From Kangiella shandongensis (GTDB taxonomy: Bacteria; Pseudomonadota; Gammaproteobacteria; Enterobacterales; Kangiellaceae), in assembly GCF_020005365.1 (NCBI RefSeq), contig NZ_JACNML010000005.1, forward strand, positions 1 to 64,000: 64,000 nucleotides of DNA, written 5' to 3'. A model generated the notes under the pieces. That model worked only from the letters and a program-made list of their open reading frames with translations, had not been told where the DNA came from and ran no database searches. The position numbers and the translations under genes are program-made. Positions within the stretch are counted from its first letter, which is position 1; every line of letters starts with the position of its first letter. Shown here piece by piece: positions 1 to 64,000 of this stretch.

Positions 1-340
1 CGTCCGTGTTCACGCGGTAGCCGCTAATCATGCAGTCCTTTAAGTTGTACTCCATGTAGTTCTCCAGCGTGTCGCCGGTCTTCGTTAAGTGCAACTGAAC
101 CTGCTTGCCCTTACCCACACACGCTTCTTTAAACAAGTAAGGCGTGGTGTTATCCATGTACTTGGTGATGCGCAGCTCGCTCACGTCCGCCGACGTCGCT
201 TCACGATCTTTGCTCGTACCAACACGAGCCGTGATCCCACGCTGTACACCCCAATCCAATGACAACACATCAATCCAGTCTTCGTGACCTTTTGCCGTCG
301 CTTCACCCTTGATGCCGTCGTAATTCATAAATATAGACAT
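1..340 (-). CDS. hcp: Hcp, type VI secretion tube protein (partial, C-terminus off window)
   Basis: Hcp forms the hexameric rings of the inner tube that the T6SS fires into target cells. The frame opens at an ATG at 340 preceded by GGAG at 347-350 and begins MSIFMNYDGIKGEATAKG, followed by a segment rich in beta-strand residues (DWIDVLSLDWGVQRGI), as in Hcp proteins. About 113 codons are visible and the gene runs off the left edge, so roughly the last third is missing. It lies 233 bp beyond the end of clpV in the same direction, so it probably has its own promoter, which fits the high Hcp expression seen in many T6SS loci. The family call is firm. Confidence 0.9.
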   Translation of the reverse strand, partial: MSIFMNYDGIKGEATAKGHEDWIDVLSLDWGVQRGITARVGTSKDREATSADVSELRITKYMDNTTPYLFKEACVGKGKQVQLHLTKTGDTLENYMEYNLKDCMISGYRVNTD

Positions 341-573
341 AGTTTTCTCCTTTTAGCGTCCATATGCCATAAAATTTAACCGATATAATTCAAGATATAT
401 CTTGTGTGAAAAGATATCCACACTCAGATATTACTAATCAGTTCAAATTTTTCAACTTATTTAAATAAATAATCACAAAAACAAGAACCACTTCATAGAA
501 ATCATTATTGACTGCTAAATTTATTAATTAACGCTTGATCTTTAAGTCGTTAAATGAACAATCAAATGATCTT
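341..573. other. AT-rich intergenic region between clpV and hcp
   Basis: This gap contains no gene. It is strongly AT-rich and would hold the hcp promoter and 5' leader, read leftward. A perfect 14-bp palindrome lies inside it at 391-404. No clear -35/-10 pair stands out. Confidence 0.6.
391..404. promoter_or_regulatory. Perfect palindrome CAAGATATATCTTG upstream of hcp
   Basis: This 14-bp perfect inverted repeat sits about 50 nt upstream of the hcp start codon. Its position suits an operator or a short stem in the hcp leader. The binding protein is unknown, and short AT-rich palindromes also arise by chance. Confidence 0.3.
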
Positions 574-3234
574 CTAGCCCCTGTCAAATATAAGCTTTCC
601 ATCTTTTGCCTTTACGAGAACATCGCCAATATCCTGTTCCTCAATCATGGCGTTGAGGAAGTGCTCTGATAACTCCGGCAATAAGCTCTGATTAATGATC
701 TTTTGGATGTTTCGGGCACCAGAATCGACCTCGGTACAACGAGATACAATATTAGATATAACACTCTCATCAAAGTCGCATCTCACCTTGTAGGAATCGG
801 TAATTCGATCAGACACCTTCTGCAGCTGAATTCTTGTGATTTGAGCCAGCACGTCTTCACCCAAAGGCACATAAGGTAACAAGGTGGTACGCCCAAGGAA
901 GGCAGGCTTAAACACGTTCAATAACTCTTCATGAATAAGTTTATTCAGCGCCTCGCCTTCTGGCATGGTTTCAGGATCCTCTGCCAGCTTCATAATGGTG
1001 TCGGTGCCAGCATTCGAGGTCATAATAATCAACGTGTTCTTAAAATCGATGTCACGCCCTTCACCGTCCTTGAGCATACCTTTATCAAAGACCTGGTAGA
1101 AAATATCCTGTACACCCGGATGCGCCTTCTCCACCTCATCAAGCAACACCACTGAATAAGGCTTTCGTCTTACGGCTTCTGTTAAAACACCACCTTCACC
1201 ATAACCAACATAACCTGGAGGCGAGCCCATCAGTAAGGAAACCTTATGCTCTTCCTTAAATTCAGACATATTAATGACTGTGATATTCTGCTCGCTGCCA
1301 TACATCTGCTCGGCCAACGCCAGCGCCGTTTCAGTCTTACCGACACCACTCGGACCGGCTAATAAAAAGACACCGATTGGCTTGGTTGGGTCAACCAGCT
1401 TCGCTGCTGACGTCTTCATCGCTTTAGCAATGCCCTTCAGCGCACTGTCCTGTCCAACCACTCTTTTACGTAAAGTGTCTTCGAGATTAAGAGAAACGCC
1501 GATGGAACTCTTCTGCATCTTGCCCACTGGAATTCCTGTCCAATCCGAAACCACTTCGGCAATCACGCGCGAATCGACTTCGGGGTACACCATTGGCGAT
1601 TCACCCTGCAACTTTTCCAGATCAAAGCGCAGCTGTGCTAATTCACTTAAGATGTCATCGGTATCAACGGCATCTTTAGCATCGGCTGAGTAATCGCCGT
1701 CATCAACCTCTTCTTCTTCTGCTTCTTCAGTCGCTTCAACATGTTGATTCATTAGCTGGTTAATTTTTTCTACCAGTTCTTTTTCCTGCTGCCAGCGCTC
1801 TTCGACCGCAGCTAATTCTTCAGTGATTGATTCCTGCTCAGACTCCAGCTCGTTTAGTCGTTCCTGATGCAAAGCATCGTCATCAGCTTCTTTATTTAGG
1901 ATAGTGACTTCGCGAACGATTTCTTCCAGTTTCTTTTCCAACTCTTCAACTTGTCTTGGCTTTGAGTTTTGACTCAAATTAACTCGCGCACAGGCCGTAT
2001 CCAAAAGGCTGACCGATTTATCTGGCAACTGTCTACCTGCGATATAACGCTGCGATAACTTAACACTGTCGACTAGTGCCTCATCCAGAATTCGAACTTT
2101 ATGGTGACTTTCCATGACATCAGTTAGCCCCCGCATAATAGCCACCGCAGTATCGAAGTCAGGCTCTTCAACTTTCACCACTTGGAAACGTCGAGTTAAC
2201 GCGGCATCTTTTTCAAAATATTTTTTATACTCGGCCCAGGTCGTTGCCGCGATCACTCGCAACTCACCACGGGCTAAAGCCGGCTTTAATAAATTCGCCG
2301 CGTCATTCTGCCCCGCCGAACCACCGGCACCAATCATGGTATGCGCTTCATCGATAAATAATATAATTGGCTGCACAGATCCTTTAACTTCATCGATAAC
2401 ATTTTTCAATCGATTTTCAAACTCACCTTTAACACCGGCACCAGCTTGCAACAAGCCCATATCTAACACTCGAACACTGACGTCCTGTAATACCTGAGGT
2501 ACTTCTCCGGCGATAATCTTGCTGGCGAAACCTTCGATTACTGACGTCTTGCCGACACCGGCCTCACCCGTCAAAATCGGGTTATTCTGACGGCGACGCG
2601 TTAAGATATCGGTCAGTTGGCGTATTTCCTCTTCACGACCTAATACAGGATCCAGTTCGCCATCACGCGCCTGCTGTGTTAAATCGACCGTGTACTGATC
2701 TAATGCTGGCGTACCTTTCGAAGACGTATTTGCAGTCGCTCCTTGCTCTTGAGTACCCTCATCACTATCAGCGGTTATCTGTTCAAATTCAACGGATAGC
2801 TGTTCATGATTTAACTTCTCAAGCTCTGGGGAAATACCATGAATCAGCATAGACAGGCTGTCATCTTTTAAGAGTGCCAGCAGTAAATGTCCGGAGCGAA
2901 CCTGTGTATTCGACTGTTCGATTGAGGCCTGTAACCATGACTGCTTAATTAAACTCACCAGGTAAGTCGAAAGTGCTGGCGGATGTTCATTTCCGGTTTT
3001 CAACCGCTCCAATGACTTATTTAAATCACGGATAACTTTATTTCCATCCACCTGAAAGTAATTAAATATACTTTTGAAGTCACTCGACTCAGTGTCCAAT
3101 ATCTTCAAGAACCAATGCTCGATTTCGACATAAAAGTGACTTCTGGATAGACATAATCCAGCGGACCCTTCCAGACTGGTTTTACAAAATCCATTTAGCT
3201 TATCAATAAGCACTCTGAGTTCATTATTTGACAC
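574..3234 (-). CDS. clpV: ClpV (TssH), AAA+ ATPase that recycles the T6SS sheath
   Basis: ClpV is a ClpB-class unfoldase that disassembles the contracted TssB/TssC sheath in the cytosol. The 886-residue protein has a divergent Clp-N region (about 1-150), a first AAA+ module with Walker A GEAGVGKT (223-230) and Walker B ILFIDE (291-296), a coiled-coil middle region (about 425-545), and a second AAA+ module with GPSGVGKT (627-634), pore loop GYVGYGEGG (674-682) and VVLLDE (695-700). A very acidic stretch at about 502-527 interrupts the middle region. The gene ends the tssE-F-G-H run, 22 bp after tssG. Context separates it from housekeeping ClpB. Confidence 0.93.
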   Translation of the reverse strand: MSNNELRVLIDKLNGFCKTSLEGSAGLCLSRSHFYVEIEHWFLKILDTESSDFKSIFNYFQVDGNKVIRDLNKSLERLKTGNEHPPALSTYLVSLIKQSWLQASIEQSNTQVRSGHLLLALLKDDSLSMLIHGISPELEKLNHEQLSVEFEQITADSDEGTQEQGATANTSSKGTPALDQYTVDLTQQARDGELDPVLGREEEIRQLTDILTRRRQNNPILTGEAGVGKTSVIEGFASKIIAGEVPQVLQDVSVRVLDMGLLQAGAGVKGEFENRLKNVIDEVKGSVQPIILFIDEAHTMIGAGGSAGQNDAANLLKPALARGELRVIAATTWAEYKKYFEKDAALTRRFQVVKVEEPDFDTAVAIMRGLTDVMESHHKVRILDEALVDSVKLSQRYIAGRQLPDKSVSLLDTACARVNLSQNSKPRQVEELEKKLEEIVREVTILNKEADDDALHQERLNELESEQESITEELAAVEERWQQEKELVEKINQLMNQHVEATEEAEEEEVDDGDYSADAKDAVDTDDILSELAQLRFDLEKLQGESPMVYPEVDSRVIAEVVSDWTGIPVGKMQKSSIGVSLNLEDTLRKRVVGQDSALKGIAKAMKTSAAKLVDPTKPIGVFLLAGPSGVGKTETALALAEQMYGSEQNITVINMSEFKEEHKVSLLMGSPPGYVGYGEGGVLTEAVRRKPYSVVLLDEVEKAHPGVQDIFYQVFDKGMLKDGEGRDIDFKNTLIIMTSNAGTDTIMKLAEDPETMPEGEALNKLIHEELLNVFKPAFLGRTTLLPYVPLGEDVLAQITRIQLQKVSDRITDSYKVRCDFDESVISNIVSRCTEVDSGARNIQKIINQSLLPELSEHFLNAMIEEQDIGDVLVKAKDGKLIFDRG

Positions 3235-3256
3235 AGTATTCTCCTAATCCCGTTTG

Positions 3257-4246
3257 TTAACAGTAATAATTAATAACTTTTTCGTTGTCCGTAGACAGCC
3301 CCATCCAGGCACTCGAACCGAGGGCCGTTTTCTGCTGGCCGGGGCTGAGCTGAACAGTCTGACAATGCTTGGCCTTTACTTTCAATTTAAAATTAAATTC
3401 ATAACCGTCGCCGACTAAATTCTTTAAGGTTTTGTTGAGTAACCGGTTCATCTTCCCTCCCGGCGTTAAACTGCGGAAAGTTGCGGCATCATTGACCTCA
3501 AACTCAACTTCAAAACTCGAGCTCAGATCCCAGCAGCGCCGACCCAGCATGGTGTTTACGCCTAACTGATTAAAGCTGACTCCTTGACCATTCGAACCCA
3601 TTCGGCTCAACTGATCATCCTCCAGTTCGATCCATTTACCCTGGAACTCATTAACCGCAGCGTTTAAGCCGGATAGGTCGTTGATTACGCTCTTCAGTTT
3701 GTCTGCCGAGCGGGCACAGGCGTAAGTCAAACCACTATAATAAGCCGAAGAGTTTTCCTTCATGGGATATGACTCGCCAGCAAGTGTCGTCATAATCAAA
3801 TCAGCGGTTGATTGATAATGACTGACGTTGGCTTGATACGACTTATCGGTGTCCAGGCGGTACTTTGCCCAGCTGCGATACATCAAACTGTTCAACCGAT
3901 GATTAAACATATCCAAAAAATCTTTCAGGACATGGTTTTTATCTCGCAGGCTCTTAGCCAGAGTTTCCGAATAATGGTTCGGCAAGATGCCATTAGCCCC
4001 TGTCAAACTAAACAGGGCGCTGGTGATTAATACTTTTTCACCATCACCCGTTCGCTGAGTAGATACGATCGCCGGCTCGTGAGGATCGAATGATTGTTTA
4101 TGCTTGAACTGGATGAAACCTTTTTCCAGGCAGTCCAAAGCCCTGCTTTGATGTTTTTTAAACAATTGCTGCTCAATTGCAAAAATCGCTGCAAACGGAT
4201 CGTCTGCATCGCTGCGCTCTTCCAGTTTCAATGTCATGTCGTTCAT
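3257..4246 (-). CDS. tssG: TssG (VasB/ImpH), T6SS baseplate component
   Basis: TssG joins TssF and TssE in the T6SS baseplate wedge. The 329-residue protein is near the family length, has no signal or membrane segment, and carries a typical C-terminal region with GVNTMLGRRCWDLSSSFEVEF and LTPGG blocks. Its start overlaps the tssF stop by four bases (ATGA, 4243-4246), so the pair is translationally coupled. The call rests on the order tssE-tssF-tssG-clpV together with the recognisable C-terminal blocks. Confidence 0.9.
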   Translation of the reverse strand: MNDMTLKLEERSDADDPFAAIFAIEQQLFKKHQSRALDCLEKGFIQFKHKQSFDPHEPAIVSTQRTGDGEKVLITSALFSLTGANGILPNHYSETLAKSLRDKNHVLKDFLDMFNHRLNSLMYRSWAKYRLDTDKSYQANVSHYQSTADLIMTTLAGESYPMKENSSAYYSGLTYACARSADKLKSVINDLSGLNAAVNEFQGKWIELEDDQLSRMGSNGQGVSFNQLGVNTMLGRRCWDLSSSFEVEFEVNDAATFRSLTPGGKMNRLLNKTLKNLVGDGYEFNFKLKVKAKHCQTVQLSPGQQKTALGSSAWMGLSTDNEKVINYYC

Positions 4247-6051
4247 AACAATTTAACCTTGCCACCTAACACCGGCCAGCTATAAACCTTTTCTCTATGC
4301 CCCTGCAACTTAATACTTAACTTGACGAATGAGTTAACCTGACAAAGCTGCGATAAAAAGGCATTCAGCACACAGCCAAATAAATACACACTGGTGCCCG
4401 TATAGTATTCTTCATCACAAATCAGGGTCAGGTTGTTACCGTGAATCACACCAGAATGCCCTCCAATAACAGCTCTTGAAACACTGGGCTCGATACTCAT
4501 TTCCTGAATTCCATCGATCATATTTTCAACTTCTGGAAGTTCGAAAAAGTTGTATAAGCCCAATATTTCCTTTAGCCCATCAACTCCCTGATCCGACAAA
4601 TAGCTCAAATTCAGATGACGCGCTAACTGCCAACGAGACTTATCGGTGACCTGAGGTCGCTTTGGTGTCGATAACCGGGTTTCCGATTTGATTTGGCGGA
4701 TCGTTGGCGTGGGCTTTGCAAACAACAGCTGACAACCACCTTCACTTAACCGCAGTCTGGTCGTTAAATTCCTATTGCTGCACTCGGTAACTAATTGCAA
4801 AAACTTTGGCCTTTGCTGTTCTTCTTGTGACTGTGGAATTAGCGTTAAAATAGTCTCTAGCCCGGCAGAGCGTTTGCCACCGGCACGCTCATTGTAGGAT
4901 CGTTGATAATTCCACACCCAGGCCTGCTCTTTAATCGTATTGGGTTTATAAATTGGGAACAGCGGCTCCTTATCTCCAGACTCATTAATGCTGTTAACCG
5001 CTTTAATATGATGTACTTCATAACTGTCGGGCTGACTGGCTGACGGATTCACTTTATAGTCATTAATCAAAGGTTCAACGTCGATCAATTCTGGATTATG
5101 TTCAAATAAATTAATGGCCGGCGTTGCTCCAAGTGAAAAATTGGCCGCTGTTAGGAATTGCTCCAGATCAGGGTAGTGCTCCTTACAATACAAGGTTATT
5201 TCTTTTTGCACCGCTCCCTGTTTAAAGCCTAAGTTAATATTTTGTAATTCAAAGAATAAAAACTTGTCTGGAACATGGTAAAACTCCGACAGTACCCTGA
5301 AGCCCCCAAAGCTCTTCTTATTATAGGGTAAGACGGCTTCGTCCGATTCAAAACCCAGCTGTCGAATATTGACCGGATCAATACGTTTTTCTTCTGCGCC
5401 CGCGGACTGATCTTTAATGGTGATCAATACCGTATCGTTATGGATAAGCTCAAACAATTTGGCAACGTGTTGCTGCTGTCCTTTAAGGAAGCACCGTAAG
5501 TGCTCTACCTCGAAACCATCATCATCCAGACCTTCACTGGTTGCTTCTATCTCAAAGCGCAAACGCGACAGTACCTTGGTTTTGCGACTCGGTAATTCCG
5601 GTAGCTCGAACGGCAACCCGCTATAACTCGCTTCACTGACCTTCAGCGGATATAACGTGGTGTCATAACAGGTCTGAAAGCGACACTCGGTCATACCGCT
5701 CTGGATGGCGCGGAACCGCGTTCCCTTGCTGATGGTATAAGGCTTATCTACCCCTTCTTTTAACTCAAACGAAAAAACACCGGTAGCGGGAATTGGCGCA
5801 AAGTAATCGGGGTATAACACGCTGAACAGAGACTGGGTTAATTCCGGCAGACCAGAATCGATATTTTGCTGTACCCTCGCTGTCAAAAACGAAACGGCCT
5901 CGATTAAGCGCGCGACATGCGGATCTTCGATTTCGCTCTCGTCCAGTCCCAGATGGCCAGCAACTTTAGGGTGCTTCTTAGCAAATTCTTCTGAGTATTC
6001 TCGGAAATACGCTAATTCTTTATTGTAGTAGCTAAGAAAATTATCCTTCAT
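4243..6051 (-). CDS. tssF: TssF (VasA/ImpG), T6SS baseplate component
   Basis: TssF is the largest T6SS wedge protein. The frame is open further upstream, but the start at 6051 is preferred: AAGGAG lies at the right distance, and translation from it gives MKDNFLSYYNKELAYFREY, the family's usual N-terminus. That start makes a 602-residue protein. Other family blocks seen are FAKKHPKVAGHLGL, DPHVARLIEAVSFLTARV and YPDYFAPIPATGVF. The start lies 11 bases inside the end of tssE and the stop overlaps tssG by four bases, so the three genes form one coupled unit. Confidence 0.93.
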   Translation of the reverse strand: MKDNFLSYYNKELAYFREYSEEFAKKHPKVAGHLGLDESEIEDPHVARLIEAVSFLTARVQQNIDSGLPELTQSLFSVLYPDYFAPIPATGVFSFELKEGVDKPYTISKGTRFRAIQSGMTECRFQTCYDTTLYPLKVSEASYSGLPFELPELPSRKTKVLSRLRFEIEATSEGLDDDGFEVEHLRCFLKGQQQHVAKLFELIHNDTVLITIKDQSAGAEEKRIDPVNIRQLGFESDEAVLPYNKKSFGGFRVLSEFYHVPDKFLFFELQNINLGFKQGAVQKEITLYCKEHYPDLEQFLTAANFSLGATPAINLFEHNPELIDVEPLINDYKVNPSASQPDSYEVHHIKAVNSINESGDKEPLFPIYKPNTIKEQAWVWNYQRSYNERAGGKRSAGLETILTLIPQSQEEQQRPKFLQLVTECSNRNLTTRLRLSEGGCQLLFAKPTPTIRQIKSETRLSTPKRPQVTDKSRWQLARHLNLSYLSDQGVDGLKEILGLYNFFELPEVENMIDGIQEMSIEPSVSRAVIGGHSGVIHGNNLTLICDEEYYTGTSVYLFGCVLNAFLSQLCQVNSFVKLSIKLQGHREKVYSWPVLGGKVKLL

Positions 6052-6520
6052 TGTCCAGCTCCTTAACACTGAATAAATGATCAACCGGATTCAGTTTTGT
6101 ACTGAACGATAAACGTTCCCGATCCTGCTCTATAATCAAATTAGCAGTGATCATCAGCCGCACCACCCTGTCGACAGGATCGCTGTTTTCCAGAATCTTA
6201 ACCTTCACTCGCTCAAGGCGCGGCTCATATTGCTCAATCAACTCGCGGATCTCGATACAAAGCATATCCTTATCACCCGGGTAGGTGAGGTTCTTTGTTG
6301 AAAAATCCTCCAGACCGTAGTTCACTGATGACAGCTTCAGCTCCTGTAGCGAATCAATCAGCGGTGTCCAGTCGAGCTTAGTATTGAGTAACGACTCGAT
6401 ATCACGACATACCATTTTTTTATAACGCTCATAGGGATCAAAATAATGAGCTCCATTGTCCTCATCATGCAACATATCCAGTAATGACGATCGTAATTCC
6501 GGTATCTCGTTCGGTTTCAT
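6041..6520 (-). CDS. tssE: TssE (ImpF), gp25-like T6SS baseplate protein
   Basis: TssE resembles phage T4 gp25 and nucleates sheath assembly on the baseplate. The 159-residue protein has a short N-terminus ending in an RYKKMVCRDIESLLNT helix, then a gp25-like core with the EPRLERVKV block that is conserved in the family. It follows the lipoprotein gene with a 3-bp gap and overlaps tssF by 11 bases. The length and the neighbours agree with TssE. Confidence 0.9.
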   Translation of the reverse strand: MKPNEIPELRSSLLDMLHDEDNGAHYFDPYERYKKMVCRDIESLLNTKLDWTPLIDSLQELKLSSVNYGLEDFSTKNLTYPGDKDMLCIEIRELIEQYEPRLERVKVKILENSDPVDRVVRLMITANLIIEQDRERLSFSTKLNPVDHLFSVKELDNEG

Positions 6521-6523
6521 CCG

Positions 6524-7159
6524 TTATAAACACTCCCTGCCATCAAAATAGGTACTGATGTGTAACTCCACGCGGCGATTGGTAGCTCGACCCTGTGGCG
6601 TTTTATTTGAAGCAATAGGATTCTTTTCGCCCAAACCGCAGGATCTTAAGCGGCTGATATCAACACCACGCAACACCAGGTTGGATAACACGCTTTCCGC
6701 ACGGTTTTTCGACAATTTCAAGTTATAATCCGCCGAACCAACATTGTCGGTAAAACCAACCACAGAGACCGAGCTCTTGTCATAGACGTTAAGTAAACTC
6801 GAGATCCTATCGAGCAAATCTTTTGCACTACTGGTCAGAACCTCACTATCTGTTCTAAAGATATCCTTACCTTTTAAACGCAATGTCACGTCATAAAATT
6901 CGGCATCGGCATAACGGATCACCTGTACCTGCTCTTCGTTAACAAAATTCCGATAAAATGACTTATCGATGATTTGCATATACTCTTCGGGTGACACGAT
7001 TTCTTTTTGATAAATGAAGGTTTTTTGTTGCTCCGAACGCCGCTTTTTCTCCAGATAGCGTTCTTCCTCCGTCATTTCTCCCCACTGAAAAGTGTTATTT
7101 AATAATTCACATCCAGAGAGAAATATCATCGAACATAATATAATTGTTAATATTCTCAT
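6524..7159 (-). CDS. OmpA-domain lipoprotein in the T6SS operon (possible TagL-like anchor)
   Basis: The protein starts with a lipoprotein signal ending in LSGC (Cys17) and finishes with an OmpA-type peptidoglycan-binding domain (about residues 110-205) containing VVGFTDNVGSADYN, LSKNRAESV and GRATNRRVEL. It is therefore expected to be lipid-anchored in a membrane and to bind the cell wall. In many T6SS the cell-wall anchor is a domain of TssL or a separate TagL/TagN/TagP protein. Here a free-standing version lies between tagJ and tssE, which suggests it anchors this system. The domain calls are firm; the T6SS role is inferred from position. Confidence 0.8.
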   Translation of the reverse strand: MRILTIILCSMIFLSGCELLNNTFQWGEMTEEERYLEKKRRSEQQKTFIYQKEIVSPEEYMQIIDKSFYRNFVNEEQVQVIRYADAEFYDVTLRLKGKDIFRTDSEVLTSSAKDLLDRISSLLNVYDKSSVSVVGFTDNVGSADYNLKLSKNRAESVLSNLVLRGVDISRLRSCGLGEKNPIASNKTPQGRATNRRVELHISTYFDGRECL

Positions 7160-7191
7160 TGTTAGGTCCCAATGTTGGGTTAGTGTTATGG

Positions 7192-7986
7192 TTACTGTTG
7201 AAACTCAAGACTATTAATTTCTAAAATTGATACGGCTTCATCACCGACTAGATAGGTCTTCTGGCCCATTCCGCGAACCGTTTCTGTGACATCACACTCC
7301 TGCCAATCGGTTTCTCTTGCCAGTCGCTGCTGATCGGTAGCTGCATCAATATAAGTCACCGGTATATACACTTCCCCTTGTGTGCCGTCATTGAGGATCA
7401 GATCCGCTTTGCGCCACAGATAGTCGATAGGTTGTTTAGTATCCTCAAATACAATGGATGAAATCGACTCATTGGCAATCCAGTAGTAATTGCCATTAGG
7501 AGCCAGCACTTCCATAAAGCCACCATTCAAATCATCCAGGTCGCGAAAATCATCAAATCTTTTGTCCTCTTCATTCCATGAGCCTTTGACTGCCTGACGA
7601 CCCTCTTCTGCAGCATGCAGAGCATCAGCAAATCCTTTGCTATCATCGGCTCTTAAAGCAGCTATCGCTTCAATGTGTTTTTCCATCTGAGGTGATGGTT
7701 CACCAATGACCTTCGGTGGACGTCCCTGCTTGTAGAAATCTTCTCGATGCTGCGCCGCTCGGATCAGGTTACGCCAGTTCGCCACTTCCATAACGTATTT
7801 CGGCTCGAGCGTTGATAATAAGTCCAATTGCTTATCGGCCCGTTCATACTCGCCGGCGACACACAGCATCTGACCAAATAGCATTCTTTTAAAATGCTGA
7901 TCTGGATATTGTTTTATTTCTTCTACCAGTTGACTGATACATTCATCTATCTTCCCTTCACTGTACTTTTCTGAAAAGCCTTCCAT
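7192..7986 (-). CDS. tagJ: TagJ/ImpE (SciE-type) T6SS accessory protein
   Basis: TagJ/ImpE proteins are accessory T6SS factors, some of which bind the sheath component TssB. The 264-residue protein has an N-terminal helical repeat region resembling TPR (KYSEGKIDECISQLVEEIKQ, FGQMLCVAGEYERADKQLDLL) and a C-terminal beta-rich part with the LAPNGNYYWIANESI and RKADLILNDGTQGEVYIP blocks typical of the SciE family. It lies directly after the TssC-family gene, which is the impD-impE order of Rhizobium-type clusters. Confidence 0.87.
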   Translation of the reverse strand: MEGFSEKYSEGKIDECISQLVEEIKQYPDQHFKRMLFGQMLCVAGEYERADKQLDLLSTLEPKYVMEVANWRNLIRAAQHREDFYKQGRPPKVIGEPSPQMEKHIEAIAALRADDSKGFADALHAAEEGRQAVKGSWNEEDKRFDDFRDLDDLNGGFMEVLAPNGNYYWIANESISSIVFEDTKQPIDYLWRKADLILNDGTQGEVYIPVTYIDAATDQQRLARETDWQECDVTETVRGMGQKTYLVGDEAVSILEINSLEFQQ

Positions 7987-7989
7987 TTT

Positions 7990-9435
7990 TTATGCTCCTC
8001 GCTTGCTTTGAACTATTTCGGTTGTTAGTTGAATACTTGACGTTAAATTATCTAATTGAAAGTGTGGACGAATATGCATGTCGCACAGCATATAACCGGG
8101 TTTATCTGGACGTTCTGCAACACTGACTTTCGCTTCCCGCAACGGATACTTGGCTTTGATTTCCACCGATGCGTCATCATTTGCCGTGGTATATTTCAGT
8201 AACCACTGTTGTAAAAACTGCTCGCACTCGGTTTCATTAATAAAGCTACCCACCTTCTCCCGGCAGATCACTTTGATATAATGGGCGAACCGCGAGACAC
8301 ACAGGGTGTACTGCATCATGCTCGACATGGCCGCATTGGTCGTCGCTACTGAGTCCTTATACACCGCAGGTTTTTGTACCGAGTTATTGCCATAAAAACC
8401 AATATATGGCGTTCTTGCCATCGCTGTTGCCGGTATAAAACCGTGGCTATGCAGCTGCTGCTCAAGGCTGTCGGTGATACTGACGGCGATGGGTGACACT
8501 GGTGTTTCGCCATCCACCGGGGATAGTTCAACCGGCAGATCAGTGACCACACCACCATTAATTTGTCCTCGCGATACGCCTCGAATGGAAGCAAACCAAC
8601 CATGCTCACTAAATGCTCTCATCACGGTCGTCGCAAAGGCATAGATTGCATTGCCCCACAAGCGATCACTGGGCTGTTCAATGGATTCCTTAAACACAAA
8701 ACCATCGGCACGGGTTCCATCATCCTGATAGCGACGTCGCATCAGGATGTCGGGCAACACAATGCCTAAAAAGCGAGCATCCTCACTATCGCGCAGGGAA
8801 TTCCAGGCCCGATACTCCGGTTGACGCATCATGTCTGAGACATTCATTAAGGGTGACAGCTCTTTGTACCTGTCTACTCCAAAAAAGCTTGGTTCCAGAC
8901 TGGTTAAAAACGGTGCAAAGGCAGCCGCTGCTACCGATGACATCAACTGCAGGATTTCAATATCCGAGATGCCGACCTCGGGTCTGGGCTTTAAGCGCAT
9001 GCGGTAAGAGCCAAGCAATAATGAATAAGGCTCACCACCTGGATTGTCATACTCCTCGGAATAGACCTTCTTAAAGATCTCACTTTGATCAAAATCTATC
9101 GCCCGAGAAAGATCCTTACCTAATTGGGCTAAGCTAATATCCAACAACTTAATTTTTGTGGCGCGCGCTGAGCGCTCCAATGCCCTTTCGCAACAGAGAA
9201 AATAAAGGCCCCGCCAGTTTGCTTCTAATTCCTGAAAGCGCGGGTGATGGATAATGGCGTTCACTAAGCGATTAATTTTCTTATCAATTTTAAGCACCAT
9301 GATCTGTAACTGGATTTCAATACGTTCCCAGTCGAAGCCATCACCCTGTGCCCCTATCGCTTCGGCCTCTCCATGTATCTGTGATTTTATCTGAGAAGAA
9401 AGCTGAGCAATAGCCTTGTCATTATTCTTTTGCAA
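7990..9435 (-). CDS. TssC-family sheath protein (ImpD-like paralogue)
   Basis: The protein belongs to the TssC/EvpB family that builds the contractile T6SS sheath with TssB. Family blocks are visible: HHPRFQELEANWRGLYFL (about 70-90), FDQSEIFKKVYSEEYDNPGGEPYSLLLGSY, then SSVAAAAFAPFL. Two facts suggest it is the ImpD-type second copy and not the main TssC: no tssB gene precedes it, and it is followed by impE/tagJ. It is the first gene of the leftward operon, and its upstream region (9436-9653) is shared with a divergent gene. If no other tssC exists outside the window, this would be the functional one. Confidence 0.8.
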   Translation of the reverse strand: MQKNNDKAIAQLSSQIKSQIHGEAEAIGAQGDGFDWERIEIQLQIMVLKIDKKINRLVNAIIHHPRFQELEANWRGLYFLCCERALERSARATKIKLLDISLAQLGKDLSRAIDFDQSEIFKKVYSEEYDNPGGEPYSLLLGSYRMRLKPRPEVGISDIEILQLMSSVAAAAFAPFLTSLEPSFFGVDRYKELSPLMNVSDMMRQPEYRAWNSLRDSEDARFLGIVLPDILMRRRYQDDGTRADGFVFKESIEQPSDRLWGNAIYAFATTVMRAFSEHGWFASIRGVSRGQINGGVVTDLPVELSPVDGETPVSPIAVSITDSLEQQLHSHGFIPATAMARTPYIGFYGNNSVQKPAVYKDSVATTNAAMSSMMQYTLCVSRFAHYIKVICREKVGSFINETECEQFLQQWLLKYTTANDDASVEIKAKYPLREAKVSVAERPDKPGYMLCDMHIRPHFQLDNLTSSIQLTTEIVQSKRGA

Positions 9436-9653
9436 TGCTCTTAACTCTTGATTATCCTAGAAAAAGCTATTTTCGCCCAGGAATAATAACACTTCACCCC
9501 TTCAAAAAAAACTCAGAAACGTGATACTTTTCTTAAATATACCTTAAAAAATTAAATTATTTATCTTGACGAGCTTGGTTGCTACCGTTACTTTCCCTCT
9601 CTTATGGCTCTGGATCATACCCACTATTAACTACAACACTTTAAGGAAGTACT

Positions 9654-10739
9654 ATGAATAAAAAGATTCTTATACCAATACTGGCTGTAGCTTTCCCACT
9701 AACGGTAGACGCCCAAAGCTTAAAGACTGGTGACACTGTTACTATCACAAATGGCACTTTCACCATACTAGATGCAACCGGCTACCCAGTTTTTACACAT
9801 CAAACAAATTCAAGTAACTTTTCTCGTGACATTGAAGTCATTGACAATAATCGTGTGGCCTTTTGGTCTGACGATGCATTCTCCCCCAGCCTGACAATTT
9901 TCAATGTCACTGATCTTAGTGAAACCAAATATACTTTCCCTGGCTGGTCGACCGTTAACAATATTAGCTATGGAGGGTTGGCAATTGATGGTGATCAGCT
10001 ATTCATGACTGATATGTCGACTAGTGGTGCCGAAGCGCGGGGCATCATACGTTTTGATCTTAACAACCAGGCATACAGCCGTTTTGCTGATCATGAAGGC
10101 TACATAGACGTTGCTTTTTCCACAAACGGTTTACTGTACGCACTTAAAGATGACTATTGGGGACATCTCGATATTATCGATCCAACAACAGAAGAGGTTA
10201 TAAATAGTATTAACCTTGATGCTGTCTCACCTCGCGGTGTGGCCGTTGATGCTGATGGCAACTTATATGTAACGGAATGGGGTGGTAATGTTTTGCAGCT
10301 GGATAGTCAAGGCCAACAGCTTCAATCTATCACTGTTAGTAACAATCTTAACGATATAGATGTCAATGCAAGCGGGCTACTAACAGTCACCAATTGGGAA
10401 GGCCAACTTTATGAAGTCGATTTTGCGCAACACAGCAGCTATTTGCTTTATACTGGCAGCAGCTATCAAATGCCTTTCACTGATCCTGTCGACTTCACAC
10501 AAGTAGCTCCTGAATCTCCAACGCTACAAGCTCATTCTTCGCGCAAAGGAAAATGGATAAATACGACCCTCAACTGGTCAACAGCAGCAGAGTCGGTCGA
10601 TATCTATTTCAATGGTTCCATTATTGAAACATCCAGTAGTAACGTTGCTCAATACTCATACAGTAAATTTATCTCGCAAAAATTTGTGGTTTGCAACGCA
10701 GGGACTACTGACTGTTCACAGCCATATATCGCAAACTAA
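9654..10739 (+). CDS. Secreted beta-propeller (NHL/SMP-like) protein, function unknown
   Basis: The 361-residue protein has a cleavable signal peptide (MNKKILIPILAVAFPLTVDAQ) and a repeating pattern of GLAIDGDQLFMTD, VAFSTNGLLYAL, GVAVDADGNLYVTEWGG and DIDVNASGLLTVT. These are successive blades of a six-bladed propeller like NHL or SMP-30 repeats. The last about 65 residues look like a separate fibronectin-like strand module (TTLNWSTAAESVDIYFNG). AAGGAAG at 9643-9649 is a good ribosome binding site. It is divergent from the T6SS operon and stands alone. The substrate or ligand cannot be told from sequence. Confidence 0.7.
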   Translation: MNKKILIPILAVAFPLTVDAQSLKTGDTVTITNGTFTILDATGYPVFTHQTNSSNFSRDIEVIDNNRVAFWSDDAFSPSLTIFNVTDLSETKYTFPGWSTVNNISYGGLAIDGDQLFMTDMSTSGAEARGIIRFDLNNQAYSRFADHEGYIDVAFSTNGLLYALKDDYWGHLDIIDPTTEEVINSINLDAVSPRGVAVDADGNLYVTEWGGNVLQLDSQGQQLQSITVSNNLNDIDVNASGLLTVTNWEGQLYEVDFAQHSSYLLYTGSSYQMPFTDPVDFTQVAPESPTLQAHSSRKGKWINTTLNWSTAAESVDIYFNGSIIETSSSNVAQYSYSKFISQKFVVCNAGTTDCSQPYIAN

Positions 10740-10749
10740 ATAAATCAAT

Positions 10750-10780
10750 GGCTGAAAGCTTATAAAACTAGTTTTCAGCC
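10750..10780 (+). terminator. Stem-loop after the propeller gene
   Basis: GGCTGAAA at 10750-10757 pairs with TTTCAGCC at 10773-10780, followed by TACTTTTCTC. The stem directly follows the stop codon. The T-tract is interrupted, so the terminator call is tentative. Confidence 0.5.
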
Positions 10781-10785
10781 TACTT

Positions 10786-10850
10786 TTCTCAAACTCTCAA
10801 GATAATCTTGCAAGCAACTCCCACCTCATAAAAGTCCTTTGCTCTTAAAT
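10786..10850 (-). pseudogene. Decayed fragment resembling the 3' end of the neighbouring tetR gene
   Basis: About 60 bases here closely match, on the same strand, the 3' end of the intact tetR gene at 11496-11560 (shared blocks CTCAAACTCTCAAG, TAATCTTG and CTCATA). The reading frame is broken by small indels: upstream it reads AKDFYEVGV, against DKAFYEAGV in the intact gene, then it shifts. It appears to be the remnant of a TetR paralogue or a partial duplication. The two copies are direct repeats on either side of the gene at 10997-11422. Confidence 0.6.
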
Positions 10851-10996
10851 CCCTACTCCCGATATAGCGATATCCATACAAGCAGCTTTTCAGGTTAGTG
10901 CACAAAGCGTATTATAAAATATCAGTAGTATATTTTTTGTGCAGCCTTGATGATGGTTGCAGACAGTAGCATTTAACCTATAGGGAGGCAGTATCT

Positions 10997-11422
10997 ATGA
11001 AGTCTCAAGTGGGATTATGGATAGACCAACGACAAGCATTTATAGTTGAGCTAACCGAAGACGAACTCAGAACGAACACAATCGAGTCAAACGTTGAAGA
11101 GCATATCGATCAAAAGAGGGGATCTCGTTCCGCTGCCCCATACACTTCACAGGGGATCTTTGCGGAAGACCATGCTGACCGGCGTTACCAGCAACAGTTA
11201 ACGTTATTTTATCAGAAAATAGCGCAGGAGCTTGATGGTGCAGAGTCGATTTTTATTTTTGGACCCAGTATGGCCAAAAAAGAGCTTTACAAATATTTAG
11301 AGGAAACCACTCTCAGGAACCAGCCCGACATCAAGGTCGAAACCGCCGACCAAATGCCTGAAGTTCAAATTGTTGAGAAAACTAAACAGCACTTCCATTA
11401 CAAAAAAGGTGAACTCGGTTAG
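10997..11422 (+). CDS. Small conserved protein, possibly eRF1/Pelota C-domain-like
   Basis: The 141-residue soluble protein begins SQVGLWIDQRQAFIVEL and contains EEHIDQKRGSR, DRRYQQQLTLFYQKIAQEL, SIFIFGPSMAKKELYKYLEE and VETADQMPEVQIVEKTKQHF. This pattern is common in bacterial conserved hypotheticals that resemble the C-terminal L7Ae-like fold of eRF1/Pelota proteins. That resemblance is a memory-based inference, and no catalytic role follows from it. GGGAGG at 10982-10987 provides a strong ribosome binding site. The gene stands alone, flanked by the tetR fragment on the left and by convergent tetR on the right. Confidence 0.6.
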   Translation: MKSQVGLWIDQRQAFIVELTEDELRTNTIESNVEEHIDQKRGSRSAAPYTSQGIFAEDHADRRYQQQLTLFYQKIAQELDGAESIFIFGPSMAKKELYKYLEETTLRNQPDIKVETADQMPEVQIVEKTKQHFHYKKGELG

Positions 11423-11485
11423 TTCTCAACTTTTTGTTCTACCCTTTCTCCTTGATGCCGGGTGTTTTATTGTTTTTAAGTAAGC

Positions 11486-12112
11486 TTACTTTTCCAGCCT
11501 CAAACTCTCAAGGTAATCTTGTAGGCAAACTCCCGCCTCATAGAAAGCCTTGTCGTTCATATAGCATTTACATTGACCGATAATGCCTTCCATTGCGGCG
11601 ATCAGAAAGCGCGCAACATTGTTTGGCACAACGTCTGGTTTTATATGCCCCTGCTCAACTCCCCGCTGTAGGGTACTTGCTAATGCCTGGTGCCACTCCT
11701 GCCAGATATCGGCAATACGCGTTCGAAACGATTCGTCCAGCGGTGACATTTCCTGCGTTAAGTTATTGAGCGGGCAACCCGTATGCAGCTCATTCGCGCT
11801 GATTTCGTCACGGGCATCTTTTAGCATAGCGATTAAGTCGTCGATAGGACGCTCAATATGTTGCAAAGGTAAAATCCAGCGCTGGTCGATCCAGGGCTTT
11901 AACACCTCGTCGATAACTGCGTGGCCCAACTCTTTTTTACTCGAAAAATGATGATAAAAGGCCCCTTTGGTCAATGATGTTTTCTGTAAAACACCATCCA
12001 CGCGTAAACCCTGATAGCCCTTGAGAAGGATCTCCTCAAAGGCTACCTGTAAAATTTTACCTCGTGTTGCATCAGCATCTCTGACGCTCGCTTTAATCGC
12101 TTCTGCGGACAT
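11486..12112 (-). CDS. TetR-family transcriptional repressor of the exporter operon
   Basis: The 208-residue protein has an N-terminal TetR DNA-binding domain (about 12-60) with the recognition region VLQKTSLTKGAFYHHFSSKKELG, followed by a helical ligand domain with GCPLNNLTQEMSPLDESFR. It is the last gene of a leftward operon: its ATG shares one base with the stop of the LolA-like gene (TAATG). The likely role is ligand-responsive repression of that operon. A candidate operator is listed upstream of the exporter gene. The family call is firm; the ligand is unknown. Confidence 0.88.
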   Translation of the reverse strand: MSAEAIKASVRDADATRGKILQVAFEEILLKGYQGLRVDGVLQKTSLTKGAFYHHFSSKKELGHAVIDEVLKPWIDQRWILPLQHIERPIDDLIAMLKDARDEISANELHTGCPLNNLTQEMSPLDESFRTRIADIWQEWHQALASTLQRGVEQGHIKPDVVPNNVARFLIAAMEGIIGQCKCYMNDKAFYEAGVCLQDYLESLRLEK

Positions 12113-12927
12113 TATCGTGCTCGTTTTAAACTACTCTTATTAAAGTCACTTTCGTCCAATCCAGTGTTAAATTCATATTCAGACCACTTGACGACGGTGC
12201 TCTTGCCGGTCTGATGATTCGTCATGACCTGCTTGTGACCACGCCAATACTTATCTAAGTATAACTTAAAATCAGACACATTCATGGTTTTTAATGCATC
12301 ACCTTTCGTGTCAAAGAATTCTATGCGGTGAACACGGAAGTGCTCCTGATCGATCCAGGTATTGGTTTTACTGTAGCCTGAGTTCTCATAAGTCGGGTAC
12401 GATTCCACCACGTACATTTTTCGTCCATCCAGCTCGTCTTCACGTAAGAATTTGTAGTCATACTTTTCGACTTCGAACGATGACAAGTCTTCATAGGCGA
12501 ACTCACTGCCCATCCAGGGCCCCGACTTATTAGACGACGAGATACGCTTTACGCGTTTCAGCGCTGGTAAAAATAACCACTGATCATCGTTACCTTCGAT
12601 ATGTGAATAGGTCAAAAACGCGGTGCCTTCGACATCACGTGGCTCGTCAAATATGCTCAAGCTTTTATCGCCATCGCCCTCCACTTCGAGGCTTTTCACA
12701 CGAACTTTACGATCGGTCTCGTTACCACTTTTATCACGCAGGATCATGGTCATTTTAGCTTCACTATCGCCCCAGCCCGTATTACGGGCCTTCATTTCTT
12801 TAGCAATAGCCAGACCCTTCGCCTGTGGATCGGTCGCGTCCGTAATCTGCGGATTTACGGATTCGTTCGCTTGCAGCGTCATAGACGCAAAGAACAAACT
12901 GGCTAACATTAATAATGGTTTCATCAA
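12112..12927 (-). CDS. LolA-fold outer membrane lipoprotein-sorting-type protein
   Basis: The 271-residue protein has a signal peptide (MMKPLLMLASLFFASMTLQA) and the blocks DKSLSIFDEPRDVEGTAFL, DDQWLFLPALKRVKRISSS, MGSEFAYEDLS and HFRVHRIEFFD. These mark the LolA-like family annotated as outer membrane lipoprotein-sorting proteins. It is periplasmic and probably carries a hydrophobic ligand. It lies 11 bp after an MMPL/RND exporter, and this pairing is common; the two may hand a lipid-like substrate from the inner to the outer membrane. It is not the housekeeping LolA. Confidence 0.82.
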   Translation of the reverse strand: MMKPLLMLASLFFASMTLQANESVNPQITDATDPQAKGLAIAKEMKARNTGWGDSEAKMTMILRDKSGNETDRKVRVKSLEVEGDGDKSLSIFDEPRDVEGTAFLTYSHIEGNDDQWLFLPALKRVKRISSSNKSGPWMGSEFAYEDLSSFEVEKYDYKFLREDELDGRKMYVVESYPTYENSGYSKTNTWIDQEHFRVHRIEFFDTKGDALKTMNVSDFKLYLDKYWRGHKQVMTNHQTGKSTVVKWSEYEFNTGLDESDFNKSSLKRAR

Positions 12928-12938
12928 TATCTCCTAAT

Positions 12939-15491
12939 TTATTGATTTTGATGGATTAATTCACCTTCTGTCACTTCAGCTTTTTTTGGTTCAAGTAACA
13001 TCAGTAATGGTGGTAATAATAAGAAGTCGATAATCAAGGCGGCTGCCAGTGTGATGCCGGTCAAGATGCCCATATGACTGTTCATCACGTAATGAGACAT
13101 GCCCAACACCAGGAAGCCTAAAACTAAGACAATAGTCGTCACTGTTAGTGCCGTCCCCACAGTATGGAAGGCGTACTTCACTGCCGCGTGGGAATCTAAA
13201 CCCTTTTCGCGCCTCGCGCGCAGGTATTTACTCAGGAAATGCACCGTGTCGTCGACCACGATACCCAGCGTCATGCCAGTCACTACCGATAGACCCATAC
13301 CAATCTGGCCCTGGAACATGGCCCAGATCCCAAAGGCTACTGCCATTGGAATAATGTTCGGAATTAAGCTTAATAGACCCAGCTTCATCGAACGTAACGC
13401 TACGATCAATAATAAGGAAATCAATACCAAAGCCCAGGCGGTACCGGTCAACATTGAATAAATATTGCGCTGACCAACATGAGCAAACATGATCGCTGGA
13501 CTGGAATCTGCAATTTCTAAGCTCGGCGCGTTTTGCTCAAACCAGTGGGCAAACTTCTCCTCCAGCGCAATCACTTCGGTGCTGGAAATATTCTTCAACG
13601 CTAGCTGCACCCGCGTTGCCGACTTGTCGCTATTGAGCTGATTGTTCAGGTCCATTCCTTTCGGCAGCGACATTTCATACATCAGAGTAAACTGTGAGGT
13701 CAGTTGGCGTATACTGGTATTCAACTCTTCCGGTGTTGTCGCCTCCTCTTTGAGCAGACGGTTACACTCCTCCTGCAATGACTGCTTCGGCAGTCGGTAA
13801 CAGGCCTCACGATCGCCGTTCATACTCTTGTTCAGCCGCTTCATGACATCGGTATAACTTTGCACGTGTAGCACTTCCGGCTGCTGTTCAGCGAAAGCCA
13901 CGAATTCTTCCAGCGTATCCATAAACTCGGCTTCGTGAATACCACTATCTTCCCCTGTTTGCAGGTTATAGAACATGGTATAGAGGCCGGTCAGGTTTTC
14001 CGCGGTATAATCCGAATCAACCCGAAAATCGATGGTGGTATCGAAATACTTAACGAACTCATCGTTCAGTTCATTTTTTGGCAGGAAAGCAATAATCGCC
14101 AAACTGATCAGCGCCATAGCCGGCAGCAATAATTTACGTTTGGCGACTACGAAGTCGCCCAGCCGATCCATCATCCTGTAACCGTTACTTTCCGTGGTTT
14201 TGACTTTCGTCGGTAGCAACAACATCACGGCCGGCAGGAACGTCACCGAGAAAATAAAGGCATAACTCACGCCTATCGCCACCGTATTACCCAGGTCACG
14301 CAGTGGCGGCACTTCGCTAAAGTTCATGGTCAGGAAGCCGATAGCGGTAGTGATACTGGTCAGGAAAATCGGCATCATATTGATACGCAAACTTTCAACC
14401 ATGGCATCGTTCTTATTCATGCCATGACGCATATTGTGCAGGTAAGTCACCAACAGATGCACCGAGTCGGCTACCGCCATGGTCGCGACGATCGTCGGTA
14501 CCGAGAACATTGGTCCAGTGAGGAAAATCCCCAGCCAGCCGGCGGCACCCATGGCACTGACAATGGAAAAGATGATGACAAAAAGACTACTAAAAGTACC
14601 GCTGATACTGCGCATCATAAAGAATAGCGCCAACGGAATGACCAGTAACAACATCAAAGGCGTCAACGTCATCATGTCATTCTGCCCAGTTTCGGCAAAT
14701 GCATTGTTCATCATGATAACGCCCGTCAGACGCACTTCCAGATTCGGGTTACGCTCCATCAATTCATCACGGAGCTGGCGCACGTGAGCGGTAATTTTCG
14801 GCACAGCACCCAAGATTTCCGCTTTTTTCGCGTCCCAGGCTTCACCTTCCAGCCCTTCCAGATCCGGATCGGACGGAATTTGTACCGTCACATTGACCGC
14901 GGTAACGCTTTTGTCGGGATTAATGATGCGGTTAACGAGCTGCGGCTCGTTAACCACAATATCGGACAGCCGTTCGATCTGCTTATCGCTGAGATCATCA
15001 ATCATCTGCGGTGTCACCGACTCATGCTCACACTGGCTATCAAAGTCAGCTGACTTATCGGGCACGCAAAGCAGCGCACCAACCAGCATATAATCTTCGT
15101 CTTCTGGCGTGACCCAGGTATGCTGATAGTTGGTAATCGAATCGACACGAGTCGAGTAAGGAATTTGCCAGCCCTGCTCCGTCAGCCATTGAATGCTTTT
15201 CAGGGTCTCCCGATCAAACACCGTACCTTCTTTCGGCGTCAAGACAAACATGACATTATCGGCTTTGTCGTAAGTATTTTGAATGTTCTCAAAATCCACT
15301 AACTGTGGATTATCCTCAGAGAAAAACACTCGATAATCGGTTTTGATTTCCAGCTTGCTGCTGCCAAACGCCGTCAGAACCAATAAAACAATGGAGCTTA
15401 ACAATACAAACCAGCGGTGATTGACAATAAAACGCCCAAATTTTACGGTTTTATTGTCTTTGTTATGAGAATTTTGATGCGTGTCAGACAT
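12939..15491 (-). CDS. MMPL/RND-superfamily exporter
   Basis: The 850-residue membrane protein has the RND layout: one N-terminal membrane helix (WFVLLSSIVLLVLTAFGSS), a large periplasmic loop, a six-helix bundle around 275-425, a second helix and loop, and a final helix bundle around 675-830. The sequences GMTLGIVVDDTVHFLSKYLRARR and TIVATMAVADSVHLLVTY are the two family motif 4-type segments with the Asp residues used for proton coupling. It heads an operon with a LolA-like protein and a TetR regulator. A lipid or hydrophobic substrate is likely but is inferred only from family and partner. Confidence 0.87.
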   Translation of the reverse strand: MSDTHQNSHNKDNKTVKFGRFIVNHRWFVLLSSIVLLVLTAFGSSKLEIKTDYRVFFSEDNPQLVDFENIQNTYDKADNVMFVLTPKEGTVFDRETLKSIQWLTEQGWQIPYSTRVDSITNYQHTWVTPEDEDYMLVGALLCVPDKSADFDSQCEHESVTPQMIDDLSDKQIERLSDIVVNEPQLVNRIINPDKSVTAVNVTVQIPSDPDLEGLEGEAWDAKKAEILGAVPKITAHVRQLRDELMERNPNLEVRLTGVIMMNNAFAETGQNDMMTLTPLMLLLVIPLALFFMMRSISGTFSSLFVIIFSIVSAMGAAGWLGIFLTGPMFSVPTIVATMAVADSVHLLVTYLHNMRHGMNKNDAMVESLRINMMPIFLTSITTAIGFLTMNFSEVPPLRDLGNTVAIGVSYAFIFSVTFLPAVMLLLPTKVKTTESNGYRMMDRLGDFVVAKRKLLLPAMALISLAIIAFLPKNELNDEFVKYFDTTIDFRVDSDYTAENLTGLYTMFYNLQTGEDSGIHEAEFMDTLEEFVAFAEQQPEVLHVQSYTDVMKRLNKSMNGDREACYRLPKQSLQEECNRLLKEEATTPEELNTSIRQLTSQFTLMYEMSLPKGMDLNNQLNSDKSATRVQLALKNISSTEVIALEEKFAHWFEQNAPSLEIADSSPAIMFAHVGQRNIYSMLTGTAWALVLISLLLIVALRSMKLGLLSLIPNIIPMAVAFGIWAMFQGQIGMGLSVVTGMTLGIVVDDTVHFLSKYLRARREKGLDSHAAVKYAFHTVGTALTVTTIVLVLGFLVLGMSHYVMNSHMGILTGITLAAALIIDFLLLPPLLMLLEPKKAEVTEGELIHQNQ

Positions 15492-15568
15492 GTTTAATCC
15501 CTTTTCCTTTGTTAGGGTCTGTTGATCTTGGTGCCATCGGTAAGATAGGAGTTGCTATTTAATAACAA

Positions 15569-15582
15569 ACCAACTAGTCTGT
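15569..15582. promoter_or_regulatory. Candidate TetR operator, imperfect palindrome centred on ACTAGT
   Basis: ACCAACTAGTCTGT is an imperfect palindrome of the form ACNNACTAGTNNGT, about 80 bp upstream of the exporter start in the divergent gap 15492-15621. Palindromes of this type are typical of TetR regulators, and the operon's own repressor is the obvious binder. No binding evidence exists. Confidence 0.35.
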
Positions 15583-15621
15583 CAACAACGTAGCACACAC
15601 TTTTCAGACAAAGAATCAGAC

Positions 15622-15972
15622 ATGAAAACATTAAAAGAAAAGTTTAAAAGCGAGTTATCTTTAGGTAAAGAATATTATATAAAACAAGAGCTTAATAAAG
15701 CATTCTATTATTTAGAACGGGCCCATATTTTATCCCAGCCGCACTATGGTCGGCACGTACTGAGCCATTACTGGATGTTGCGCGTCGGGATTAAGCGCTT
15801 CGACGTTAAAGAAGTTTTTGGTCAGATGATTCGAATTATCGGCTCAATCGGTTCCCTGTTTGGAAAGTATCCGCTTGGCAATACGGGGGGCGCCAACGTC
15901 TCCCCTTTTAAACCCATGCCAATCCCCGACGACTTAAAACTTTATTTAATGCCAAGTCCTCGACAGGAATGA
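15622..15972 (+). CDS. DUF3703-family protein
   Basis: The 116-residue soluble protein has the features of DUF3703 proteins: an amphipathic N-terminus, the block LNKAFYYLERAHILSQPHYGRHVLSHYWML, and a C-terminal GNTGGANVSPFKPMPIP motif. The family has no established function. The gene is divergent from the MMPL exporter operon and may share its regulatory region, but nothing in its sequence links the two. Confidence 0.75.
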   Translation: MKTLKEKFKSELSLGKEYYIKQELNKAFYYLERAHILSQPHYGRHVLSHYWMLRVGIKRFDVKEVFGQMIRIIGSIGSLFGKYPLGNTGGANVSPFKPMPIPDDLKLYLMPSPRQE

Positions 15973-16007
15973 AATACCAGTTACCACTCAGCCCATGCCA
16001 GTTTTGT

Positions 16008-16069
16008 CTTGTCAGCTTCGCAACAACGTAATACTCTAATCCCCCTATTGATTACGGCGGGCTGACAAG
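16008..16069. repeat. 9-bp inverted repeat in the leader of the DUF1415 gene
   Basis: CTTGTCAGC at 16008-16016 is the exact reverse complement of GCTGACAAG at 16061-16069. The right arm covers the place where a ribosome binding site would be. It could fold in the mRNA leader or be coincidental. Confidence 0.3.
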
Positions 16070-16073
16070 CTTT

Positions 16074-16640
16074 ATGACATCACTAATCCCGGAAGAAAAC
16101 ATCATTGCCTCAGTGCGTTATTGGCTGTCGCAAACCGTTATTGGCTATAACTTTTGCCCTTTTGCTCGTCGTGAACTTGTCAAAAATAGTATTAATTATC
16201 GCGTATCGTCAGCTAATAGTATCGAAAATTCGCTTTATGAGCTGGTTGAGGAATTACAAACGCTCGATCACAATGCCTGTGTCGAAACCAGTCTGTTAAT
16301 CTTCCCTCAGAGCTTTGATGCCTTTGAGGATTATCTGGATCTGGTGGAGTACGGCAACCAGTTATTTGAGCGACTCGAGTACACGGGCACCTACCAAATT
16401 GCCAGCTTTCATCCTGACTACTGCTTTGATGGTCTGGAAAGCGATGATCCGGCAAACTACACCAATCGTTCACCCTATCCCATCTTACATATCCTGAGAG
16501 AAGCCAGTCTGGAAAAAGCCCTGAAAAACTACGATGATCCTGAATCCATTCCCCAGAACAACATTGAGCTTGCCAGAGAGAAAGGGAAAGCTCACTTTGA
16601 ACACATATTAAAACAAGCTAAAAAGGCCAAACTGGACTAG
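16074..16640 (+). CDS. DUF1415-family protein
   Basis: The 188-residue cytosolic protein carries the DUF1415 hallmarks: VRYWLSQTVIGYNFCPFARRE at the N-terminus, SLLIFPQSFDAFEDYLD in the middle and YQIASFHPDYCFDGL toward the end. The family's conserved Cys and His residues (NFCPFA, FHPDYCF) suggest a metal or active site, but no activity is established. No clear ribosome binding site precedes the ATG; instead a 9-bp inverted repeat (16008-16016 and 16061-16069) ends five bases before it. Confidence 0.82.
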   Translation: MTSLIPEENIIASVRYWLSQTVIGYNFCPFARRELVKNSINYRVSSANSIENSLYELVEELQTLDHNACVETSLLIFPQSFDAFEDYLDLVEYGNQLFERLEYTGTYQIASFHPDYCFDGLESDDPANYTNRSPYPILHILREASLEKALKNYDDPESIPQNNIELAREKGKAHFEHILKQAKKAKLD

Positions 16641-16661
16641 GGCAATATCTTATGCCAACAA

Positions 16662-17288
16662 CTATCGGTTCAAAATAGTCGCAATCTTTTCTTGTAATTC
16701 GGGCAGCAGGCTTTGCTCAAACCAAGGATTTTTCTTTAGCCAGATATTATTGCGTGGGCTAGGGTGGGGCAATGGGAAGTAATTTACTGCTTTTTCGATG
16801 CCATTATCGATGTTTTTGGCGCTTTTAACCTCTATTTTCTGATATTTACGCCAGTCTTTTACCACCGGTGTTATCGCCTGCGATTTTTTTACTCCCAGGT
16901 GCCATTGCAGCGCATAGTGTCCGATCACTACCACCAGCTCCAGATCAGCTAGTTCTTTTAGCAGTCGATGTTGCCAGGTCTGAGCACATACTGGACGAGG
17001 AGGGAGGTCACCAGATTTACCTTTGCCGGGATAGCAAAAGCCCATCGGTAAAATGGCGAACTGCTGCGGATCGTAAAAAGCTTCTTCATCCACCCCAAGC
17101 CACTGCCGCAGGCGAACACCGCTGGCATCGTCGAACGGGCGGCCATGGCCGTGCGTTATCTGCCCTGGCGCCTGGCCGGCAATGAGTACCCTGGCATTTT
17201 TACCAAACTGAAAAATAGGTTTTGGTCCCAATGGTAAGTCTTCACAAATGGTGCAGGCTTTAACTTCGTCGACCAATCTTTGGCTCAT
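16662..17288 (-). CDS. Uracil-DNA glycosylase-superfamily protein
   Basis: The 208-residue protein shows the UDG-superfamily signature: motif A as AGQAPGQITHGHGRPFDD near the N-terminus and motif B as HPSPRNN near the C-terminus. An N-terminal CTIC pair plus later cysteines in GFCYPG and RPVCAQTW resemble iron-sulfur-type UDGs, but a cluster is not proven. It may excise uracil or another damaged base. The start overlaps the stop of the pseudouridine synthase gene by four bases (ATGA), so the two are coupled. Confidence 0.8.
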   Translation of the reverse strand: MSQRLVDEVKACTICEDLPLGPKPIFQFGKNARVLIAGQAPGQITHGHGRPFDDASGVRLRQWLGVDEEAFYDPQQFAILPMGFCYPGKGKSGDLPPRPVCAQTWQHRLLKELADLELVVVIGHYALQWHLGVKKSQAITPVVKDWRKYQKIEVKSAKNIDNGIEKAVNYFPLPHPSPRNNIWLKKNPWFEQSLLPELQEKIATILNR

Positions 17289-18118
17289 GAGATTAGACTA
17301 TAGTATTTTTTTTCGCCGGAAACAGGGCATGTAAACATCAATTTTGCTGCTTTTAACTGCAGATCGATATCATCCAGTTCAGCCCCACCGTGCAGCCTGT
17401 CGCCCAGGATGGGGCAGCCGATACTTGCCAGGTGTTTTCTGATCTGGTGCTTACGTCCCGTTTCAATACTCACCTCCAGCAGGCTATTCTCCCCCTCAAC
17501 CGCCAGTTCTTTAATGTGGCTCTTCGCCGGTTTTCCATCAATAGCTTCGGACACGGTTAACTCTGGCCGTGGCAAACGCCCCCGTACGCGGGCATGATAG
17601 ATCTTCTCAACTTCTCGCTTAGCGAATAACTGTGACAGGGCCGCGGCTGTCTTCTTATTATGAGCCACAACCATTAAGCCACTGGCAGCTCGATCCAGTC
17701 GATGTACAATAAAGCTCTGCCGATGATAATCAAAATACTGTTCAACCAGACGCCCAATAGAGCAGTGATCTCCCCACTTGGAGCCCTGAGCCCATACGCC
17801 GTAAGGCTTATTCCATACCGAATAATCGCCTTCATCGGCCACCAGCTCCGGGTGCGCTACCGTTTCTGCCAAAATATGCGGGTTATAGTATAAAAAGAGT
17901 TGATCGCCTTCTTTCAGCTTGCTGTTCTTGCGGCGGATAGGGCGCGCAGCCCCTTTTTTATGTTTGTTTTTTGCCAGCCACACGGCACCTTTACTCATCG
18001 CCTCTTTGATCTTCTGTTTTGACAAACCGCTCTCATCAGCTAATAATTCAAGCGGGTTTTGTTCAGAAGAGGTGACCCCAACATGTACCTCTAGACTCGA
18101 GCTGACTGTTTCTATCAT
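17285..18118 (-). CDS. RluA-family RNA pseudouridine synthase
   Basis: The protein converts specific uridines in RNA to pseudouridine. The catalytic motif HRLDRAASG is at 139-147, with the nucleophile Asp142, followed by VAHNKKTAAALSQLF. The C-terminal ETGRKHQIRKHLASIGCPILGD block is the other family signature. The N-terminal about 90 residues include an S4-like segment (SKQKIKEAMSKGAVW). The 277-residue length is short for RluD and nearer to RluA/TruC types. Which RNA site is modified cannot be told. Confidence 0.85.
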   Translation of the reverse strand: MIETVSSSLEVHVGVTSSEQNPLELLADESGLSKQKIKEAMSKGAVWLAKNKHKKGAARPIRRKNSKLKEGDQLFLYYNPHILAETVAHPELVADEGDYSVWNKPYGVWAQGSKWGDHCSIGRLVEQYFDYHRQSFIVHRLDRAASGLMVVAHNKKTAAALSQLFAKREVEKIYHARVRGRLPRPELTVSEAIDGKPAKSHIKELAVEGENSLLEVSIETGRKHQIRKHLASIGCPILGDRLHGGAELDDIDLQLKAAKLMFTCPVSGEKKYYSLIS

Positions 18119-18159
18119 ATTGATTTAATTAACTCTTTACTACAAAGAAGGATTCGCCA

Positions 18160-18945
18160 GTGACACCATCGTTTGCTTTTTTCGCAACACCGGATGCCCC
18201 ATCACCTCCTAGTTTACTCAGCGAACTACCCACTGTCACTGACTCAGTTCAATTATCCGGTTATCACGGCTACTTCTACTACGATACTCAAGATCAGGAA
18301 CCGCGTCTGAGCTTCAGCGCCATGCTGGACGGCGCTTCGGCTTCCTTTCACCTTGATTTCACTAAAGGCAAGGTGGCGTATCGGCGCCAGCATGGCGGGG
18401 GGCGCAAGCAGCACATTGCCAAAGCCTGCGGTTTGAAGCACAACTGGCAGCCCGGGATTCTTGACGCCACGGCCGGGCTCGGGCGCGATGCTGCAGGACT
18501 GCGCGGGCTAGGCTGCTCCCTGCGATTAATCGAACGCTCTCCTTTTGTCGCCAGTTTACTGGAGGATGCGATACGAAGGGCCGCCCAAAGTCAGCCAGAA
18601 CTGTATGCAGACCATTTCGAACTATATCAGGGCCAGGCTTCCCAGTTGATAAAGCAACTATCCACAAAAACTCAAGCCGATATTATCTATCTCGACCCGA
18701 TGTTTCCACCGCGTAATAAAAGCGCCGCGGTAAAAAAAGAAATGCGGCTGGTGAAACTACTGGTTGGCGAAGATCAAGACGCAGATCAACTGCTGCCCAC
18801 CGCACTCGAATATGCTAAATATCGCGTGGTGGTTAAACGACCGAGCTATGCGCCGTATCTCAATGAGCAAAAGCCCTCGATGAGCATTGAGTCAAAGGGC
18901 AATCGCTTTGATGTTTATATTATTGGCAGCCCACATCAGCTATAG
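18160..18945 (+). CDS. rsmJ: RsmJ, 16S rRNA (guanine-1516-N2) methyltransferase
   Basis: RsmJ (YhiQ) methylates G1516 of 16S rRNA using SAM. The 261-residue protein has the SAM-binding block LDATAGLGRDAAGLRGLG, the LIERSP acidic loop, the catalytic-type IIYLDPMFPPRNKSAAVKKEM and the C-terminal VVVKRPSYAPYL, all characteristic of RsmJ. The start is GTG at 18160, preceded by AAGAAGGA at 18145-18152. Confidence 0.93.
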   Translation: MTPSFAFFATPDAPSPPSLLSELPTVTDSVQLSGYHGYFYYDTQDQEPRLSFSAMLDGASASFHLDFTKGKVAYRRQHGGGRKQHIAKACGLKHNWQPGILDATAGLGRDAAGLRGLGCSLRLIERSPFVASLLEDAIRRAAQSQPELYADHFELYQGQASQLIKQLSTKTQADIIYLDPMFPPRNKSAAVKKEMRLVKLLVGEDQDADQLLPTALEYAKYRVVVKRPSYAPYLNEQKPSMSIESKGNRFDVYIIGSPHQL

Positions 18946-18980
18946 TAATCTACATGAAAACCTATTTATCGGAGAACATC

Positions 18981-19148
18981 GTGAGTAATCAACAATGGCA
19001 AGATACCCTTACCACGCTAAACTCTGTGCAAAAAGGTGATTTGATTAATGAATCCGAATTTAACGACTGGCTTCAGTCCTGGGGAAGTAAAAACGAGAAA
19101 AAAGCGCCAAGCAAATCCTCGATTTATTTGTTTCGAGTTACACGATAA
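18981..19148 (+). CDS. Small hypothetical protein (about 55 residues)
   Basis: This short ORF begins with GTG at 18981, preceded by GGAG at 18971-18974 with good spacing. An ATG further upstream at 18954 lacks a ribosome binding site. The product, VSNQQWQDTLTTLNSVQKG onward, is hydrophilic and ends in a basic tail. No family is recognised. It directly follows rsmJ and may be cotranscribed with it. Confidence 0.45.
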   Translation: MSNQQWQDTLTTLNSVQKGDLINESEFNDWLQSWGSKNEKKAPSKSSIYLFRVTR

Positions 19149-19180
19149 GCTACCTTTTAAACCACAAGAGCATTGCCGTT

Positions 19181-19208
19181 TTGCGCTTGTAGTGTAAATA
19201 GCTATGAT
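19181..19208 (+). promoter_or_regulatory. Candidate sigma-70 promoter of the accessory two-gene cassette
   Basis: TTGCGC at 19181-19186 and TATGAT at 19203-19208 are separated by 16 nt. They lie 28 bp upstream of the ATG at 19236, which has AGAGGGAG just before it. The match is moderate. Confidence 0.35.
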
Positions 19209-19235
19209 TTATTTGAATTAAGAGGGAGTAGAACT

Positions 19236-19783
19236 ATGGAAAAGTTATATTTCAACCCTGGGTTGGTAATAAGTATTGGAAAGAAGGGCTTTATGGTCTA
19301 AAAGTCTTGCTACTTGGAGAATCTCATTATGGAGAAAAGTTAACAAAAGACTCGGAAGTAACCAAAAATGTAGTTATGAAATTGGGCATTACGGGTAAAC
19401 ACAGTTTTTTCACTATTTTAGCTAAATCATTATCATTAGATTCTTCTGCAGTTCTTAGTAGCGATGATAAAAAGCATTTTTGGGATAAAGTTGCTTTTTA
19501 TAATTTCTGCCAAGAAATTGTTGCAGAAAAAGCTAGAAAAAGCCCAAGTCCACAGATCTGGAAACTCTCTACTGAGCCTTTCTATGAAGTCTTGAACGAA
19601 CTAAAGCCTGATTTAATTTTAGTGTTAGGAAAAAGACTTTCCTACAACTTGCCTAAGATTCCTGACAATATCAAATACAAAGTCATTAACCATCCATCCA
19701 GTGGGTTTAGTTACGCACGATGGATTCCACAAATTAAAGAAGCATTAATTAACTCAGGAGCCAAGCTTGAGCACAAACTTTAA
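19236..19783 (+). pseudogene. UDG-fold-like conserved gene with a 5' frameshift
   Basis: The main open frame reads from TTG at 19307 (LLLGESHYGEKL) to 19783 and ends with the block INHPSSGFSYARW. A GES motif plus a late HPS motif resembles the uracil-DNA glycosylase superfamily. The same frame stays open upstream as PWVGNKYWKEGLYGLKV but has no start codon. The only ATG with a ribosome binding site (19236, after AGAGGGAG) is in another frame and terminates. Adding one base between about 19247 and 19260 would join ATG to that frame as a protein of about 182 residues. The gene is therefore probably frameshifted, or the base is a sequencing error. Confidence 0.6.
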
Positions 19784-20496
19784 GGGAGCCATTATAGGCG
19801 GAATTTACCCCGACAGCATTGGGCTTGATTATTTTAGCTATTACTCTTGCCCAAAACTTGACCAATATGACTTTATAGTCTTTCACCCTGACTTAATTTC
19901 AGATCTTCCTGATGATGGCATACAAGTTGAAAACGATAATTGGATAGCGGAACCGTTTAATTTTTTGAATATTAGCGCCCGGAATTTATTCTGGCAAACC
20001 ACTCTTCTTGAGCTTTTGGCAAGGGGATCTAATCTTTTCTATGTTTTGGATCCTTTTTTTCATAGAAAACCGAAAGGATAGTGAAACTTTGAGTAATCAT
20101 TTAGATTTTGATGGCGTTAGGCTTACAACCTATACTAACAAGGATGCTTCAAACTATTTACATGAAACAGATTTATTCGATTCATTATTTTGTCACATCA
20201 AGCCTTACATCACTCCTAGGTGCGAAATAATACCTTTAGCTCACGAACAAATTCAATTTCCTGTTAGAAGTATAAGCAGCAATATAGTCGCTGGTGTTTA
20301 TAGTCCTGAAACAGCATTTGGTTCTTTATGCTTGTTGCCAAATATTGATATCACCACTGAAGGAACTCCTTATTATGACGAGTTATTTAATGATGATGGA
20401 ACATTATCTGAAGCTCCTCCGAAAGAAACAATAGAATTCTATAATCGTTACTTTTCCCTTCTTAATGAAATTAGTGCGAAGCTAAGATATGAGTAG
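19767..20496 (+). pseudogene. Unknown-function gene split by an extra T in a T7 run
   Basis: The first part starts at TTG 19767 with AGGAG at 19756-19760 and reads STNFKGAIIGGIYPDSIGLD through NLFYVLDPFFHRKPKG before a stop at 20081. The next frame continues as IENRKDSETLSNHLDFDG to 20496. Removing one T from the seven Ts at 20054-20060 fuses them into one protein of about 242 residues (DPFF then IENRKDS). The start overlaps the upstream gene by 17 bp, so the two genes form a cassette. No family is recognised. Decay, phase variation, transcript slippage or sequencing error are all possible. Confidence 0.6.
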
Positions 20497-20522
20497 ATAG
20501 TATTTATTTTTCCACCATTAGG

Positions 20523-20810
20523 TTAACGTTTTTTAATATCCCGATAAAAGTTTTCATGACTTCCAAGTACCATCAGCTCTAAAACCAACTCGCCTTTATC
20601 AAAGCTATAGCCTAATAAGGTCTGTTGTTTTGCCATTTTAAATTTATAAACTCGTAAAAATACCAGGTCGCCTTTCTTTTGCTGTCCGAGGAGAGGTTCA
20701 TCAGCCAGTGTCTTAATCGCTTTATCCAGATCCCTTTTTTGATTCTTGTGCAGTTTTTTAACCGTTCGTTTAAATGACGGCGTTTGCAAAATCCTTTTGA
20801 CTTTAGCCAA
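20523..20810 (-). CDS. RelE/YafQ-like toxin of a type II toxin-antitoxin pair
   Basis: The 95-residue basic protein resembles the RelE/ParE superfamily of ribosome-dependent mRNA interferases, nearest to YafQ types. It has the N-terminal PSFKRTVKKLHKNQKRDLDKAI helix pair, the DEPLLGQ segment and a C-terminal His in GSHENFYRDIKK, the position of the catalytic histidine in YafQ-like toxins. The gene overlaps the upstream antitoxin gene by eight bases. Confidence 0.85.
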   Translation of the reverse strand: MAKVKRILQTPSFKRTVKKLHKNQKRDLDKAIKTLADEPLLGQQKKGDLVFLRVYKFKMAKQQTLLGYSFDKGELVLELMVLGSHENFYRDIKKR

Positions 20811-21024
20811 AGTCGTATTCCTCCAGTTCTCCTGCTTCTTTCTCTACCTGAGCGATTATCGCCTGTCGCACAAAACTGTAAGGCAGGTCTGGGTTATCTT
20901 CCATAATTTTGCCAATCTTGGCCCAGTGCTCAATCTGCTTTGGCATAGAACGGTTCATGGCCTTGGCCATAATGGCAGCCTGATCCAATAGTTCATCATC
21001 AAGGCGAATACTGGTTGTACTCAT
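20803..21024 (-). CDS. ParD-like antitoxin
   Basis: The 73-residue acidic protein starts with a ribbon-helix-helix type segment (TSIRLDDELLDQAAIMAKAM, with RSMPKQIEHWAKIG) and ends in an acidic tail expected to wrap the toxin. It matches the ParD-like antitoxin family. It is the first gene of the pair, as usual, and follows a palindrome at 21069-21083 that overlaps a predicted promoter, so autorepression is likely. Confidence 0.83.
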   Translation of the reverse strand: MSTTSIRLDDELLDQAAIMAKAMNRSMPKQIEHWAKIGKIMEDNPDLPYSFVRQAIIAQVEKEAGELEEYDFG

Positions 21025-21055
21025 AGTGTTAGCCTCTTAGTTTAAAGTTAGCGCC

Positions 21056-21085
21056 ATTGTAGCATGACGCATCAATTTGATGCAA
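21056..21085 (-). promoter_or_regulatory. Antitoxin-toxin promoter with overlapping palindromic operator
   Basis: On the minus strand TTGCAT (21085-21080) and TACAAT (21061-21056) are separated by 18 nt. The perfect palindrome GCATCAA-T-TTGATGC at 21069-21083 covers the -35 box and part of the spacer. This is the arrangement expected for autoregulation by a ribbon-helix-helix antitoxin. Confidence 0.55.
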
Positions 21086-21117
21086 AGCGCCACACAATAT
21101 GTATGCTGATACTGACT

Positions 21118-21192
21118 CGTCATTCCCGCGAAGGCGGGAATCTACTACAACAAAATGCTACTTTAAAGATTCCCGCCTTCGCGGGAATGACG
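21118..21192. repeat. Perfect 26-bp inverted repeat of a REP-like GC-rich element
   Basis: Two arms (21118-21143 and 21167-21192) are exact reverse complements separated by 23 nt. Each arm itself contains a small hairpin, TCCCGC-GAAG-GCGGGA. The element is like REP/BIME or dRS3-type repeats (ATTCCCGC...GCGGGAAT) seen in many proteobacteria. It lies between rsmD and the toxin-antitoxin pair and could act as a terminator for the leftward rsmD transcript. Confidence 0.8.
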
Positions 21193-21209
21193 TGCTAGTG
21201 GTTTCAGAA

Positions 21210-21824
21210 TCAACCGCTAATCTTCACCCTATACAACCGATACTGTAGCTGCCCGGCTTTTTTATCTTTAATTAGTTCCCAGTTTTCAGGAATTTCGACT
21301 TCCAGGTTCTGTTCAATTTCGAGGTAAATCAGGGTATCACCTTGCACCATGTTAGTTTGTACTAACTTGCTAACAATCCCTTGTGCTATATCTTTATGGA
21401 AGGGCGGGTCGAGGAAGATGATGCCGTAAGGTTGGTGCTGAGTTTCTAAAAACTGGTTGGCGTCCTGGTGAAACACCTGATCATTATCAGCGTCGAGCAG
21501 GCCAAGATTGGTTTCCAGCTGGCGGGCGGCTTTTTTGTTGAGTTCAACGAAATCCACATGACCCGCACCACGGGAGAGCGCTTCAAGGCCCAGAGCGCCG
21601 GAGCCTGCGAACAGATCGAGACAACGCGCTCCATGAATCTCTCCCTGTAGCCAATTAAACAGGGTTTCTCTTACACGATCCAGGCTCGGTCTTAGGCCTT
21701 CCACTTCAAAAAACTTGAGTTTGCGCCCTTTCCACTGACCACCGATGATTCGAAATTGTCCAGCACGGGATGATTGCTTTTTTGAGCGTCGATTGTCGTT
21801 ATAGAATTTATCGCGATTAGCCAT
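21210..21824 (-). CDS. rsmD: RsmD, 16S rRNA (guanine-966-N2) methyltransferase
   Basis: RsmD methylates G966 of 16S rRNA. The 204-residue protein has a basic N-terminus, GQWKGRKLKFFEVEGLRPSLDRVRETLFNWL, the SAM motif CLDLFAGSGALGLEALSRGA and the catalytic IIFLDPPF. Its divergent position next to ftsY is the standard gammaproteobacterial arrangement. Confidence 0.93.
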   Translation of the reverse strand: MANRDKFYNDNRRSKKQSSRAGQFRIIGGQWKGRKLKFFEVEGLRPSLDRVRETLFNWLQGEIHGARCLDLFAGSGALGLEALSRGAGHVDFVELNKKAARQLETNLGLLDADNDQVFHQDANQFLETQHQPYGIIFLDPPFHKDIAQGIVSKLVQTNMVQGDTLIYLEIEQNLEVEIPENWELIKDKKAGQLQYRLYRVKISG

Positions 21825-21915
21825 ATTTCACCTAAGAAGCTGACGACAGCTAGAGTATGATGGTAGGATAGCGCTTTTATTGATTGTAATAAACAAATTA
21901 CGGATTGTTCGGTTC

Positions 21916-23187
21916 ATGAGCGATAACAAATCGAAAAAACGCGGCCTGTTTGGCTGGTTTGGTAAAAAAGACGAATCGTCGGAAAACAATGACGCTCCAG
22001 AGGCATTAGAAGAAAAACTGGAGCAGGCTGAAGAGGCTATTGATAAAGCCATAGAGCAGGATCTTGAAGAGCAGCTCGAGACAGACGATACCGATCCAGT
22101 AACTGAAGCGACAAAAGCGCCTCCTACTGAGGATCTGAGGCAGCAATCACAATCGTCAACGGCTAACGAGGAAACAATCACTCCCGACGCCACTCCTGAC
22201 AAAGCGCAAGCAACACCGCTGCCGGCAAAAAATCATACCGAAACCCAGGAAAGACCAACCCGTAAAGGCTTCTTTAGCCGTCTGAAAGATGGCTTAAGCA
22301 AAACTCGCTCTCAATTAACCAGTGGTATTGCCGATCTGGTGCTTGGTAGTAAACAGATTGACGACGAACTGCTCGAAGAGATCGAAACCCAATTACTAAT
22401 GGCGGATGTTGGTGTTGAGGCCACGCGTCGCATTATTGATGACTTAACGGAGAAGTCTGAGCGCAAAGAACTGAAGAACCCTGAAGCGCTGATGGAGCGT
22501 TTGCGTCAGTTGCTGTCAGAAATTCTGGCCCCTTGCTCAGAACCTTTGCAACTGGCTCATAAGCCACACGTCATTTTAATGGTCGGTGTTAATGGCGTTG
22601 GTAAAACCACCACCATCGGCAAACTGGCCAAAAAATTTCAACAAGAAGGAAAGTCCGTCATGCTGGCAGCCGGCGATACTTTCCGTGCTGCAGCGGTGGA
22701 ACAGCTTCAGGTCTGGGGTGAACGTAATAATATTCATGTCACCGCCCAACATACCGGTGCCGACAGTGCCTCGGTGATTTTCGATGCACTACAGTCTGCG
22801 CAAAGCCGTAACGTCGACGTACTGATTGCTGACACGGCAGGGCGTCTGCACACCAAATCAAACCTGATGGATGAGCTGGCGAAGGTAAAACGAGTGATGC
22901 AGAAACTGGATCCCAGTGCACCACATGAAGTGATGCTGGTGGTCGATGCCGGAACCGGGCAGAACGCCCTGAACCAGGCGGAGCAATTCCATAAAGCCAT
23001 TAATTTGACCGGTGTCACGATCACAAAACTGGATGGCACCGCAAAAGGTGGTATTATCTTTGCTCTGGCGGATAAATTACAAATACCAATCCGCTTTATT
23101 GGGGTCGGTGAAGGAATCGATGATTTACGTGAATTTAACGCCAACGATTTCATTGAAGCCTTATTCACAACCGAAGAGGCTAGCTAA
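21916..23187 (+). CDS. ftsY: FtsY, signal recognition particle receptor GTPase
   Basis: FtsY docks ribosome-SRP complexes at the inner membrane. The start at 21916 is chosen because it gives MSDNKSKKRGLFGWFGKK, the usual basic membrane-binding N-terminus; the frame is open upstream but without a better start, and the ribosome binding site is weak. The 423-residue protein has an acidic A region (about 20-115), the N domain (about 118-210) and the G domain with GVNGVGKTTT (224-233), DTAGR (306-310) and TKLDGTAKGG (370-379). ftsE follows 13 bp later. Confidence 0.95.
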   Translation: MSDNKSKKRGLFGWFGKKDESSENNDAPEALEEKLEQAEEAIDKAIEQDLEEQLETDDTDPVTEATKAPPTEDLRQQSQSSTANEETITPDATPDKAQATPLPAKNHTETQERPTRKGFFSRLKDGLSKTRSQLTSGIADLVLGSKQIDDELLEEIETQLLMADVGVEATRRIIDDLTEKSERKELKNPEALMERLRQLLSEILAPCSEPLQLAHKPHVILMVGVNGVGKTTTIGKLAKKFQQEGKSVMLAAGDTFRAAAVEQLQVWGERNNIHVTAQHTGADSASVIFDALQSAQSRNVDVLIADTAGRLHTKSNLMDELAKVKRVMQKLDPSAPHEVMLVVDAGTGQNALNQAEQFHKAINLTGVTITKLDGTAKGGIIFALADKLQIPIRFIGVGEGIDDLREFNANDFIEALFTTEEAS

Positions 23188-23200
23188 GTTATAACTATAA

Positions 23201-23881
23201 ATGATTGAATTTCATCAGGTTTTTAAACGTTACGACGGTGGTCATGAGGCACTCAAGGGAGTCAGCTTCGCACTGCCGCGTGGTGAGATGGCTTTTTTAA
23301 CTGGCCACAGCGGTGCCGGCAAAAGTACCTTACTCAAACTGATTGCCCTGATGGAACGTCCGACACGCGGGCAAATCAAACTCGACGATATTGATATCAG
23401 TAATGCTAAGGATCGCCAAATCCCATACCATCGTCGAAAAATCGGCATGATTTTTCAGGATCATCGCCTACTGTTTGATCGCACTGTGTTTGACAATGTT
23501 GCCTTACCACTGATTATCGCCGGTGTGGCCGATCGCGATATCCCAAAGCGGGTTCGCGCCGCTTTGGATAAGGTCGGTCTACTCAACAAAGAAAAGCAAT
23601 TGCCGATACAGTTATCTGGCGGCGAACAACAGCGGGTCGGTATAGCGCGCGCCGTCGTTAACAAACCACCACTACTGTTGGCCGATGAACCAACCGGTAA
23701 CCTGGATCCAGAGCTGTCACAGGACATAATGAATCTTTTCGCCCAATTTAATCAGGTCGGGGTCAGTGTATTAATCGCCAGCCACGATTTAGGGTTGATC
23801 GCGCGTATGAAACACCCAGTCATCACCCTCAAAGAAGGGCGCACCATCCGTAATGAACTGGCCGAGGTGGATTTTGCATGA
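23201..23881 (+). CDS. ftsE: FtsE, cell-division ABC ATPase
   Basis: FtsE works with FtsX at the division site to control septal peptidoglycan hydrolysis. The 226-residue protein has Walker [10 protein letters not shown] (35-43), signature [14 protein letters not shown] (138-151) and Walker [13 protein letters not shown] (158-169). Its stop overlaps the ftsX start by four bases (ATGA). Confidence 0.95.
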
Positions 23882-24861
23882 GTGCTTCAAAAACGAATAA
23901 TAAAAAGTCCAGCGCCACCAGTTATAAAGTCCGGTTCAAGGATCGTTTCCACAGTGCATTAAAACTGCACCGCGAGAATGCAATCCAGTCTCTGCTCGAT
24001 ATTTTGCGTCAACCGACCAATAGCCTGATGACCATATTAGTTCTGGCAATTGCGCTCGCTCTCCCCGCAGCCTTTTACTTATTCATGACCAACGCTCAGG
24101 CGGTTTCCCAATCATGGGATGGTGGGGTCAAGATGGCACTGTACTTAGAAGACTCGGCTACAGAATCGCAGGCACAAGAGCTATTTACTCAACTTAACCA
24201 ACGAACTGAATTTGAAGAAATCGTATTTGTAGGAAAAGACGATGGCCTGGAAATGTTTCGTCAGTACTCGGGACTTGGCGATAGCCTGGATTATCTCGAA
24301 GAAAACCCATTGCCATACTCCATCACCCTCAAACCAACGGCTTCTTTCAGCGATTCAGAGCAGCTCGAGCAGCTGGCACAGGAGTTATCATTGCTGCCGC
24401 TGGTAGCACAAGCTAAGCTCGACAGTTCCTGGATCAAAAAATACAACTCAATTCTCGATATTTCAGAGCAGATCGCTACCTTTATTAGTATTATGCTGGC
24501 ACTTGGTGTATTGCTTATCGTCGGTAATACCATTCGGTTGGCTATTTTAAATCGTCGCGAAGAAATTCAGGTGATTAAGCTGGTCGGTGCTACCGATGCC
24601 TTTATTCGACGTCCTTTTCTTTATGCTGGCTTCTGGTACGGTCTCATCGCTGCTCTGCTGGCTGCTTTAATGGTCAATATTATCTTTGTGTTACTGCAAC
24701 AGTCGGCTCATCAGTTGGCCCAACTTTACAGCAGTGAGTTTTCCCTGCTTGGTCTGGCACCGAGCTTCACCTTAGGTTTACTCGCTATTGGAGCGCTACT
24801 GGGCTTGAGCGGCGCCTGGTTCTCGGTACGAAAGCACCTTAAAGATATCAATCCCGAGTAA
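23878..24861 (+). CDS. ftsX: FtsX, cell-division permease-like protein
   Basis: FtsX is the membrane partner of FtsE and activates murein hydrolases. The 327-residue protein has a cytosolic basic N-terminus, a first membrane helix around 50-72 (LMTILVLAIALALPAAFYLF), a periplasmic domain, then three C-terminal helices starting near 200, 255 and 295. NTIRLAILNRREEIQVIKLVGAT is the family's cytosolic loop signature. Confidence 0.94.
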   Translation: MSASKTNNKKSSATSYKVRFKDRFHSALKLHRENAIQSLLDILRQPTNSLMTILVLAIALALPAAFYLFMTNAQAVSQSWDGGVKMALYLEDSATESQAQELFTQLNQRTEFEEIVFVGKDDGLEMFRQYSGLGDSLDYLEENPLPYSITLKPTASFSDSEQLEQLAQELSLLPLVAQAKLDSSWIKKYNSILDISEQIATFISIMLALGVLLIVGNTIRLAILNRREEIQVIKLVGATDAFIRRPFLYAGFWYGLIAALLAALMVNIIFVLLQQSAHQLAQLYSSEFSLLGLAPSFTLGLLAIGALLGLSGAWFSVRKHLKDINPE

Positions 24862-24977
24862 GCTATTTGGTTACCTGATAGTCAGTATATGGCTAATGCA
24901 TTTGATCCGACCGACTAAGACTGATAAAACTAGCGCAGCTTATTTATTCTGTAGACAAATTTTAATAAGGAATATAC

Positions 24978-25556
24978 ATGAAAAAATTACTTTGCAGCCT
25001 GGTTGCCATGACAGGTTTAGCTTTTGCTAATACCAGTAACGCTGAACCTGTTGAATATGAATTTGATACGGTTCACAGCCAAGTCATCTTTAAAATTAAT
25101 CACTTAGGATACTCCAACTCTTTCGGAAAGTTTCGCCAGTTCCGCGGTGACTTAACTTTTGATAAAGATGATTGGTCAAACTCTTCGGCGGCAGTGGAAA
25201 TCAACGCTAAATCTATCGACTTAGAAAACAAAAAGTGGAACGCTCACATGCGTGATCCCGACTTCTTCCACGTTGAAAAACACCCGATTATGAGCTTTAA
25301 AAGTACTAAACTTGAGAAGAATGGCGATAATACTGGTGTACTGCATGGTGATTTGACGATCCTGGATCAAACTAAGCCAGTAAGTCTGGAGTTGACCCTG
25401 AACCAGGCGGGCATTCACCCAATGTCGGAAAAACCGCACGTTGGATTCTCCGCTCGCGGTACCATTAAGCGCTCGGAGTGGGGCATGGAGTACGGGGTTC
25501 CGGCAGTTGCCGACGAGGTTCATATCATTATTGAAGTTGAAGCTTCGGCTAAGTAA
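24978..25556 (+). CDS. YceI-family periplasmic lipocalin-like protein
   Basis: YceI proteins are periplasmic beta-barrels that bind isoprenoid-like lipids. The 192-residue protein has a signal peptide ending near SNA-EP, followed by YEFDTVHSQVIFKINHLGYSN, RDPDFFHVEKHPIMSF and GFSARGTIKRSEWGM, all family blocks. AATAAGGA precedes the ATG. It sits between ftsX and rpoH, where many relatives have no gene, so it is a local insertion in an otherwise classical order. Confidence 0.9.
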   Translation: MKKLLCSLVAMTGLAFANTSNAEPVEYEFDTVHSQVIFKINHLGYSNSFGKFRQFRGDLTFDKDDWSNSSAAVEINAKSIDLENKKWNAHMRDPDFFHVEKHPIMSFKSTKLEKNGDNTGVLHGDLTILDQTKPVSLELTLNQAGIHPMSEKPHVGFSARGTIKRSEWGMEYGVPAVADEVHIIIEVEASAK

Positions 25557-25567
25557 AATAAGCGACT

Positions 25568-25595
25568 GGGCCAGAATACTGTGTCGTTCTGGCCC
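25568..25595 (+). terminator. Strong stem-loop after yceI, without a T-tract
   Basis: GGGCCAGAA (25568-25576) pairs perfectly with TTCTGGCCC (25587-25595) around a 10-nt loop, 11 bp after the stop codon. The following bases are TATCACCC, so an intrinsic terminator is possible but incomplete. Confidence 0.5.
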
Positions 25596-25677
25596 TATCA
25601 CCCAACGTTACATTTTCGATCAAAAGCCCGTATTTATTGACAATTCTTTACCCACAGGCTTGAAACTTTTGTTATAT

Positions 25678-25704
25678 TTAGCACTCTTATAGACAAAGTG
25701 CTAA
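25678..25704 (+). promoter_or_regulatory. CIRCE operator 1 (HrcA site), one mismatch, upstream of rpoH
   Basis: TTAGCACTC, nine bases, then AAGTGCTAA matches the CIRCE consensus TTAGCACTC-N9-GAGTGCTAA at 17 of 18 positions. CIRCE is the operator of the heat-shock repressor HrcA, usually found upstream of groESL or dnaK. A TATATT at 25673-25678 abuts the left half and could be the -10 box it blocks. Confidence 0.85.
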
Positions 25705-25708
25705 AAAG

Positions 25709-25735
25709 TTAGCACTCTCAGTTCAAGAGTGCTAA
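25709..25735 (+). promoter_or_regulatory. CIRCE operator 2 (HrcA site), perfect match, upstream of rpoH
   Basis: TTAGCACTC, nine bases, then GAGTGCTAA matches the CIRCE consensus at all 18 positions. It begins 31 bp after the first copy, close to three helical turns, so two HrcA dimers could bind the same face of the DNA. It ends 34 bp before the rpoH start codon. Confidence 0.92.
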
Positions 25736-25769
25736 TATCGGAGCAACCATTAATTTTAGGAGGGGATGA

Positions 25770-26621
25770 ATGAGTAATATCCCAATGAACATGGCGCTAG
25801 CCGTACCCACAGGTAGTATTGACGGATATGTCAGTACCGTCAACGCGGTTCCTGTTCTCTCCGTTGAAGACGAACAGGCGTTAGCGCACCGATTCCGTGA
25901 TGAGAACGACCTCGACGCTGCTCGTCAGTTAGTAATGGCTCACTTACGCTTTGTCGTCCATATCGCAAAGAGTTACAGCGGTTATGGCCTACCGCAGGCG
26001 GACCTTATTCAGGAAGGTAACATCGGCCTGATGAAAGCCGTTAAGCGCTTTGACCCAACCATGGGCGTGCGTCTCGTTTCCTTCGCCGTTCATTGGATTA
26101 AAGCCGAAATCCACGAATATGTGCTACGTAACTGGCGTATCGTAAAAGTCGCGACGACCAAGGCTCAGCGTAAGTTATTCTTCAATTTGCGCTCGAAGAA
26201 GAAATCACTGAACTGGCTTAACAATGAAGAAGTGAAAGCCGTTGCCGATGATTTAGGCGTCAAACCGGAAGAAGTCCGTCGTATGGAAGGGCGCCTGAAT
26301 GCTCGCGATGCAGCATTTGATGCCCCAGCTCAAGATGATGATGATGGCGCAGCATACGCACCCGTGCATTATCTCCAGTCGTCTGAGGTAGATCCTGCCG
26401 CTGCCGTTGAGAACGAGCAATGGCAAGATCAGCGTGAAGAGCGTCTGATGTATGCCTTAAAAGCACTGGATGAACGAAGCCAGGATATATTGCAACAACG
26501 CTGGCTTAGTGACCAGAAGGCAACGTTACACGAACTCGCCGATAAATATGGTGTTTCAGCAGAACGTATTCGTCAGCTTGAAAAAAATGCCATGAACAAA
26601 ATTAAAAATGCTATTCATTAA
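25770..26621 (+). CDS. rpoH: RpoH, heat-shock sigma factor sigma-32
   Basis: RpoH directs RNA polymerase to heat-shock promoters. The 283-residue protein has region 2 ([38 protein letters not shown], about 59-96), the RpoH box QRKLFFNLR (133-141) that is specific to this sigma factor, and region 4 ending in [24 protein letters not shown] at 25758-25765 is a very strong ribosome binding site. Two CIRCE operators precede it, which predicts HrcA control in addition to the translational and proteolytic control usual for sigma-32. Confidence 0.96.
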
Positions 26622-26640
26622 GAGCAACTCATACCATTAA

Positions 26641-26667
26641 AAAGCAGGCTTTTGCCTGCTTTTTTTA
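26641..26667 (+). terminator. Intrinsic terminator of rpoH
   Basis: AAAGCAGGC (26641-26649), loop TTTT, and GCCTGCTTT (26654-26662) followed by more Ts make a textbook intrinsic terminator 20 bp after the rpoH stop. Confidence 0.92.
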
Positions 26668-26850
26668 TACCTGGCCCTAATTTCTCTCCACTGAAAAATC
26701 TATAAATTGTCACTGAAAACCACGGGGTGTATAAAATATTGACACTTTTCGAGCAAAAAAGAGACGATATTTGCAATCAATACTTGATCCAGTTCACATT
26801 TCGTAGCAGTATAAAATGCGAACAATAAATAATTGCTGGAGAGGTTATCA

Positions 26851-27636
26851 ATGACAATGAGTAAAATTCTTACAATAGCAGCAATCTTCCTTCTCACAGC
26901 ATGCGGCGGCGATGAAGCAGAACAACAGCAACAACAAACAACGGCAAAGCGTGACTGTAACTTAAAGATGGGCTGGGAATCGCGGGCTCCATACCAGTTT
27001 GAACGTAATGGGGAAATCACTGGTATCGACGTTAAAATATTTAAACAGGTGGCCAATGCTGTCAACTGTGACGTCAGCTTTGTGGAAAAAAGCTGGACCG
27101 AACTACTAACCGCATTGGAAAAAGGCGACATTGATGTCCTTGCCGGGGCAACGATCACCCCTGACCGTAAGGCTTACGCTAATTTCTCAACTCCTTACCG
27201 AGATGAATCTTTCACCCTGTTTATTCGTGCGAGTAACAGCTATAACGGCAATACGTTAAGTGGCTTTTTAAGCCGTAACCAGAAGGTCGGAATTACCAGC
27301 GATTATTTCTACGGTAAAGAAACTTACGAACTGATGAATCATCCGCAGTATTCCAACCTTTTTGTGGATTCTAACTCGGGTGAGCAGAGCTTCTTCAATA
27401 TACTGTATAGTGAAATTGATGGTGTTCTGGCAGATCCAGTAGAAGGCCATTACATCATTAAACGCAAACGTCTACATGACAAAATCAAGGCGTCAAATGT
27501 TCATATACCGAGTGACAGCGTTGCCTTTATGTTTAGTAAAAAATCCATAAAGGACAAACAGTTAGATGATCTTCAAGCAGCCATCAGAAATATGGTTGCC
27601 AAGGATACAATCAAAACTGTCATCGCTCAATTTTAA
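26851..27636 (+). CDS. Family 3 solute-binding lipoprotein (amino acid type)
   Basis: The start at 26851 is chosen for GGAGAGG at 26838-26844; the frame is open upstream only through a TTG. The 261-residue product has a lipobox LLTAC (Cys18), a short Gln-rich linker, then blocks of the periplasmic amino acid-binding family: YQFERNGEITGIDVKIFKQVANA, WTELLTALEKGDIDVLAGATITPDRK, FSTPYRDESFTLFIR and a C-terminal LDDLQAAIRNM. No permease or ATPase gene is adjacent, so it may serve a transporter elsewhere or act as a sensor. The ligand is unknown. Confidence 0.82.
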   Translation: MTMSKILTIAAIFLLTACGGDEAEQQQQQTTAKRDCNLKMGWESRAPYQFERNGEITGIDVKIFKQVANAVNCDVSFVEKSWTELLTALEKGDIDVLAGATITPDRKAYANFSTPYRDESFTLFIRASNSYNGNTLSGFLSRNQKVGITSDYFYGKETYELMNHPQYSNLFVDSNSGEQSFFNILYSEIDGVLADPVEGHYIIKRKRLHDKIKASNVHIPSDSVAFMFSKKSIKDKQLDDLQAAIRNMVAKDTIKTVIAQF

Positions 27637-27657
27637 TCTCTGAATAGATCTATATAC

Positions 27658-27687
27658 AAGCTGAGCCGTAAGGCTCAGCTTTTTTAT
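27658..27687 (+). terminator. Intrinsic terminator after the solute-binding protein gene
   Basis: AGCTGAGCC (27659-27667), loop GTAA, and GGCTCAGCT (27672-27680) followed by TTTTTT form a strong terminator that separates this gene from the pigment cluster. Confidence 0.92.
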
Positions 27688-27716
27688 TGATCGGCTAAGA
27701 GCCTTACGGACGCCGT

Positions 27717-27745
27717 TTGATGTTACTCAGTAAATCGGCTAGACT
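27717..27745 (+). promoter_or_regulatory. Candidate promoter of the aryl polyene cluster
   Basis: TTGATG (27717-27722) and TAGACT (27740-27745) are separated by 17 nt and lie 25-37 bp upstream of the first gene's start. Each box matches the sigma-70 consensus at four of six positions. It is the only promoter-like site between the preceding terminator and the cluster. Confidence 0.4.
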
Positions 27746-27769
27746 CTCGCCAGCAATACTTAGCTCCTT

Positions 27770-28534
27770 ATGGATAGAATAATGACCAACAACAGCAACC
27801 TTTCCTTTTCTATTCTATCCTCTCACTGCTGGGTAGATCCCAAGCTTGATGGCAGTACGGTTTTTTCGCCCGACTTCAGCCAGCAGGTTGACTTTGATCC
27901 AATAGAGCTTAAACAGATCCCTGCCATTAAACGTCGCCGCCTTAATAGCTTAAGCAAAATGGCCTTGCACTCATCCTTGATGTGTCTGCAGAAAGCGCAG
28001 GTCGAGCCTGCCAATGTCATCACCGTTTTCGCCTCACAGCACGGAGAGTTAAACCGGACCGTTCGCATTGTCAGTGATATGGTCACATCACAGGAAATCT
28101 CACCGAAAGATTTCAGCCTTTCAGTGCACAATGCGGCCCTGGGGTTATACTCCATCTTTAACAAAAACAAACAACCCGGTACCAGCATCGCCGCCAATAC
28201 CAATACCTTTGGTTACGGCTTGATAGAGAGTATCAATTTCCTCAAGCGCTTTCCCGAGCAGAAGGTCTTATTGACCTGTTTTGATTTAGAAGTGAACCAA
28301 CCCTTTGCTCAACTACAAAAAGTGCTTAATCCAAGCCGCAGTGTTTCACTATTGCTCTCTTTGCCAATGCAGGATAAACCATCAATATCTTTTAATTTCA
28401 AAAAGATAGAAGGCATTGATGACCCGAAACTACCACTGGATTTAGCTTTTTTTGATTTTCTGGCTGCTAACAACCAGCAACAACAAATGTATACTGAAGA
28501 CACCGCCTGGGAATTTGAAAAGCATGCTATATAG
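27770..28534 (+). CDS. APE chain-length factor (ketosynthase-like, no active-site Cys)
   Basis: This 254-residue protein matches the ketosynthase-like chain-length factor of aryl polyene clusters, which pairs with a true ketosynthase to set chain length. The region that would carry the nucleophile reads GTSIAANTNTFGYGLIES, with no cysteine where a ketosynthase has one (compare STACSSS in the ketosynthase at 40606). Two starts are possible, ATG 27770 or ATG 27782, four codons apart; neither has a strong ribosome binding site. It opens the cluster and overlaps the next gene by 11 bases. Confidence 0.78.
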   Translation: MDRIMTNNSNLSFSILSSHCWVDPKLDGSTVFSPDFSQQVDFDPIELKQIPAIKRRRLNSLSKMALHSSLMCLQKAQVEPANVITVFASQHGELNRTVRIVSDMVTSQEISPKDFSLSVHNAALGLYSIFNKNKQPGTSIAANTNTFGYGLIESINFLKRFPEQKVLLTCFDLEVNQPFAQLQKVLNPSRSVSLLLSLPMQDKPSISFNFKKIEGIDDPKLPLDLAFFDFLAANNQQQQMYTEDTAWEFEKHAI

Positions 28535-29318
28535 ACTGAATTACATCTGGCGGGTATTTGCTACAGGCTTATCATTTACGACCTTTGGCCTTGGTGGTCT
28601 CTTCCTGTCGATCTTCGTATTTCCTTTGATCAAACTGTTTAATCCTGATCCATTAGTTCGCAAGCGTAAAGCTCGGTTTTTAATCCATCGTTGTTGGAGA
28701 TTCTTTATCAGCTTTATGCAGAGCCTGGGTATTTTTACCTTCCATTTGGAAGCAGCGCGGCAACAACTAAAAGACGTCGAAGGCAAGGTGATCATCGCCA
28801 ATCATCCCACACTGATCGATGTGGTAGCACTCATTTCCTTAATACCCAAAGCCGACTGTGTGGTAAAGCAGGGACTTTGGAATAACTTCTTTCTCAAGCG
28901 CGTGGTGCGTGTAGCCGACTTTATTAATAACGACCAGGATGTAAATAAACTTATACAAAACTGTAAAAAATCCCTGGAAGAAGGTTATAATCTGGTCATA
29001 TTTCCTGAGGGTACACGTACAGTCCCTGATCAACCGATAAAGCTCCAGCGAGGCGCAGCCAATATTGCGGTTCGCTGTCAGCAGAATTTACTGCCGGTGA
29101 TCATCGACTGCAACCCGACAACGCTAACAAAACAAGAAAAGTGGTACCAAATACCATCTCGTCGGGCTCAATTCTCGATGAGAGTTGTAGAGGAAATAGA
29201 TGTTTCTCCGTTTATCCATAATGAAAAAAACGAGTCTATCGCAGCCAGACGCTTAACGGAGCATATTAAAAAGGTTTTTACAGAGGAATTAACACATAAT
29301 GAGACCAATAGAAAATGA
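28524..29318 (+). CDS. 1-acyl-glycerol-phosphate-type acyltransferase of the APE cluster
   Basis: The protein belongs to the PlsC/lysophospholipid acyltransferase family, with the catalytic HPTLID (His94, Asp99) and the substrate-binding FPEGTR (160-165). An N-terminal membrane helix (about 12-38) is present. The start at 28524 is chosen because it gives MLYRLNYIWRVFATG and matches family length (264 residues); the frame is open upstream inside the previous gene. In this cluster it may attach the polyene acyl chain to a lipid acceptor, which is inference. Confidence 0.82.
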   Translation: MLYRLNYIWRVFATGLSFTTFGLGGLFLSIFVFPLIKLFNPDPLVRKRKARFLIHRCWRFFISFMQSLGIFTFHLEAARQQLKDVEGKVIIANHPTLIDVVALISLIPKADCVVKQGLWNNFFLKRVVRVADFINNDQDVNKLIQNCKKSLEEGYNLVIFPEGTRTVPDQPIKLQRGAANIAVRCQQNLLPVIIDCNPTTLTKQEKWYQIPSRRAQFSMRVVEEIDVSPFIHNEKNESIAARRLTEHIKKVFTEELTHNETNRK

Positions 29319-29562
29319 GATTAAGGGCGTCATTATTGAAGCGCTCGATCTTGAAGACATGAGCATTGATGATATTGAAACGGAAGATCCGTTATTTGGG
29401 GAAGGTTTGGGTCTTGACTCAATTGATGCGCTGGAGCTTGGTTTAGCACTCAAGAAGAAGTTCGACATCAAACTGGATTCTGATTCAGAAGAATCAAAGA
29501 AACATTTTTTCTCTGTCCGCACTCTAGCTGACTTTATTGAAGCACAGAAAGGAGTTGCGTGA
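29299..29562 (+). CDS. Acyl carrier protein 1 of the APE cluster
   Basis: The 87-residue acidic helical protein carries the phosphopantetheine attachment motif GLDSID with Ser41. APE clusters typically have two dedicated ACPs, one loaded with the aryl starter or extended polyene. It overlaps the upstream gene by 20 bases and the next ACP gene by one base. No phosphopantetheinyl transferase gene is in the window, so activation relies on one elsewhere. Confidence 0.88.
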   Translation: MRPIENEIKGVIIEALDLEDMSIDDIETEDPLFGEGLGLDSIDALELGLALKKKFDIKLDSDSEESKKHFFSVRTLADFIEAQKGVA

Positions 29563-29819
29563 TGAGTAAGTTGGAAAGTAAAGAACAAATCTACCAACAA
29601 TTGATTGAAATTTTGGTCGATGACTTCGAAGTCGATTCAGATGACATCACCCTTGAAGCTAATCTTTATACTGACCTTGATTTAGACAGCATTGATACTG
29701 TCGATCTTGTCATTAAACTTCAGGAAATCACGGGGAAGTCCGTTAACCCGGAAACGTTCAAAGCCGTGCGCACAATGCAGCATGTCGTTGATGCCGTCTA
29801 TGACCTAGTGCACAGCTAA
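29562..29819 (+). CDS. Acyl carrier protein 2 of the APE cluster
   Basis: The 85-residue acidic protein carries DLDSID with the serine at about position 43. The start is ATG 29562 in the TGATG overlap with the first ACP, preceded by AAGGAG with better spacing than the alternative GTG at 29559. Its sequence is clearly different from the first ACP, so the two likely load different partners. Confidence 0.88.
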   Translation: MSKLESKEQIYQQLIEILVDDFEVDSDDITLEANLYTDLDLDSIDTVDLVIKLQEITGKSVNPETFKAVRTMQHVVDAVYDLVHS

Positions 29820-29829
29820 AACTTCACCA

Positions 29830-30393
29830 ATGAATGTTTTGCTCAAAATAGCTATCGCTGTGGTGGTCTTACTCTACCCCATAGCGATATATTTTGGCTT
29901 ACAGCACTTTCAGCCAAAGTTTCTGGCTATCACGCTGGCCGCTCTGGTAATTCTCAGAGCACTATTCACCAATAGTAAATTATTCAGTGCAATTAAGGGG
30001 TTGTGGTTCGTTATCCTGATCGCAGGTTTAACTATCGCTACACTGAGTTATATCCAGAACGCCACTTTAGGTTTGAAATTGTACCCGGTAGTCATCACCG
30101 CGAGCTTTCTTATCGTGTTTAGTTATAGTCTTATCAAGCCACCAACCGTCATTGAGCGCTTGGCGCGGTTACAGGAGCCAGAGCTACCGGCAGAAGGAAT
30201 AATCTATACTCGAAATGTTACCAAAGTCTGGTGTGGCTTTTTTATCTGCAACCTGCTGATTTCTCTGTACACGGTTTTTTACGCCAGTGTAGAGTTTTGG
30301 ACACTCTATAATGGTTTCATTTCTTATCTCTTGATGGGCTCCCTGTTTCTCGGTGAGATGATTTACCGTAAGTGGATGCTCAGCAGAAAGTAG
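29830..30393 (+). CDS. APE-cluster inner membrane protein
   Basis: The 187-residue protein is nearly all membrane: hydrophobic segments at about 3-23, 28-46, 55-75, 83-102, 135-152 and 158-178 suggest six helices. A short polar stretch (PPTVIERLARLQEPELPAEGI) separates the fourth and fifth. It matches the predicted membrane protein (COG4648 type) found in APE clusters between the ACPs and the ligase. Its role is not established. Confidence 0.72.
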   Translation: MNVLLKIAIAVVVLLYPIAIYFGLQHFQPKFLAITLAALVILRALFTNSKLFSAIKGLWFVILIAGLTIATLSYIQNATLGLKLYPVVITASFLIVFSYSLIKPPTVIERLARLQEPELPAEGIIYTRNVTKVWCGFFICNLLISLYTVFYASVEFWTLYNGFISYLLMGSLFLGEMIYRKWMLSRK

Positions 30394-30398
30394 CGATC

Positions 30399-31742
30399 AT
30401 GTGTATACAAGCATTACAACAATTACACGCATTACTTAACGCGAGCGACAACCGAGAAGTCGCCTTCAATACCACGCGAAATTATTCGCTACCTCAATAT
30501 CAACGCGATGTTGCGCAGTGTGTAGCCAACCTAAAAGCTCAGCCATACCACACCTACTTACTCTACACCGATAATAGCTATGAGTTTGCTGTCAACTGGC
30601 TGGCATTATTGTTACTTAATAAAGATATTGTATTAAGCGCTAATAATAAACGGGATTGGCTAAGCAGTATCCAGGACTCCTATCAGGCAATCATTACTGA
30701 TGCCCCTTATAGCGGGGTTATCGCCAGTAATCATTATGCGGTTAACTCAGAAATCCCCGCAGAGCCACTACGACTACCCGAAGAGCTGACGACAACAATA
30801 CAGTTTTATACTTCAGGCTCCAGCAGCAAGCCCAAAGCCATTACCAAAACTGCACAGCAATTATTTATCGAAGTGGACACGTTGGAGTCTCTGTTCCAGA
30901 CAAAATTAGGCTCGTGTCAGTTTTTAGCCAGCGTTTCACACCACCATATATATGGTCTGATATTCAGACTATTGTGGCCACTGTTGTATCGTCGTGCTTT
31001 TTACACCGATATTATTTTATACCCCGAACAGTTAATTGAACTGTCTCGCCAACGACCGGACAGCTGCTTAATTTCCAGCCCAGCGTTCCTCTCTCGACAG
31101 GACCAAGAGCTGCCAAGCTTATCGCTGCGCCAGTGTTTTAGTTCAGGGAGTTTACTCTCTAAATCGGCAGCCGACGGAGCTAAGCGGCAGTTGGGCCGTT
31201 ACCCTATAGAAGTTTTCGGCAGCACCGAGACAGGGGGGATCGGCTATCGCACTCAAGAAAGCAATAATGCGAGCTGGACCTTATTTCCCGGTGCCTCGCT
31301 TCGCTTTGACCAAGAGCAGCGCGCAATCTTCAATTCGCCGCACCTTGTCGAGCCACAGCCTTTAGACGACAAAGTACAGCTCGTCTCACAACGTGAATTT
31401 AAATTACAGGGACGCATAGATCGGGTAGTGAAGATTGAGGAAAAGCGCGTGTCGTTGGACGCTATCGAAGCAGCGCTCAATGACTCAGACTGGGTTGACC
31501 AAGCCAAAGTGGTGGTTTTGCAACAGCAGCGAGTTTGTCTGGGCGCCGTTATTCAGCTCAGCACCAAGGGCCAGGGCTATCTGCAGGCTAATTCCAGGCT
31601 CCAATTAAACCAACAACTTAAAGCCTTACTGCGCCAAAAGTTTGAGGCTGTGGCGATTCCAAGAAAATGGCGTTATCCTGAACAACTACCTTATAATTCT
31701 CAGGGAAAACTACCCGTAGCGTCGTTAAGGGAGCTCTTTTAG
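30399..31742 (+). CDS. AMP-forming aryl-ACP/CoA ligase of the APE cluster
   Basis: This adenylating enzyme is expected to activate the aryl starter acid, such as 4-coumarate, for loading on an ACP. Motifs are FYTSGSSSKPKAITKT (the phosphate-binding loop), VFGSTETGGIGYR (the adenylate-binding core) and LQGRIDRVVKIEEKRVSL (hinge and C-domain). At about 447 residues it is short for the family. The start ATG 30399 is preferred over a GTG at 30372 inside the previous gene. The substrate is inferred from the ammonia-lyase gene in the same cluster. Confidence 0.83.
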   Translation: MCIQALQQLHALLNASDNREVAFNTTRNYSLPQYQRDVAQCVANLKAQPYHTYLLYTDNSYEFAVNWLALLLLNKDIVLSANNKRDWLSSIQDSYQAIITDAPYSGVIASNHYAVNSEIPAEPLRLPEELTTTIQFYTSGSSSKPKAITKTAQQLFIEVDTLESLFQTKLGSCQFLASVSHHHIYGLIFRLLWPLLYRRAFYTDIILYPEQLIELSRQRPDSCLISSPAFLSRQDQELPSLSLRQCFSSGSLLSKSAADGAKRQLGRYPIEVFGSTETGGIGYRTQESNNASWTLFPGASLRFDQEQRAIFNSPHLVEPQPLDDKVQLVSQREFKLQGRIDRVVKIEEKRVSLDAIEAALNDSDWVDQAKVVVLQQQRVCLGAVIQLSTKGQGYLQANSRLQLNQQLKALLRQKFEAVAIPRKWRYPEQLPYNSQGKLPVASLRELF

Positions 31743-31743
31743 T

Positions 31744-32112
31744 ATGAACTTTCCCGTAATCATCCAACAAACCGAGAACAAAGGCGAGGTGATTTTCGAG
31801 CTCGAGATCGATGCTAGTCTGGACGCTTTCGCTGGGCATTTTGATACATTTCCCATCGTTCCCGGAGTAGTTCAGATTCAGTGGGCATTGCACTTTTTTG
31901 GTCACTATATGAAGCAGCCGGATGCATCAAGCCACCGTTGGCAAATCACTAAAGTAACTAAACTAAAATTTCAGCATGTTATAACGCCTCGGACAATAGT
32001 TTCACTGGCGTTAAACTATGACGACAGTAAACAAAGCCTTAGCTTTGCCCTGACCAGCGCAGAAGGACAGCACTCCTCGGGTAAGCTTTTCCTGCAGGCA
32101 GTAGAGCCTTAA
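31744..32112 (+). CDS. Hotdog-fold 3-hydroxyacyl-ACP dehydratase (FabZ-like, APE)
   Basis: The 122-residue protein has the dehydratase motif GHFDTFPIVPGVVQIQW, with the catalytic-type His in GHF followed by PGV as in FabZ/FabA-type hotdog enzymes. It would remove water from the 3-hydroxy intermediate to make each double bond. The gene follows the ligase with a single base between stop and start. The cluster has a second dehydratase at 41803, and such pairs occur in known APE systems. Confidence 0.82.
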   Translation: MNFPVIIQQTENKGEVIFELEIDASLDAFAGHFDTFPIVPGVVQIQWALHFFGHYMKQPDASSHRWQITKVTKLKFQHVITPRTIVSLALNYDDSKQSLSFALTSAEGQHSSGKLFLQAVEP

Positions 32113-32118
32113 CTCGCC

Positions 32119-33855
32119 ATGAACTTAGAATACTGCATCGTCATCCCCAACTACAATCATACTCAGCATATTGAGCAGGTCTTGCGCTCGATCGAGCCGC
32201 TGTCAATTCCCGTCATCATGGTTAATGATGGCAGTGATGAAACGACTAGCCACTATCTTGGGTTATTGCCCGAACGCTACCCTTTTCTCCAGCTTATTCA
32301 GCTGACCGAGAATCAGGGTAAGGGCGGAGCCGTTATGGCAGGCTTCAAGGCCGCGCATCAGTTGGGGTATAGTCATGCCATTCAGGTGGATGCCGATGGA
32401 CAGCATGATCTGAATGATATACCGCAGTTCATTGGCTTAAGCCAACAGGCTCCTGACGCTGTAATTTGTGGTATCCCGGACTATGACGAGTCGGTCCCTT
32501 TGGGGCGTTTAATACCTCGCTATATCACCCATTTCTGGGTTTGGATCGAGACCCTGTCCCTGAAAATTAAAGACTCCATGTGCGGTTTTCGTCTCTACCC
32601 GCTGGCCGCTGCTACCCAGTTAATTGAACACAGCCACGTTGGTAAACGAATGGACTTCGATACCGAAATACTGGTTAAGCTTTATTGGCAAGGAGTCGAT
32701 ATTATCAACCTTCCGACCAAGGTAATTTATCCGGAAGATGGCTCATCACACTTCCAGTTGTTCAAGGACAACTGGCGAATTACCAAAATGCACACCCGGC
32801 TATTCTTTGGCATGCTGCCAAGAGCACCTAAGTTGATCGCACGCCGCTTTAGACGCGATAAAACAAATCAGCCTGCTCAACACTGGTCCGCTACCAAAGA
32901 ACGTGGCTCGACCATGGGGATCCAGACTTTGGTCTGGTTATACCGCATCTTTGGCCAATGGTTATTCCGCATCGTTCTTCTGCCGGTGATCGCTTACTTT
33001 GTGCTGACTGGCAATAAAGCCCGTCGGGCCTCCTATGATTTTTTGAAAAAAATCAATAAGTTAAAAGACAGTAATCGGAGCGTTCGCTGGTATCACGTCT
33101 ATAAGCACTTTTATCAGTTTGGACTGGCTTCCGTCGATAAAATCAGAGCCTGGCTCGGTGACGTCAAAAGCGACGATGTGGTTTTCCATAATATCAATGA
33201 GTTCGAACAACTGCGGCAACACGAACCCAGACAGGGGGCGGTATTTATCGGCTCTCACCTTGGCAATCTCGAGCTATGCCGCGCTATAGGCGAGAGCGAT
33301 AGCAGCCTGACCATTAATGCCCTGGTTTTCACCAAGCATGCCCTTAAGTTTCAAGCCGCGCTGGAAAGGTTTAATCCCAAGGCCATGGTTAATTTGATCC
33401 AGGTCGATAACATGGGGGCGGATACGGCAATCCAACTCAAAGAGAAGGTCGAAGCAGGGGAGATTGTCATTATTGTCGGCGACAGAACTTCCGTCACCCA
33501 ATTTGGTCGCGTCAATTATGCCCCATTCTTAGGCGATCCAGCGCCTTTTTCACAGGGCCCTTTCATTTTAGCTGGACTACTGGAGTGCCCAACCTACTTG
33601 CTGTTTTGTCTCAAGCAATCCGGCCAATACCATATTTACCTTGAGCCTTTCGCCGACAGTCTGAAGCTGGCTAGAAGAAATAAGAAGCAACAGTTACAAT
33701 CCATTATCGAGCGTTATGCAAAACGGCTCGAGTATTATTCTCTAAAAGCTCCCTATCAATGGTTTAACTTTTTCGATTTTTGGCAAAAAGACGACCAGCA
33801 GCATATACAGAGAACGATCCAACAACAAGAGAAGCACCATAGTGACAACAACTAG
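32119..33855 (+). CDS. Glycosyltransferase family 2 fused to LpxL-type acyltransferase
   Basis: The N-terminal half (about 1-235) is a family 2 glycosyltransferase with YCIVIPNYNH, VNDGSD and the metal-binding VDADGQHD (DXD at 91-93). The C-terminal half (about 290-560) is an LpxL/HtrB-type acyltransferase with HLGNLE (His380, Glu385) and a later GDRTSV block. A bitopic or membrane-adjacent linker lies around 280-297. Such fusions are a feature of APE clusters and may glycosylate and acylate the lipid carrier of the pigment. The fusion is direct; the acceptor is inferred. Confidence 0.85.
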   Translation: MNLEYCIVIPNYNHTQHIEQVLRSIEPLSIPVIMVNDGSDETTSHYLGLLPERYPFLQLIQLTENQGKGGAVMAGFKAAHQLGYSHAIQVDADGQHDLNDIPQFIGLSQQAPDAVICGIPDYDESVPLGRLIPRYITHFWVWIETLSLKIKDSMCGFRLYPLAAATQLIEHSHVGKRMDFDTEILVKLYWQGVDIINLPTKVIYPEDGSSHFQLFKDNWRITKMHTRLFFGMLPRAPKLIARRFRRDKTNQPAQHWSATKERGSTMGIQTLVWLYRIFGQWLFRIVLLPVIAYFVLTGNKARRASYDFLKKINKLKDSNRSVRWYHVYKHFYQFGLASVDKIRAWLGDVKSDDVVFHNINEFEQLRQHEPRQGAVFIGSHLGNLELCRAIGESDSSLTINALVFTKHALKFQAALERFNPKAMVNLIQVDNMGADTAIQLKEKVEAGEIVIIVGDRTSVTQFGRVNYAPFLGDPAPFSQGPFILAGLLECPTYLLFCLKQSGQYHIYLEPFADSLKLARRNKKQQLQSIIERYAKRLEYYSLKAPYQWFNFFDFWQKDDQQHIQRTIQQQEKHHSDNN

Positions 33856-35389
33856 CTCCCCCATTACCTTCGGTAAGGGCAAAATCACAATTGAAGATAT
33901 TAATGCACTGGCAAAAGGGCAGGTCGAAGCCCGTTTAAATCCAGCACCTGATTTTAAAGCCAAAATTCAGCAGGGTGCAGATTTCCTCAGGGATCTGTTG
34001 CAGGAAGATGGGGTTATTTACGGTGTTACTACCGGTTATGGTGACTCGGTCACCGAGCAGGTGCCGTTATCCAATGTGCATGAATTGCCACTGCATCTGA
34101 CTCGCTTCCACGGTTGTGGTATGGGCGATATCTTTTCCGTGGAGCAGACCCGTGCAATTCTCGGCGCACGGCTGGCTTCCTTAAGTCAGGGGTACTCAGG
34201 CGTTAGCTGGCGATTGTTAGAACAGCTGGAAACCTTATTGCAACAAGACATTATGCCGCGCATCCCGCAGGAAGGTTCCGTTGGCGCCAGCGGTGATTTG
34301 ACACCTTTATCTTACGTCGCGGCAGCGCTGATTGGTGAACGCGATGTGATGTATCATGGTAAAACCTTACCCACAGAAGACGTTTTCAGGCAACTGGGAA
34401 TTGAGCCGATAAAATTACAGCCAAAAGAAGGGCTAGCCGTGATGAATGGTACGGCCGTGATGACCGCTCTCGCCTGTCTCGCATACCAACGTGCCGAATA
34501 CCTTATCGAACTTTGCTCTCGCATCACCGCCCTGTGTTCTACGGCGCTTCAAGGTAACAGCGCGCACTTTGATGAAATTCTGTTTAATGCCAAGCCTCAC
34601 CCGGGACAAAATCAGATCGCGGCCTGGATTCGCGACGATCTGAATCACCACCGCCATCCACGTAACTCGAGCCGACTCCAGGATCGCTACTCGATACGCT
34701 GCGCGCCACACATTATTGGCGCGGTAAAGGACTCGATGCCCTGGATTCGCCAAATGATCGAGACCGAATTGAACAGCGCCAATGACAACCCGATTATTGA
34801 TGGCGCAGGCCAGCATGTACTGCACGGCGGTCATTTTTACGGTGGCCACATCGCCATGGTGATGGATACCTTAAAAACCGGTATCGCAAACCTGGCCGAT
34901 CTGATGGACCGCCAGATGGCACTGCTGATGGACCGAAAGTTTAACAATGGCTTACCGAACAATTTATCGGCCGCTGAAGATGGCAGAAAGCCGATTAACC
35001 ATGGCTTTAAAGCGGTACAAATCGGCATCAGTGCCTGGACCGCCGAAGCCTTGAAGAACACCATGCCTGCCAGCGTGTTCTCACGCTCTACCGAATGCCA
35101 TAATCAGGACAAGGTCAGCATGGGGACCATTGCCGCCCGTGATTGCCTGCGCATACTTGAATTAACCGAGCAGGTCGCGGCTGCCTCGCTCATGGCATCG
35201 GTGCAAGCGGTGCAGCTGCGTATCAATCATAACGAACTCGAGCCAGACTCTTTATCTGACTCTATTACCACGACGCTAGAGGAAGTATTCCAGCACTTCA
35301 GCCTGGTCGATGAAGATCGCCCGCTGGAACAGGAGCTGCGTCATTTTGTTGAGCTGATCCAGCGACAGCATTGGAGCACTTATGGATAA
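33842..35389 (+). CDS. Aromatic amino acid ammonia-lyase (HAL/TAL/PAL family)
   Basis: The enzyme removes ammonia from an aromatic amino acid, most likely tyrosine here, to give the cinnamate-type starter of the polyene. The self-made MIO cofactor triad is Ala149-Ser150-Gly151 in EGSVGASGDLTPLSY, and the catalytic tyrosine loop is VIYGVTTGYG (Tyr60). The substrate-selectivity pair is Phe89-His90 (LTRFHGCGMG), unlike the Ser-His of typical histidine lyases. The GTG start at 33842 overlaps the previous gene by 14 bases. The 515-residue length fits the family. Confidence 0.87.
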   Translation: MTTTSSPITFGKGKITIEDINALAKGQVEARLNPAPDFKAKIQQGADFLRDLLQEDGVIYGVTTGYGDSVTEQVPLSNVHELPLHLTRFHGCGMGDIFSVEQTRAILGARLASLSQGYSGVSWRLLEQLETLLQQDIMPRIPQEGSVGASGDLTPLSYVAAALIGERDVMYHGKTLPTEDVFRQLGIEPIKLQPKEGLAVMNGTAVMTALACLAYQRAEYLIELCSRITALCSTALQGNSAHFDEILFNAKPHPGQNQIAAWIRDDLNHHRHPRNSSRLQDRYSIRCAPHIIGAVKDSMPWIRQMIETELNSANDNPIIDGAGQHVLHGGHFYGGHIAMVMDTLKTGIANLADLMDRQMALLMDRKFNNGLPNNLSAAEDGRKPINHGFKAVQIGISAWTAEALKNTMPASVFSRSTECHNQDKVSMGTIAARDCLRILELTEQVAAASLMASVQAVQLRINHNELEPDSLSDSITTTLEEVFQHFSLVDEDRPLEQELRHFVELIQRQHWSTYG

Positions 35390-35822
35390 TTCGCAACTGA
35401 AAAGAATGGCAATTGCCGCAGAGTACTTCGTTGAGGTTCCATTTTTCGACCTCGATCCGATGCATATTGTATGGCATGGCAATTACGTTAAGTACTTCGA
35501 AGAAGCTCGCTGTCAGCTCTTACGCAAGATTGACTACGATTATCCACAGATGAAGCAATCGGGTTACTACTGGCCCATTATTGATATGCGCCTGAAGTAT
35601 GTTAAACCCGCACGCTATGGTGAAAAGCTGATTTGCGTAGCAACCCTGACGGAGTTTGAAAATCGCCTTAAGATCGACTATCAAATTCAACAGGCCAATA
35701 ATGGCGAGAAACTCTGCAAAGGTTATACGGTCCAAGTTGCAGTAACCACCGACGACTTTGAGATGCAACTCGTTTCACCGACGGTATTAAAACAAAAAAT
35801 AGAGAACTACTGCCAACAATGA
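35382..35822 (+). CDS. 4HBT-family acyl thioesterase of the APE cluster
   Basis: The 146-residue hotdog protein has the 4-hydroxybenzoyl-CoA thioesterase pattern EVPFFDLDPMHIVWHGNYVKYFEEAR, where the Asp in DLDPMH is the family's catalytic acid. It could release the finished polyene or proofread misloaded ACPs. The start overlaps the lyase gene by eight bases and the stop overlaps the next gene by four. Confidence 0.85.
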   Translation: MDNSQLKRMAIAAEYFVEVPFFDLDPMHIVWHGNYVKYFEEARCQLLRKIDYDYPQMKQSGYYWPIIDMRLKYVKPARYGEKLICVATLTEFENRLKIDYQIQQANNGEKLCKGYTVQVAVTTDDFEMQLVSPTVLKQKIENYCQQ

Positions 35823-36457
35823 AAATACACACATTCAAGTTTTCAATACTGCTTTTGCTTGCCGCGCTAGTAGCATTAATCTCGCCACAAATCAGCAGTG
35901 CCACAGACGAAGGTTGCGAGCTGAACGCTATCGCAACCAAGCTTCAGTCACAGCCAGAATTGTCCCGCTTCGAGCAGGAAAAGTCCATCAAGGTACTGTC
36001 CAAACCACTGTACTCCAGCGGCTATCTGCTATTAAGCCAGGACTCGGGGCTGGTGTGGCAAACACTGGAACCGATTAAAAGCACTACCGTCATAACCGAT
36101 ACCGAATTCAAGCAATACAATAAAAGTGATCAGTTGATTAGCCTACCCGACAATGGCAACCAGCCAGCCAGCCAGCTGATCTCATCTACATTTCTAGCCA
36201 TTCTCTCAGGTAGTTTTACCGAGCTGGACAAAAATTTTACCGTCGCTACCCGCTGTGATGACAGCCAATGGACTATATCGCTGACGCCGACCAATTCAAC
36301 CATCGACAATGTAATGCACCACATTACAGTCACCGGTTCGCAGCGCATACAACGGATCGCATTCACGGAAGCTAACGATGACGTGACCCAGCTGTCATTC
36401 ACCCCTGACACCACTGAGCACATGATCACGCAGTTAAGGGAATATCTTGTCGACTAA
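35819..36457 (+). CDS. LolA-like periplasmic protein of the APE cluster
   Basis: The 212-residue protein has an N-terminal signal (FSILLLLAALVALISPQISSA) and a beta-strand core with LSRFEQEKSIKVLSKPLYSSGYLLLS, which matches LolA-type outer membrane lipoprotein carriers. It likely shuttles the hydrophobic pigment lipid across the periplasm from the MMPL exporter encoded next. The stop overlaps that gene's TTG start. Confidence 0.8.
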   Translation: MKIHTFKFSILLLLAALVALISPQISSATDEGCELNAIATKLQSQPELSRFEQEKSIKVLSKPLYSSGYLLLSQDSGLVWQTLEPIKSTTVITDTEFKQYNKSDQLISLPDNGNQPASQLISSTFLAILSGSFTELDKNFTVATRCDDSQWTISLTPTNSTIDNVMHHITVTGSQRIQRIAFTEANDDVTQLSFTPDTTEHMITQLREYLVD

Positions 36458-38771
36458 TATTAGAACCCTGATATGGACTTTAATGCTGGCAGTAACGGGA
36501 TGGCTCTTTTATAGCCATTTAACCTCTGGCTTTAGGGTTGAAACCAATATACTTAAATTACTGCCAAAGACCGAAGTCGACCCGTTCGCCGAAGAGGCCT
36601 TCACACGCTTCTCCGATAATAACTTTAAGCAGATTATCGTTGCCGTTTCCGCCGATGATAAAAGTCAAGTCAGCGGTGCTGCCAAACAGCTAATCTCCCA
36701 GCTTAAGCAAACCGAGTTAATCGCTTCCTTTACCTCACAGTTAACACAGAAAGAGCAAGAAGCGGTCGGCAAACTGTATTTCGATCACCGCTTCCATTTA
36801 TTGACCGACAGGGATCGCCAGTTGATGCTAGAGCAGGGCAGTCAACCCTTTCTGGATGCAACCCTGCAGCTAGTTTACTCACCACTCTCCGGGCAATTGA
36901 TCGGCTTAATTCCAACCGATCCTTATTTACTTTCTTATCGTTACCTGCAGAACCTAAATGCTAAAGGCGGCAAGCAACAACAGGGACAACTCGATGACGG
37001 ATTCATTCTGTTCGAACAGGAAGAACAGTACACAGCACTGATTAGTGCCACTTTACAAACATCGCCGTTTGATACCCATACCCAGGACACTGTCACCACA
37101 CTGCTGCATGATTTTGAGCAAAATAATCCTGAATTAACTTTGCTTAAAACTGGCGCCGTTTTTTATGCTCAACATGCTGCTGCTTCGGCCAAACAAGAAA
37201 TTTCGACCATTGGACTCGGCTCCTTAATTGCCGTCATCCTACTGCTCATTGTTGCCTTTAGAAGTACGGCGCCACTGCTATTAACCCTGACCTCATTGGC
37301 TAGTGGTATTTTTATTGCCTTCACAGTGGTCCACTGGTTTTTTGGTTCGATCCATGTTCTAACGCTGGTCTTCGGCTCCAGCCTGGTTGGAGTTGCCGTC
37401 GATTACGCCTTCCATTATTTTGCCAGCGCCAATAAACACCGGCATCCATTACGCCACATTCTCATCGCTATCAGCATGGGACTGGTATCCAGCGTCATTG
37501 GCTATATTGCCCTGTTTACCGCGCCATTTCCCGGGCTGCGGCAAATGGCGCTATTCTGTGCCACCGGACTGGCTGGCGCCTTCTTAACTGTGGTGTTATT
37601 GTTCGACCGCATTCCTTACCGAGTGGCCACTCCGAACTGGCTACTTCGTTGTTTCAAGAGTCACCTACGAGTCAGTCGTCACGCGTCCAATAACACCTTC
37701 ATTTTGATGCTGCTGTTAGCACCTTTAACTGCTGGCTATCTTCTGCTAAATACCGAGCAGGACAACGATAATATCCGCCAATTACAGTCCATACCACCTG
37801 AGCTATACCAGCAGGAACAACAGATTAAAGAGCTGGTTAATGCACCCGCGACCAATCAGTTTTTCGTGGTTAAAGCGGAAAATAAACAACTGCTGCTCGA
37901 AAAATTACAGCAGCTGGAGCCACAACTGCAACAACTGGTATCGTCTGCAGTCATTGATGGTTACCAGCACCCGGCCCAGTTCGTGCCCAGTGCACAACAA
38001 CAGCGTAACGATTACCAGCTGCTCGGGAAACGACTACTGAATGATAACTTTCAGCAGTTGCTTGAATTAGGTTTGTTGCAACCAGCTCAAATCTCCAAAC
38101 TTAAACAAAATTATCAGCAGCAGACTCCGCTCGGCATCAATGAGTGGCTTAATTCACCGCTCGGTCAACGCTTTAATTATTTGTGGTTAGGTCAAATCGA
38201 ACAACAGCAAGCCAGTATTATTACACTGAATAATATTCATGACCTTGAGGCCTTACAGCAGGCGGCACAAGCACACGACTACCTCTACTTTATTAACAAA
38301 GTCGAAAAGATCTCGACTCTGTTTGCCAATTATCGTGAATTAGCATTACTGATGCTGTTAACTGCACTGGGTATTATTTTTATCCTGTTAACCGTTAAGT
38401 ACCGTCCTATAATTGCCGCATATGTACTGCTTGGGCCTGTCATTGCAGCGGCATTTGCGGTCATCGTTAACATTAGTATCAATGGTAGTTTTAACCTATT
38501 CAGTACGCTGGCCCTGTTTTTAGTTTTTGGTATTGGTATCGACTATGGCCTGTTCTATGCCGAGGCAAAAACTCGCTCAAGCTATATCAACCTTGCCATC
38601 GGTTTATCGGCCATTACCACTTTACTGTCTTTTGGCCTGCTATCACTCAGTGCAACGCCGGCAATCCATGCTTTTGGCTTAACCATGTTGACCGGAATTT
38701 TGACCGTTTTCCTCTTATCCCCGATACTGGGCCATCTAATATACAGCACAAAAGGGTTACCGCATGAGTAA
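36447..38771 (+). CDS. MMPL/RND-type exporter of the APE cluster
   Basis: The 774-residue membrane protein has an N-terminal helix (TLIWTLMLAVTGWLFYSH), a periplasmic loop, a helix bundle around 255-400, a second loop and a final bundle around 635-765. FGSSLVGVAVDYAFHYF and FGIGIDYGLFYAEAKTRSS are the two motif segments with the membrane Asp residues of RND pumps. Start is TTG 36447, preceded by AAGGGA. With the LolA-like protein and the DUF3261 lipoprotein it probably moves the pigment to the outer membrane. Confidence 0.87.
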   Translation: MSTNIRTLIWTLMLAVTGWLFYSHLTSGFRVETNILKLLPKTEVDPFAEEAFTRFSDNNFKQIIVAVSADDKSQVSGAAKQLISQLKQTELIASFTSQLTQKEQEAVGKLYFDHRFHLLTDRDRQLMLEQGSQPFLDATLQLVYSPLSGQLIGLIPTDPYLLSYRYLQNLNAKGGKQQQGQLDDGFILFEQEEQYTALISATLQTSPFDTHTQDTVTTLLHDFEQNNPELTLLKTGAVFYAQHAAASAKQEISTIGLGSLIAVILLLIVAFRSTAPLLLTLTSLASGIFIAFTVVHWFFGSIHVLTLVFGSSLVGVAVDYAFHYFASANKHRHPLRHILIAISMGLVSSVIGYIALFTAPFPGLRQMALFCATGLAGAFLTVVLLFDRIPYRVATPNWLLRCFKSHLRVSRHASNNTFILMLLLAPLTAGYLLLNTEQDNDNIRQLQSIPPELYQQEQQIKELVNAPATNQFFVVKAENKQLLLEKLQQLEPQLQQLVSSAVIDGYQHPAQFVPSAQQQRNDYQLLGKRLLNDNFQQLLELGLLQPAQISKLKQNYQQQTPLGINEWLNSPLGQRFNYLWLGQIEQQQASIITLNNIHDLEALQQAAQAHDYLYFINKVEKISTLFANYRELALLMLLTALGIIFILLTVKYRPIIAAYVLLGPVIAAAFAVIVNISINGSFNLFSTLALFLVFGIGIDYGLFYAEAKTRSSYINLAIGLSAITTLLSFGLLSLSATPAIHAFGLTMLTGILTVFLLSPILGHLIYSTKGLPHE

Positions 38772-40014
38772 TGATGCCCCACAATATGACGTGATCATCA
38801 TCGGTGCGGGCCCTGCTGGCAGCATGGCTGCCAGCCTGTTAACGCAACAGCAATTAAAGGTACTGGTGGTCGAAAAGCAACAGTTCCCACGCTTTTCCAT
38901 TGGCGAAAGCCTGTTGCCCCAGTCGATGACCTACCTGCAGGAAGCCAAGCTATTATCGGCTGTTGAAAACGCGGCTGATAAACTCGGTTTTCAGTACAAG
39001 AATGGCGCCGCCTTTTATGCTAAAGGTCATTACAGTGACTTCGACTTCTCGCAGAAATTCAGCGCGGGTCCGAGCCACACCTATCAGGTCAAACGTGCCG
39101 ACTTTGATCAGTTGCTGGCGAATGAAGCAGAAAAGCAGGGCGCAGAATTTAAATTTGGCTACCAGCTTACAGACATACAACTGGAGCCCCAGCCCAGCCT
39201 TACTTTAGAAGATGAACAAGGCGATATAACTCAAGTCGAGGCACGATTTGTATTGGATGCCAGCGGCTTTGCTCGCGTACTACCCAGACTGCTGAACCTC
39301 GACCAGCCCAGCGACTTTCCGGTCCGTAGCTCGGTGTTTTGCCATATCGAGGACAAGATCACCGACTCAGGTTACGACCGCAATAAAATTTTAATCGAAA
39401 CCCACCCGCAGCTGAAAGACGTATGGTACTGGCTTATTCCATTTGCCGATGGTACCGCATCGCTTGGCTGCGTTGCCAAGCCCGAATACTTTGAGCGGCT
39501 GTCACCGACGGCGGTACCGGAGTCAATGCTCGAGCAGGCGGTAGCGCAAACCCAGCGCTGTAAAAAATTGCTCGCATCATCGCGCAACATCTCACCGGTA
39601 CAGCACATCACCGGCTACTCGTCGAACGTAAAGCAACTTTATGGCACCAATTATGCTCTACTCGGTAACGCTGGTGAGTTTCTTGATCCTATCTTTTCAT
39701 CTGGAGTTACCATTGCCTTCAAGTCGGCCAAGCTGGCCAGCGAGGTATTAACCCGACAGTTCAGCGGAGAGCAGTATTGCTGGCAGTCCCAGTTTGCCCA
39801 ACCTTTGCAACAGGGTGTTGATACCTTTAAGGCGTTTGTCTGCTCATGGTATCAGGGGCAGCTCCAGGATATTATTCATTTTGAACAGGCGCCTGCCAAT
39901 ATCCGAGAAATGGTGTGCTCAGTTTTAGCCGGCTATGCCTGGGATCATGACAACTCGTTCGTGCAACAGCCAGAGCGCCGCCTACGGGTACTGGGGGAAT
40001 TATGCGCGTCCTGA
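38764..40014 (+). CDS. FAD-dependent oxidoreductase (halogenase/monooxygenase-like)
   Basis: The 416-residue flavoprotein has the FAD-binding GAGPAGS at 14-20, VVEKQQFPRFSIGESLLP in the position seen in flavin-dependent halogenase-like enzymes, and a late GNAGEFLDPIFSSGVTIAF block. A halogenase would also show a WxWxIP motif; here VWYWLIPFADG is seen, which is only similar. It may hydroxylate or otherwise tailor the aryl head group, or act as a dehydrogenase. Its stop overlaps the next gene by 13 bases. Confidence 0.78.
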   Translation: MSNDAPQYDVIIIGAGPAGSMAASLLTQQQLKVLVVEKQQFPRFSIGESLLPQSMTYLQEAKLLSAVENAADKLGFQYKNGAAFYAKGHYSDFDFSQKFSAGPSHTYQVKRADFDQLLANEAEKQGAEFKFGYQLTDIQLEPQPSLTLEDEQGDITQVEARFVLDASGFARVLPRLLNLDQPSDFPVRSSVFCHIEDKITDSGYDRNKILIETHPQLKDVWYWLIPFADGTASLGCVAKPEYFERLSPTAVPESMLEQAVAQTQRCKKLLASSRNISPVQHITGYSSNVKQLYGTNYALLGNAGEFLDPIFSSGVTIAFKSAKLASEVLTRQFSGEQYCWQSQFAQPLQQGVDTFKAFVCSWYQGQLQDIIHFEQAPANIREMVCSVLAGYAWDHDNSFVQQPERRLRVLGELCAS

Positions 40015-40616
40015 TTTGCCTCCTGCTATGCAACGCTCTGCTCATCGGCTGTTCTAGCCACTACCGTAGTTCACAGCAGCGGGTGTTTATTGCGGAGCAG
40101 GTGTCCTTCGAATTAATTTCACAGGTCCCCTTTAGTAATGGCCTCAATCTGACTCAAAGCGCTACTGCGACTTATCAAAAGCAAAGTCACGACCTGATTT
40201 TCCAAACGGAAATTCAACGAGGGCAACTGGCCATGGTTGGCTTAACACCAACTGGTACGCGACTGTTTACCATCATCTTGCAGGGCGGTGAAATCAATGC
40301 TCATGGTTTATCTGCAATGGTCGATAAGATTAAACCACAATATTTATTAGCCGACCTCCAGCTCAGCCTATGGCCTATACAGCAGGTTCAGCAGGCAATT
40401 AAAGGTGGCCAGGCGAGGCAGGTTTCGACAAGCAAAAGAGTCATACAACGCAATGGGGAAACGGTGATTAGCGTTGAATATAGCCAACAGCCGGCGTTTC
40501 ATGGCATCATTCACTTTACCCACCATGAGCGCGGCTATAGCCTGCACATTGAACCGCTCTCTGTGGATATAGCCGACACAGAGCAAGCAACCGAAAACGA
40601 TAACAATGAACCATAA
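40002..40616 (+). CDS. DUF3261 lipoprotein of the APE cluster
   Basis: The 204-residue protein has a lipobox LIGC (Cys17) and the DUF3261 pattern QLAMVGLTPTGTRLFTI, ADLQLSLWPIQQVQQAI and FHGIIHFTHHERGYSLHIEPL. DUF3261 lipoproteins occur repeatedly in aryl polyene and related clusters beside LolA-like and MMPL genes. It is probably outer membrane anchored, a possible acceptor in the transfer chain. That role is inferred. Confidence 0.82.
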   Translation: MRVLICLLLCNALLIGCSSHYRSSQQRVFIAEQVSFELISQVPFSNGLNLTQSATATYQKQSHDLIFQTEIQRGQLAMVGLTPTGTRLFTIILQGGEINAHGLSAMVDKIKPQYLLADLQLSLWPIQQVQQAIKGGQARQVSTSKRVIQRNGETVISVEYSQQPAFHGIIHFTHHERGYSLHIEPLSVDIADTEQATENDNNEP

Positions 40617-41799
40617 TAACACTGTTTTTCTTAATCATATGGCGCTAGTCAATGCTCTCGGCTTTGAGCATGAGGCTGTGTTGCACCAATTGATTTCCGG
40701 CGACACCGGCGGTATGCAACGCCACCATTCACAGTTGATGGGGCAGGACTTTCTGGTCGGTAAAGTTACACAGGAGCTCCCAACATTACCACCTCCGTTG
40801 AGCCAGCATAATACGCGTAATAATCGCTTGGTTTTACATTGCCTGCAGCAGCTCAACGCCCCTTTAACCAGGCTGTCTGCTAACACGCCACGTCACCGAA
40901 TTGGCGTGGTGATGGGAACCAGCACCTCTGGAATTGCCGAAGGCGAGCGTGCTTTAACCAGCCAAATCCAGCAGGACATATTTCCCGACGAATTTGCTTA
41001 CTCCCAAATTCAGATGTCATCTCCGGCTGAGTTTATCGCTCAATATCTTAAGCTTGGAGGCCCAGCATATTCGGTATCTACCGCCTGCTCTTCCAGCGGA
41101 AAAGTCTTCGCTTCTGCCAGGAGTTTGATTGACAATGATTTATGTGACGTCGTTATTGTCGGTGGCGCGGACTCTCTTTGCGATATGACCCTGAATGGTT
41201 TTAACGCGCTGGAAGCAGTTTCACCCGAACTTTGCCAGCCATTCAGCGTTAATAGAAAAGGTATTAATATCGGTGAAGGCGCGGCATTATTTATCATGAG
41301 CCGTGAACCCAGTGAGGTTGCGCTGCTCGGCGTTGGCGAATCATCCGACGCACACCACATTTCAGCACCACAGCCACAAGGACTTGGCGCTGCGCAAGCG
41401 ATGAGCATGGCGCTGCAAGAGGCTCAGCTTCAGCCTCAAGACATCGACTACCTGAACCTGCATGGCACCGGAACGGCGCTGAATGACAGCATGGAGGCGC
41501 AAGCGGTTGTCAGTAGCTTAAATGAAACCACGCCCTGTAGTTCGACCAAGCCCCTGACGGGACACACGCTGGGCGCAGCCGGAGCCACCGAAACCGCTTT
41601 CTGCTGGCTACTGCTACAGCAGAGACAAACTTCGGCGCTGGCCCTGCACCAGTACGATGGGCAGTTTGATCCGGCCTTGCCCACAATAAACTTAGTCTCA
41701 GGACAGGCTCCGGCCTCACCACCTCGAGTCGCTATGAGCAACTCTTTTGCCTTTGGCGGCAATAACGTCAGTGTTATAATCGGCCAAAAACCGAGGTAA
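40606..41799 (+). CDS. FabF-type beta-ketoacyl-ACP synthase 1 of the APE cluster
   Basis: The 397-residue condensing enzyme has the nucleophile in YSVSTACSSSGK (Cys161), and the two catalytic histidines in LNLHGTGTALND and LTGHTLGAAGATE. It would extend the polyene on the ACP, probably as a heterodimer with the chain-length factor at 27770. The start overlaps the DUF3261 gene by 11 bases. Confidence 0.87.
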   Translation: MNHNNTVFLNHMALVNALGFEHEAVLHQLISGDTGGMQRHHSQLMGQDFLVGKVTQELPTLPPPLSQHNTRNNRLVLHCLQQLNAPLTRLSANTPRHRIGVVMGTSTSGIAEGERALTSQIQQDIFPDEFAYSQIQMSSPAEFIAQYLKLGGPAYSVSTACSSSGKVFASARSLIDNDLCDVVIVGGADSLCDMTLNGFNALEAVSPELCQPFSVNRKGINIGEGAALFIMSREPSEVALLGVGESSDAHHISAPQPQGLGAAQAMSMALQEAQLQPQDIDYLNLHGTGTALNDSMEAQAVVSSLNETTPCSSTKPLTGHTLGAAGATETAFCWLLLQQRQTSALALHQYDGQFDPALPTINLVSGQAPASPPRVAMSNSFAFGGNNVSVIIGQKPR

Positions 41800-41802
41800 G
41801 CC

Positions 41803-42285
41803 ATGCACACGACAAGCATAAAGAAAGAAACCATTTTAGCCGCACCGGTGGCCGATTTTGTGCCGCACTCGGATCCTATGGTACTGCTGGATCGCCTTGT
41901 AGATTTTACCGATAATTCTTTAACCGCCGAAGTGGACATTCAGCCAACGAGTCGTTTTTTTATTCCAGCGGTGAAAGGTATTGAAAGCTGGGTCAGTATC
42001 GAATACATGGCCCAGGCAATAGCCGCCTTGGCAGGAGTTAAGGCCCATCTGGCTGGCGAACCAGTCAAATTAGGTTTTTTGCTAGGTACACGGAAAATGG
42101 ATATTGCATCTCCGCTAATGCTGGCCGGGCAAAGCTACCAAATTCATATCGAAGAGCTTTATATGGATGACTCTGGATTAGGTGCCTTTAGCTGCAGCGT
42201 GACTCAGGACGACACCATTATCAGCGAAGCCAAGCTTAACGTCTTTGAAAGCGACGATACAAATCAATTAACACATAACGAATAA
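41803..42285 (+). CDS. Hotdog dehydratase 2 of the APE cluster
   Basis: The 160-residue protein has the N-terminal block FVPHSDPMVLLDRLVDF and an internal ESWVSIEYMAQAIAALAGV, which mark the APE-type 3-hydroxyacyl-ACP dehydratase of the hotdog superfamily. It is distinct from the FabZ-like protein at 31744; together they may form an unusual dehydratase pair. It lies three bases after the ketosynthase gene and eight before the reductase. Confidence 0.8.
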   Translation: MHTTSIKKETILAAPVADFVPHSDPMVLLDRLVDFTDNSLTAEVDIQPTSRFFIPAVKGIESWVSIEYMAQAIAALAGVKAHLAGEPVKLGFLLGTRKMDIASPLMLAGQSYQIHIEELYMDDSGLGAFSCSVTQDDTIISEAKLNVFESDDTNQLTHNE

Positions 42286-42293
42286 TTACTATC

Positions 42294-43019
42294 ATGAGTA
42301 GAAGAGTCTTAGTTACAGGTTCAAGCCGCGGTATTGGTAAAAGTATCGCCCTACAATTAGCCGAAGACGGCTTTCATATCACCGTGCATTGTCGCTCGGG
42401 AGTGGAGCAGGCCGAAGAAACCATTGAGCAGATAAAACACGCTGGCGGCAGTGCCGGTCTTATTCAGTTCGATATCGCCGATCGCGAGCAAACTCGTTCT
42501 GCTCTTGAGCAGGATGTCGAGCAGCATGGCGCTTATTATGGCGTGGTCTGTAATGCAGGTATTACCCGCGACGGTGCCTTCCCAGCGCTTACCGATAGCG
42601 ACTGGGACGACGTCATTCACACTAATCTCGACGGCTTCTACAATGTGGTTCACCCCTTGGTTATGCCAATGGTACGCAACAAAAAAGGTGGTCGTATCGT
42701 TGCCATGTCTTCCGTTTCCGGCGTTCTAGGAAACCGCGGACAGGTGAATTACAGCGCCTCCAAGGCCGGACTCATTGGTGCCACCAAAGCGCTGGCAGTT
42801 GAATTGGCCCGCCGCAAAATTACGGTCAACTGTGTCGCCCCTGGGCTCATCGAAACCGATATGATCGACGATGAAGTCACCAAGGAAGCGATGAAAGTAA
42901 TTCCGGCCCGCCGCATGGGCAAGCCCGAGGAAATTGCCGGTCTGGTCAGCTATCTGTTCTCGGATTCGGCTGGCTACCTGACGCGACAGGTTATCTCTGT
43001 TAATGGAGGTATGGCCTAA
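42294..43019 (+). CDS. FabG-type 3-ketoacyl-ACP reductase of the APE cluster
   Basis: The 241-residue short-chain dehydrogenase has the cofactor loop TGSSRGIG (8-15), NAGITRDGAFPALTDSDWD and the catalytic Tyr-Lys in VNYSASKAG. It reduces the 3-keto intermediate before dehydration. Its stop shares one base with the ATG of the next ketosynthase gene (TAATG). Confidence 0.88.
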   Translation: MSRRVLVTGSSRGIGKSIALQLAEDGFHITVHCRSGVEQAEETIEQIKHAGGSAGLIQFDIADREQTRSALEQDVEQHGAYYGVVCNAGITRDGAFPALTDSDWDDVIHTNLDGFYNVVHPLVMPMVRNKKGGRIVAMSSVSGVLGNRGQVNYSASKAGLIGATKALAVELARRKITVNCVAPGLIETDMIDDEVTKEAMKVIPARRMGKPEEIAGLVSYLFSDSAGYLTRQVISVNGGMA

Positions 43020-44236
43020 TGAAACGTGTGGTCGTGACGGGTATGTCGGGTATTACCGCCTTCGGTGATAACTGGGAAACCATTTCCAGTCAATTGAAAG
43101 CGGGTAACAATGCCGTGAAATTTATGCCCGAGTGGGAGCAGTGCGAAGGGCTACGGACCAGTCTGGCCGCGCCCGTCGATTATCAGTTCCCGAAACTGCC
43201 ACGTAAAAAAATTCGCAGCATGGGCCGCGTCTCCTTGCTCGCCACCTGCGCCACACAAAAGGCCCTTGAACAAGCTGGACTACTAGAGCATGAAGCACTG
43301 ACCAATGGTGCAACCGGGATCGCTTATGGCTCATCGTCCGGCAGTACCCGGACGATACCTGTCTTTGGCGATCTCATAAAAGGCGGACCTATGACTGGGT
43401 TCACTTCAACCTCTTACGTTGAAATGATGAGCCACACGGCTCCGGTTAACATGGGCGTCTTCTTTGGTACGAAAGGACGCATTATTCCGACCAGTAGCGC
43501 CTGTACTTCCGGTAGCCAGGGCATTGGTTATGCTTACGAGGCGATTAAATACGGTCGTCAAAAAGCGATGATTGCAGGTGGTGCAGAAGAATTGTGCATC
43601 ACTCAAGGGGCAGTTTTCGATTCACTGTTTGCGACTTCAATTAAGAATGATGCTCCAGAAACTACGCCCAAACCTTTCGATAAACATCGCGACGGACTGG
43701 TCATAGGTGAGGGTGCTGCCACCCTGATTCTGGAAGAGTACGAGCATGCAAAAGCACGCAATGCTCCTATTCTGGCTGAGATTGTTGGCTTTGGCTGTAA
43801 CTCTGACGGTGCTCATGTTACCCAGCCACAAAAAGATACGATGGCTGTCGCCATGCAATTAGCTCTACAGGACACTGATATCAGCGCTGATGACATTGGC
43901 TATGTCAGTGCTCACGGTACGGCCACGGATCGCGGTGACGTCGCTGAAAGCCATGCCACTCGAGAGGTTTTCAAGCGTCCGGTTCCAATCAGCTCTTTAA
44001 AAAGCTATTTTGGTCACACCTTAGGTGCCTGTGGTGCAATCGAAGCCTGGCTTGCTATCGAAATGATGCGTCATAACTGGTACGCACCGACGGTTAACCT
44101 GACCGAGCAGGATCCAGAATGTGCCGAGTTGGACTATATCACTGAGACTGATCGCGAAATGGATCACCAGATGATTATGAGTAATAACTTTGCTTTCGGC
44201 GGTATCAATACATCTCTAATTTTTAAGAGAATGTAG
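43019..44236 (+). CDS. FabF-type beta-ketoacyl-ACP synthase 2 of the APE cluster
   Basis: The 405-residue enzyme has the nucleophile in TSSACTSGSQGIG (Cys162), SAHGTATDRGD and FGHTLGACGA for the catalytic histidines. It is the last gene of the cluster and differs clearly from the ketosynthase at 40606. Known APE systems also carry two ketosynthases; one extends the chain and the other is thought to start it, but which does which here cannot be told. Confidence 0.86.
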   Translation: MKRVVVTGMSGITAFGDNWETISSQLKAGNNAVKFMPEWEQCEGLRTSLAAPVDYQFPKLPRKKIRSMGRVSLLATCATQKALEQAGLLEHEALTNGATGIAYGSSSGSTRTIPVFGDLIKGGPMTGFTSTSYVEMMSHTAPVNMGVFFGTKGRIIPTSSACTSGSQGIGYAYEAIKYGRQKAMIAGGAEELCITQGAVFDSLFATSIKNDAPETTPKPFDKHRDGLVIGEGAATLILEEYEHAKARNAPILAEIVGFGCNSDGAHVTQPQKDTMAVAMQLALQDTDISADDIGYVSAHGTATDRGDVAESHATREVFKRPVPISSLKSYFGHTLGACGAIEAWLAIEMMRHNWYAPTVNLTEQDPECAELDYITETDREMDHQMIMSNNFAFGGINTSLIFKRM

Positions 44237-44257
44237 CAAACGGGCCTGATAGTAGGC

Positions 44258-44995
44258 CTAGTCTAATAGGCCCATGTCGCGTTTGATATCCAGAATATCC
44301 GAGTGGATGGCATCCTTGGCCACGCCGCGCTCGAGTAGATCCTGATACACCGACATAACCATTGGCTCAGAACCGCCAACGTAAATATCCATGTTACTGA
44401 TATCACTGTGATCCAACAGAAAGGCATGGTGAACAAAACCTTTACGCCCCTGCCATTCTTCATCCAGCCCCGATAACACCGGTACATAGGAAAAGTGCTC
44501 GTATTTATTGGCCCATTCACTGGGTTCGCGATGCAGGTATAGATCGGCCGAAGTTTGAGCCCCCCAATAAAGGATCAGCTCGCGATCAATGTTCTGCCAT
44601 AAAGCCGTTTTAATGACCGAGTGAAATGGCGCAAAGCCAGTACCACCAGCAATAAACACCGCTGGACGCTCGCTACCGGTCAATACACACTGACCGAAAG
44701 GCAGCTGCACCTTGACCCGATTCTGATGCTTTAACTGACTAATAATTTTATCGGCTTCGTCGTGGCCCGGTAAGCGGCGGATATGCAGTTCCAACACATC
44801 CTGCAGCGGTGAGCTGGCGATAGAAAACGGCCTTAAGGAACCGTCTTCCAGCTGCAGCATCAGATATTGACCCGCTGCGTACTCAGGCAGCTTACCTTCT
44901 ACCGGCTCCAATTCTACCCAGTAAACATCACGCCCTGCACGATGCACAGACGAGACTTCACATTCAATAAACTCAGCTTCTTTTTGTTCGGTCAT
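44258..44995 (-). CDS. fre: Fre-like NAD(P)H-flavin reductase
   Basis: The 245-residue protein is a ferredoxin-reductase-type flavin reductase with the flavin-binding RPFSIASSP, the nucleotide-binding FIAGGTGFAPFHSVI and YWGAQTSADLY. It reduces free flavins. It lies 12 bp after ubiD in the same direction, the order also seen in E. coli, which supports a link to UbiD, whose cofactor is a prenylated flavin. It is convergent with the end of the pigment cluster, 21 bp away. Confidence 0.88.
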   Translation of the reverse strand: MTEQKEAEFIECEVSSVHRAGRDVYWVELEPVEGKLPEYAAGQYLMLQLEDGSLRPFSIASSPLQDVLELHIRRLPGHDEADKIISQLKHQNRVKVQLPFGQCVLTGSERPAVFIAGGTGFAPFHSVIKTALWQNIDRELILYWGAQTSADLYLHREPSEWANKYEHFSYVPVLSGLDEEWQGRKGFVHHAFLLDHSDISNMDIYVGGSEPMVMSVYQDLLERGVAKDAIHSDILDIKRDMGLLD

Positions 44996-45007
44996 ACAAC
45001 CTCAATC

Positions 45008-46489
45008 TTATTTATCATCTGTAGGCTCGAGCTCCAACTCTTCCCACATGGTATCGACTTTGTCTTTAACCGTTTGATCCATGACAATCGGCTCACCCCA
45101 CTCACGATCGGTTTCTCCAGGCCATTTGTTAGTTGCATCAATCCCTAGCTTAGAGCCAAGCCCCGAAACTGGCGATGCAAAGTCCAGATAGTCAATCGGT
45201 GTATTATCGACCAAAGTACAGTCACGCGTTGGATCCACCCGTGTAGTTATGGCCCAAATCACGTCTTTCCAGTCACGTGTGTTGACATCATCATCCACCA
45301 CGATCACAAACTTGGTGTACATAAACTGGCGCAGAAACGACCAGACTCCCATCATCACGCGCTTGGCGTGACCCGGATATTGTTTCTTCATCGATACGAC
45401 CGCCAGGCGGTAAGAGCAGCCTTCCGGCGGTAAATAAAAGTCCACGATCTCAGGGAACTGTTTTTGCAGTATCGGTACAAACACTTCATTCAACGCTTCG
45501 CCCAGAATCGCAGGCTCATCCGGCGGACGCCCCGTATAGGTCGAGTGATAAATCGGGTTTTCCCGTTGCGTAATGCGCTCCACCGTAAACACCGGGAAGC
45601 TATCAATCTCATTATAGTAACCTGTGTGATCGCCATAAGGACCTTCGTCTGCCATCTCTCCCGGTTCGATATAACCTTCCAATACAAACTCAGCGGAAGA
45701 GGGCACCTGTAAGTCATTTCCGATCGACTTGATCACTTCGGTCTTCTGCCCACGCAATAAACCGGCAAAAGCGTACTCGCTCAGAGTATCCGGCACCGGC
45801 GTTACCGCCCCCAGAATCGTTGCTGGATCAGCGCCGAAAGCGACTGTTACAGGGAAACGTTCACCCGGATGCTTTTCGCACCAATCTTTAAAGTCCAGTG
45901 CACCGCCACGATGCGCCAACCAGCGCATGATGAGCTTGTTTTTTCCAATCACCTGCTGACGATAAATACCCAGATTCTGGCGTTTCTTATTCGGCCCTTT
46001 GGTGATAGTTAATCCCCAGGTCATCAAAGGTGCCGCATCACCCGGCCAACAGGTTTGTACTGGAATACTGGTTAAATCCACCGCATTACCCTCGATCACA
46101 ATTTCCTGACACGGCGCTTTCTTGACCTGCTTCGGCGCCATATTCATGACCTGCTTAAATATCGGCAACTGTTGCCAGGCATCTTTAAAACCCGACGGCG
46201 GCGTTGGCTCTTTTAAGAAAGCCAGCAATTCACCCAACTCACGCAAGCCCGTTAGATCTTCCTTGCCCATCGCTAAAGCAACACGACGCGTGGTACCGAA
46301 CAGATTGCCCAATACTGGCACCGAATGCCCCTTGACGTTTTCGAACAGTATAGCTGGACCGCCAGCTCTCAAGGTACGATCACAAATCTCCGTCATCTCA
46401 AGATAGGGATCAACCTCCATCGAGACACGTTTTAATTCGCCCATCGACTCAAGCTTTTCGATAAAGTCACGCAGATCTTTGTATTGCAT
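45008..46489 (-). CDS. ubiD: UbiD, prenyl-FMN-dependent decarboxylase of ubiquinone synthesis
   Basis: UbiD decarboxylates 3-octaprenyl-4-hydroxybenzoate. The start at 46489 gives [22 protein letters not shown], the usual N-terminus, and 493 residues, close to the E. coli length; the longer frame upstream is not needed. Family blocks are [43 protein letters not shown] and [19 protein letters not shown] text near 370. The companion ubiX is not in the window. Confidence 0.93.
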
Positions 46490-46562
46490 GGGATTGGGGG
46501 TTGTTTGATATTTGGGGTATTTTATCAGATTGGGCTTCAATACCTAAGGAATGATTTAATTG

Positions 46563-46820
46563 TTACTTTGGTGAAAATTTTCCACCGCTTAATTCTCTTC
46601 TATCTTTTTTGAAGTCTTCGGTATAGGTTCCTGTTCTATTTCTAGTTCTAGCTTTTCGAGATTTCCTTGTCTCACTACGTTTTTTCTTAGTAAGCTTAAC
46701 TTTATTAAATTCTAATAAGACGTTTTGATTAATTTCTTTATCCGTTAACCCTGGATTATCTTTCTTCACTTTGAAATACAGGGTCTTTAATAATTTTTCA
46801 TCAGATTTAGTTACCTTCAT
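46563..46820 (-). CDS. Small lysine-rich hypothetical protein
   Basis: The 85-residue protein is very basic, with the segment KLTKKKRSETRKSRKARTRNR at about 43-63 and no membrane or signal region. It could bind nucleic acid, but no family is recognised. The coding stretch is more AT-rich than its neighbours. It stands alone between ubiD and a 479-bp gene-free gap, so it may be an accessory gene or a chance ORF. Confidence 0.4.
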   Translation of the reverse strand: MKVTKSDEKLLKTLYFKVKKDNPGLTDKEINQNVLLEFNKVKLTKKKRSETRKSRKARTRNRTGTYTEDFKKDRRELSGGKFSPK

Positions 46821-47299
46821 ACTGAAATATTAGCATAAGAAATGTTGATGTTCATTTTCTTTGTATGTCCAAAGAAAACGAACCAAAAGAAAAGACACCC
46901 GATATTTAGGTCATTCTTCGAATAACTTCCTTCATAATTTCAAGTAATTTAACGCACCACGAATTACATCACATCCCTGTGCTGAAATTTGTTATTCAAA
47001 TCTTCCACGATTTAAATTGCTATTACTTGGATAATTACTCAGCTAAATATAAGGGAACCAACCCGAGGCAAGCCGAAGGGACATTTGTCTGTACTAAAAC
47101 AGTAAAAATTGATTTTTAGTCGTTTTTGCGAGGCAGTGTCGTAAAAGTTAAGACTATTGGCAAAATATCCCTTTACGAAAAATAAAGATTTTTCTTTCTA
47201 GGCGAGGCGTAGTAAGGTTTTTAATAACGAGTTTACATTCAGTAAATGAGGAAATTAAAAACCTTGCTACAACAATGCATAGGAAGAAAAAGATTATTT
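46821..47299. other. 479-bp gene-free region between the small basic ORF and rho
   Basis: No gene is supported here. It contains a small perfect stem TTTTCTTT (46855-46862) with AAAGAAAA (46871-46878), a run of AT-rich sequence with no open frame of note, and a long imperfect inverted repeat at 47178-47301 next to the rho stop codon. Nothing else was recognised. Confidence 0.7.
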
Positions 47300-47301
47300 T
47301 T
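47178..47301. repeat. Long imperfect inverted repeat at the 3' end of rho
   Basis: The arm 47178-47225 matches the reverse complement of 47254-47301 over about 48 bases with several mismatches (shared AAAAATAA, TTTTTCTT, GTAG-AAGGTTTTTAAT). The loop holds a smaller stem, TTTAC-ATTCA-GTAAA. The right arm reaches the rho stop codon. It could be a long transcript-end hairpin or a MITE-like relic. Confidence 0.65.
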
Positions 47302-48556
47302 ACTTTTTCATTGAGGTGAAGAACTCATCATTCGTCTTCGTCATCGCCATCTTATCGATCAAGAATTCAATCGCGTCTAACTCATCCATTGGATGTAAGA
47401 TTTTGCGTAAAATCCACATCTTTTGCAGTTCTTCCTGGGTCGTTAATAGATCTTCTTTACGTGAGCCGGAGCGGTTAAAGTCAATCGCTGGGAAGACGCG
47501 TTTTTCTGCGATCTTACGCGACAGGTGGAGCTCCATATTACCCGTACCTTTAAACTCTTCGTAGATCACTTCATCCATCTTAGAGCCAGTATCGACAAGA
47601 GCCGTCGCAATAATCGTTAAGCTACCGCCTTCTTCGATATTACGTGCTGCACCGAAGAAACGCTTTGGACGCTGCAATGCGTTTGCATCCACACCACCAG
47701 TTAGTACTTTACCGGACGAAGGGACGACGGTGTTATACGCACGGGCCAGGCGAGTAATCGAATCGAGTAAAATAACCACGTCTTTCTTGTGCTCGACTAA
47801 TCGTTTCGCTTTTTCGATCACCATCTCTGCAACCTGGACGTGACGTGCTGCTGGCTCATCAAAAGTAGAAGCAACCACTTCACCCTTCACTGAACGCTCC
47901 ATTTCTGTTACTTCTTCTGGACGTTCGTCAATAAGAAGTACGATAAGCATACACTCAGGATGGTTGTTAGTAATCGATTGAGCGATGTTCTGCAACATCA
48001 TGGTCTTACCGGCTTTCGGCGGCGAAACGATTAATGCTCGCTGACCTTTACCAATCGGTGCGGCCAGATCAATGACACGGGCAGTAATATCTTCTGTTGA
48101 ACCATTACCACGCTCCATACGCATACGATCATCTGGGTGTAATGGCGTTAAGTTTTCAAATAATAGTTTACGGCGAGAGTTTTCGGGGCTGTCGTAGTTA
48201 ATTTCTGCGACTTTCAATAGGGCAAAATAGCGTTCCTGATCTTTAGGTGGGCGTATTTTGCCGAAAATGGTATCACCCGTTCGTAAGTTAAAGCGTCTGA
48301 TTTGACTTGGCGAAACGTAAATATCGTCTGGACCGGCCAAATAAGATCCTTCCGCTGAACGCAAGAAACCAAAACCATCGGGTAAAATTTCTAATACTCC
48401 GCCACCAAAAATATCTTCGCCACTTTTGGCATGATTTTTTAGGAGGCCGAAGATGATGTCCTGTTTGCGCATACGCGCCATGTGCTCAAGACCAACGGCT
48501 TTCGCCATTTCAGACAGTTCTCGAGCGGATTTCTGCTTTAATTCTGTAAGATTCAT
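47300..48556 (-). CDS. rho: Transcription termination factor Rho
   Basis: Rho is the hexameric RNA helicase that ends transcription. The 418-residue protein has the N-terminal [17 protein letters not shown] helix, RNA-binding GFGFLR (61-66), Walker A SPPKAGKT (178-185) and [13 protein letters not shown]. It is near full identity in core motifs to gammaproteobacterial Rho and has no extra insertion. trxA lies upstream on the same strand. Confidence 0.97.
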
Positions 48557-48765
48557 AATGTTGAATGATTTTTCTCTGACGCATTGATAGACAATGCTAC
48601 CTGTTCCCGTGAAATTTGTGTTTGGAGTAGAAACGGAGTTTGCCCGTGGGCTTATTTTAGGACGCTGTGTTCAGCAAGGTTAAATGTAGCACTAGATGAT
48701 TGAGGTGTCTAGCTTTTTAGGTTAACTATTGAACAACACCAGGTAAAAATACGATCAAGATCAAC

Positions 48766-48789
48766 AAAAAGAGGCCATAGCCTCTTTTT
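48766..48789 (-). terminator. Intrinsic terminator of trxA
   Basis: AAAAAGAGGC and GCCTCTTTTT flank a four-base loop, just after the trxA stop on the minus strand, with the T-run on the correct side for leftward transcription. It separates trxA from rho. Confidence 0.85.
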
Positions 48790-48804
48790 GCGATAACACC
48801 AATA

Positions 48805-49131
48805 TTAAATGTTGCTGTCGATAAAGGCCATCAGTTGTGACTTTGATACAGCGCCAACTTTAGTCGCTTCGACGTTACCACCCTTGAAAAGCATCAGGGT
48901 AGGAATACCACGAATGCCATACTTTGGCGGCGTATCGCCGTTTTCATCAATGTTCAATTTAGCAACTTTAACTTTGCCCTCGTAGGACTCAGCAATTTCA
49001 TTCAGAATTGGAGCAATCATTTTACAAGGACCACACCACTCAGCCCAATAATCAACCAACACCGGGCTATCCGAATTAATCACTTCTGCTTCAAAGTTAT
49101 CGTCAGTTAACTTAACAATTTTGTCACTCAT
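48805..49131 (-). CDS. trxA: Thioredoxin 1
   Basis: The 108-residue protein is a single thioredoxin domain with the redox motif WCGPC (Cys33, Cys36) and the cis-proline block [11 protein letters not shown]. It is cytosolic and reduces protein disulfides. It sits between rho and divergent rhlB, the usual gammaproteobacterial arrangement. Confidence 0.97.
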
Positions 49132-49243
49132 TTAAATATTCTCCTGCTAATTCACTTGCGCTTGGCAATCATCAGACGCACAATGGCTCTATTTGATACA
49201 ATGACTTGCGATTTTGCAAGCATCCAACGGTAAAAATTTATAC

Positions 49244-50485
49244 ATGGACAAATCACATTTATCCGATACACGATTCAGCGACCTGGGGCTACACCCCAAA
49301 TTGCTCTCAGCAATCAACGATCTGGGCTTCCAGTATTGTACGCCTATTCAGGCTAAAACATTACCCTTACTACTTAAAGGACAAAATGTTGCTGGGCAAG
49401 CACAAACCGGTACTGGAAAAACCATCGCTTTTCTGCTTGGGGTCATGAACGATATACTAACTCTACCTGAAATTGAAGGTCGTCGTGCCAATGAGCCTCG
49501 CTCAATCATCATTGCGCCAACTCGAGAGCTGGCAGTACAGATTGCTAAAGATGCCTTGAAGCTGGCCAAGCATACTAAACTCAAGATTCGGGTAGTATAT
49601 GGGGGCGAAGATCACGAAAAACAACGTCGCCAACTGGAAAATGGGGTCGACATTTTGATTGGTACCACCGGCCGCCTGATCGACTATTTAAAGCAAGGCG
49701 CTTATGGCCTTGAGGCCATCGATAGCGTGGTACTGGATGAAGCTGATCGTATGTTTGATCTCGGTTTTATCAAGGATATTCGTTATCTATTCCGCCGTAT
49801 GCCAGCGGCTAACGATCGCCTCAACATGCTTTTCTCTGCGACCTTGTCACACCGTGTGCAGGAGTTGGCCTATGAACATATGCATAACCCTCAACATGTC
49901 CAGGTAGCGGCTGAGCAAATCACCGTAAAGAAAATTCGTGAAGCGCTTTTCTACCCGAGCCGGGATGAATCACTTCCCCTGTTAGTGGGCCTTATGAAAC
50001 GGCTGAAACCAGCGCGTACCATCGTCTTTACCAATACCAAAAGAGCGGCAGAACACGTTTGGGCCTGTTTGCGCGGCAATGATATTCCAGCCGGTTTATT
50101 GACGGGTGATGTTCACCAGAAGAAACGCTTGAAGCTTTTAGACGATTTAAAAAATAATGAGGTCAATGTATTGGTCTGCACCGATGTTGCAGCACGCGGA
50201 CTGCATATTGACGGAGTGACTCACGTCTTTAACTATCACCTGCCTGACGATGCTGAAGATTATGTCCATCGTATTGGGCGTACTGCTCGTGCTGGTGCAG
50301 AGGGTGACGCGGTGAGTTTTGCCGGTGAAGACTTTGCCATGAACCTTACGGCTATCGAAGAATACGTTGGCCACGAATTGCCCAAGCTCGAAATCAAGCC
50401 CGAGTACCTGGCAGAATTAAAACCTTCGGTTCCATTAAAACAAAAACGACGTCACCCATCACAACGTCGTCACTCAAAACACTAA
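49244..50485 (+). CDS. rhlB: RhlB, DEAD-box RNA helicase of the degradosome
   Basis: RhlB unwinds RNA for the degradosome. The start ATG 49244 gives [21 protein letters not shown], the standard N-terminus; the TTG at 49214 is less likely. The 413-residue protein has the Q-motif region, AQTGTGKT (53-60), PTRELA, DEAD (165-168), FSATL and [10 protein letters not shown], with a basic C-tail rich in Lys, Arg and His. Confidence 0.95.
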
Positions 50486-50492
50486 CCTTATC

Positions 50493-50518
50493 GAGCCTGT
50501 GACTTTGCTTACAGGCTC
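50493..50518 (+). terminator. Stem-loop after rhlB
   Basis: GAGCCTGT (50493-50500) pairs with ACAGGCTC (50511-50518) across a 10-nt loop, eight bases after the stop. There is no T-tract, so it may be a processing stem and not a full terminator. Confidence 0.4.
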
Positions 50519-50555
50519 ACACAGCAACTGCCAAATAACTCACCGTTCAACCCGC

Positions 50556-50570
50556 TGACACACAGTGTCA
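50556..50570. promoter_or_regulatory. Palindrome TGACACACAGTGTCA upstream of the phosphodiesterase gene
   Basis: A perfect six-base inverted repeat around ACA lies 70-84 bp upstream of the ATG at 50640. It is a possible operator; no known consensus is matched with confidence. Confidence 0.3.
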
Positions 50571-50639
50571 CGGTAACTTAAAACGATCTTCATACATTCT
50601 CCGTAAGCTACATCCTTCATATAGCAAAGGGAGAACCTT

Positions 50640-51881
50640 ATGAAACTGTGTCACTTGTTCTTATTCGCCGCAACTGTTTTATCCGCATATCCAGCAACGG
50701 CAAAAAAAGATGTCTCATCGCGTCATAAAGACAAATCCAGCGTAGAGTTGGGGCCCAGACCTTTTTATCTACTCAACGATATGGATGACGGTCCACTAAA
50801 ACGTCGGTTACAAGCCTGTGCCGCTAAGAAAAGACATTATAAGTCATCTGAATTTTCCATCGGTCATCGCGGTGCACCGTTGCAATTCCCTGAACACACC
50901 AGGGAATCCTATGTGGCAGCCGCACAAATGGGTGCCGGTGTGCTGGAATGCGACGTTACCTTCACCAGTGACAAAGAGCTGGTCTGCCGCCACTCACAGT
51001 GCGACCTTCACACCACTACTAACATTCTTGGTACTGCCTTAGCGAGCAAGTGCTCACAACCCTTCATCCCCGCCGATCCGACAACAGGTACTCCAGCGCA
51101 GGCTCGCTGCTGCACCTCAGACATCACACTTCAAGAATTCAAAAGTCTTGAAGGAAAAATGGATGCTTATAATCCACATGCGACTACTGCCGAGGACTAT
51201 ATGCAGGGCACAGCTAACTGGCGCACCGACTTGTATGCCTCAACCGGTACTCTGATGACGCACGCTGAAAGCATCGAGCTTTTTAAAACTCTTGGCGTAA
51301 AGTTTACACCCGAGCTAAAAACACCACAAGTTACAATGCCTTATCAGGGCATGAGCCAGCAGGACTATGCGCAAAAAATGATCGATGAATATAAGCGGGC
51401 TGGAGTGAAACTGAAGGACATCTATCCACAATCTTTTAACCGTGCCGATGTAGAATATTGGATTACAAGCGAGCCTCAACTGGCGGATAGCACCGTCTAC
51501 CTCGATGATCGTATGGATACGGATCCCAACTATGTGCCAAGCCTCATTGATATGTTTGCTCTTCGTGTCACAGGTATCGAGATAGTGGCGCCGCCGCTTT
51601 GGGCGTTAGTCACTTTGGATGACGATAATAATATCGTACCGTCAGATTATGCGCTCTATGCCAAGCAGGCAGGACTTAAAATCATCACATGGACGCTGGA
51701 GCGATCAGGCCCGCTACAAACAGGCGGTGGTTGGTATTACCAAACCGTTACTGACGCTGTTGATAATGATGGCGATATGCTTGTGCTGCTCGATGTGTTA
51801 GCGCAGGACGTTGGTGTGATGGGTGTTTTCTCTGACTGGCCAGCGACAACAACCTTTTATGCCAATTGCGCTGGACGGTGA
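50640..51881 (+). CDS. Secreted glycerophosphodiester phosphodiesterase
   Basis: The enzyme cleaves glycerophosphodiesters to glycerol 3-phosphate and an alcohol. The 413-residue protein has a signal peptide ([21 protein letters not shown]), then the GDPD active-site set: GHRGAP (His76, Arg77), [10 protein letters not shown] (Glu103, Asp105) and CRHS (His118). The long body and the extra cysteines (CDLHTT, ARCCTSD) fit the larger periplasmic or extracellular GDPD group. AGGGAG precedes the ATG. It is a single gene. Confidence 0.88.
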
Positions 51882-52051
51882 CAATATAGGGGATACTCAC
51901 TCGACCCACGACATCCCAGATTTTTGTTAATTAGTTCTCATTTATCTAAAGAACTTTGTCCTGGTTATATTTTGTTACAAGCTCTGACTTCATTTTTACA
52001 CAACATTTTTGATACTCTCGAGACTCACTTAATATAAGAAAGGACTAAATA

Positions 52052-52330
52052 ATGTTTAAACCATTGATAATTATAGGGCTATCTTTCGCATTTGTCGGCT
52101 GCGCGACTACGTCTTCTGAAACCGCAAGCACTGCTCAGAACTCTAAGAAGCAAGTAGCTCAATCTGATGAAGAGAAGCCTAAAGTAATTTGTCAAAAAAC
52201 ACATCGGGTGGGTACTCATTTTAAAAAGTTGCAGTGCTGGACTAAAGAGGAATATGTTCTCAAGCAGCAACGAGACAAAGAAGAAGTGCGTCAACTCCAG
52301 CGTTCGACAATGACTCCTCCTGAGCAATAA
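52052..52330 (+). CDS. Small lipoprotein of unknown function
   Basis: The 92-residue protein has a lipobox FVGC (Cys17) and a hydrophilic tail with KVICQKTHRVGTHFKKLQCW and many Gln/Lys/Glu residues. Two cysteines (in ICQ and LQCW) could form a disulfide. AAAGGA precedes the ATG. No family is recognised beyond the lipoprotein signal. Confidence 0.65.
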   Translation: MFKPLIIIGLSFAFVGCATTSSETASTAQNSKKQVAQSDEEKPKVICQKTHRVGTHFKKLQCWTKEEYVLKQQRDKEEVRQLQRSTMTPPEQ

Positions 52331-52355
52331 TAAATTAACGTTGACAGTTGAGCTG

Positions 52356-52393
52356 AGCGCCAGCCGAGCTATTTAGCTGGCGCTTATTGTTTT
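52356..52393 (+). terminator. Terminator-like stem after the small lipoprotein gene
   Basis: AGCGCCAGC (52356-52364) pairs with GCTGGCGCT (52376-52384), followed by TATTGTTTT. It lies 25 bp after the stop codon. Confidence 0.65.
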
Positions 52394-52512
52394 GCCCCTC
52401 ATTTTTAAATTAAACCTTCGAGTAATACTTTCGATTTAACCCAATATCTCAGCAATCATACATTAAGAAAAGACCACCCTTCATAACCTTTGAAAAGCTC
52501 TAAACTACTTGG

Positions 52513-53010
52513 CTACTTCCACTTTTCAACAACATTCTTGATTCTTCCCTCTCGTCGGCCAACATGAGCCTTAATTTGCTCCGCCAACTCAAAGTGCTTC
52601 TTCTCTTTATCGGTTTCAATGATTAGATCAGGTACTGTAACCGGGTTACGCTCTTCATCGAATGCGACCAGGGTAAAGTGCGCAGTTGTACTCAGTACAT
52701 CCCCTTCGTCACCACCTTTATCAACAAACACATCGGTGCGAACCATCATTGAACTCGAGCCAACCAATACTACTTTGGCCACAGTCTTAATTCGATCACC
52801 GACAAAAATAGGACGTTTAAAAATAACACGCTCTACCGAGGCCGTTGACACCGTTCGACCTGAATATCGAATCGCTGCTAAAGCTGCTGTCGAATCCATA
52901 ATAGCCAACAGCTCACCACCAAACATGTTGCCATAAGGGTTGCTCTGGTTAGGAAAAACAAAGTTCCAGGTTTCGATGGCTTCCGAAGGTTTACGCTCAC
53001 GCTCTGACAT
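52513..53010 (-). CDS. Acyl-CoA thioesterase (hotdog, YciA/BFIT-like)
   Basis: The 165-residue protein has the hotdog thioesterase block NPYGNMFGGELLAIMDSTAALAA, the ERVIFKRPIFVGDRIKTVA strand pair and HFTLVAFDEERNPV. This pattern fits single-domain acyl-CoA thioesterases that hydrolyse fatty acyl-CoA. It is cytosolic. It lies nine bp after the hydrolase gene in the same direction. Confidence 0.85.
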   Translation of the reverse strand: MSERERKPSEAIETWNFVFPNQSNPYGNMFGGELLAIMDSTAALAAIRYSGRTVSTASVERVIFKRPIFVGDRIKTVAKVVLVGSSSMMVRTDVFVDKGGDEGDVLSTTAHFTLVAFDEERNPVTVPDLIIETDKEKKHFELAEQIKAHVGRREGRIKNVVEKWK

Positions 53011-53018
53011 AGTTGTAC

Positions 53019-53900
53019 CTAATCATTTAAAAAATTAAGTATAGGTTGCCATATTCCTCGTCGAATTTCTTGCTTTTTCTTGAACAGACCAAAGTGCCCA
53101 ATCTTATTTAAACCAAGGTCAACCGGCCTGATAAACTGCGTTTCAATATGACAATTGGAATAGTGTTTTAATAAGCCATCGCGTGCTTCCTGAGGTGCAT
53201 ACCAGTCATCGGATATCGTTAAGCCAAACAACTTTGCTTTTAGCTTAGCGTAGTTTGAAATGTCCAACCCATGTTTCGGTGTAAACAAATATTCTTCAGA
53301 GCGCGCCCAACGTAACCACTGTTTTACCGCCGTCTTTGGTACAGGAATTGGGCCTAATAATTTGGACGAGAAGTAGTGCCCGAACTGGGCGGTCAGCACT
53401 AATGGAAAAATAACATACCAGATTGCTGCGAGTCCGTACTTCTGCCACCCTGGCCACAGTCTCCAACTGCCAACACCGCTGGCAGCGATTACAATTTTAT
53501 CAAACTCAACGCTCGAGGGTGCCAAACCCGTTATTTGGCCGCCCGCACTATGCCCCATGTAATACAGGTTACCGGGAGCATACTTATCTTTAACAAACTG
53601 AATCGCCGCTTCTAAATCCAGCTGTCCCCAATGTTGCATCAGGATGTTATCCGCAGGCATGTTGCCTTTCTGTGAATGACTGATGCCACGATAATCAAAG
53701 GTTACTACCGAAATCCCATTATCCGCCAAGAAAGCCGCGATATGTTTGTAGTATTGGTAGGGAACACCAAAAGCCGAGCCAATCACTAAAAAACGAGTGG
53801 AAGAGCTCTGCTCCTCGCCCGTTGCCGCGGGGTAAAGTGCCCCCTTTAGCTCGAAGCCATCGGCGGCGGTAAATGATACTTCTTGATACTGATAAGACAA
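53019..53900 (-). CDS. Alpha/beta hydrolase (COG4757-like)
   Basis: The 293-residue protein has the oxyanion region VIGSAFGVPYQYY, TFDYRGISHS, the nucleophile elbow GHSAGGQ and a late HFGLFKK segment with the likely catalytic His. No signal peptide is seen. A hydrophobic segment around 165-195 could touch the membrane. The substrate is not known; pairing with a thioesterase suggests acyl esters, which is a guess. Confidence 0.8.
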   Translation of the reverse strand: MSYQYQEVSFTAADGFELKGALYPAATGEEQSSSTRFLVIGSAFGVPYQYYKHIAAFLADNGISVVTFDYRGISHSQKGNMPADNILMQHWGQLDLEAAIQFVKDKYAPGNLYYMGHSAGGQITGLAPSSVEFDKIVIAASGVGSWRLWPGWQKYGLAAIWYVIFPLVLTAQFGHYFSSKLLGPIPVPKTAVKQWLRWARSEEYLFTPKHGLDISNYAKLKAKLFGLTISDDWYAPQEARDGLLKHYSNCHIETQFIRPVDLGLNKIGHFGLFKKKQEIRRGIWQPILNFLND

Positions 53901-53978
53901 AAAAGGTACCTGATGTTACGACTTTCCCTATAGATACCTTATTTGATAAAAAAAGGCCAAACCTCTTACCTATTGTAG

Positions 53979-54695
53979 TTATTGTTGTGCAAACACTTTC
54001 TGCAATAGCTCCGTCGTACGCGCAACGGGATTGTCACGAATTTTCTTTTCTTCCCGGGCTACCAAGGTAAAAAGTCCGTCTAAGGTTTCAGTCATCACAT
54101 AATCTTCAATATTCATATTCGGTTTATCAGTGAAAGGCAGCTTGTCATAAGCACCGAGTAGTTGCTTATAATCTTTATAAAAACCCACTTGCTCCATGCT
54201 GCTGGTAATTATAGGCTGAAAACGCCTCTCTAAAGTTACCTCGGTTTTGTTACGAAAGTAGTTAGTCGCCGCATTATCACCGCCACGCAAAATGCCCCAG
54301 GCGTCGGCAATCGACATGGAGCTGATGGCGTTAATAAACACTGCCTTTGCCTCACCCGATGCTTTCTCCGCAGCACGATTCATTTGCCCTTCAAAGTTAT
54401 CGACATAAGAGCCGAGCCCAACCTTACGTAAACCACTGGCCACATCGTCCAGTTGCTGCGGCACAGCAATCCTTATTAATGGGTTATTACTGAAGCCACC
54501 GCGACGGTTAGTACGGTTAACACTGTTCTTGGTACCAACTTCCAGTGCCTGCTTTAGCCCCGCAACCACTGTTTGCTCCGACAGCTGTTGATTACTACCT
54601 ATCGTATTTAAGACACGGTTAATATCGGTCGTTTTACAGCTAGTTAGCAAGAACGCTGCTCCCACTAACGTCAAAGCCACTTTTAATAACTTCAT
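53979..54695 (-). CDS. DUF4197 lipoprotein
   Basis: The 238-residue protein has a lipobox LTSC (Cys20) and the DUF4197 blocks GLKQALEVGTKNSVNRTNRRGGF, IRIAVPQQLDDVASGLRKVGLG and FINAISSMSIADAWGILRGGDNAATNYF. The family is widespread in proteobacteria with no established function. It is a single gene, in the same direction as its neighbours. Confidence 0.85.
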   Translation of the reverse strand: MKLLKVALTLVGAAFLLTSCKTTDINRVLNTIGSNQQLSEQTVVAGLKQALEVGTKNSVNRTNRRGGFSNNPLIRIAVPQQLDDVASGLRKVGLGSYVDNFEGQMNRAAEKASGEAKAVFINAISSMSIADAWGILRGGDNAATNYFRNKTEVTLERRFQPIITSSMEQVGFYKDYKQLLGAYDKLPFTDKPNMNIEDYVMTETLDGLFTLVAREEKKIRDNPVARTTELLQKVFAQQ

Positions 54696-54771
54696 GACAT
54701 ACCTCTAATATATCTATTCAACGATAGCCCCAGAAGGGCAAAGACTTGGAATCATCCGTGCGGCTGACTGC

Positions 54772-55665
54772 TTAATGGATTGATTGCACTAACCATATGG
54801 TAGTCGGAATCGTAATCACCGACAACAAAGTACTTAACGCTATAGTGTTATGCGCAACTTTTCTTTCTGACTCTACGGCCTCAACAAAAGGCATCACACT
54901 GATCCCTGTAGGACAGGCGGCCAGAATAGTCAGTGAAATCAGTTGAGTTTCATTCAAGCCAACCAGCCAGTAACCAAAGGAAAAGACGAGAGCGGGCAGT
55001 GCGATCAGTTTAATCGTAGTTACCATCAGTGTTTTCTTAATCACAGAGCGGTTAATGCTACCCAGCGATGCCAGTGAACTGCCGAGAATAATTAAAGCTA
55101 ACGGCAGCGCCGCATCGGACACCATCTCTAAGGGTTTAAACAATTGCTGTGGAATGGGTATATCAAATAAATTAAAAATCAGCCCCAGCAATACGCCGAT
55201 AATGACCGGATTACTGAAAATACTTAATGCCGCCTTAAACTTGGAAGGAGTGACATTGACCCGTGTGGAGAACAGGAAGAAGGTGGTAAATAAAATTAAA
55301 CTGTGCCCTGAGATCACTGCCAGACTGATCACCAGGCCTTTTTGTCCAGCGACCGATAAGATTACCGGTATACCTACCAGCACATTATTGGAAAAGGTCG
55401 ACGTCAGAGCGATGCGATGGCTGAAAGTCAAAGCGAGTACGACAAAAACGACCAGTACTGGCACAAAATAGGCGAAGAGGGTAACGCCGATGTCCTCAAG
55501 GCCGGTCTCATAGACGCTGACAAATAAGAAGACTGGTACAAAAGCCTTAAAGACAACCTTAGACAGATCGTCAAAAAAAGCAGAGCCCACCAGCTTCCAC
55601 TTAACCAGCACCACCCCTATCAATACCACCAGGGCGATAGGGATGATCGCATTCAGAATAATCAT
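54772..55665 (-). CDS. AEC-family (auxin efflux carrier-like) transporter
   Basis: The 297-residue protein has about ten hydrophobic segments spread over its length, with the duplicated five-helix pattern of AEC carriers and ALPLALIILGSSLASLG and ACPTGISVMPFVEA near the substrate site. It likely exports or imports a small organic acid. The gene starts 13 bp after hemB ends on the same strand, but no haem link is evident. Confidence 0.82.
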   Translation of the reverse strand: MIILNAIIPIALVVLIGVVLVKWKLVGSAFFDDLSKVVFKAFVPVFLFVSVYETGLEDIGVTLFAYFVPVLVVFVVLALTFSHRIALTSTFSNNVLVGIPVILSVAGQKGLVISLAVISGHSLILFTTFFLFSTRVNVTPSKFKAALSIFSNPVIIGVLLGLIFNLFDIPIPQQLFKPLEMVSDAALPLALIILGSSLASLGSINRSVIKKTLMVTTIKLIALPALVFSFGYWLVGLNETQLISLTILAACPTGISVMPFVEAVESERKVAHNTIALSTLLSVITIPTTIWLVQSIH

Positions 55666-55677
55666 AAAACCGCTGGA

Positions 55678-58212
<2,535 letters not shown>

Positions 58213-58257
58213 AGATTCGAAGGTTAGCGCGGCGAAAGAACCACCGCGCTAAATCAA

Positions 58258-58764
58258 TTAACCGTTAAGTTTGGCTTGAAGATCGGCGTCTTTCGCAATC
58301 ACTTTGTCACGATTAGCAACACGATCATCCGCTACCGCTTTAGCAATTGTCTCATCCGTCAATGCCATAATCTGACCAGCCAAATAAGCGGCATTCTTAG
58401 CACCAGCAGAACCCACGGCAACCGTCGCCACTGGCACGCCGCCAGGCATCATTACAGTAGACAGTAGTGAATCCTGACCGTTTAATGGGCCACCCGCCAT
58501 TGGCACACCGATCACTGGCTTTACAGTCATACCAGCAACAGCGCCAGCCAGATGAGCCGCTAAACCTGCCGCACAGATGAATACTTTACAGCCACGCGCT
58601 TCAGCATCATTCACGTACTCTTTAGTTTGCACAGGCGTACGGTGCGCAGACGTAATTTTCATCTCCACTTCTACGCCCAGCTCTTTTAGCGTGTCGTAAG
58701 TTTTTTGCATGGTAGGAAGATCTGAATCAGAACCCATAAGGATAGCGACGAAGTCTTTAGACAT
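58258..58764 (-). CDS. purE: PurE, N5-carboxyaminoimidazole ribonucleotide mutase
   Basis: PurE rearranges N5-CAIR to CAIR in purine synthesis. The 168-residue class I enzyme has GSDSDLPTMQKT, KITSAHRTP and the AGLAAHLAGAVAG loop with the catalytic His. purK is not adjacent within the window. Confidence 0.95.
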   Translation of the reverse strand: MSKDFVAILMGSDSDLPTMQKTYDTLKELGVEVEMKITSAHRTPVQTKEYVNDAEARGCKVFICAAGLAAHLAGAVAGMTVKPVIGVPMAGGPLNGQDSLLSTVMMPGGVPVATVAVGSAGAKNAAYLAGQIMALTDETIAKAVADDRVANRDKVIAKDADLQAKLNG

Positions 58765-58955
58765 GGTTTTGCCCCTAAATTGATTAAGTAACAGGATTTA
58801 CAAAATTAGGGCGAATTTTACCGACTTACGGGGCTATTGTGTAGGTTCTACGCAATAAATTTGCTAATTTTCCTGCCTTTTTGCATTAGAAAGTCTAACT
58901 CTTTACTGCTATATTTCGTTATTCCAATAAATAACAAAATAAATGAAGGGAAGAT

Positions 58956-59498
58956 ATGGAGTCGTTAGATGCGTTTAATGATGATCCCAATCACCTAAAA
59001 GGAATTGGGGGCTGGTTAATTCTGGTTGCCATTGGTGTTACCCTATCTCCTTTTATTCTGGTAGCCGATGCTTACAGCACTTATAAAGACCTTTTCTCTA
59101 TCGGTAGCTTTGAGTTATTGACCGATCCCTCGTCACCATCCTACATCCCTCATTTCGGGGCCTTAATTTATGGCGAAATTATCATCAATGGCCTATTTAT
59201 TTTGCTGGGGCTGGTGTTAATTTATCTGTTTTATAGTCAGCATCACCACTTCCCGCTGTTATATATGATTCTGGCCATCGCTACTCCGACCTTCCTGCTT
59301 GTGGATGCCTGGGCTGCCGCCAAGGTGTTACCGCAGATGGAAATGTTTGATGAAGAAACGACCAGGTTATTGACCCGATCCATTATAACTGTCGCAATCT
59401 GGGTCCCCTACATGCTGGTATCCGAGCGGGTTAAGCAGACTTTTGTCCGACCATCACAGCCCAATCAACACACCTCTGAAGAAATAACATTCAAGTAA
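58956..59498 (+). CDS. DUF2569 membrane protein
   Basis: The 180-residue protein begins with a cytosolic stretch and the DUF2569 hallmark LKGIGGWLILVAIGV, and has four hydrophobic segments (about 20-40, 72-95, 100-125 and 145-160). The family is common and of unknown function. AAGGGAAG precedes the ATG. Confidence 0.82.
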   Translation: MESLDAFNDDPNHLKGIGGWLILVAIGVTLSPFILVADAYSTYKDLFSIGSFELLTDPSSPSYIPHFGALIYGEIIINGLFILLGLVLIYLFYSQHHHFPLLYMILAIATPTFLLVDAWAAAKVLPQMEMFDEETTRLLTRSIITVAIWVPYMLVSERVKQTFVRPSQPNQHTSEEITFK

Positions 59499-59514
59499 CA
59501 GGACGAAACCTATC

Positions 59515-59823
59515 ATGTTAGAACTGAGACCTAGCTGCGAACACTGCAACAAACCATTACCACCGAATTCAACAGAGGCCATGATCTGCACTTTCGAATG
59601 CACTTTCTGCCAAGACTGCGTCGACAATATTTTGCTCAACGTCTGTCCAAACTGTGGCGGCGGCTTTGTACCCAGACCCATCAGGCCTGAAATTAACTGG
59701 AAAGATGGTAATAGCTTAGCGTTTCACCCTGCAAGCGAGAAGATAGTCCATAAGCCGGTCGATCCCGAAACGCATCGAGCTTTTGCAAAAGCCATTAAGA
59801 AAATTGCACCAGAGCGCCGCTAA
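59515..59823 (+). CDS. DUF1272 zinc-ribbon-like protein
   Basis: The 102-residue protein starts MLELRPSCEHCNKPLPPNS and continues with CTFECTFCQDCVDNILLNVCPNCGGGF, a dense set of CxxC pairs expected to bind zinc. This is the DUF1272 pattern. It lies 16 bp after the DUF2569 gene, so the two are probably cotranscribed. The function is unknown. Confidence 0.85.
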   Translation: MLELRPSCEHCNKPLPPNSTEAMICTFECTFCQDCVDNILLNVCPNCGGGFVPRPIRPEINWKDGNSLAFHPASEKIVHKPVDPETHRAFAKAIKKIAPERR

Positions 59824-59845
59824 GCGGCATTCTCTTTGTACTCAG

Positions 59846-60685
59846 CTACTGTGGCTTAGCGCTACCCATCATCTGCTCAAATACATCCCCTTGCGGCATT
59901 CCCTGAATGGCTTTCACTTTCCCTTCCGAATTTTTAAAGAAAGAGGTTGGAGTAGCACCATAGCCCAGCCGCTGCATCATATTGGTGTTTAACTGAACCC
60001 TGACTTGTCCTTTCTCCACTGCTGCTTTATTAATCTCAATACCACCCTGTGCAAACTCCTCGTGATGCATCTCCATCATCGCCTCTGGGTCATCACTACC
60101 CAAAATGGTAGCACCTTTTGTCATACTGCTTTTGCGCAAAATCGCCACCAAAATATGTCGAAACTGTACTTTACCAGCTTTAATCCAAGGATCCGCGGCT
60201 TCACGAAACTTGTGGCAGTAGGGGCAATTAGCGTCGGTAAAGGTATAGATTATGACGGGGGCGTCGTCACTTCCATCAGCGACCCAGGCGCTGTCTTCCA
60301 GCTCTTTCCAGACGCGCTCCATTCTCGGACCTTCGACCAACCGCTCCATCACCTCTGTGGTCAGGTTAACCCCTTCCGCGTCGATTAAGCTGCCAACCAC
60401 TGCATGCTTTTTGTCAGGGGTAACATAAATCGCTATAGGCTGCCCGCGCATCATGCCGGCATAGCCTATCATGCCTGCTGGCGCTTCAAAGGTATCAATA
60501 ATTTCAACGCCCTGCTCGATGATACTCTCCACTGGCAATGGGTACTGTTTGCTGCGCTCCAACGCCCCTTGGTCTTGAGCGATGGCTGTGAGTTTATCTG
60601 TTTCTTTCGTTTGTGCAGTGTCTTCTGTACAGGCCGTTAGTACTGCTGTTGTCAAAGCAATCACAACCCACTTCATCGTATTCAT
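59846..60685 (-). CDS. dsbG: DsbG/DsbC-like thiol-disulfide protein, predicted lipoprotein
   Basis: The protein is a DsbC/DsbG-type isomerase or reductase with an N-terminal dimerisation-like part (about 30-125) and a thioredoxin domain with CPYC at 154-157 inside YTFTDANCPYCHKFREAADP. The N-terminus ends in LTAC (Cys19), so it is predicted to be lipid-anchored, unlike soluble E. coli DsbG. An ATG three codons inside is an alternative start. It overlaps the TlpA-like gene by four bases, which may supply its electrons. Confidence 0.85.
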   Translation of the reverse strand: MNTMKWVVIALTTAVLTACTEDTAQTKETDKLTAIAQDQGALERSKQYPLPVESIIEQGVEIIDTFEAPAGMIGYAGMMRGQPIAIYVTPDKKHAVVGSLIDAEGVNLTTEVMERLVEGPRMERVWKELEDSAWVADGSDDAPVIIYTFTDANCPYCHKFREAADPWIKAGKVQFRHILVAILRKSSMTKGATILGSDDPEAMMEMHHEEFAQGGIEINKAAVEKGQVRVQLNTNMMQRLGYGATPTSFFKNSEGKVKAIQGMPQGDVFEQMMGSAKPQ

Positions 60686-61524
60686 AAAGAATTATCCTCG
60701 GATTCCTCGTTCATCGTATCGGTTACACGTTCAAGTTTTGCTTTTAATGTCGCCGGGGAAAGCTCACCCAGGTGGGCATCAATTAATTGTCCCTGAGCAT
60801 CGACAAACAGGGTTGTGGGTAACGCCCGGCTACCAATCAATTGCCCCATTATGGCGTTCTTGTCTGCTAACACATTATCAAGACTGAGCGACTCCTGCTG
60901 TAAAAAGCTGTCAATTACCTGCTGATGCTCGCCCTGGTTAACAAAAATAAAAGCAACCTGTGAATACTGTTGCTGTGCCTTTTCCAGAACCGGCATTTCA
61001 CGGCGACACGGCGGACACCAGGTTGCCCATAAATTTATTGCCCGTGGTTTACCCGACGCCACTGTCGAAACGTCCAGGCTCTGACCGTGCCGATCAGCCA
61101 CGATGGCCTGAGGGAGTTGCTGCGCTTTATCCTCAATCGCCCATAACGCAAACTGTGTCATCCCCCACAACATGGCACCAGCAATAAGGCCTGCTACCAA
61201 GGCCCGCCTCTGCCTTTGCTGACGCCAAGCATAATAACAGGCTAGCAGCAGCGCCGTGATAACACCGGTCGCAATATCAAAACCACCGTCACGAATATCC
61301 AACATGGACAGCCAGAACGGTTGATATTCTGAAAAGTAGCGCAGCACAAAGGCGATACGCGCTACCAGCAATGAAATAAGGAAGATATTTATCAGTGGGG
61401 AAGCCACGGAGACTTTATATTGTCGAGCAACGAGGCCTCCTACCACTAAAGCAACAGTCATGCATAATAATAGAAGAAACCGGTCTATAGGCAAGCTTAA
61501 TGGGCCAATATCAAGTGTTAACAC
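60682..61524 (-). CDS. TlpA-like redoxin with an Lgt-like N-terminal membrane domain
   Basis: The C-terminal half (about 140-280) is a TlpA/ResA-type thioredoxin fold with WATWCPPCRREMP (Cys170, Cys173) and the cis-proline block ALPTTLFVD. The first about 130 residues hold four or so membrane helices and the stretch VARIAFVLRYFSEYQPFW...LDIRDGGFDIATG, which recalls prolipoprotein diacylglyceryl transferase (Lgt) but lacks its catalytic HGG pattern. It is an inner membrane protein facing the periplasm and is coupled to the dsbG-like gene. Confidence 0.83.
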   Translation of the reverse strand: MLTLDIGPLSLPIDRFLLLLCMTVALVVGGLVARQYKVSVASPLINIFLISLLVARIAFVLRYFSEYQPFWLSMLDIRDGGFDIATGVITALLLACYYAWRQQRQRRALVAGLIAGAMLWGMTQFALWAIEDKAQQLPQAIVADRHGQSLDVSTVASGKPRAINLWATWCPPCRREMPVLEKAQQQYSQVAFIFVNQGEHQQVIDSFLQQESLSLDNVLADKNAIMGQLIGSRALPTTLFVDAQGQLIDAHLGELSPATLKAKLERVTDTMNEESEDNSL

Positions 61525-61743
61525 GATAAATCATAGTGATCAAAAAGAAAAATTGTACGGGTTTTGCCGCCGTAATGCTGTGGCTTCCGTGTAAATGTTC
61601 GGTAAATCCAGAGAAAACGTAAGGGAGGGAGAGTATAAGCTTTGATATCAAAGCCTAAAAATGCAGTCGGACTTATTGATTAGACCGATACAACTCGTGG
61701 TCGCTGTATGCAAAGCCCCAAGCTCCAAGCTGTAAAACTAAAC

Positions 61744-62223
61744 CTAGTGAGCTTGAGAGCCTTTCTCTAAGTTTTCTACCCAGGCGAATTCGGCATCACG
61801 GTCCTGCATATTAAACAGCACCATCATCACAACCCAGCGTAAACGCTCCAGCGCGACTTCTTCATCCTCTTGCTGACCCAGAGCGGTCATCCGATCAATC
61901 ACCATCTCTCTGGCATGAGCATCCAGAATACCGCGCTGCTCAAAATACATGATCGCGCCCTGTACCGCTGGCGTTAACACCAGCTGCTCCTGCGGAGAAA
62001 AGAGACGGATAGACTGAGTCGCTTCCGGCGTTGGCTTAAAGCTTTCCGATGTTGCCAGCACTAAACCATCCAACCAGTCGATTGCACCTTTAATCTCACC
62101 ATCGGTAAAACCAACGTCCTCAAGGGCCTCGACTAACGTATCGTTCGCCAGAATATGGTTGTTTTCTTCGTCTTGGAAGTTTTCAAAGATATAAAGTAGT
62201 ACGTCAAGTACGTCTTCTTTCAT
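61744..62223 (-). CDS. smg: Smg (DUF494) family protein
   Basis: The 159-residue acidic helical protein starts MKEDVLDVLLYIFENF and has GFTDGEIKGAIDWLDGL and RLFSPQEQLVLTPAVQGAIMYFEQRGILDAHAREMVIDR, the DUF494/Smg pattern. Smg lies beside dprA in most gammaproteobacteria, as here, 81 bp away. Its function is not established. Confidence 0.93.
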   Translation of the reverse strand: MKEDVLDVLLYIFENFQDEENNHILANDTLVEALEDVGFTDGEIKGAIDWLDGLVLATSESFKPTPEATQSIRLFSPQEQLVLTPAVQGAIMYFEQRGILDAHAREMVIDRMTALGQQEDEEVALERLRWVVMMVLFNMQDRDAEFAWVENLEKGSQAH

Positions 62224-62304
62224 TGGACTCTCTTTTGTCTAGGCTATACGCCCATTAAAAGTCAGTTGTGCCACTTGCTAAGCGTCCCGAAGTGTCTGCT
62301 TTCT

Positions 62305-63432
62305 TCAGTTAGACCGGCGCTGATAACCACCAGCCACGCTCACAATATGGTTATTCAATTCTAACAGTAATAACATGTGGCTGACTACATCTATTTCAAG
62401 CCCGGAGCGCTCGACAATGCTATCGATAGGGGTCACATCATAGTCAATGCAGCCAATAAGCTCTTGATATTCCTCACCCAATTCAAATTCCTCTACTTCA
62501 TTGCCACCGGCTATCATGGTCGCACCTTGACTTTCCGCTTGCCATAATGCCAGTGCCTGTAGCTCTTCGATTATTTCTTCAGCCGTCTCCACTAATTTGG
62601 CCCCTTGTTTAATCAGAGCATGGCTACCGCGAGCCAGTGGGTTATGGATCGAGCCAGGGATGGCAAACACCTCGCGACCTTGTTCCATGGCCAGTCGCGC
62701 CGTGATCAAAGAACCACTCTTTATTGCCGCCTCAACCACCAATGTGCCCAGGCTCATGCCCGAAATGATACGGTTACGGGCCGGGAAGTGAGTGGCGCGA
62801 ACACCCGTTCCCAGTGCAAACTCCGATACCAGAGCACCCTGTTCAACAATCTCCTGCGCCATCGTTTTATGGCGGGCAGGGTAGACGCGATCCAACCCGG
62901 TACCAGCCACTGCGATGGTTGGCAGTCCTACATCCAGCACAGCCTGGTGCGCGTAGCCATCCACCCCTAACGCCATTCCACTGGTTATCACGGCTCCGGC
63001 GCGAGCCAGAGTTCTGGCAAACTCGGCAGCATTGTCTTTACCTTGCGGGGTTGGGTTGCGACTGCCAACGATAGCAATCTGGTGTTGATTCAGCAGACTC
63101 TTATTGCCCTGCACAAAAAGCAATTTTGGCGCCGAGTCGGCCTGTTTTAATAGTGCAGGGTAGTCAGAACTGGTAAATGGTATCAGGTGTTTATTTTCAT
63201 CGTCGAACCAATTGAGATCCTGTTCAATGGTTTCCTCAGAAACAGACGATAACCGCTGTTTTAACCCTTCACGAAACCCAAGCTGTATCAGCTGTTTCTC
63301 AGAAAGTTCGAACAACTGACAAATGGATGAATAGTGCTCAAAAAAGGCTCGCAGCTTTCCACTGCTGATATTGATGCGGGAGAGTGCCAACCAGGCACGT
63401 TTTTCTTCATGAGTCATATCCTTATACTCCAT
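62305..63432 (-). CDS. dprA: DprA, DNA-processing protein of natural transformation
   Basis: DprA loads RecA on incoming single-stranded DNA. The start at 63432 has AAGGAT upstream and gives MEYKDMTHEEKRAWLALSRI; the frame extends further upstream without support. The 375-residue protein has the Rossmann-like core IVGSRNPTPQGKDNAAEF, SGMALGVDGYAHQAVL, AVAGTGLDRVYPARHK and FPARNRIISGMSLGTLVVEAA, then a C-terminal winged-helix region (about 310-370). Confidence 0.95.
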   Translation of the reverse strand: MEYKDMTHEEKRAWLALSRINISSGKLRAFFEHYSSICQLFELSEKQLIQLGFREGLKQRLSSVSEETIEQDLNWFDDENKHLIPFTSSDYPALLKQADSAPKLLFVQGNKSLLNQHQIAIVGSRNPTPQGKDNAAEFARTLARAGAVITSGMALGVDGYAHQAVLDVGLPTIAVAGTGLDRVYPARHKTMAQEIVEQGALVSEFALGTGVRATHFPARNRIISGMSLGTLVVEAAIKSGSLITARLAMEQGREVFAIPGSIHNPLARGSHALIKQGAKLVETAEEIIEELQALALWQAESQGATMIAGGNEVEEFELGEEYQELIGCIDYDVTPIDSIVERSGLEIDVVSHMLLLLELNNHIVSVAGGYQRRSN

Positions 63433-63531
63433 GATATATCCTTCAAATCGAATTTTTGTTGCTTCCAATAAAAACTGACCTTGTCATAACAACAAGGCCA
63501 GTTAGTAAGAGATCTATAACCGAGAAAGCTC

Positions 63532-64000
63532 TTAGTATGGGTTTCTGGCCACATCAAACAAGTGTATCGGACGCTGCGCATCCATAATCAATGCCAAGCT
63601 TACTTTCTCGTAGGTTCGGAAAACCATCAAGGTACCCGCACGCTCTTCTGGTAAAGTGACGTATGGATCTTCTTCGCCACGCTTTTCGGCTACCTCATCG
63701 AGTACTTTCTTGCCACGCTGATAAACCGTTAAGACATGGCCTTCTTCCATACCGTCCCGTTGACCTTTATTGATCGTCACTACGTTATATTGACCAATTT
63801 GCGAAACACCACCGTAAACAGATATCAACTGCGCTTCGACGTCGTGTGACGGCGCGCGAGGAGCATAGACCGGCGGTAAAGGATCTTCATTACGCGGCAG
63901 TGCGACATCGCCCTTTCGAACTTCAAGCTTTGACTTTTTAACGTCAAGTGTCGCTGGATCACCATTTTTCTCAATAGAACCATTAGCCAGATAACGCGCT
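63532..64000 (-). CDS. LysM-type peptidoglycan-binding protein (partial, N-terminus off window)
   Basis: The open frame runs from the stop at 63532 to the right edge without interruption, so the TTG at 63828 is not the real start. The visible part, ARYLANGSIEKNGDPATL through DVEAQLISVYGGVSQIGQYNVVTINKGQRDGME, ending LFDVARNPY, matches the C-terminal half of the LysM-domain proteins encoded next to dprA in many gammaproteobacteria. The LysM domain itself would lie outside. The family call therefore rests on context and on the QYNVVTINKG block. Confidence 0.8.
   Translation of the reverse strand, partial: ARYLANGSIEKNGDPATLDVKKSKLEVRKGDVALPRNEDPLPPVYAPRAPSHDVEAQLISVYGGVSQIGQYNVVTINKGQRDGMEEGHVLTVYQRGKKVLDEVAEKRGEEDPYVTLPEERAGTLMVFRTYEKVSLALIMDAQRPIHLFDVARNPY

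Follow-up and report, generated by a model that had tools for sequence, protein, structure and literature searches.

The DNA stretch analysed here, in the following called the window, comprises 64,000 nucleotides of the Kangiella shandongensis genome (GCF_020005365.1, contig NZ_JACNML010000005.1, positions 1-64,000, forward strand). It carries on the plus strand the gene rpoH of the heat-shock sigma factor (25770-26621), whose 283 aa product is assigned to TIGR02392 with 414.9 bits at a cut-off of 323.1. The Shine-Dalgarno sequence AGGAGGGG is located at 25758-25765 on the same strand. The genes 5' of rpoH are ftsY, ftsE, ftsX and a yceI-like gene, the YceI match of which lies below its cut-off.

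The window was scanned for the CIRCE operator with the pattern TTAGCACTC-N9-GAGTGCTAA, allowing up to three mismatches, and 100 shuffled sequences served as control. Exactly two matches were identified, both on the plus strand upstream of rpoH: CIRCE1 at 25678-25704 (one mismatch, 17/18) and CIRCE2 at 25709-25735 (no mismatch, 18/18). These are the same two sites which a sequence-only reading of this DNA had described as a 17/18 and a perfect CIRCE spaced 31 bp apart. The chance expectation is 0.01 sites per window, and none of the 100 shuffles reached two. Both sites conform to the operator pattern of the HrcA/CIRCE regulon. The distance from start to start is 31 bp, which corresponds to about three helical turns, the linker between the sites measures 4 bp, and the rpoH start codon follows 34 bp after CIRCE2.

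A CIRCE pair with a spacing of exactly 31 bp is present upstream of rpoH in all nine genomes of the genus that were examined. This would fit a cooperative binding of HrcA to the paired sites, but the two copies also look specialised for different promoters (see below). Elsewhere such tandem arrangements are rare: three of 118 rpoH copies sampled from the class carry sites 30-32 bp apart, and genome G039 has a pair at 33 bp.

Some further features surround the pair. The yceI-like gene (24978-25556) stands between ftsX and rpoH in each of the four genomes of the clade to which the window belongs, and it was not detected in three genomes of the other clade of the genus that were checked. On its 3' side an inverted repeat, GGGCCAGAA...TTCTGGCCC (25568-25595), is found which has no T-run and could possibly insulate rpoH from the yceI-like gene. 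A block TTGACA-TTCTTTACC at 25637-25652 is kept in the four genomes of the window clade and lacks a matching -10 element; it is located 5' of the sigma-E-like promoter described below. A short pairing of the Shine-Dalgarno region with codons 3-5 is visible, which could suit a thermosensor, but the genomes of clade B of the genus do not have those bases.

The sequence-only reading had made its proposal of HrcA control dependent on the presence of hrcA in this genome. In the 2.8 Mb assembly, which is 99.98% complete, one hrcA gene could be identified (G000:C25:45156; PF01628, 217.5 bits, cut-off 22.2), and it is followed downstream by frames which we read as grpE-, dnaK- and dnaJ-like. At up to two mismatches the whole genome contains three CIRCE sites, the two at rpoH and one upstream of groES-groEL; a fourth CIRCE-like site appears at three mismatches (C25:7945). 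An autoregulation of hrcA through CIRCE was rejected, since no site with up to five mismatches is found in the 8 kb around hrcA of the window genome. That is also true for the genus, where none of the nine genomes contains a CIRCE within 260 bp upstream of hrcA. All nine carry a sigma-32-like promoter at hrcA (CTTGTAA-N13-CCACAT or CCATAT, two to three mismatches, counted without a chance control). At groE of the window genome the CIRCE contains the -35 element (CTTGAGT) of a sigma-32-like promoter whose end reads CCCCAT. The spacer of that CIRCE (L052 2097-2123; G000:C23:138096-138122) is nearly constant among the nine genomes. These promoters at hrcA and groE suggest that sigma-32 probably raises HrcA and that HrcA lowers sigma-32 and GroE. 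The genome furthermore encodes an RpoE equivalog (TIGR02939, 322.3 bits, cut-off 236.15), and ten more matches in it fall below the cut-off.

Conservation upstream of rpoH in relatives, named by the same reading as a check, extends far beyond the genus. The order is represented by 148 genomes, of which 17 encode an hrcA above the cut-off. The presence of the operator follows that gene: a CIRCE just upstream of rpoH is found in 17 of 17 hrcA-bearing genomes and in none of the 121 others with rpoH (up to two mismatches). Nine of these 121, which have no hrcA above the cut-off, contain a CIRCE of the same quality elsewhere, and in one of the 121, G147, the search for HrcA gave a weak match that stays under the cut-off. 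The 17 hrcA-bearing genomes come from four families and thus do not represent 17 independent events.

At the level of the class, hrcA is encoded by 268 of 369 genomes. One genome was picked for each hrcA-bearing family by reading the table (137 genomes), 13 genomes less than 90% complete were excluded, and the remaining 124 were searched for RpoH, which was found in 117 of them (118 copies). Within 450 bp upstream, 106 of the 118 copies have a CIRCE with up to three mismatches, which corresponds to 106 of the 117 genomes; 53 of these sites match without any mismatch, and 90 with no more than one. In the shuffled upstream regions of the class none of the 118 gave a CIRCE in any of ten rounds. 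CIRCE at rpoH is the usual state among the hrcA-bearing relatives examined and not an exception.

A second collection, which supplied named species, comprised the best 80 of 592 stretches; their rpoH loci were scored for CIRCE only. Among these best 80 of 592, CIRCE was found at 36 rpoH loci, including those of Alcanivorax, Pseudoalteromonas luteoviolacea, Methylocaldum, Dyella, Nitrosomonas communis and Pandoraea, and is absent from rpoH of the Vibrio, Pseudomonas and enterobacterial records and of Xanthomonas pisi (L217). Among 110 genomes of the phylum, all six class members with a CIRCE of at most one mismatch have one at rpoH. Outside the class 40 genomes bear a CIRCE, eight of them at rpoH, and these eight belong to one family (f213).

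In 50 chosen genomes, the window genome included, CIRCE is located at 44 of 53 groES copies, one of which offered just 32 bp of upstream DNA. Operator and repressor at groESL are the same as at rpoH, in the window genome as well. In five genomes from two families (G044, G064, G082, G098 and G052) rpoH has a perfect CIRCE and groE has none: the seven groES copies found there are free of sites with up to four mismatches over a distance of 450 bp. G044 and G098 each contain one further site with two mismatches. Conversely, 11 of the 117 hrcA-bearing class genomes have no CIRCE at rpoH, and all 11 have one at groES. The two HrcA targets are therefore separable, and the distribution of sites suggests that the set of targets can shrink to rpoH.

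The rpoH sites differ from the groE sites also in their flanks and spacers. A profile was anchored on the CIRCE start (-60 to +59, arms excluded, threshold 0.35 bits). Only the following columns of the 106 class sites exceed this line: GGAACT at -16 to -11, T+9, A+11 and A, A and T at +27 to +29. The 36 named sites from the best 80 of 592 show again G-16, G-15, A-14, T+9, A+11 and +27 to +29, with -13 to -11 below 0.35 bits and -10, -3 and +35 above. GGAACTT with at most one mismatch starts at -16 in 45 of 106 rpoH sites versus none of 44 groE sites (Fisher p 4e-9), A25 to T29 is found in 93 of 106 versus 6 of 44 (p 3e-18), and the extended -10 TGNTANNAT in 72 of 106 versus 4 of 44 (p 1e-11), though these p values overstate the independence of the genomes because they share ancestry.

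The consensus of sigma-E promoters is GGAACTT-N16-TCTNA with GGAACTT as -35, and that of sigma-70 promoters TTGACA and TATAAT. Together with the terminal TC of the left arm, the group at -16 is predicted to read as the sigma-E-type consensus, and the group at +27 to +29 would turn the right arm into TGC-TAAnAT, a predicted extended -10. The left arm is predicted to supply a weak -35, which a G at the third base would improve. This base is changed from A to G in 29 of the 106 class sites (TTGG...) and the mirror base of the right arm in two of 106, which argues against a mere preference of the operator.

Counted leniently, both elements occur in 62 of the 106 class sites, the sigma-E -35 alone in nine, the -10 alone in 30 and neither in five. 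The strict motif, GGAACTT with at most one mismatch, N16 and TCTNA, is complete in 24 of 106 (shuffled mean 0.18). Among the best 80 of 592 named stretches it is present at 14 of 36 loci with CIRCE and at 11 of 44 without, e.g. in Kluyvera and Lelliottia, which resembles the E. coli P3 type of promoter; of the 12 class copies of rpoH lacking CIRCE one has it (shuffled means at most 0.18). The occurrence of the motif at loci without CIRCE indicates that the sigma-E-type promoter either predates the operator or is independent of it. Judged by these motif counts, the predicted overlap of sigma-E promoter and CIRCE is frequent and not universal; in the eight CIRCE-bearing genomes of the order outside the genus, GGAACTT at -16 is seen in just two. 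CIRCE at rpoH thus tends toward a fusion with promoter-like elements, which the groE sites do not have. Most groE sites have the promoter on the 5' side of the CIRCE (CTTGA at -28, TAT.A at -5 to -1), in contrast to rpoH with promoter-like elements inside; groE of the window genus differs from most in having the sigma-32-like -35 within the operator. In family f213 GGAACTT at -16 was seen by eye in none of the eight genomes and T+29 in one of eight, and for that reason we do not claim a composite of operator and promoter for this family. Its CIRCE at rpoH may go back either to an ancestry shared with the class or to a separate recruitment.

In the window both elements could be located on the plus strand. 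A predicted sigma-E-type -35, GAAACTT (25662-25668), differs from GGAACTT at one position and stands 16 bp before the predicted -10 TCTTA (25685-25689), which consists of the last two bases of the CIRCE1 left arm and the first three of the spacer. Measured against the consensus given above, GAAACTT-N16-TCTTA fits the sigma-E pattern with this single mismatch in the -35. The second candidate is sigma-70-like: a weak -35 TTAGCA (25709-25714, four of six bases) inside CIRCE2 lies 18 bp before TAATAT, which forms part of the predicted extended -10 TGCTAATAT (25730-25738); the latter overlaps the CIRCE2 right arm, and arm and following TAT give TGC-TAATAT. Both hexamers match at four of six positions (8/12), plus the extended TG. 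A generic promoter scan reported nothing at the coordinates of either promoter. Among the nine genus genomes the extended -10 is present at CIRCE2 in nine and at CIRCE1 in none, and the sigma-E-like promoter of the four window-clade genomes stands at -16 from CIRCE1. From these positions the two CIRCE copies look specialised for different promoters, i.e. the two promoter roles look split between them.

On the strength of these data we regard it as quite probable that both sites are HrcA operators which gate the transcription of rpoH, with an overlap of two promoters and as part of a heat-shock loop. The placement of HrcA above sigma-32, which the sequence-only reading had put forward, gains support from the hrcA gene and from the conservation in 9/9 genus and 106/117 class genomes. 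rpoH would be transcribed from the sigma-E-type promoter GAAACTT-N16-TCTTA, the -10 of which is contained in CIRCE1, and from the weaker sigma-70-like promoter TTAGCA-N18-TAATAT with extended TGC within CIRCE2. HrcA, maintained by GroEL, would sit on both CIRCEs and block RNA polymerase. Upon heat or titration of GroEL it would be lost, by analogy with other bacteria, and rpoH would be transcribed; sigma-32 would then drive groESL and hrcA-grpE-dnaKJ, the products of which would restore HrcA and shut rpoH again. The loop may thus be closed through the hrcA operon driven by sigma-32. PMC6032397 and PMC8533110 describe for other bacteria that GroE supports HrcA and that the binding of HrcA is lost on warming.

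The wider proposition is held with less confidence, although we favour it: that most hrcA-bearing gamma- and beta-proteobacteria have at rpoH a bifunctional CIRCE, which provides the sigma-E -10 as well as the sigma-70 extended -10 and -35, so that HrcA would be the single gate for envelope-stress and housekeeping input to sigma-32. rpoH would be the sole CIRCE target in some lineages, and the genus of the window would have duplicated the element and divided its functions.

How HrcA would act on rpoH could be seen differently. HrcA may be a constant brake which, by chaperonin feedback, sets the basal level of sigma-32, while heat induction proceeds through the stabilisation of sigma-32 as in E. 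coli. We hold this for possible but doubtful. It agrees with the GroE titration model, with the architecture of the loop and with the turnover of sigma-32 by chaperones and protease mentioned in PMC6032397; however, the same source states in the part on H. pylori that HrcA loses DNA binding under heat stress, and the HrcA of C. jejuni is termed an intrinsic thermosensor in PMC8533110.

Less probable, and in our view unlikely, is a repression of rpoH by HrcA in which the overlap with promoters is incidental, i.e. other promoters dominate, CIRCE acts as a downstream roadblock and the second copy is redundant. In the five genomes of clade B the sigma-E-like promoter indeed stands clear of CIRCE1, at a distance of 38-39 bp on its upstream side, the best sigma-E-like match in family f20 is also located upstream of the CIRCE, and 35 of the 106 class sites have no recognisable -35 at -16 or -17. 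Nevertheless it is difficult to account for a fixed register at -16 and a T+29 across about 100 families, both missing from groE, unless these elements are used.

Translational thermosensing is a known property of E. coli rpoH. This precedent would suit inverted repeats that act at the RNA level, as hairpins of the rpoH leader serving message stability or as thermosensor, instead of as HrcA operators; a leader taken from 25694 onward does fold CIRCE2 into an 11-bp hairpin (z -2.99; 2 of 200 shuffles equal), 37 of the 63 changes that affect one arm only in the 106 class sites keep a G-U pair in RNA, and four of six double changes are compensated. We consider it very improbable nonetheless, as single-sided changes prevail (63 versus 6 double), 30 of the 63 concern one left-arm base for which the -35 element explains the G-U form equally, CIRCE2 would be absent from any transcript of the sigma-70-like promoter, the sites follow hrcA and not rpoH, and the leader without the repeat folds unremarkably (z -1.10; 32 of 200 shuffles equal).

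It is customary to view HrcA/CIRCE and sigma-32 as two heat-shock systems that act in parallel or as alternatives, and E. coli has no hrcA. If the proposed reading is true, both belong throughout much of the gamma- and beta-proteobacteria to one hierarchy with HrcA on top, of which E. coli represents the lower half; one heat-shock switch would probably stand directly above the other in many bacteria. It would also explain the retention of hrcA in lineages without CIRCE at groE, and it would describe a circuit in which the state of the chaperonin sets the transcription of sigma-32, and sigma-32 that of hrcA. The P3 promoter of E. coli rpoH is known to be sigma-E-dependent; it is free of CIRCE, in contrast to the window, where CIRCE overlies the -10.

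The closest precedent comes from Geobacter sulfurreducens, for which Table 8 of Rodionov et al. 2004 (PMC545781) lists a CIRCE of full consensus at position -51 before rpoH, together with a predicted HrcA control of sigma-32. It differs as a single site in one of the five species tabled, and an overlap with a promoter is not discussed in the part of the paper concerned. The same part names groESL as the one target that HrcA keeps throughout the delta-proteobacteria, in line with earlier findings in other bacteria, in contrast to our five genomes with a site at rpoH and none at groES. In H. pylori HrcA sites likewise overlap core promoters, yet the targets given in that section of PMC6032397 are groE and hrcA-grpE-dnaK without a sigma factor gene. 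In Xylella under nitrogen starvation hrcA is four-fold up at 2 h and rpoH two-fold at 8 and 12 h, according to the expression data in PMC3224663, which is a neutral hint. Within the papers covered by our search, a CIRCE at rpoH was found in PMC545781 alone. The sites at gamma and beta rpoH may already have been reported in the beta/gamma survey of Permina and Gelfand 2003. In view of that survey and of the Geobacter report from 2004 we do not claim CIRCE at rpoH of these groups as new; any novelty lies in the fusion of operator and promoter, its split in the genus, the lineages with rpoH as only target, and the breadth.

Two minor observations were made in the surveyed genomes. A second, diverged rpoH, whose product is about 45% identical to the RpoH of the window, adjoins a second groES-groEL pair in L318 (G064:C19) and L319 (G098:C43), and no CIRCE with up to four mismatches is found at these two clusters. 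A CIRCE-like site with two mismatches is located near the start of what seems by eye to be the same oxidoreductase gene in two genomes of one family (L056 994-1020 and L057 1100-1126).
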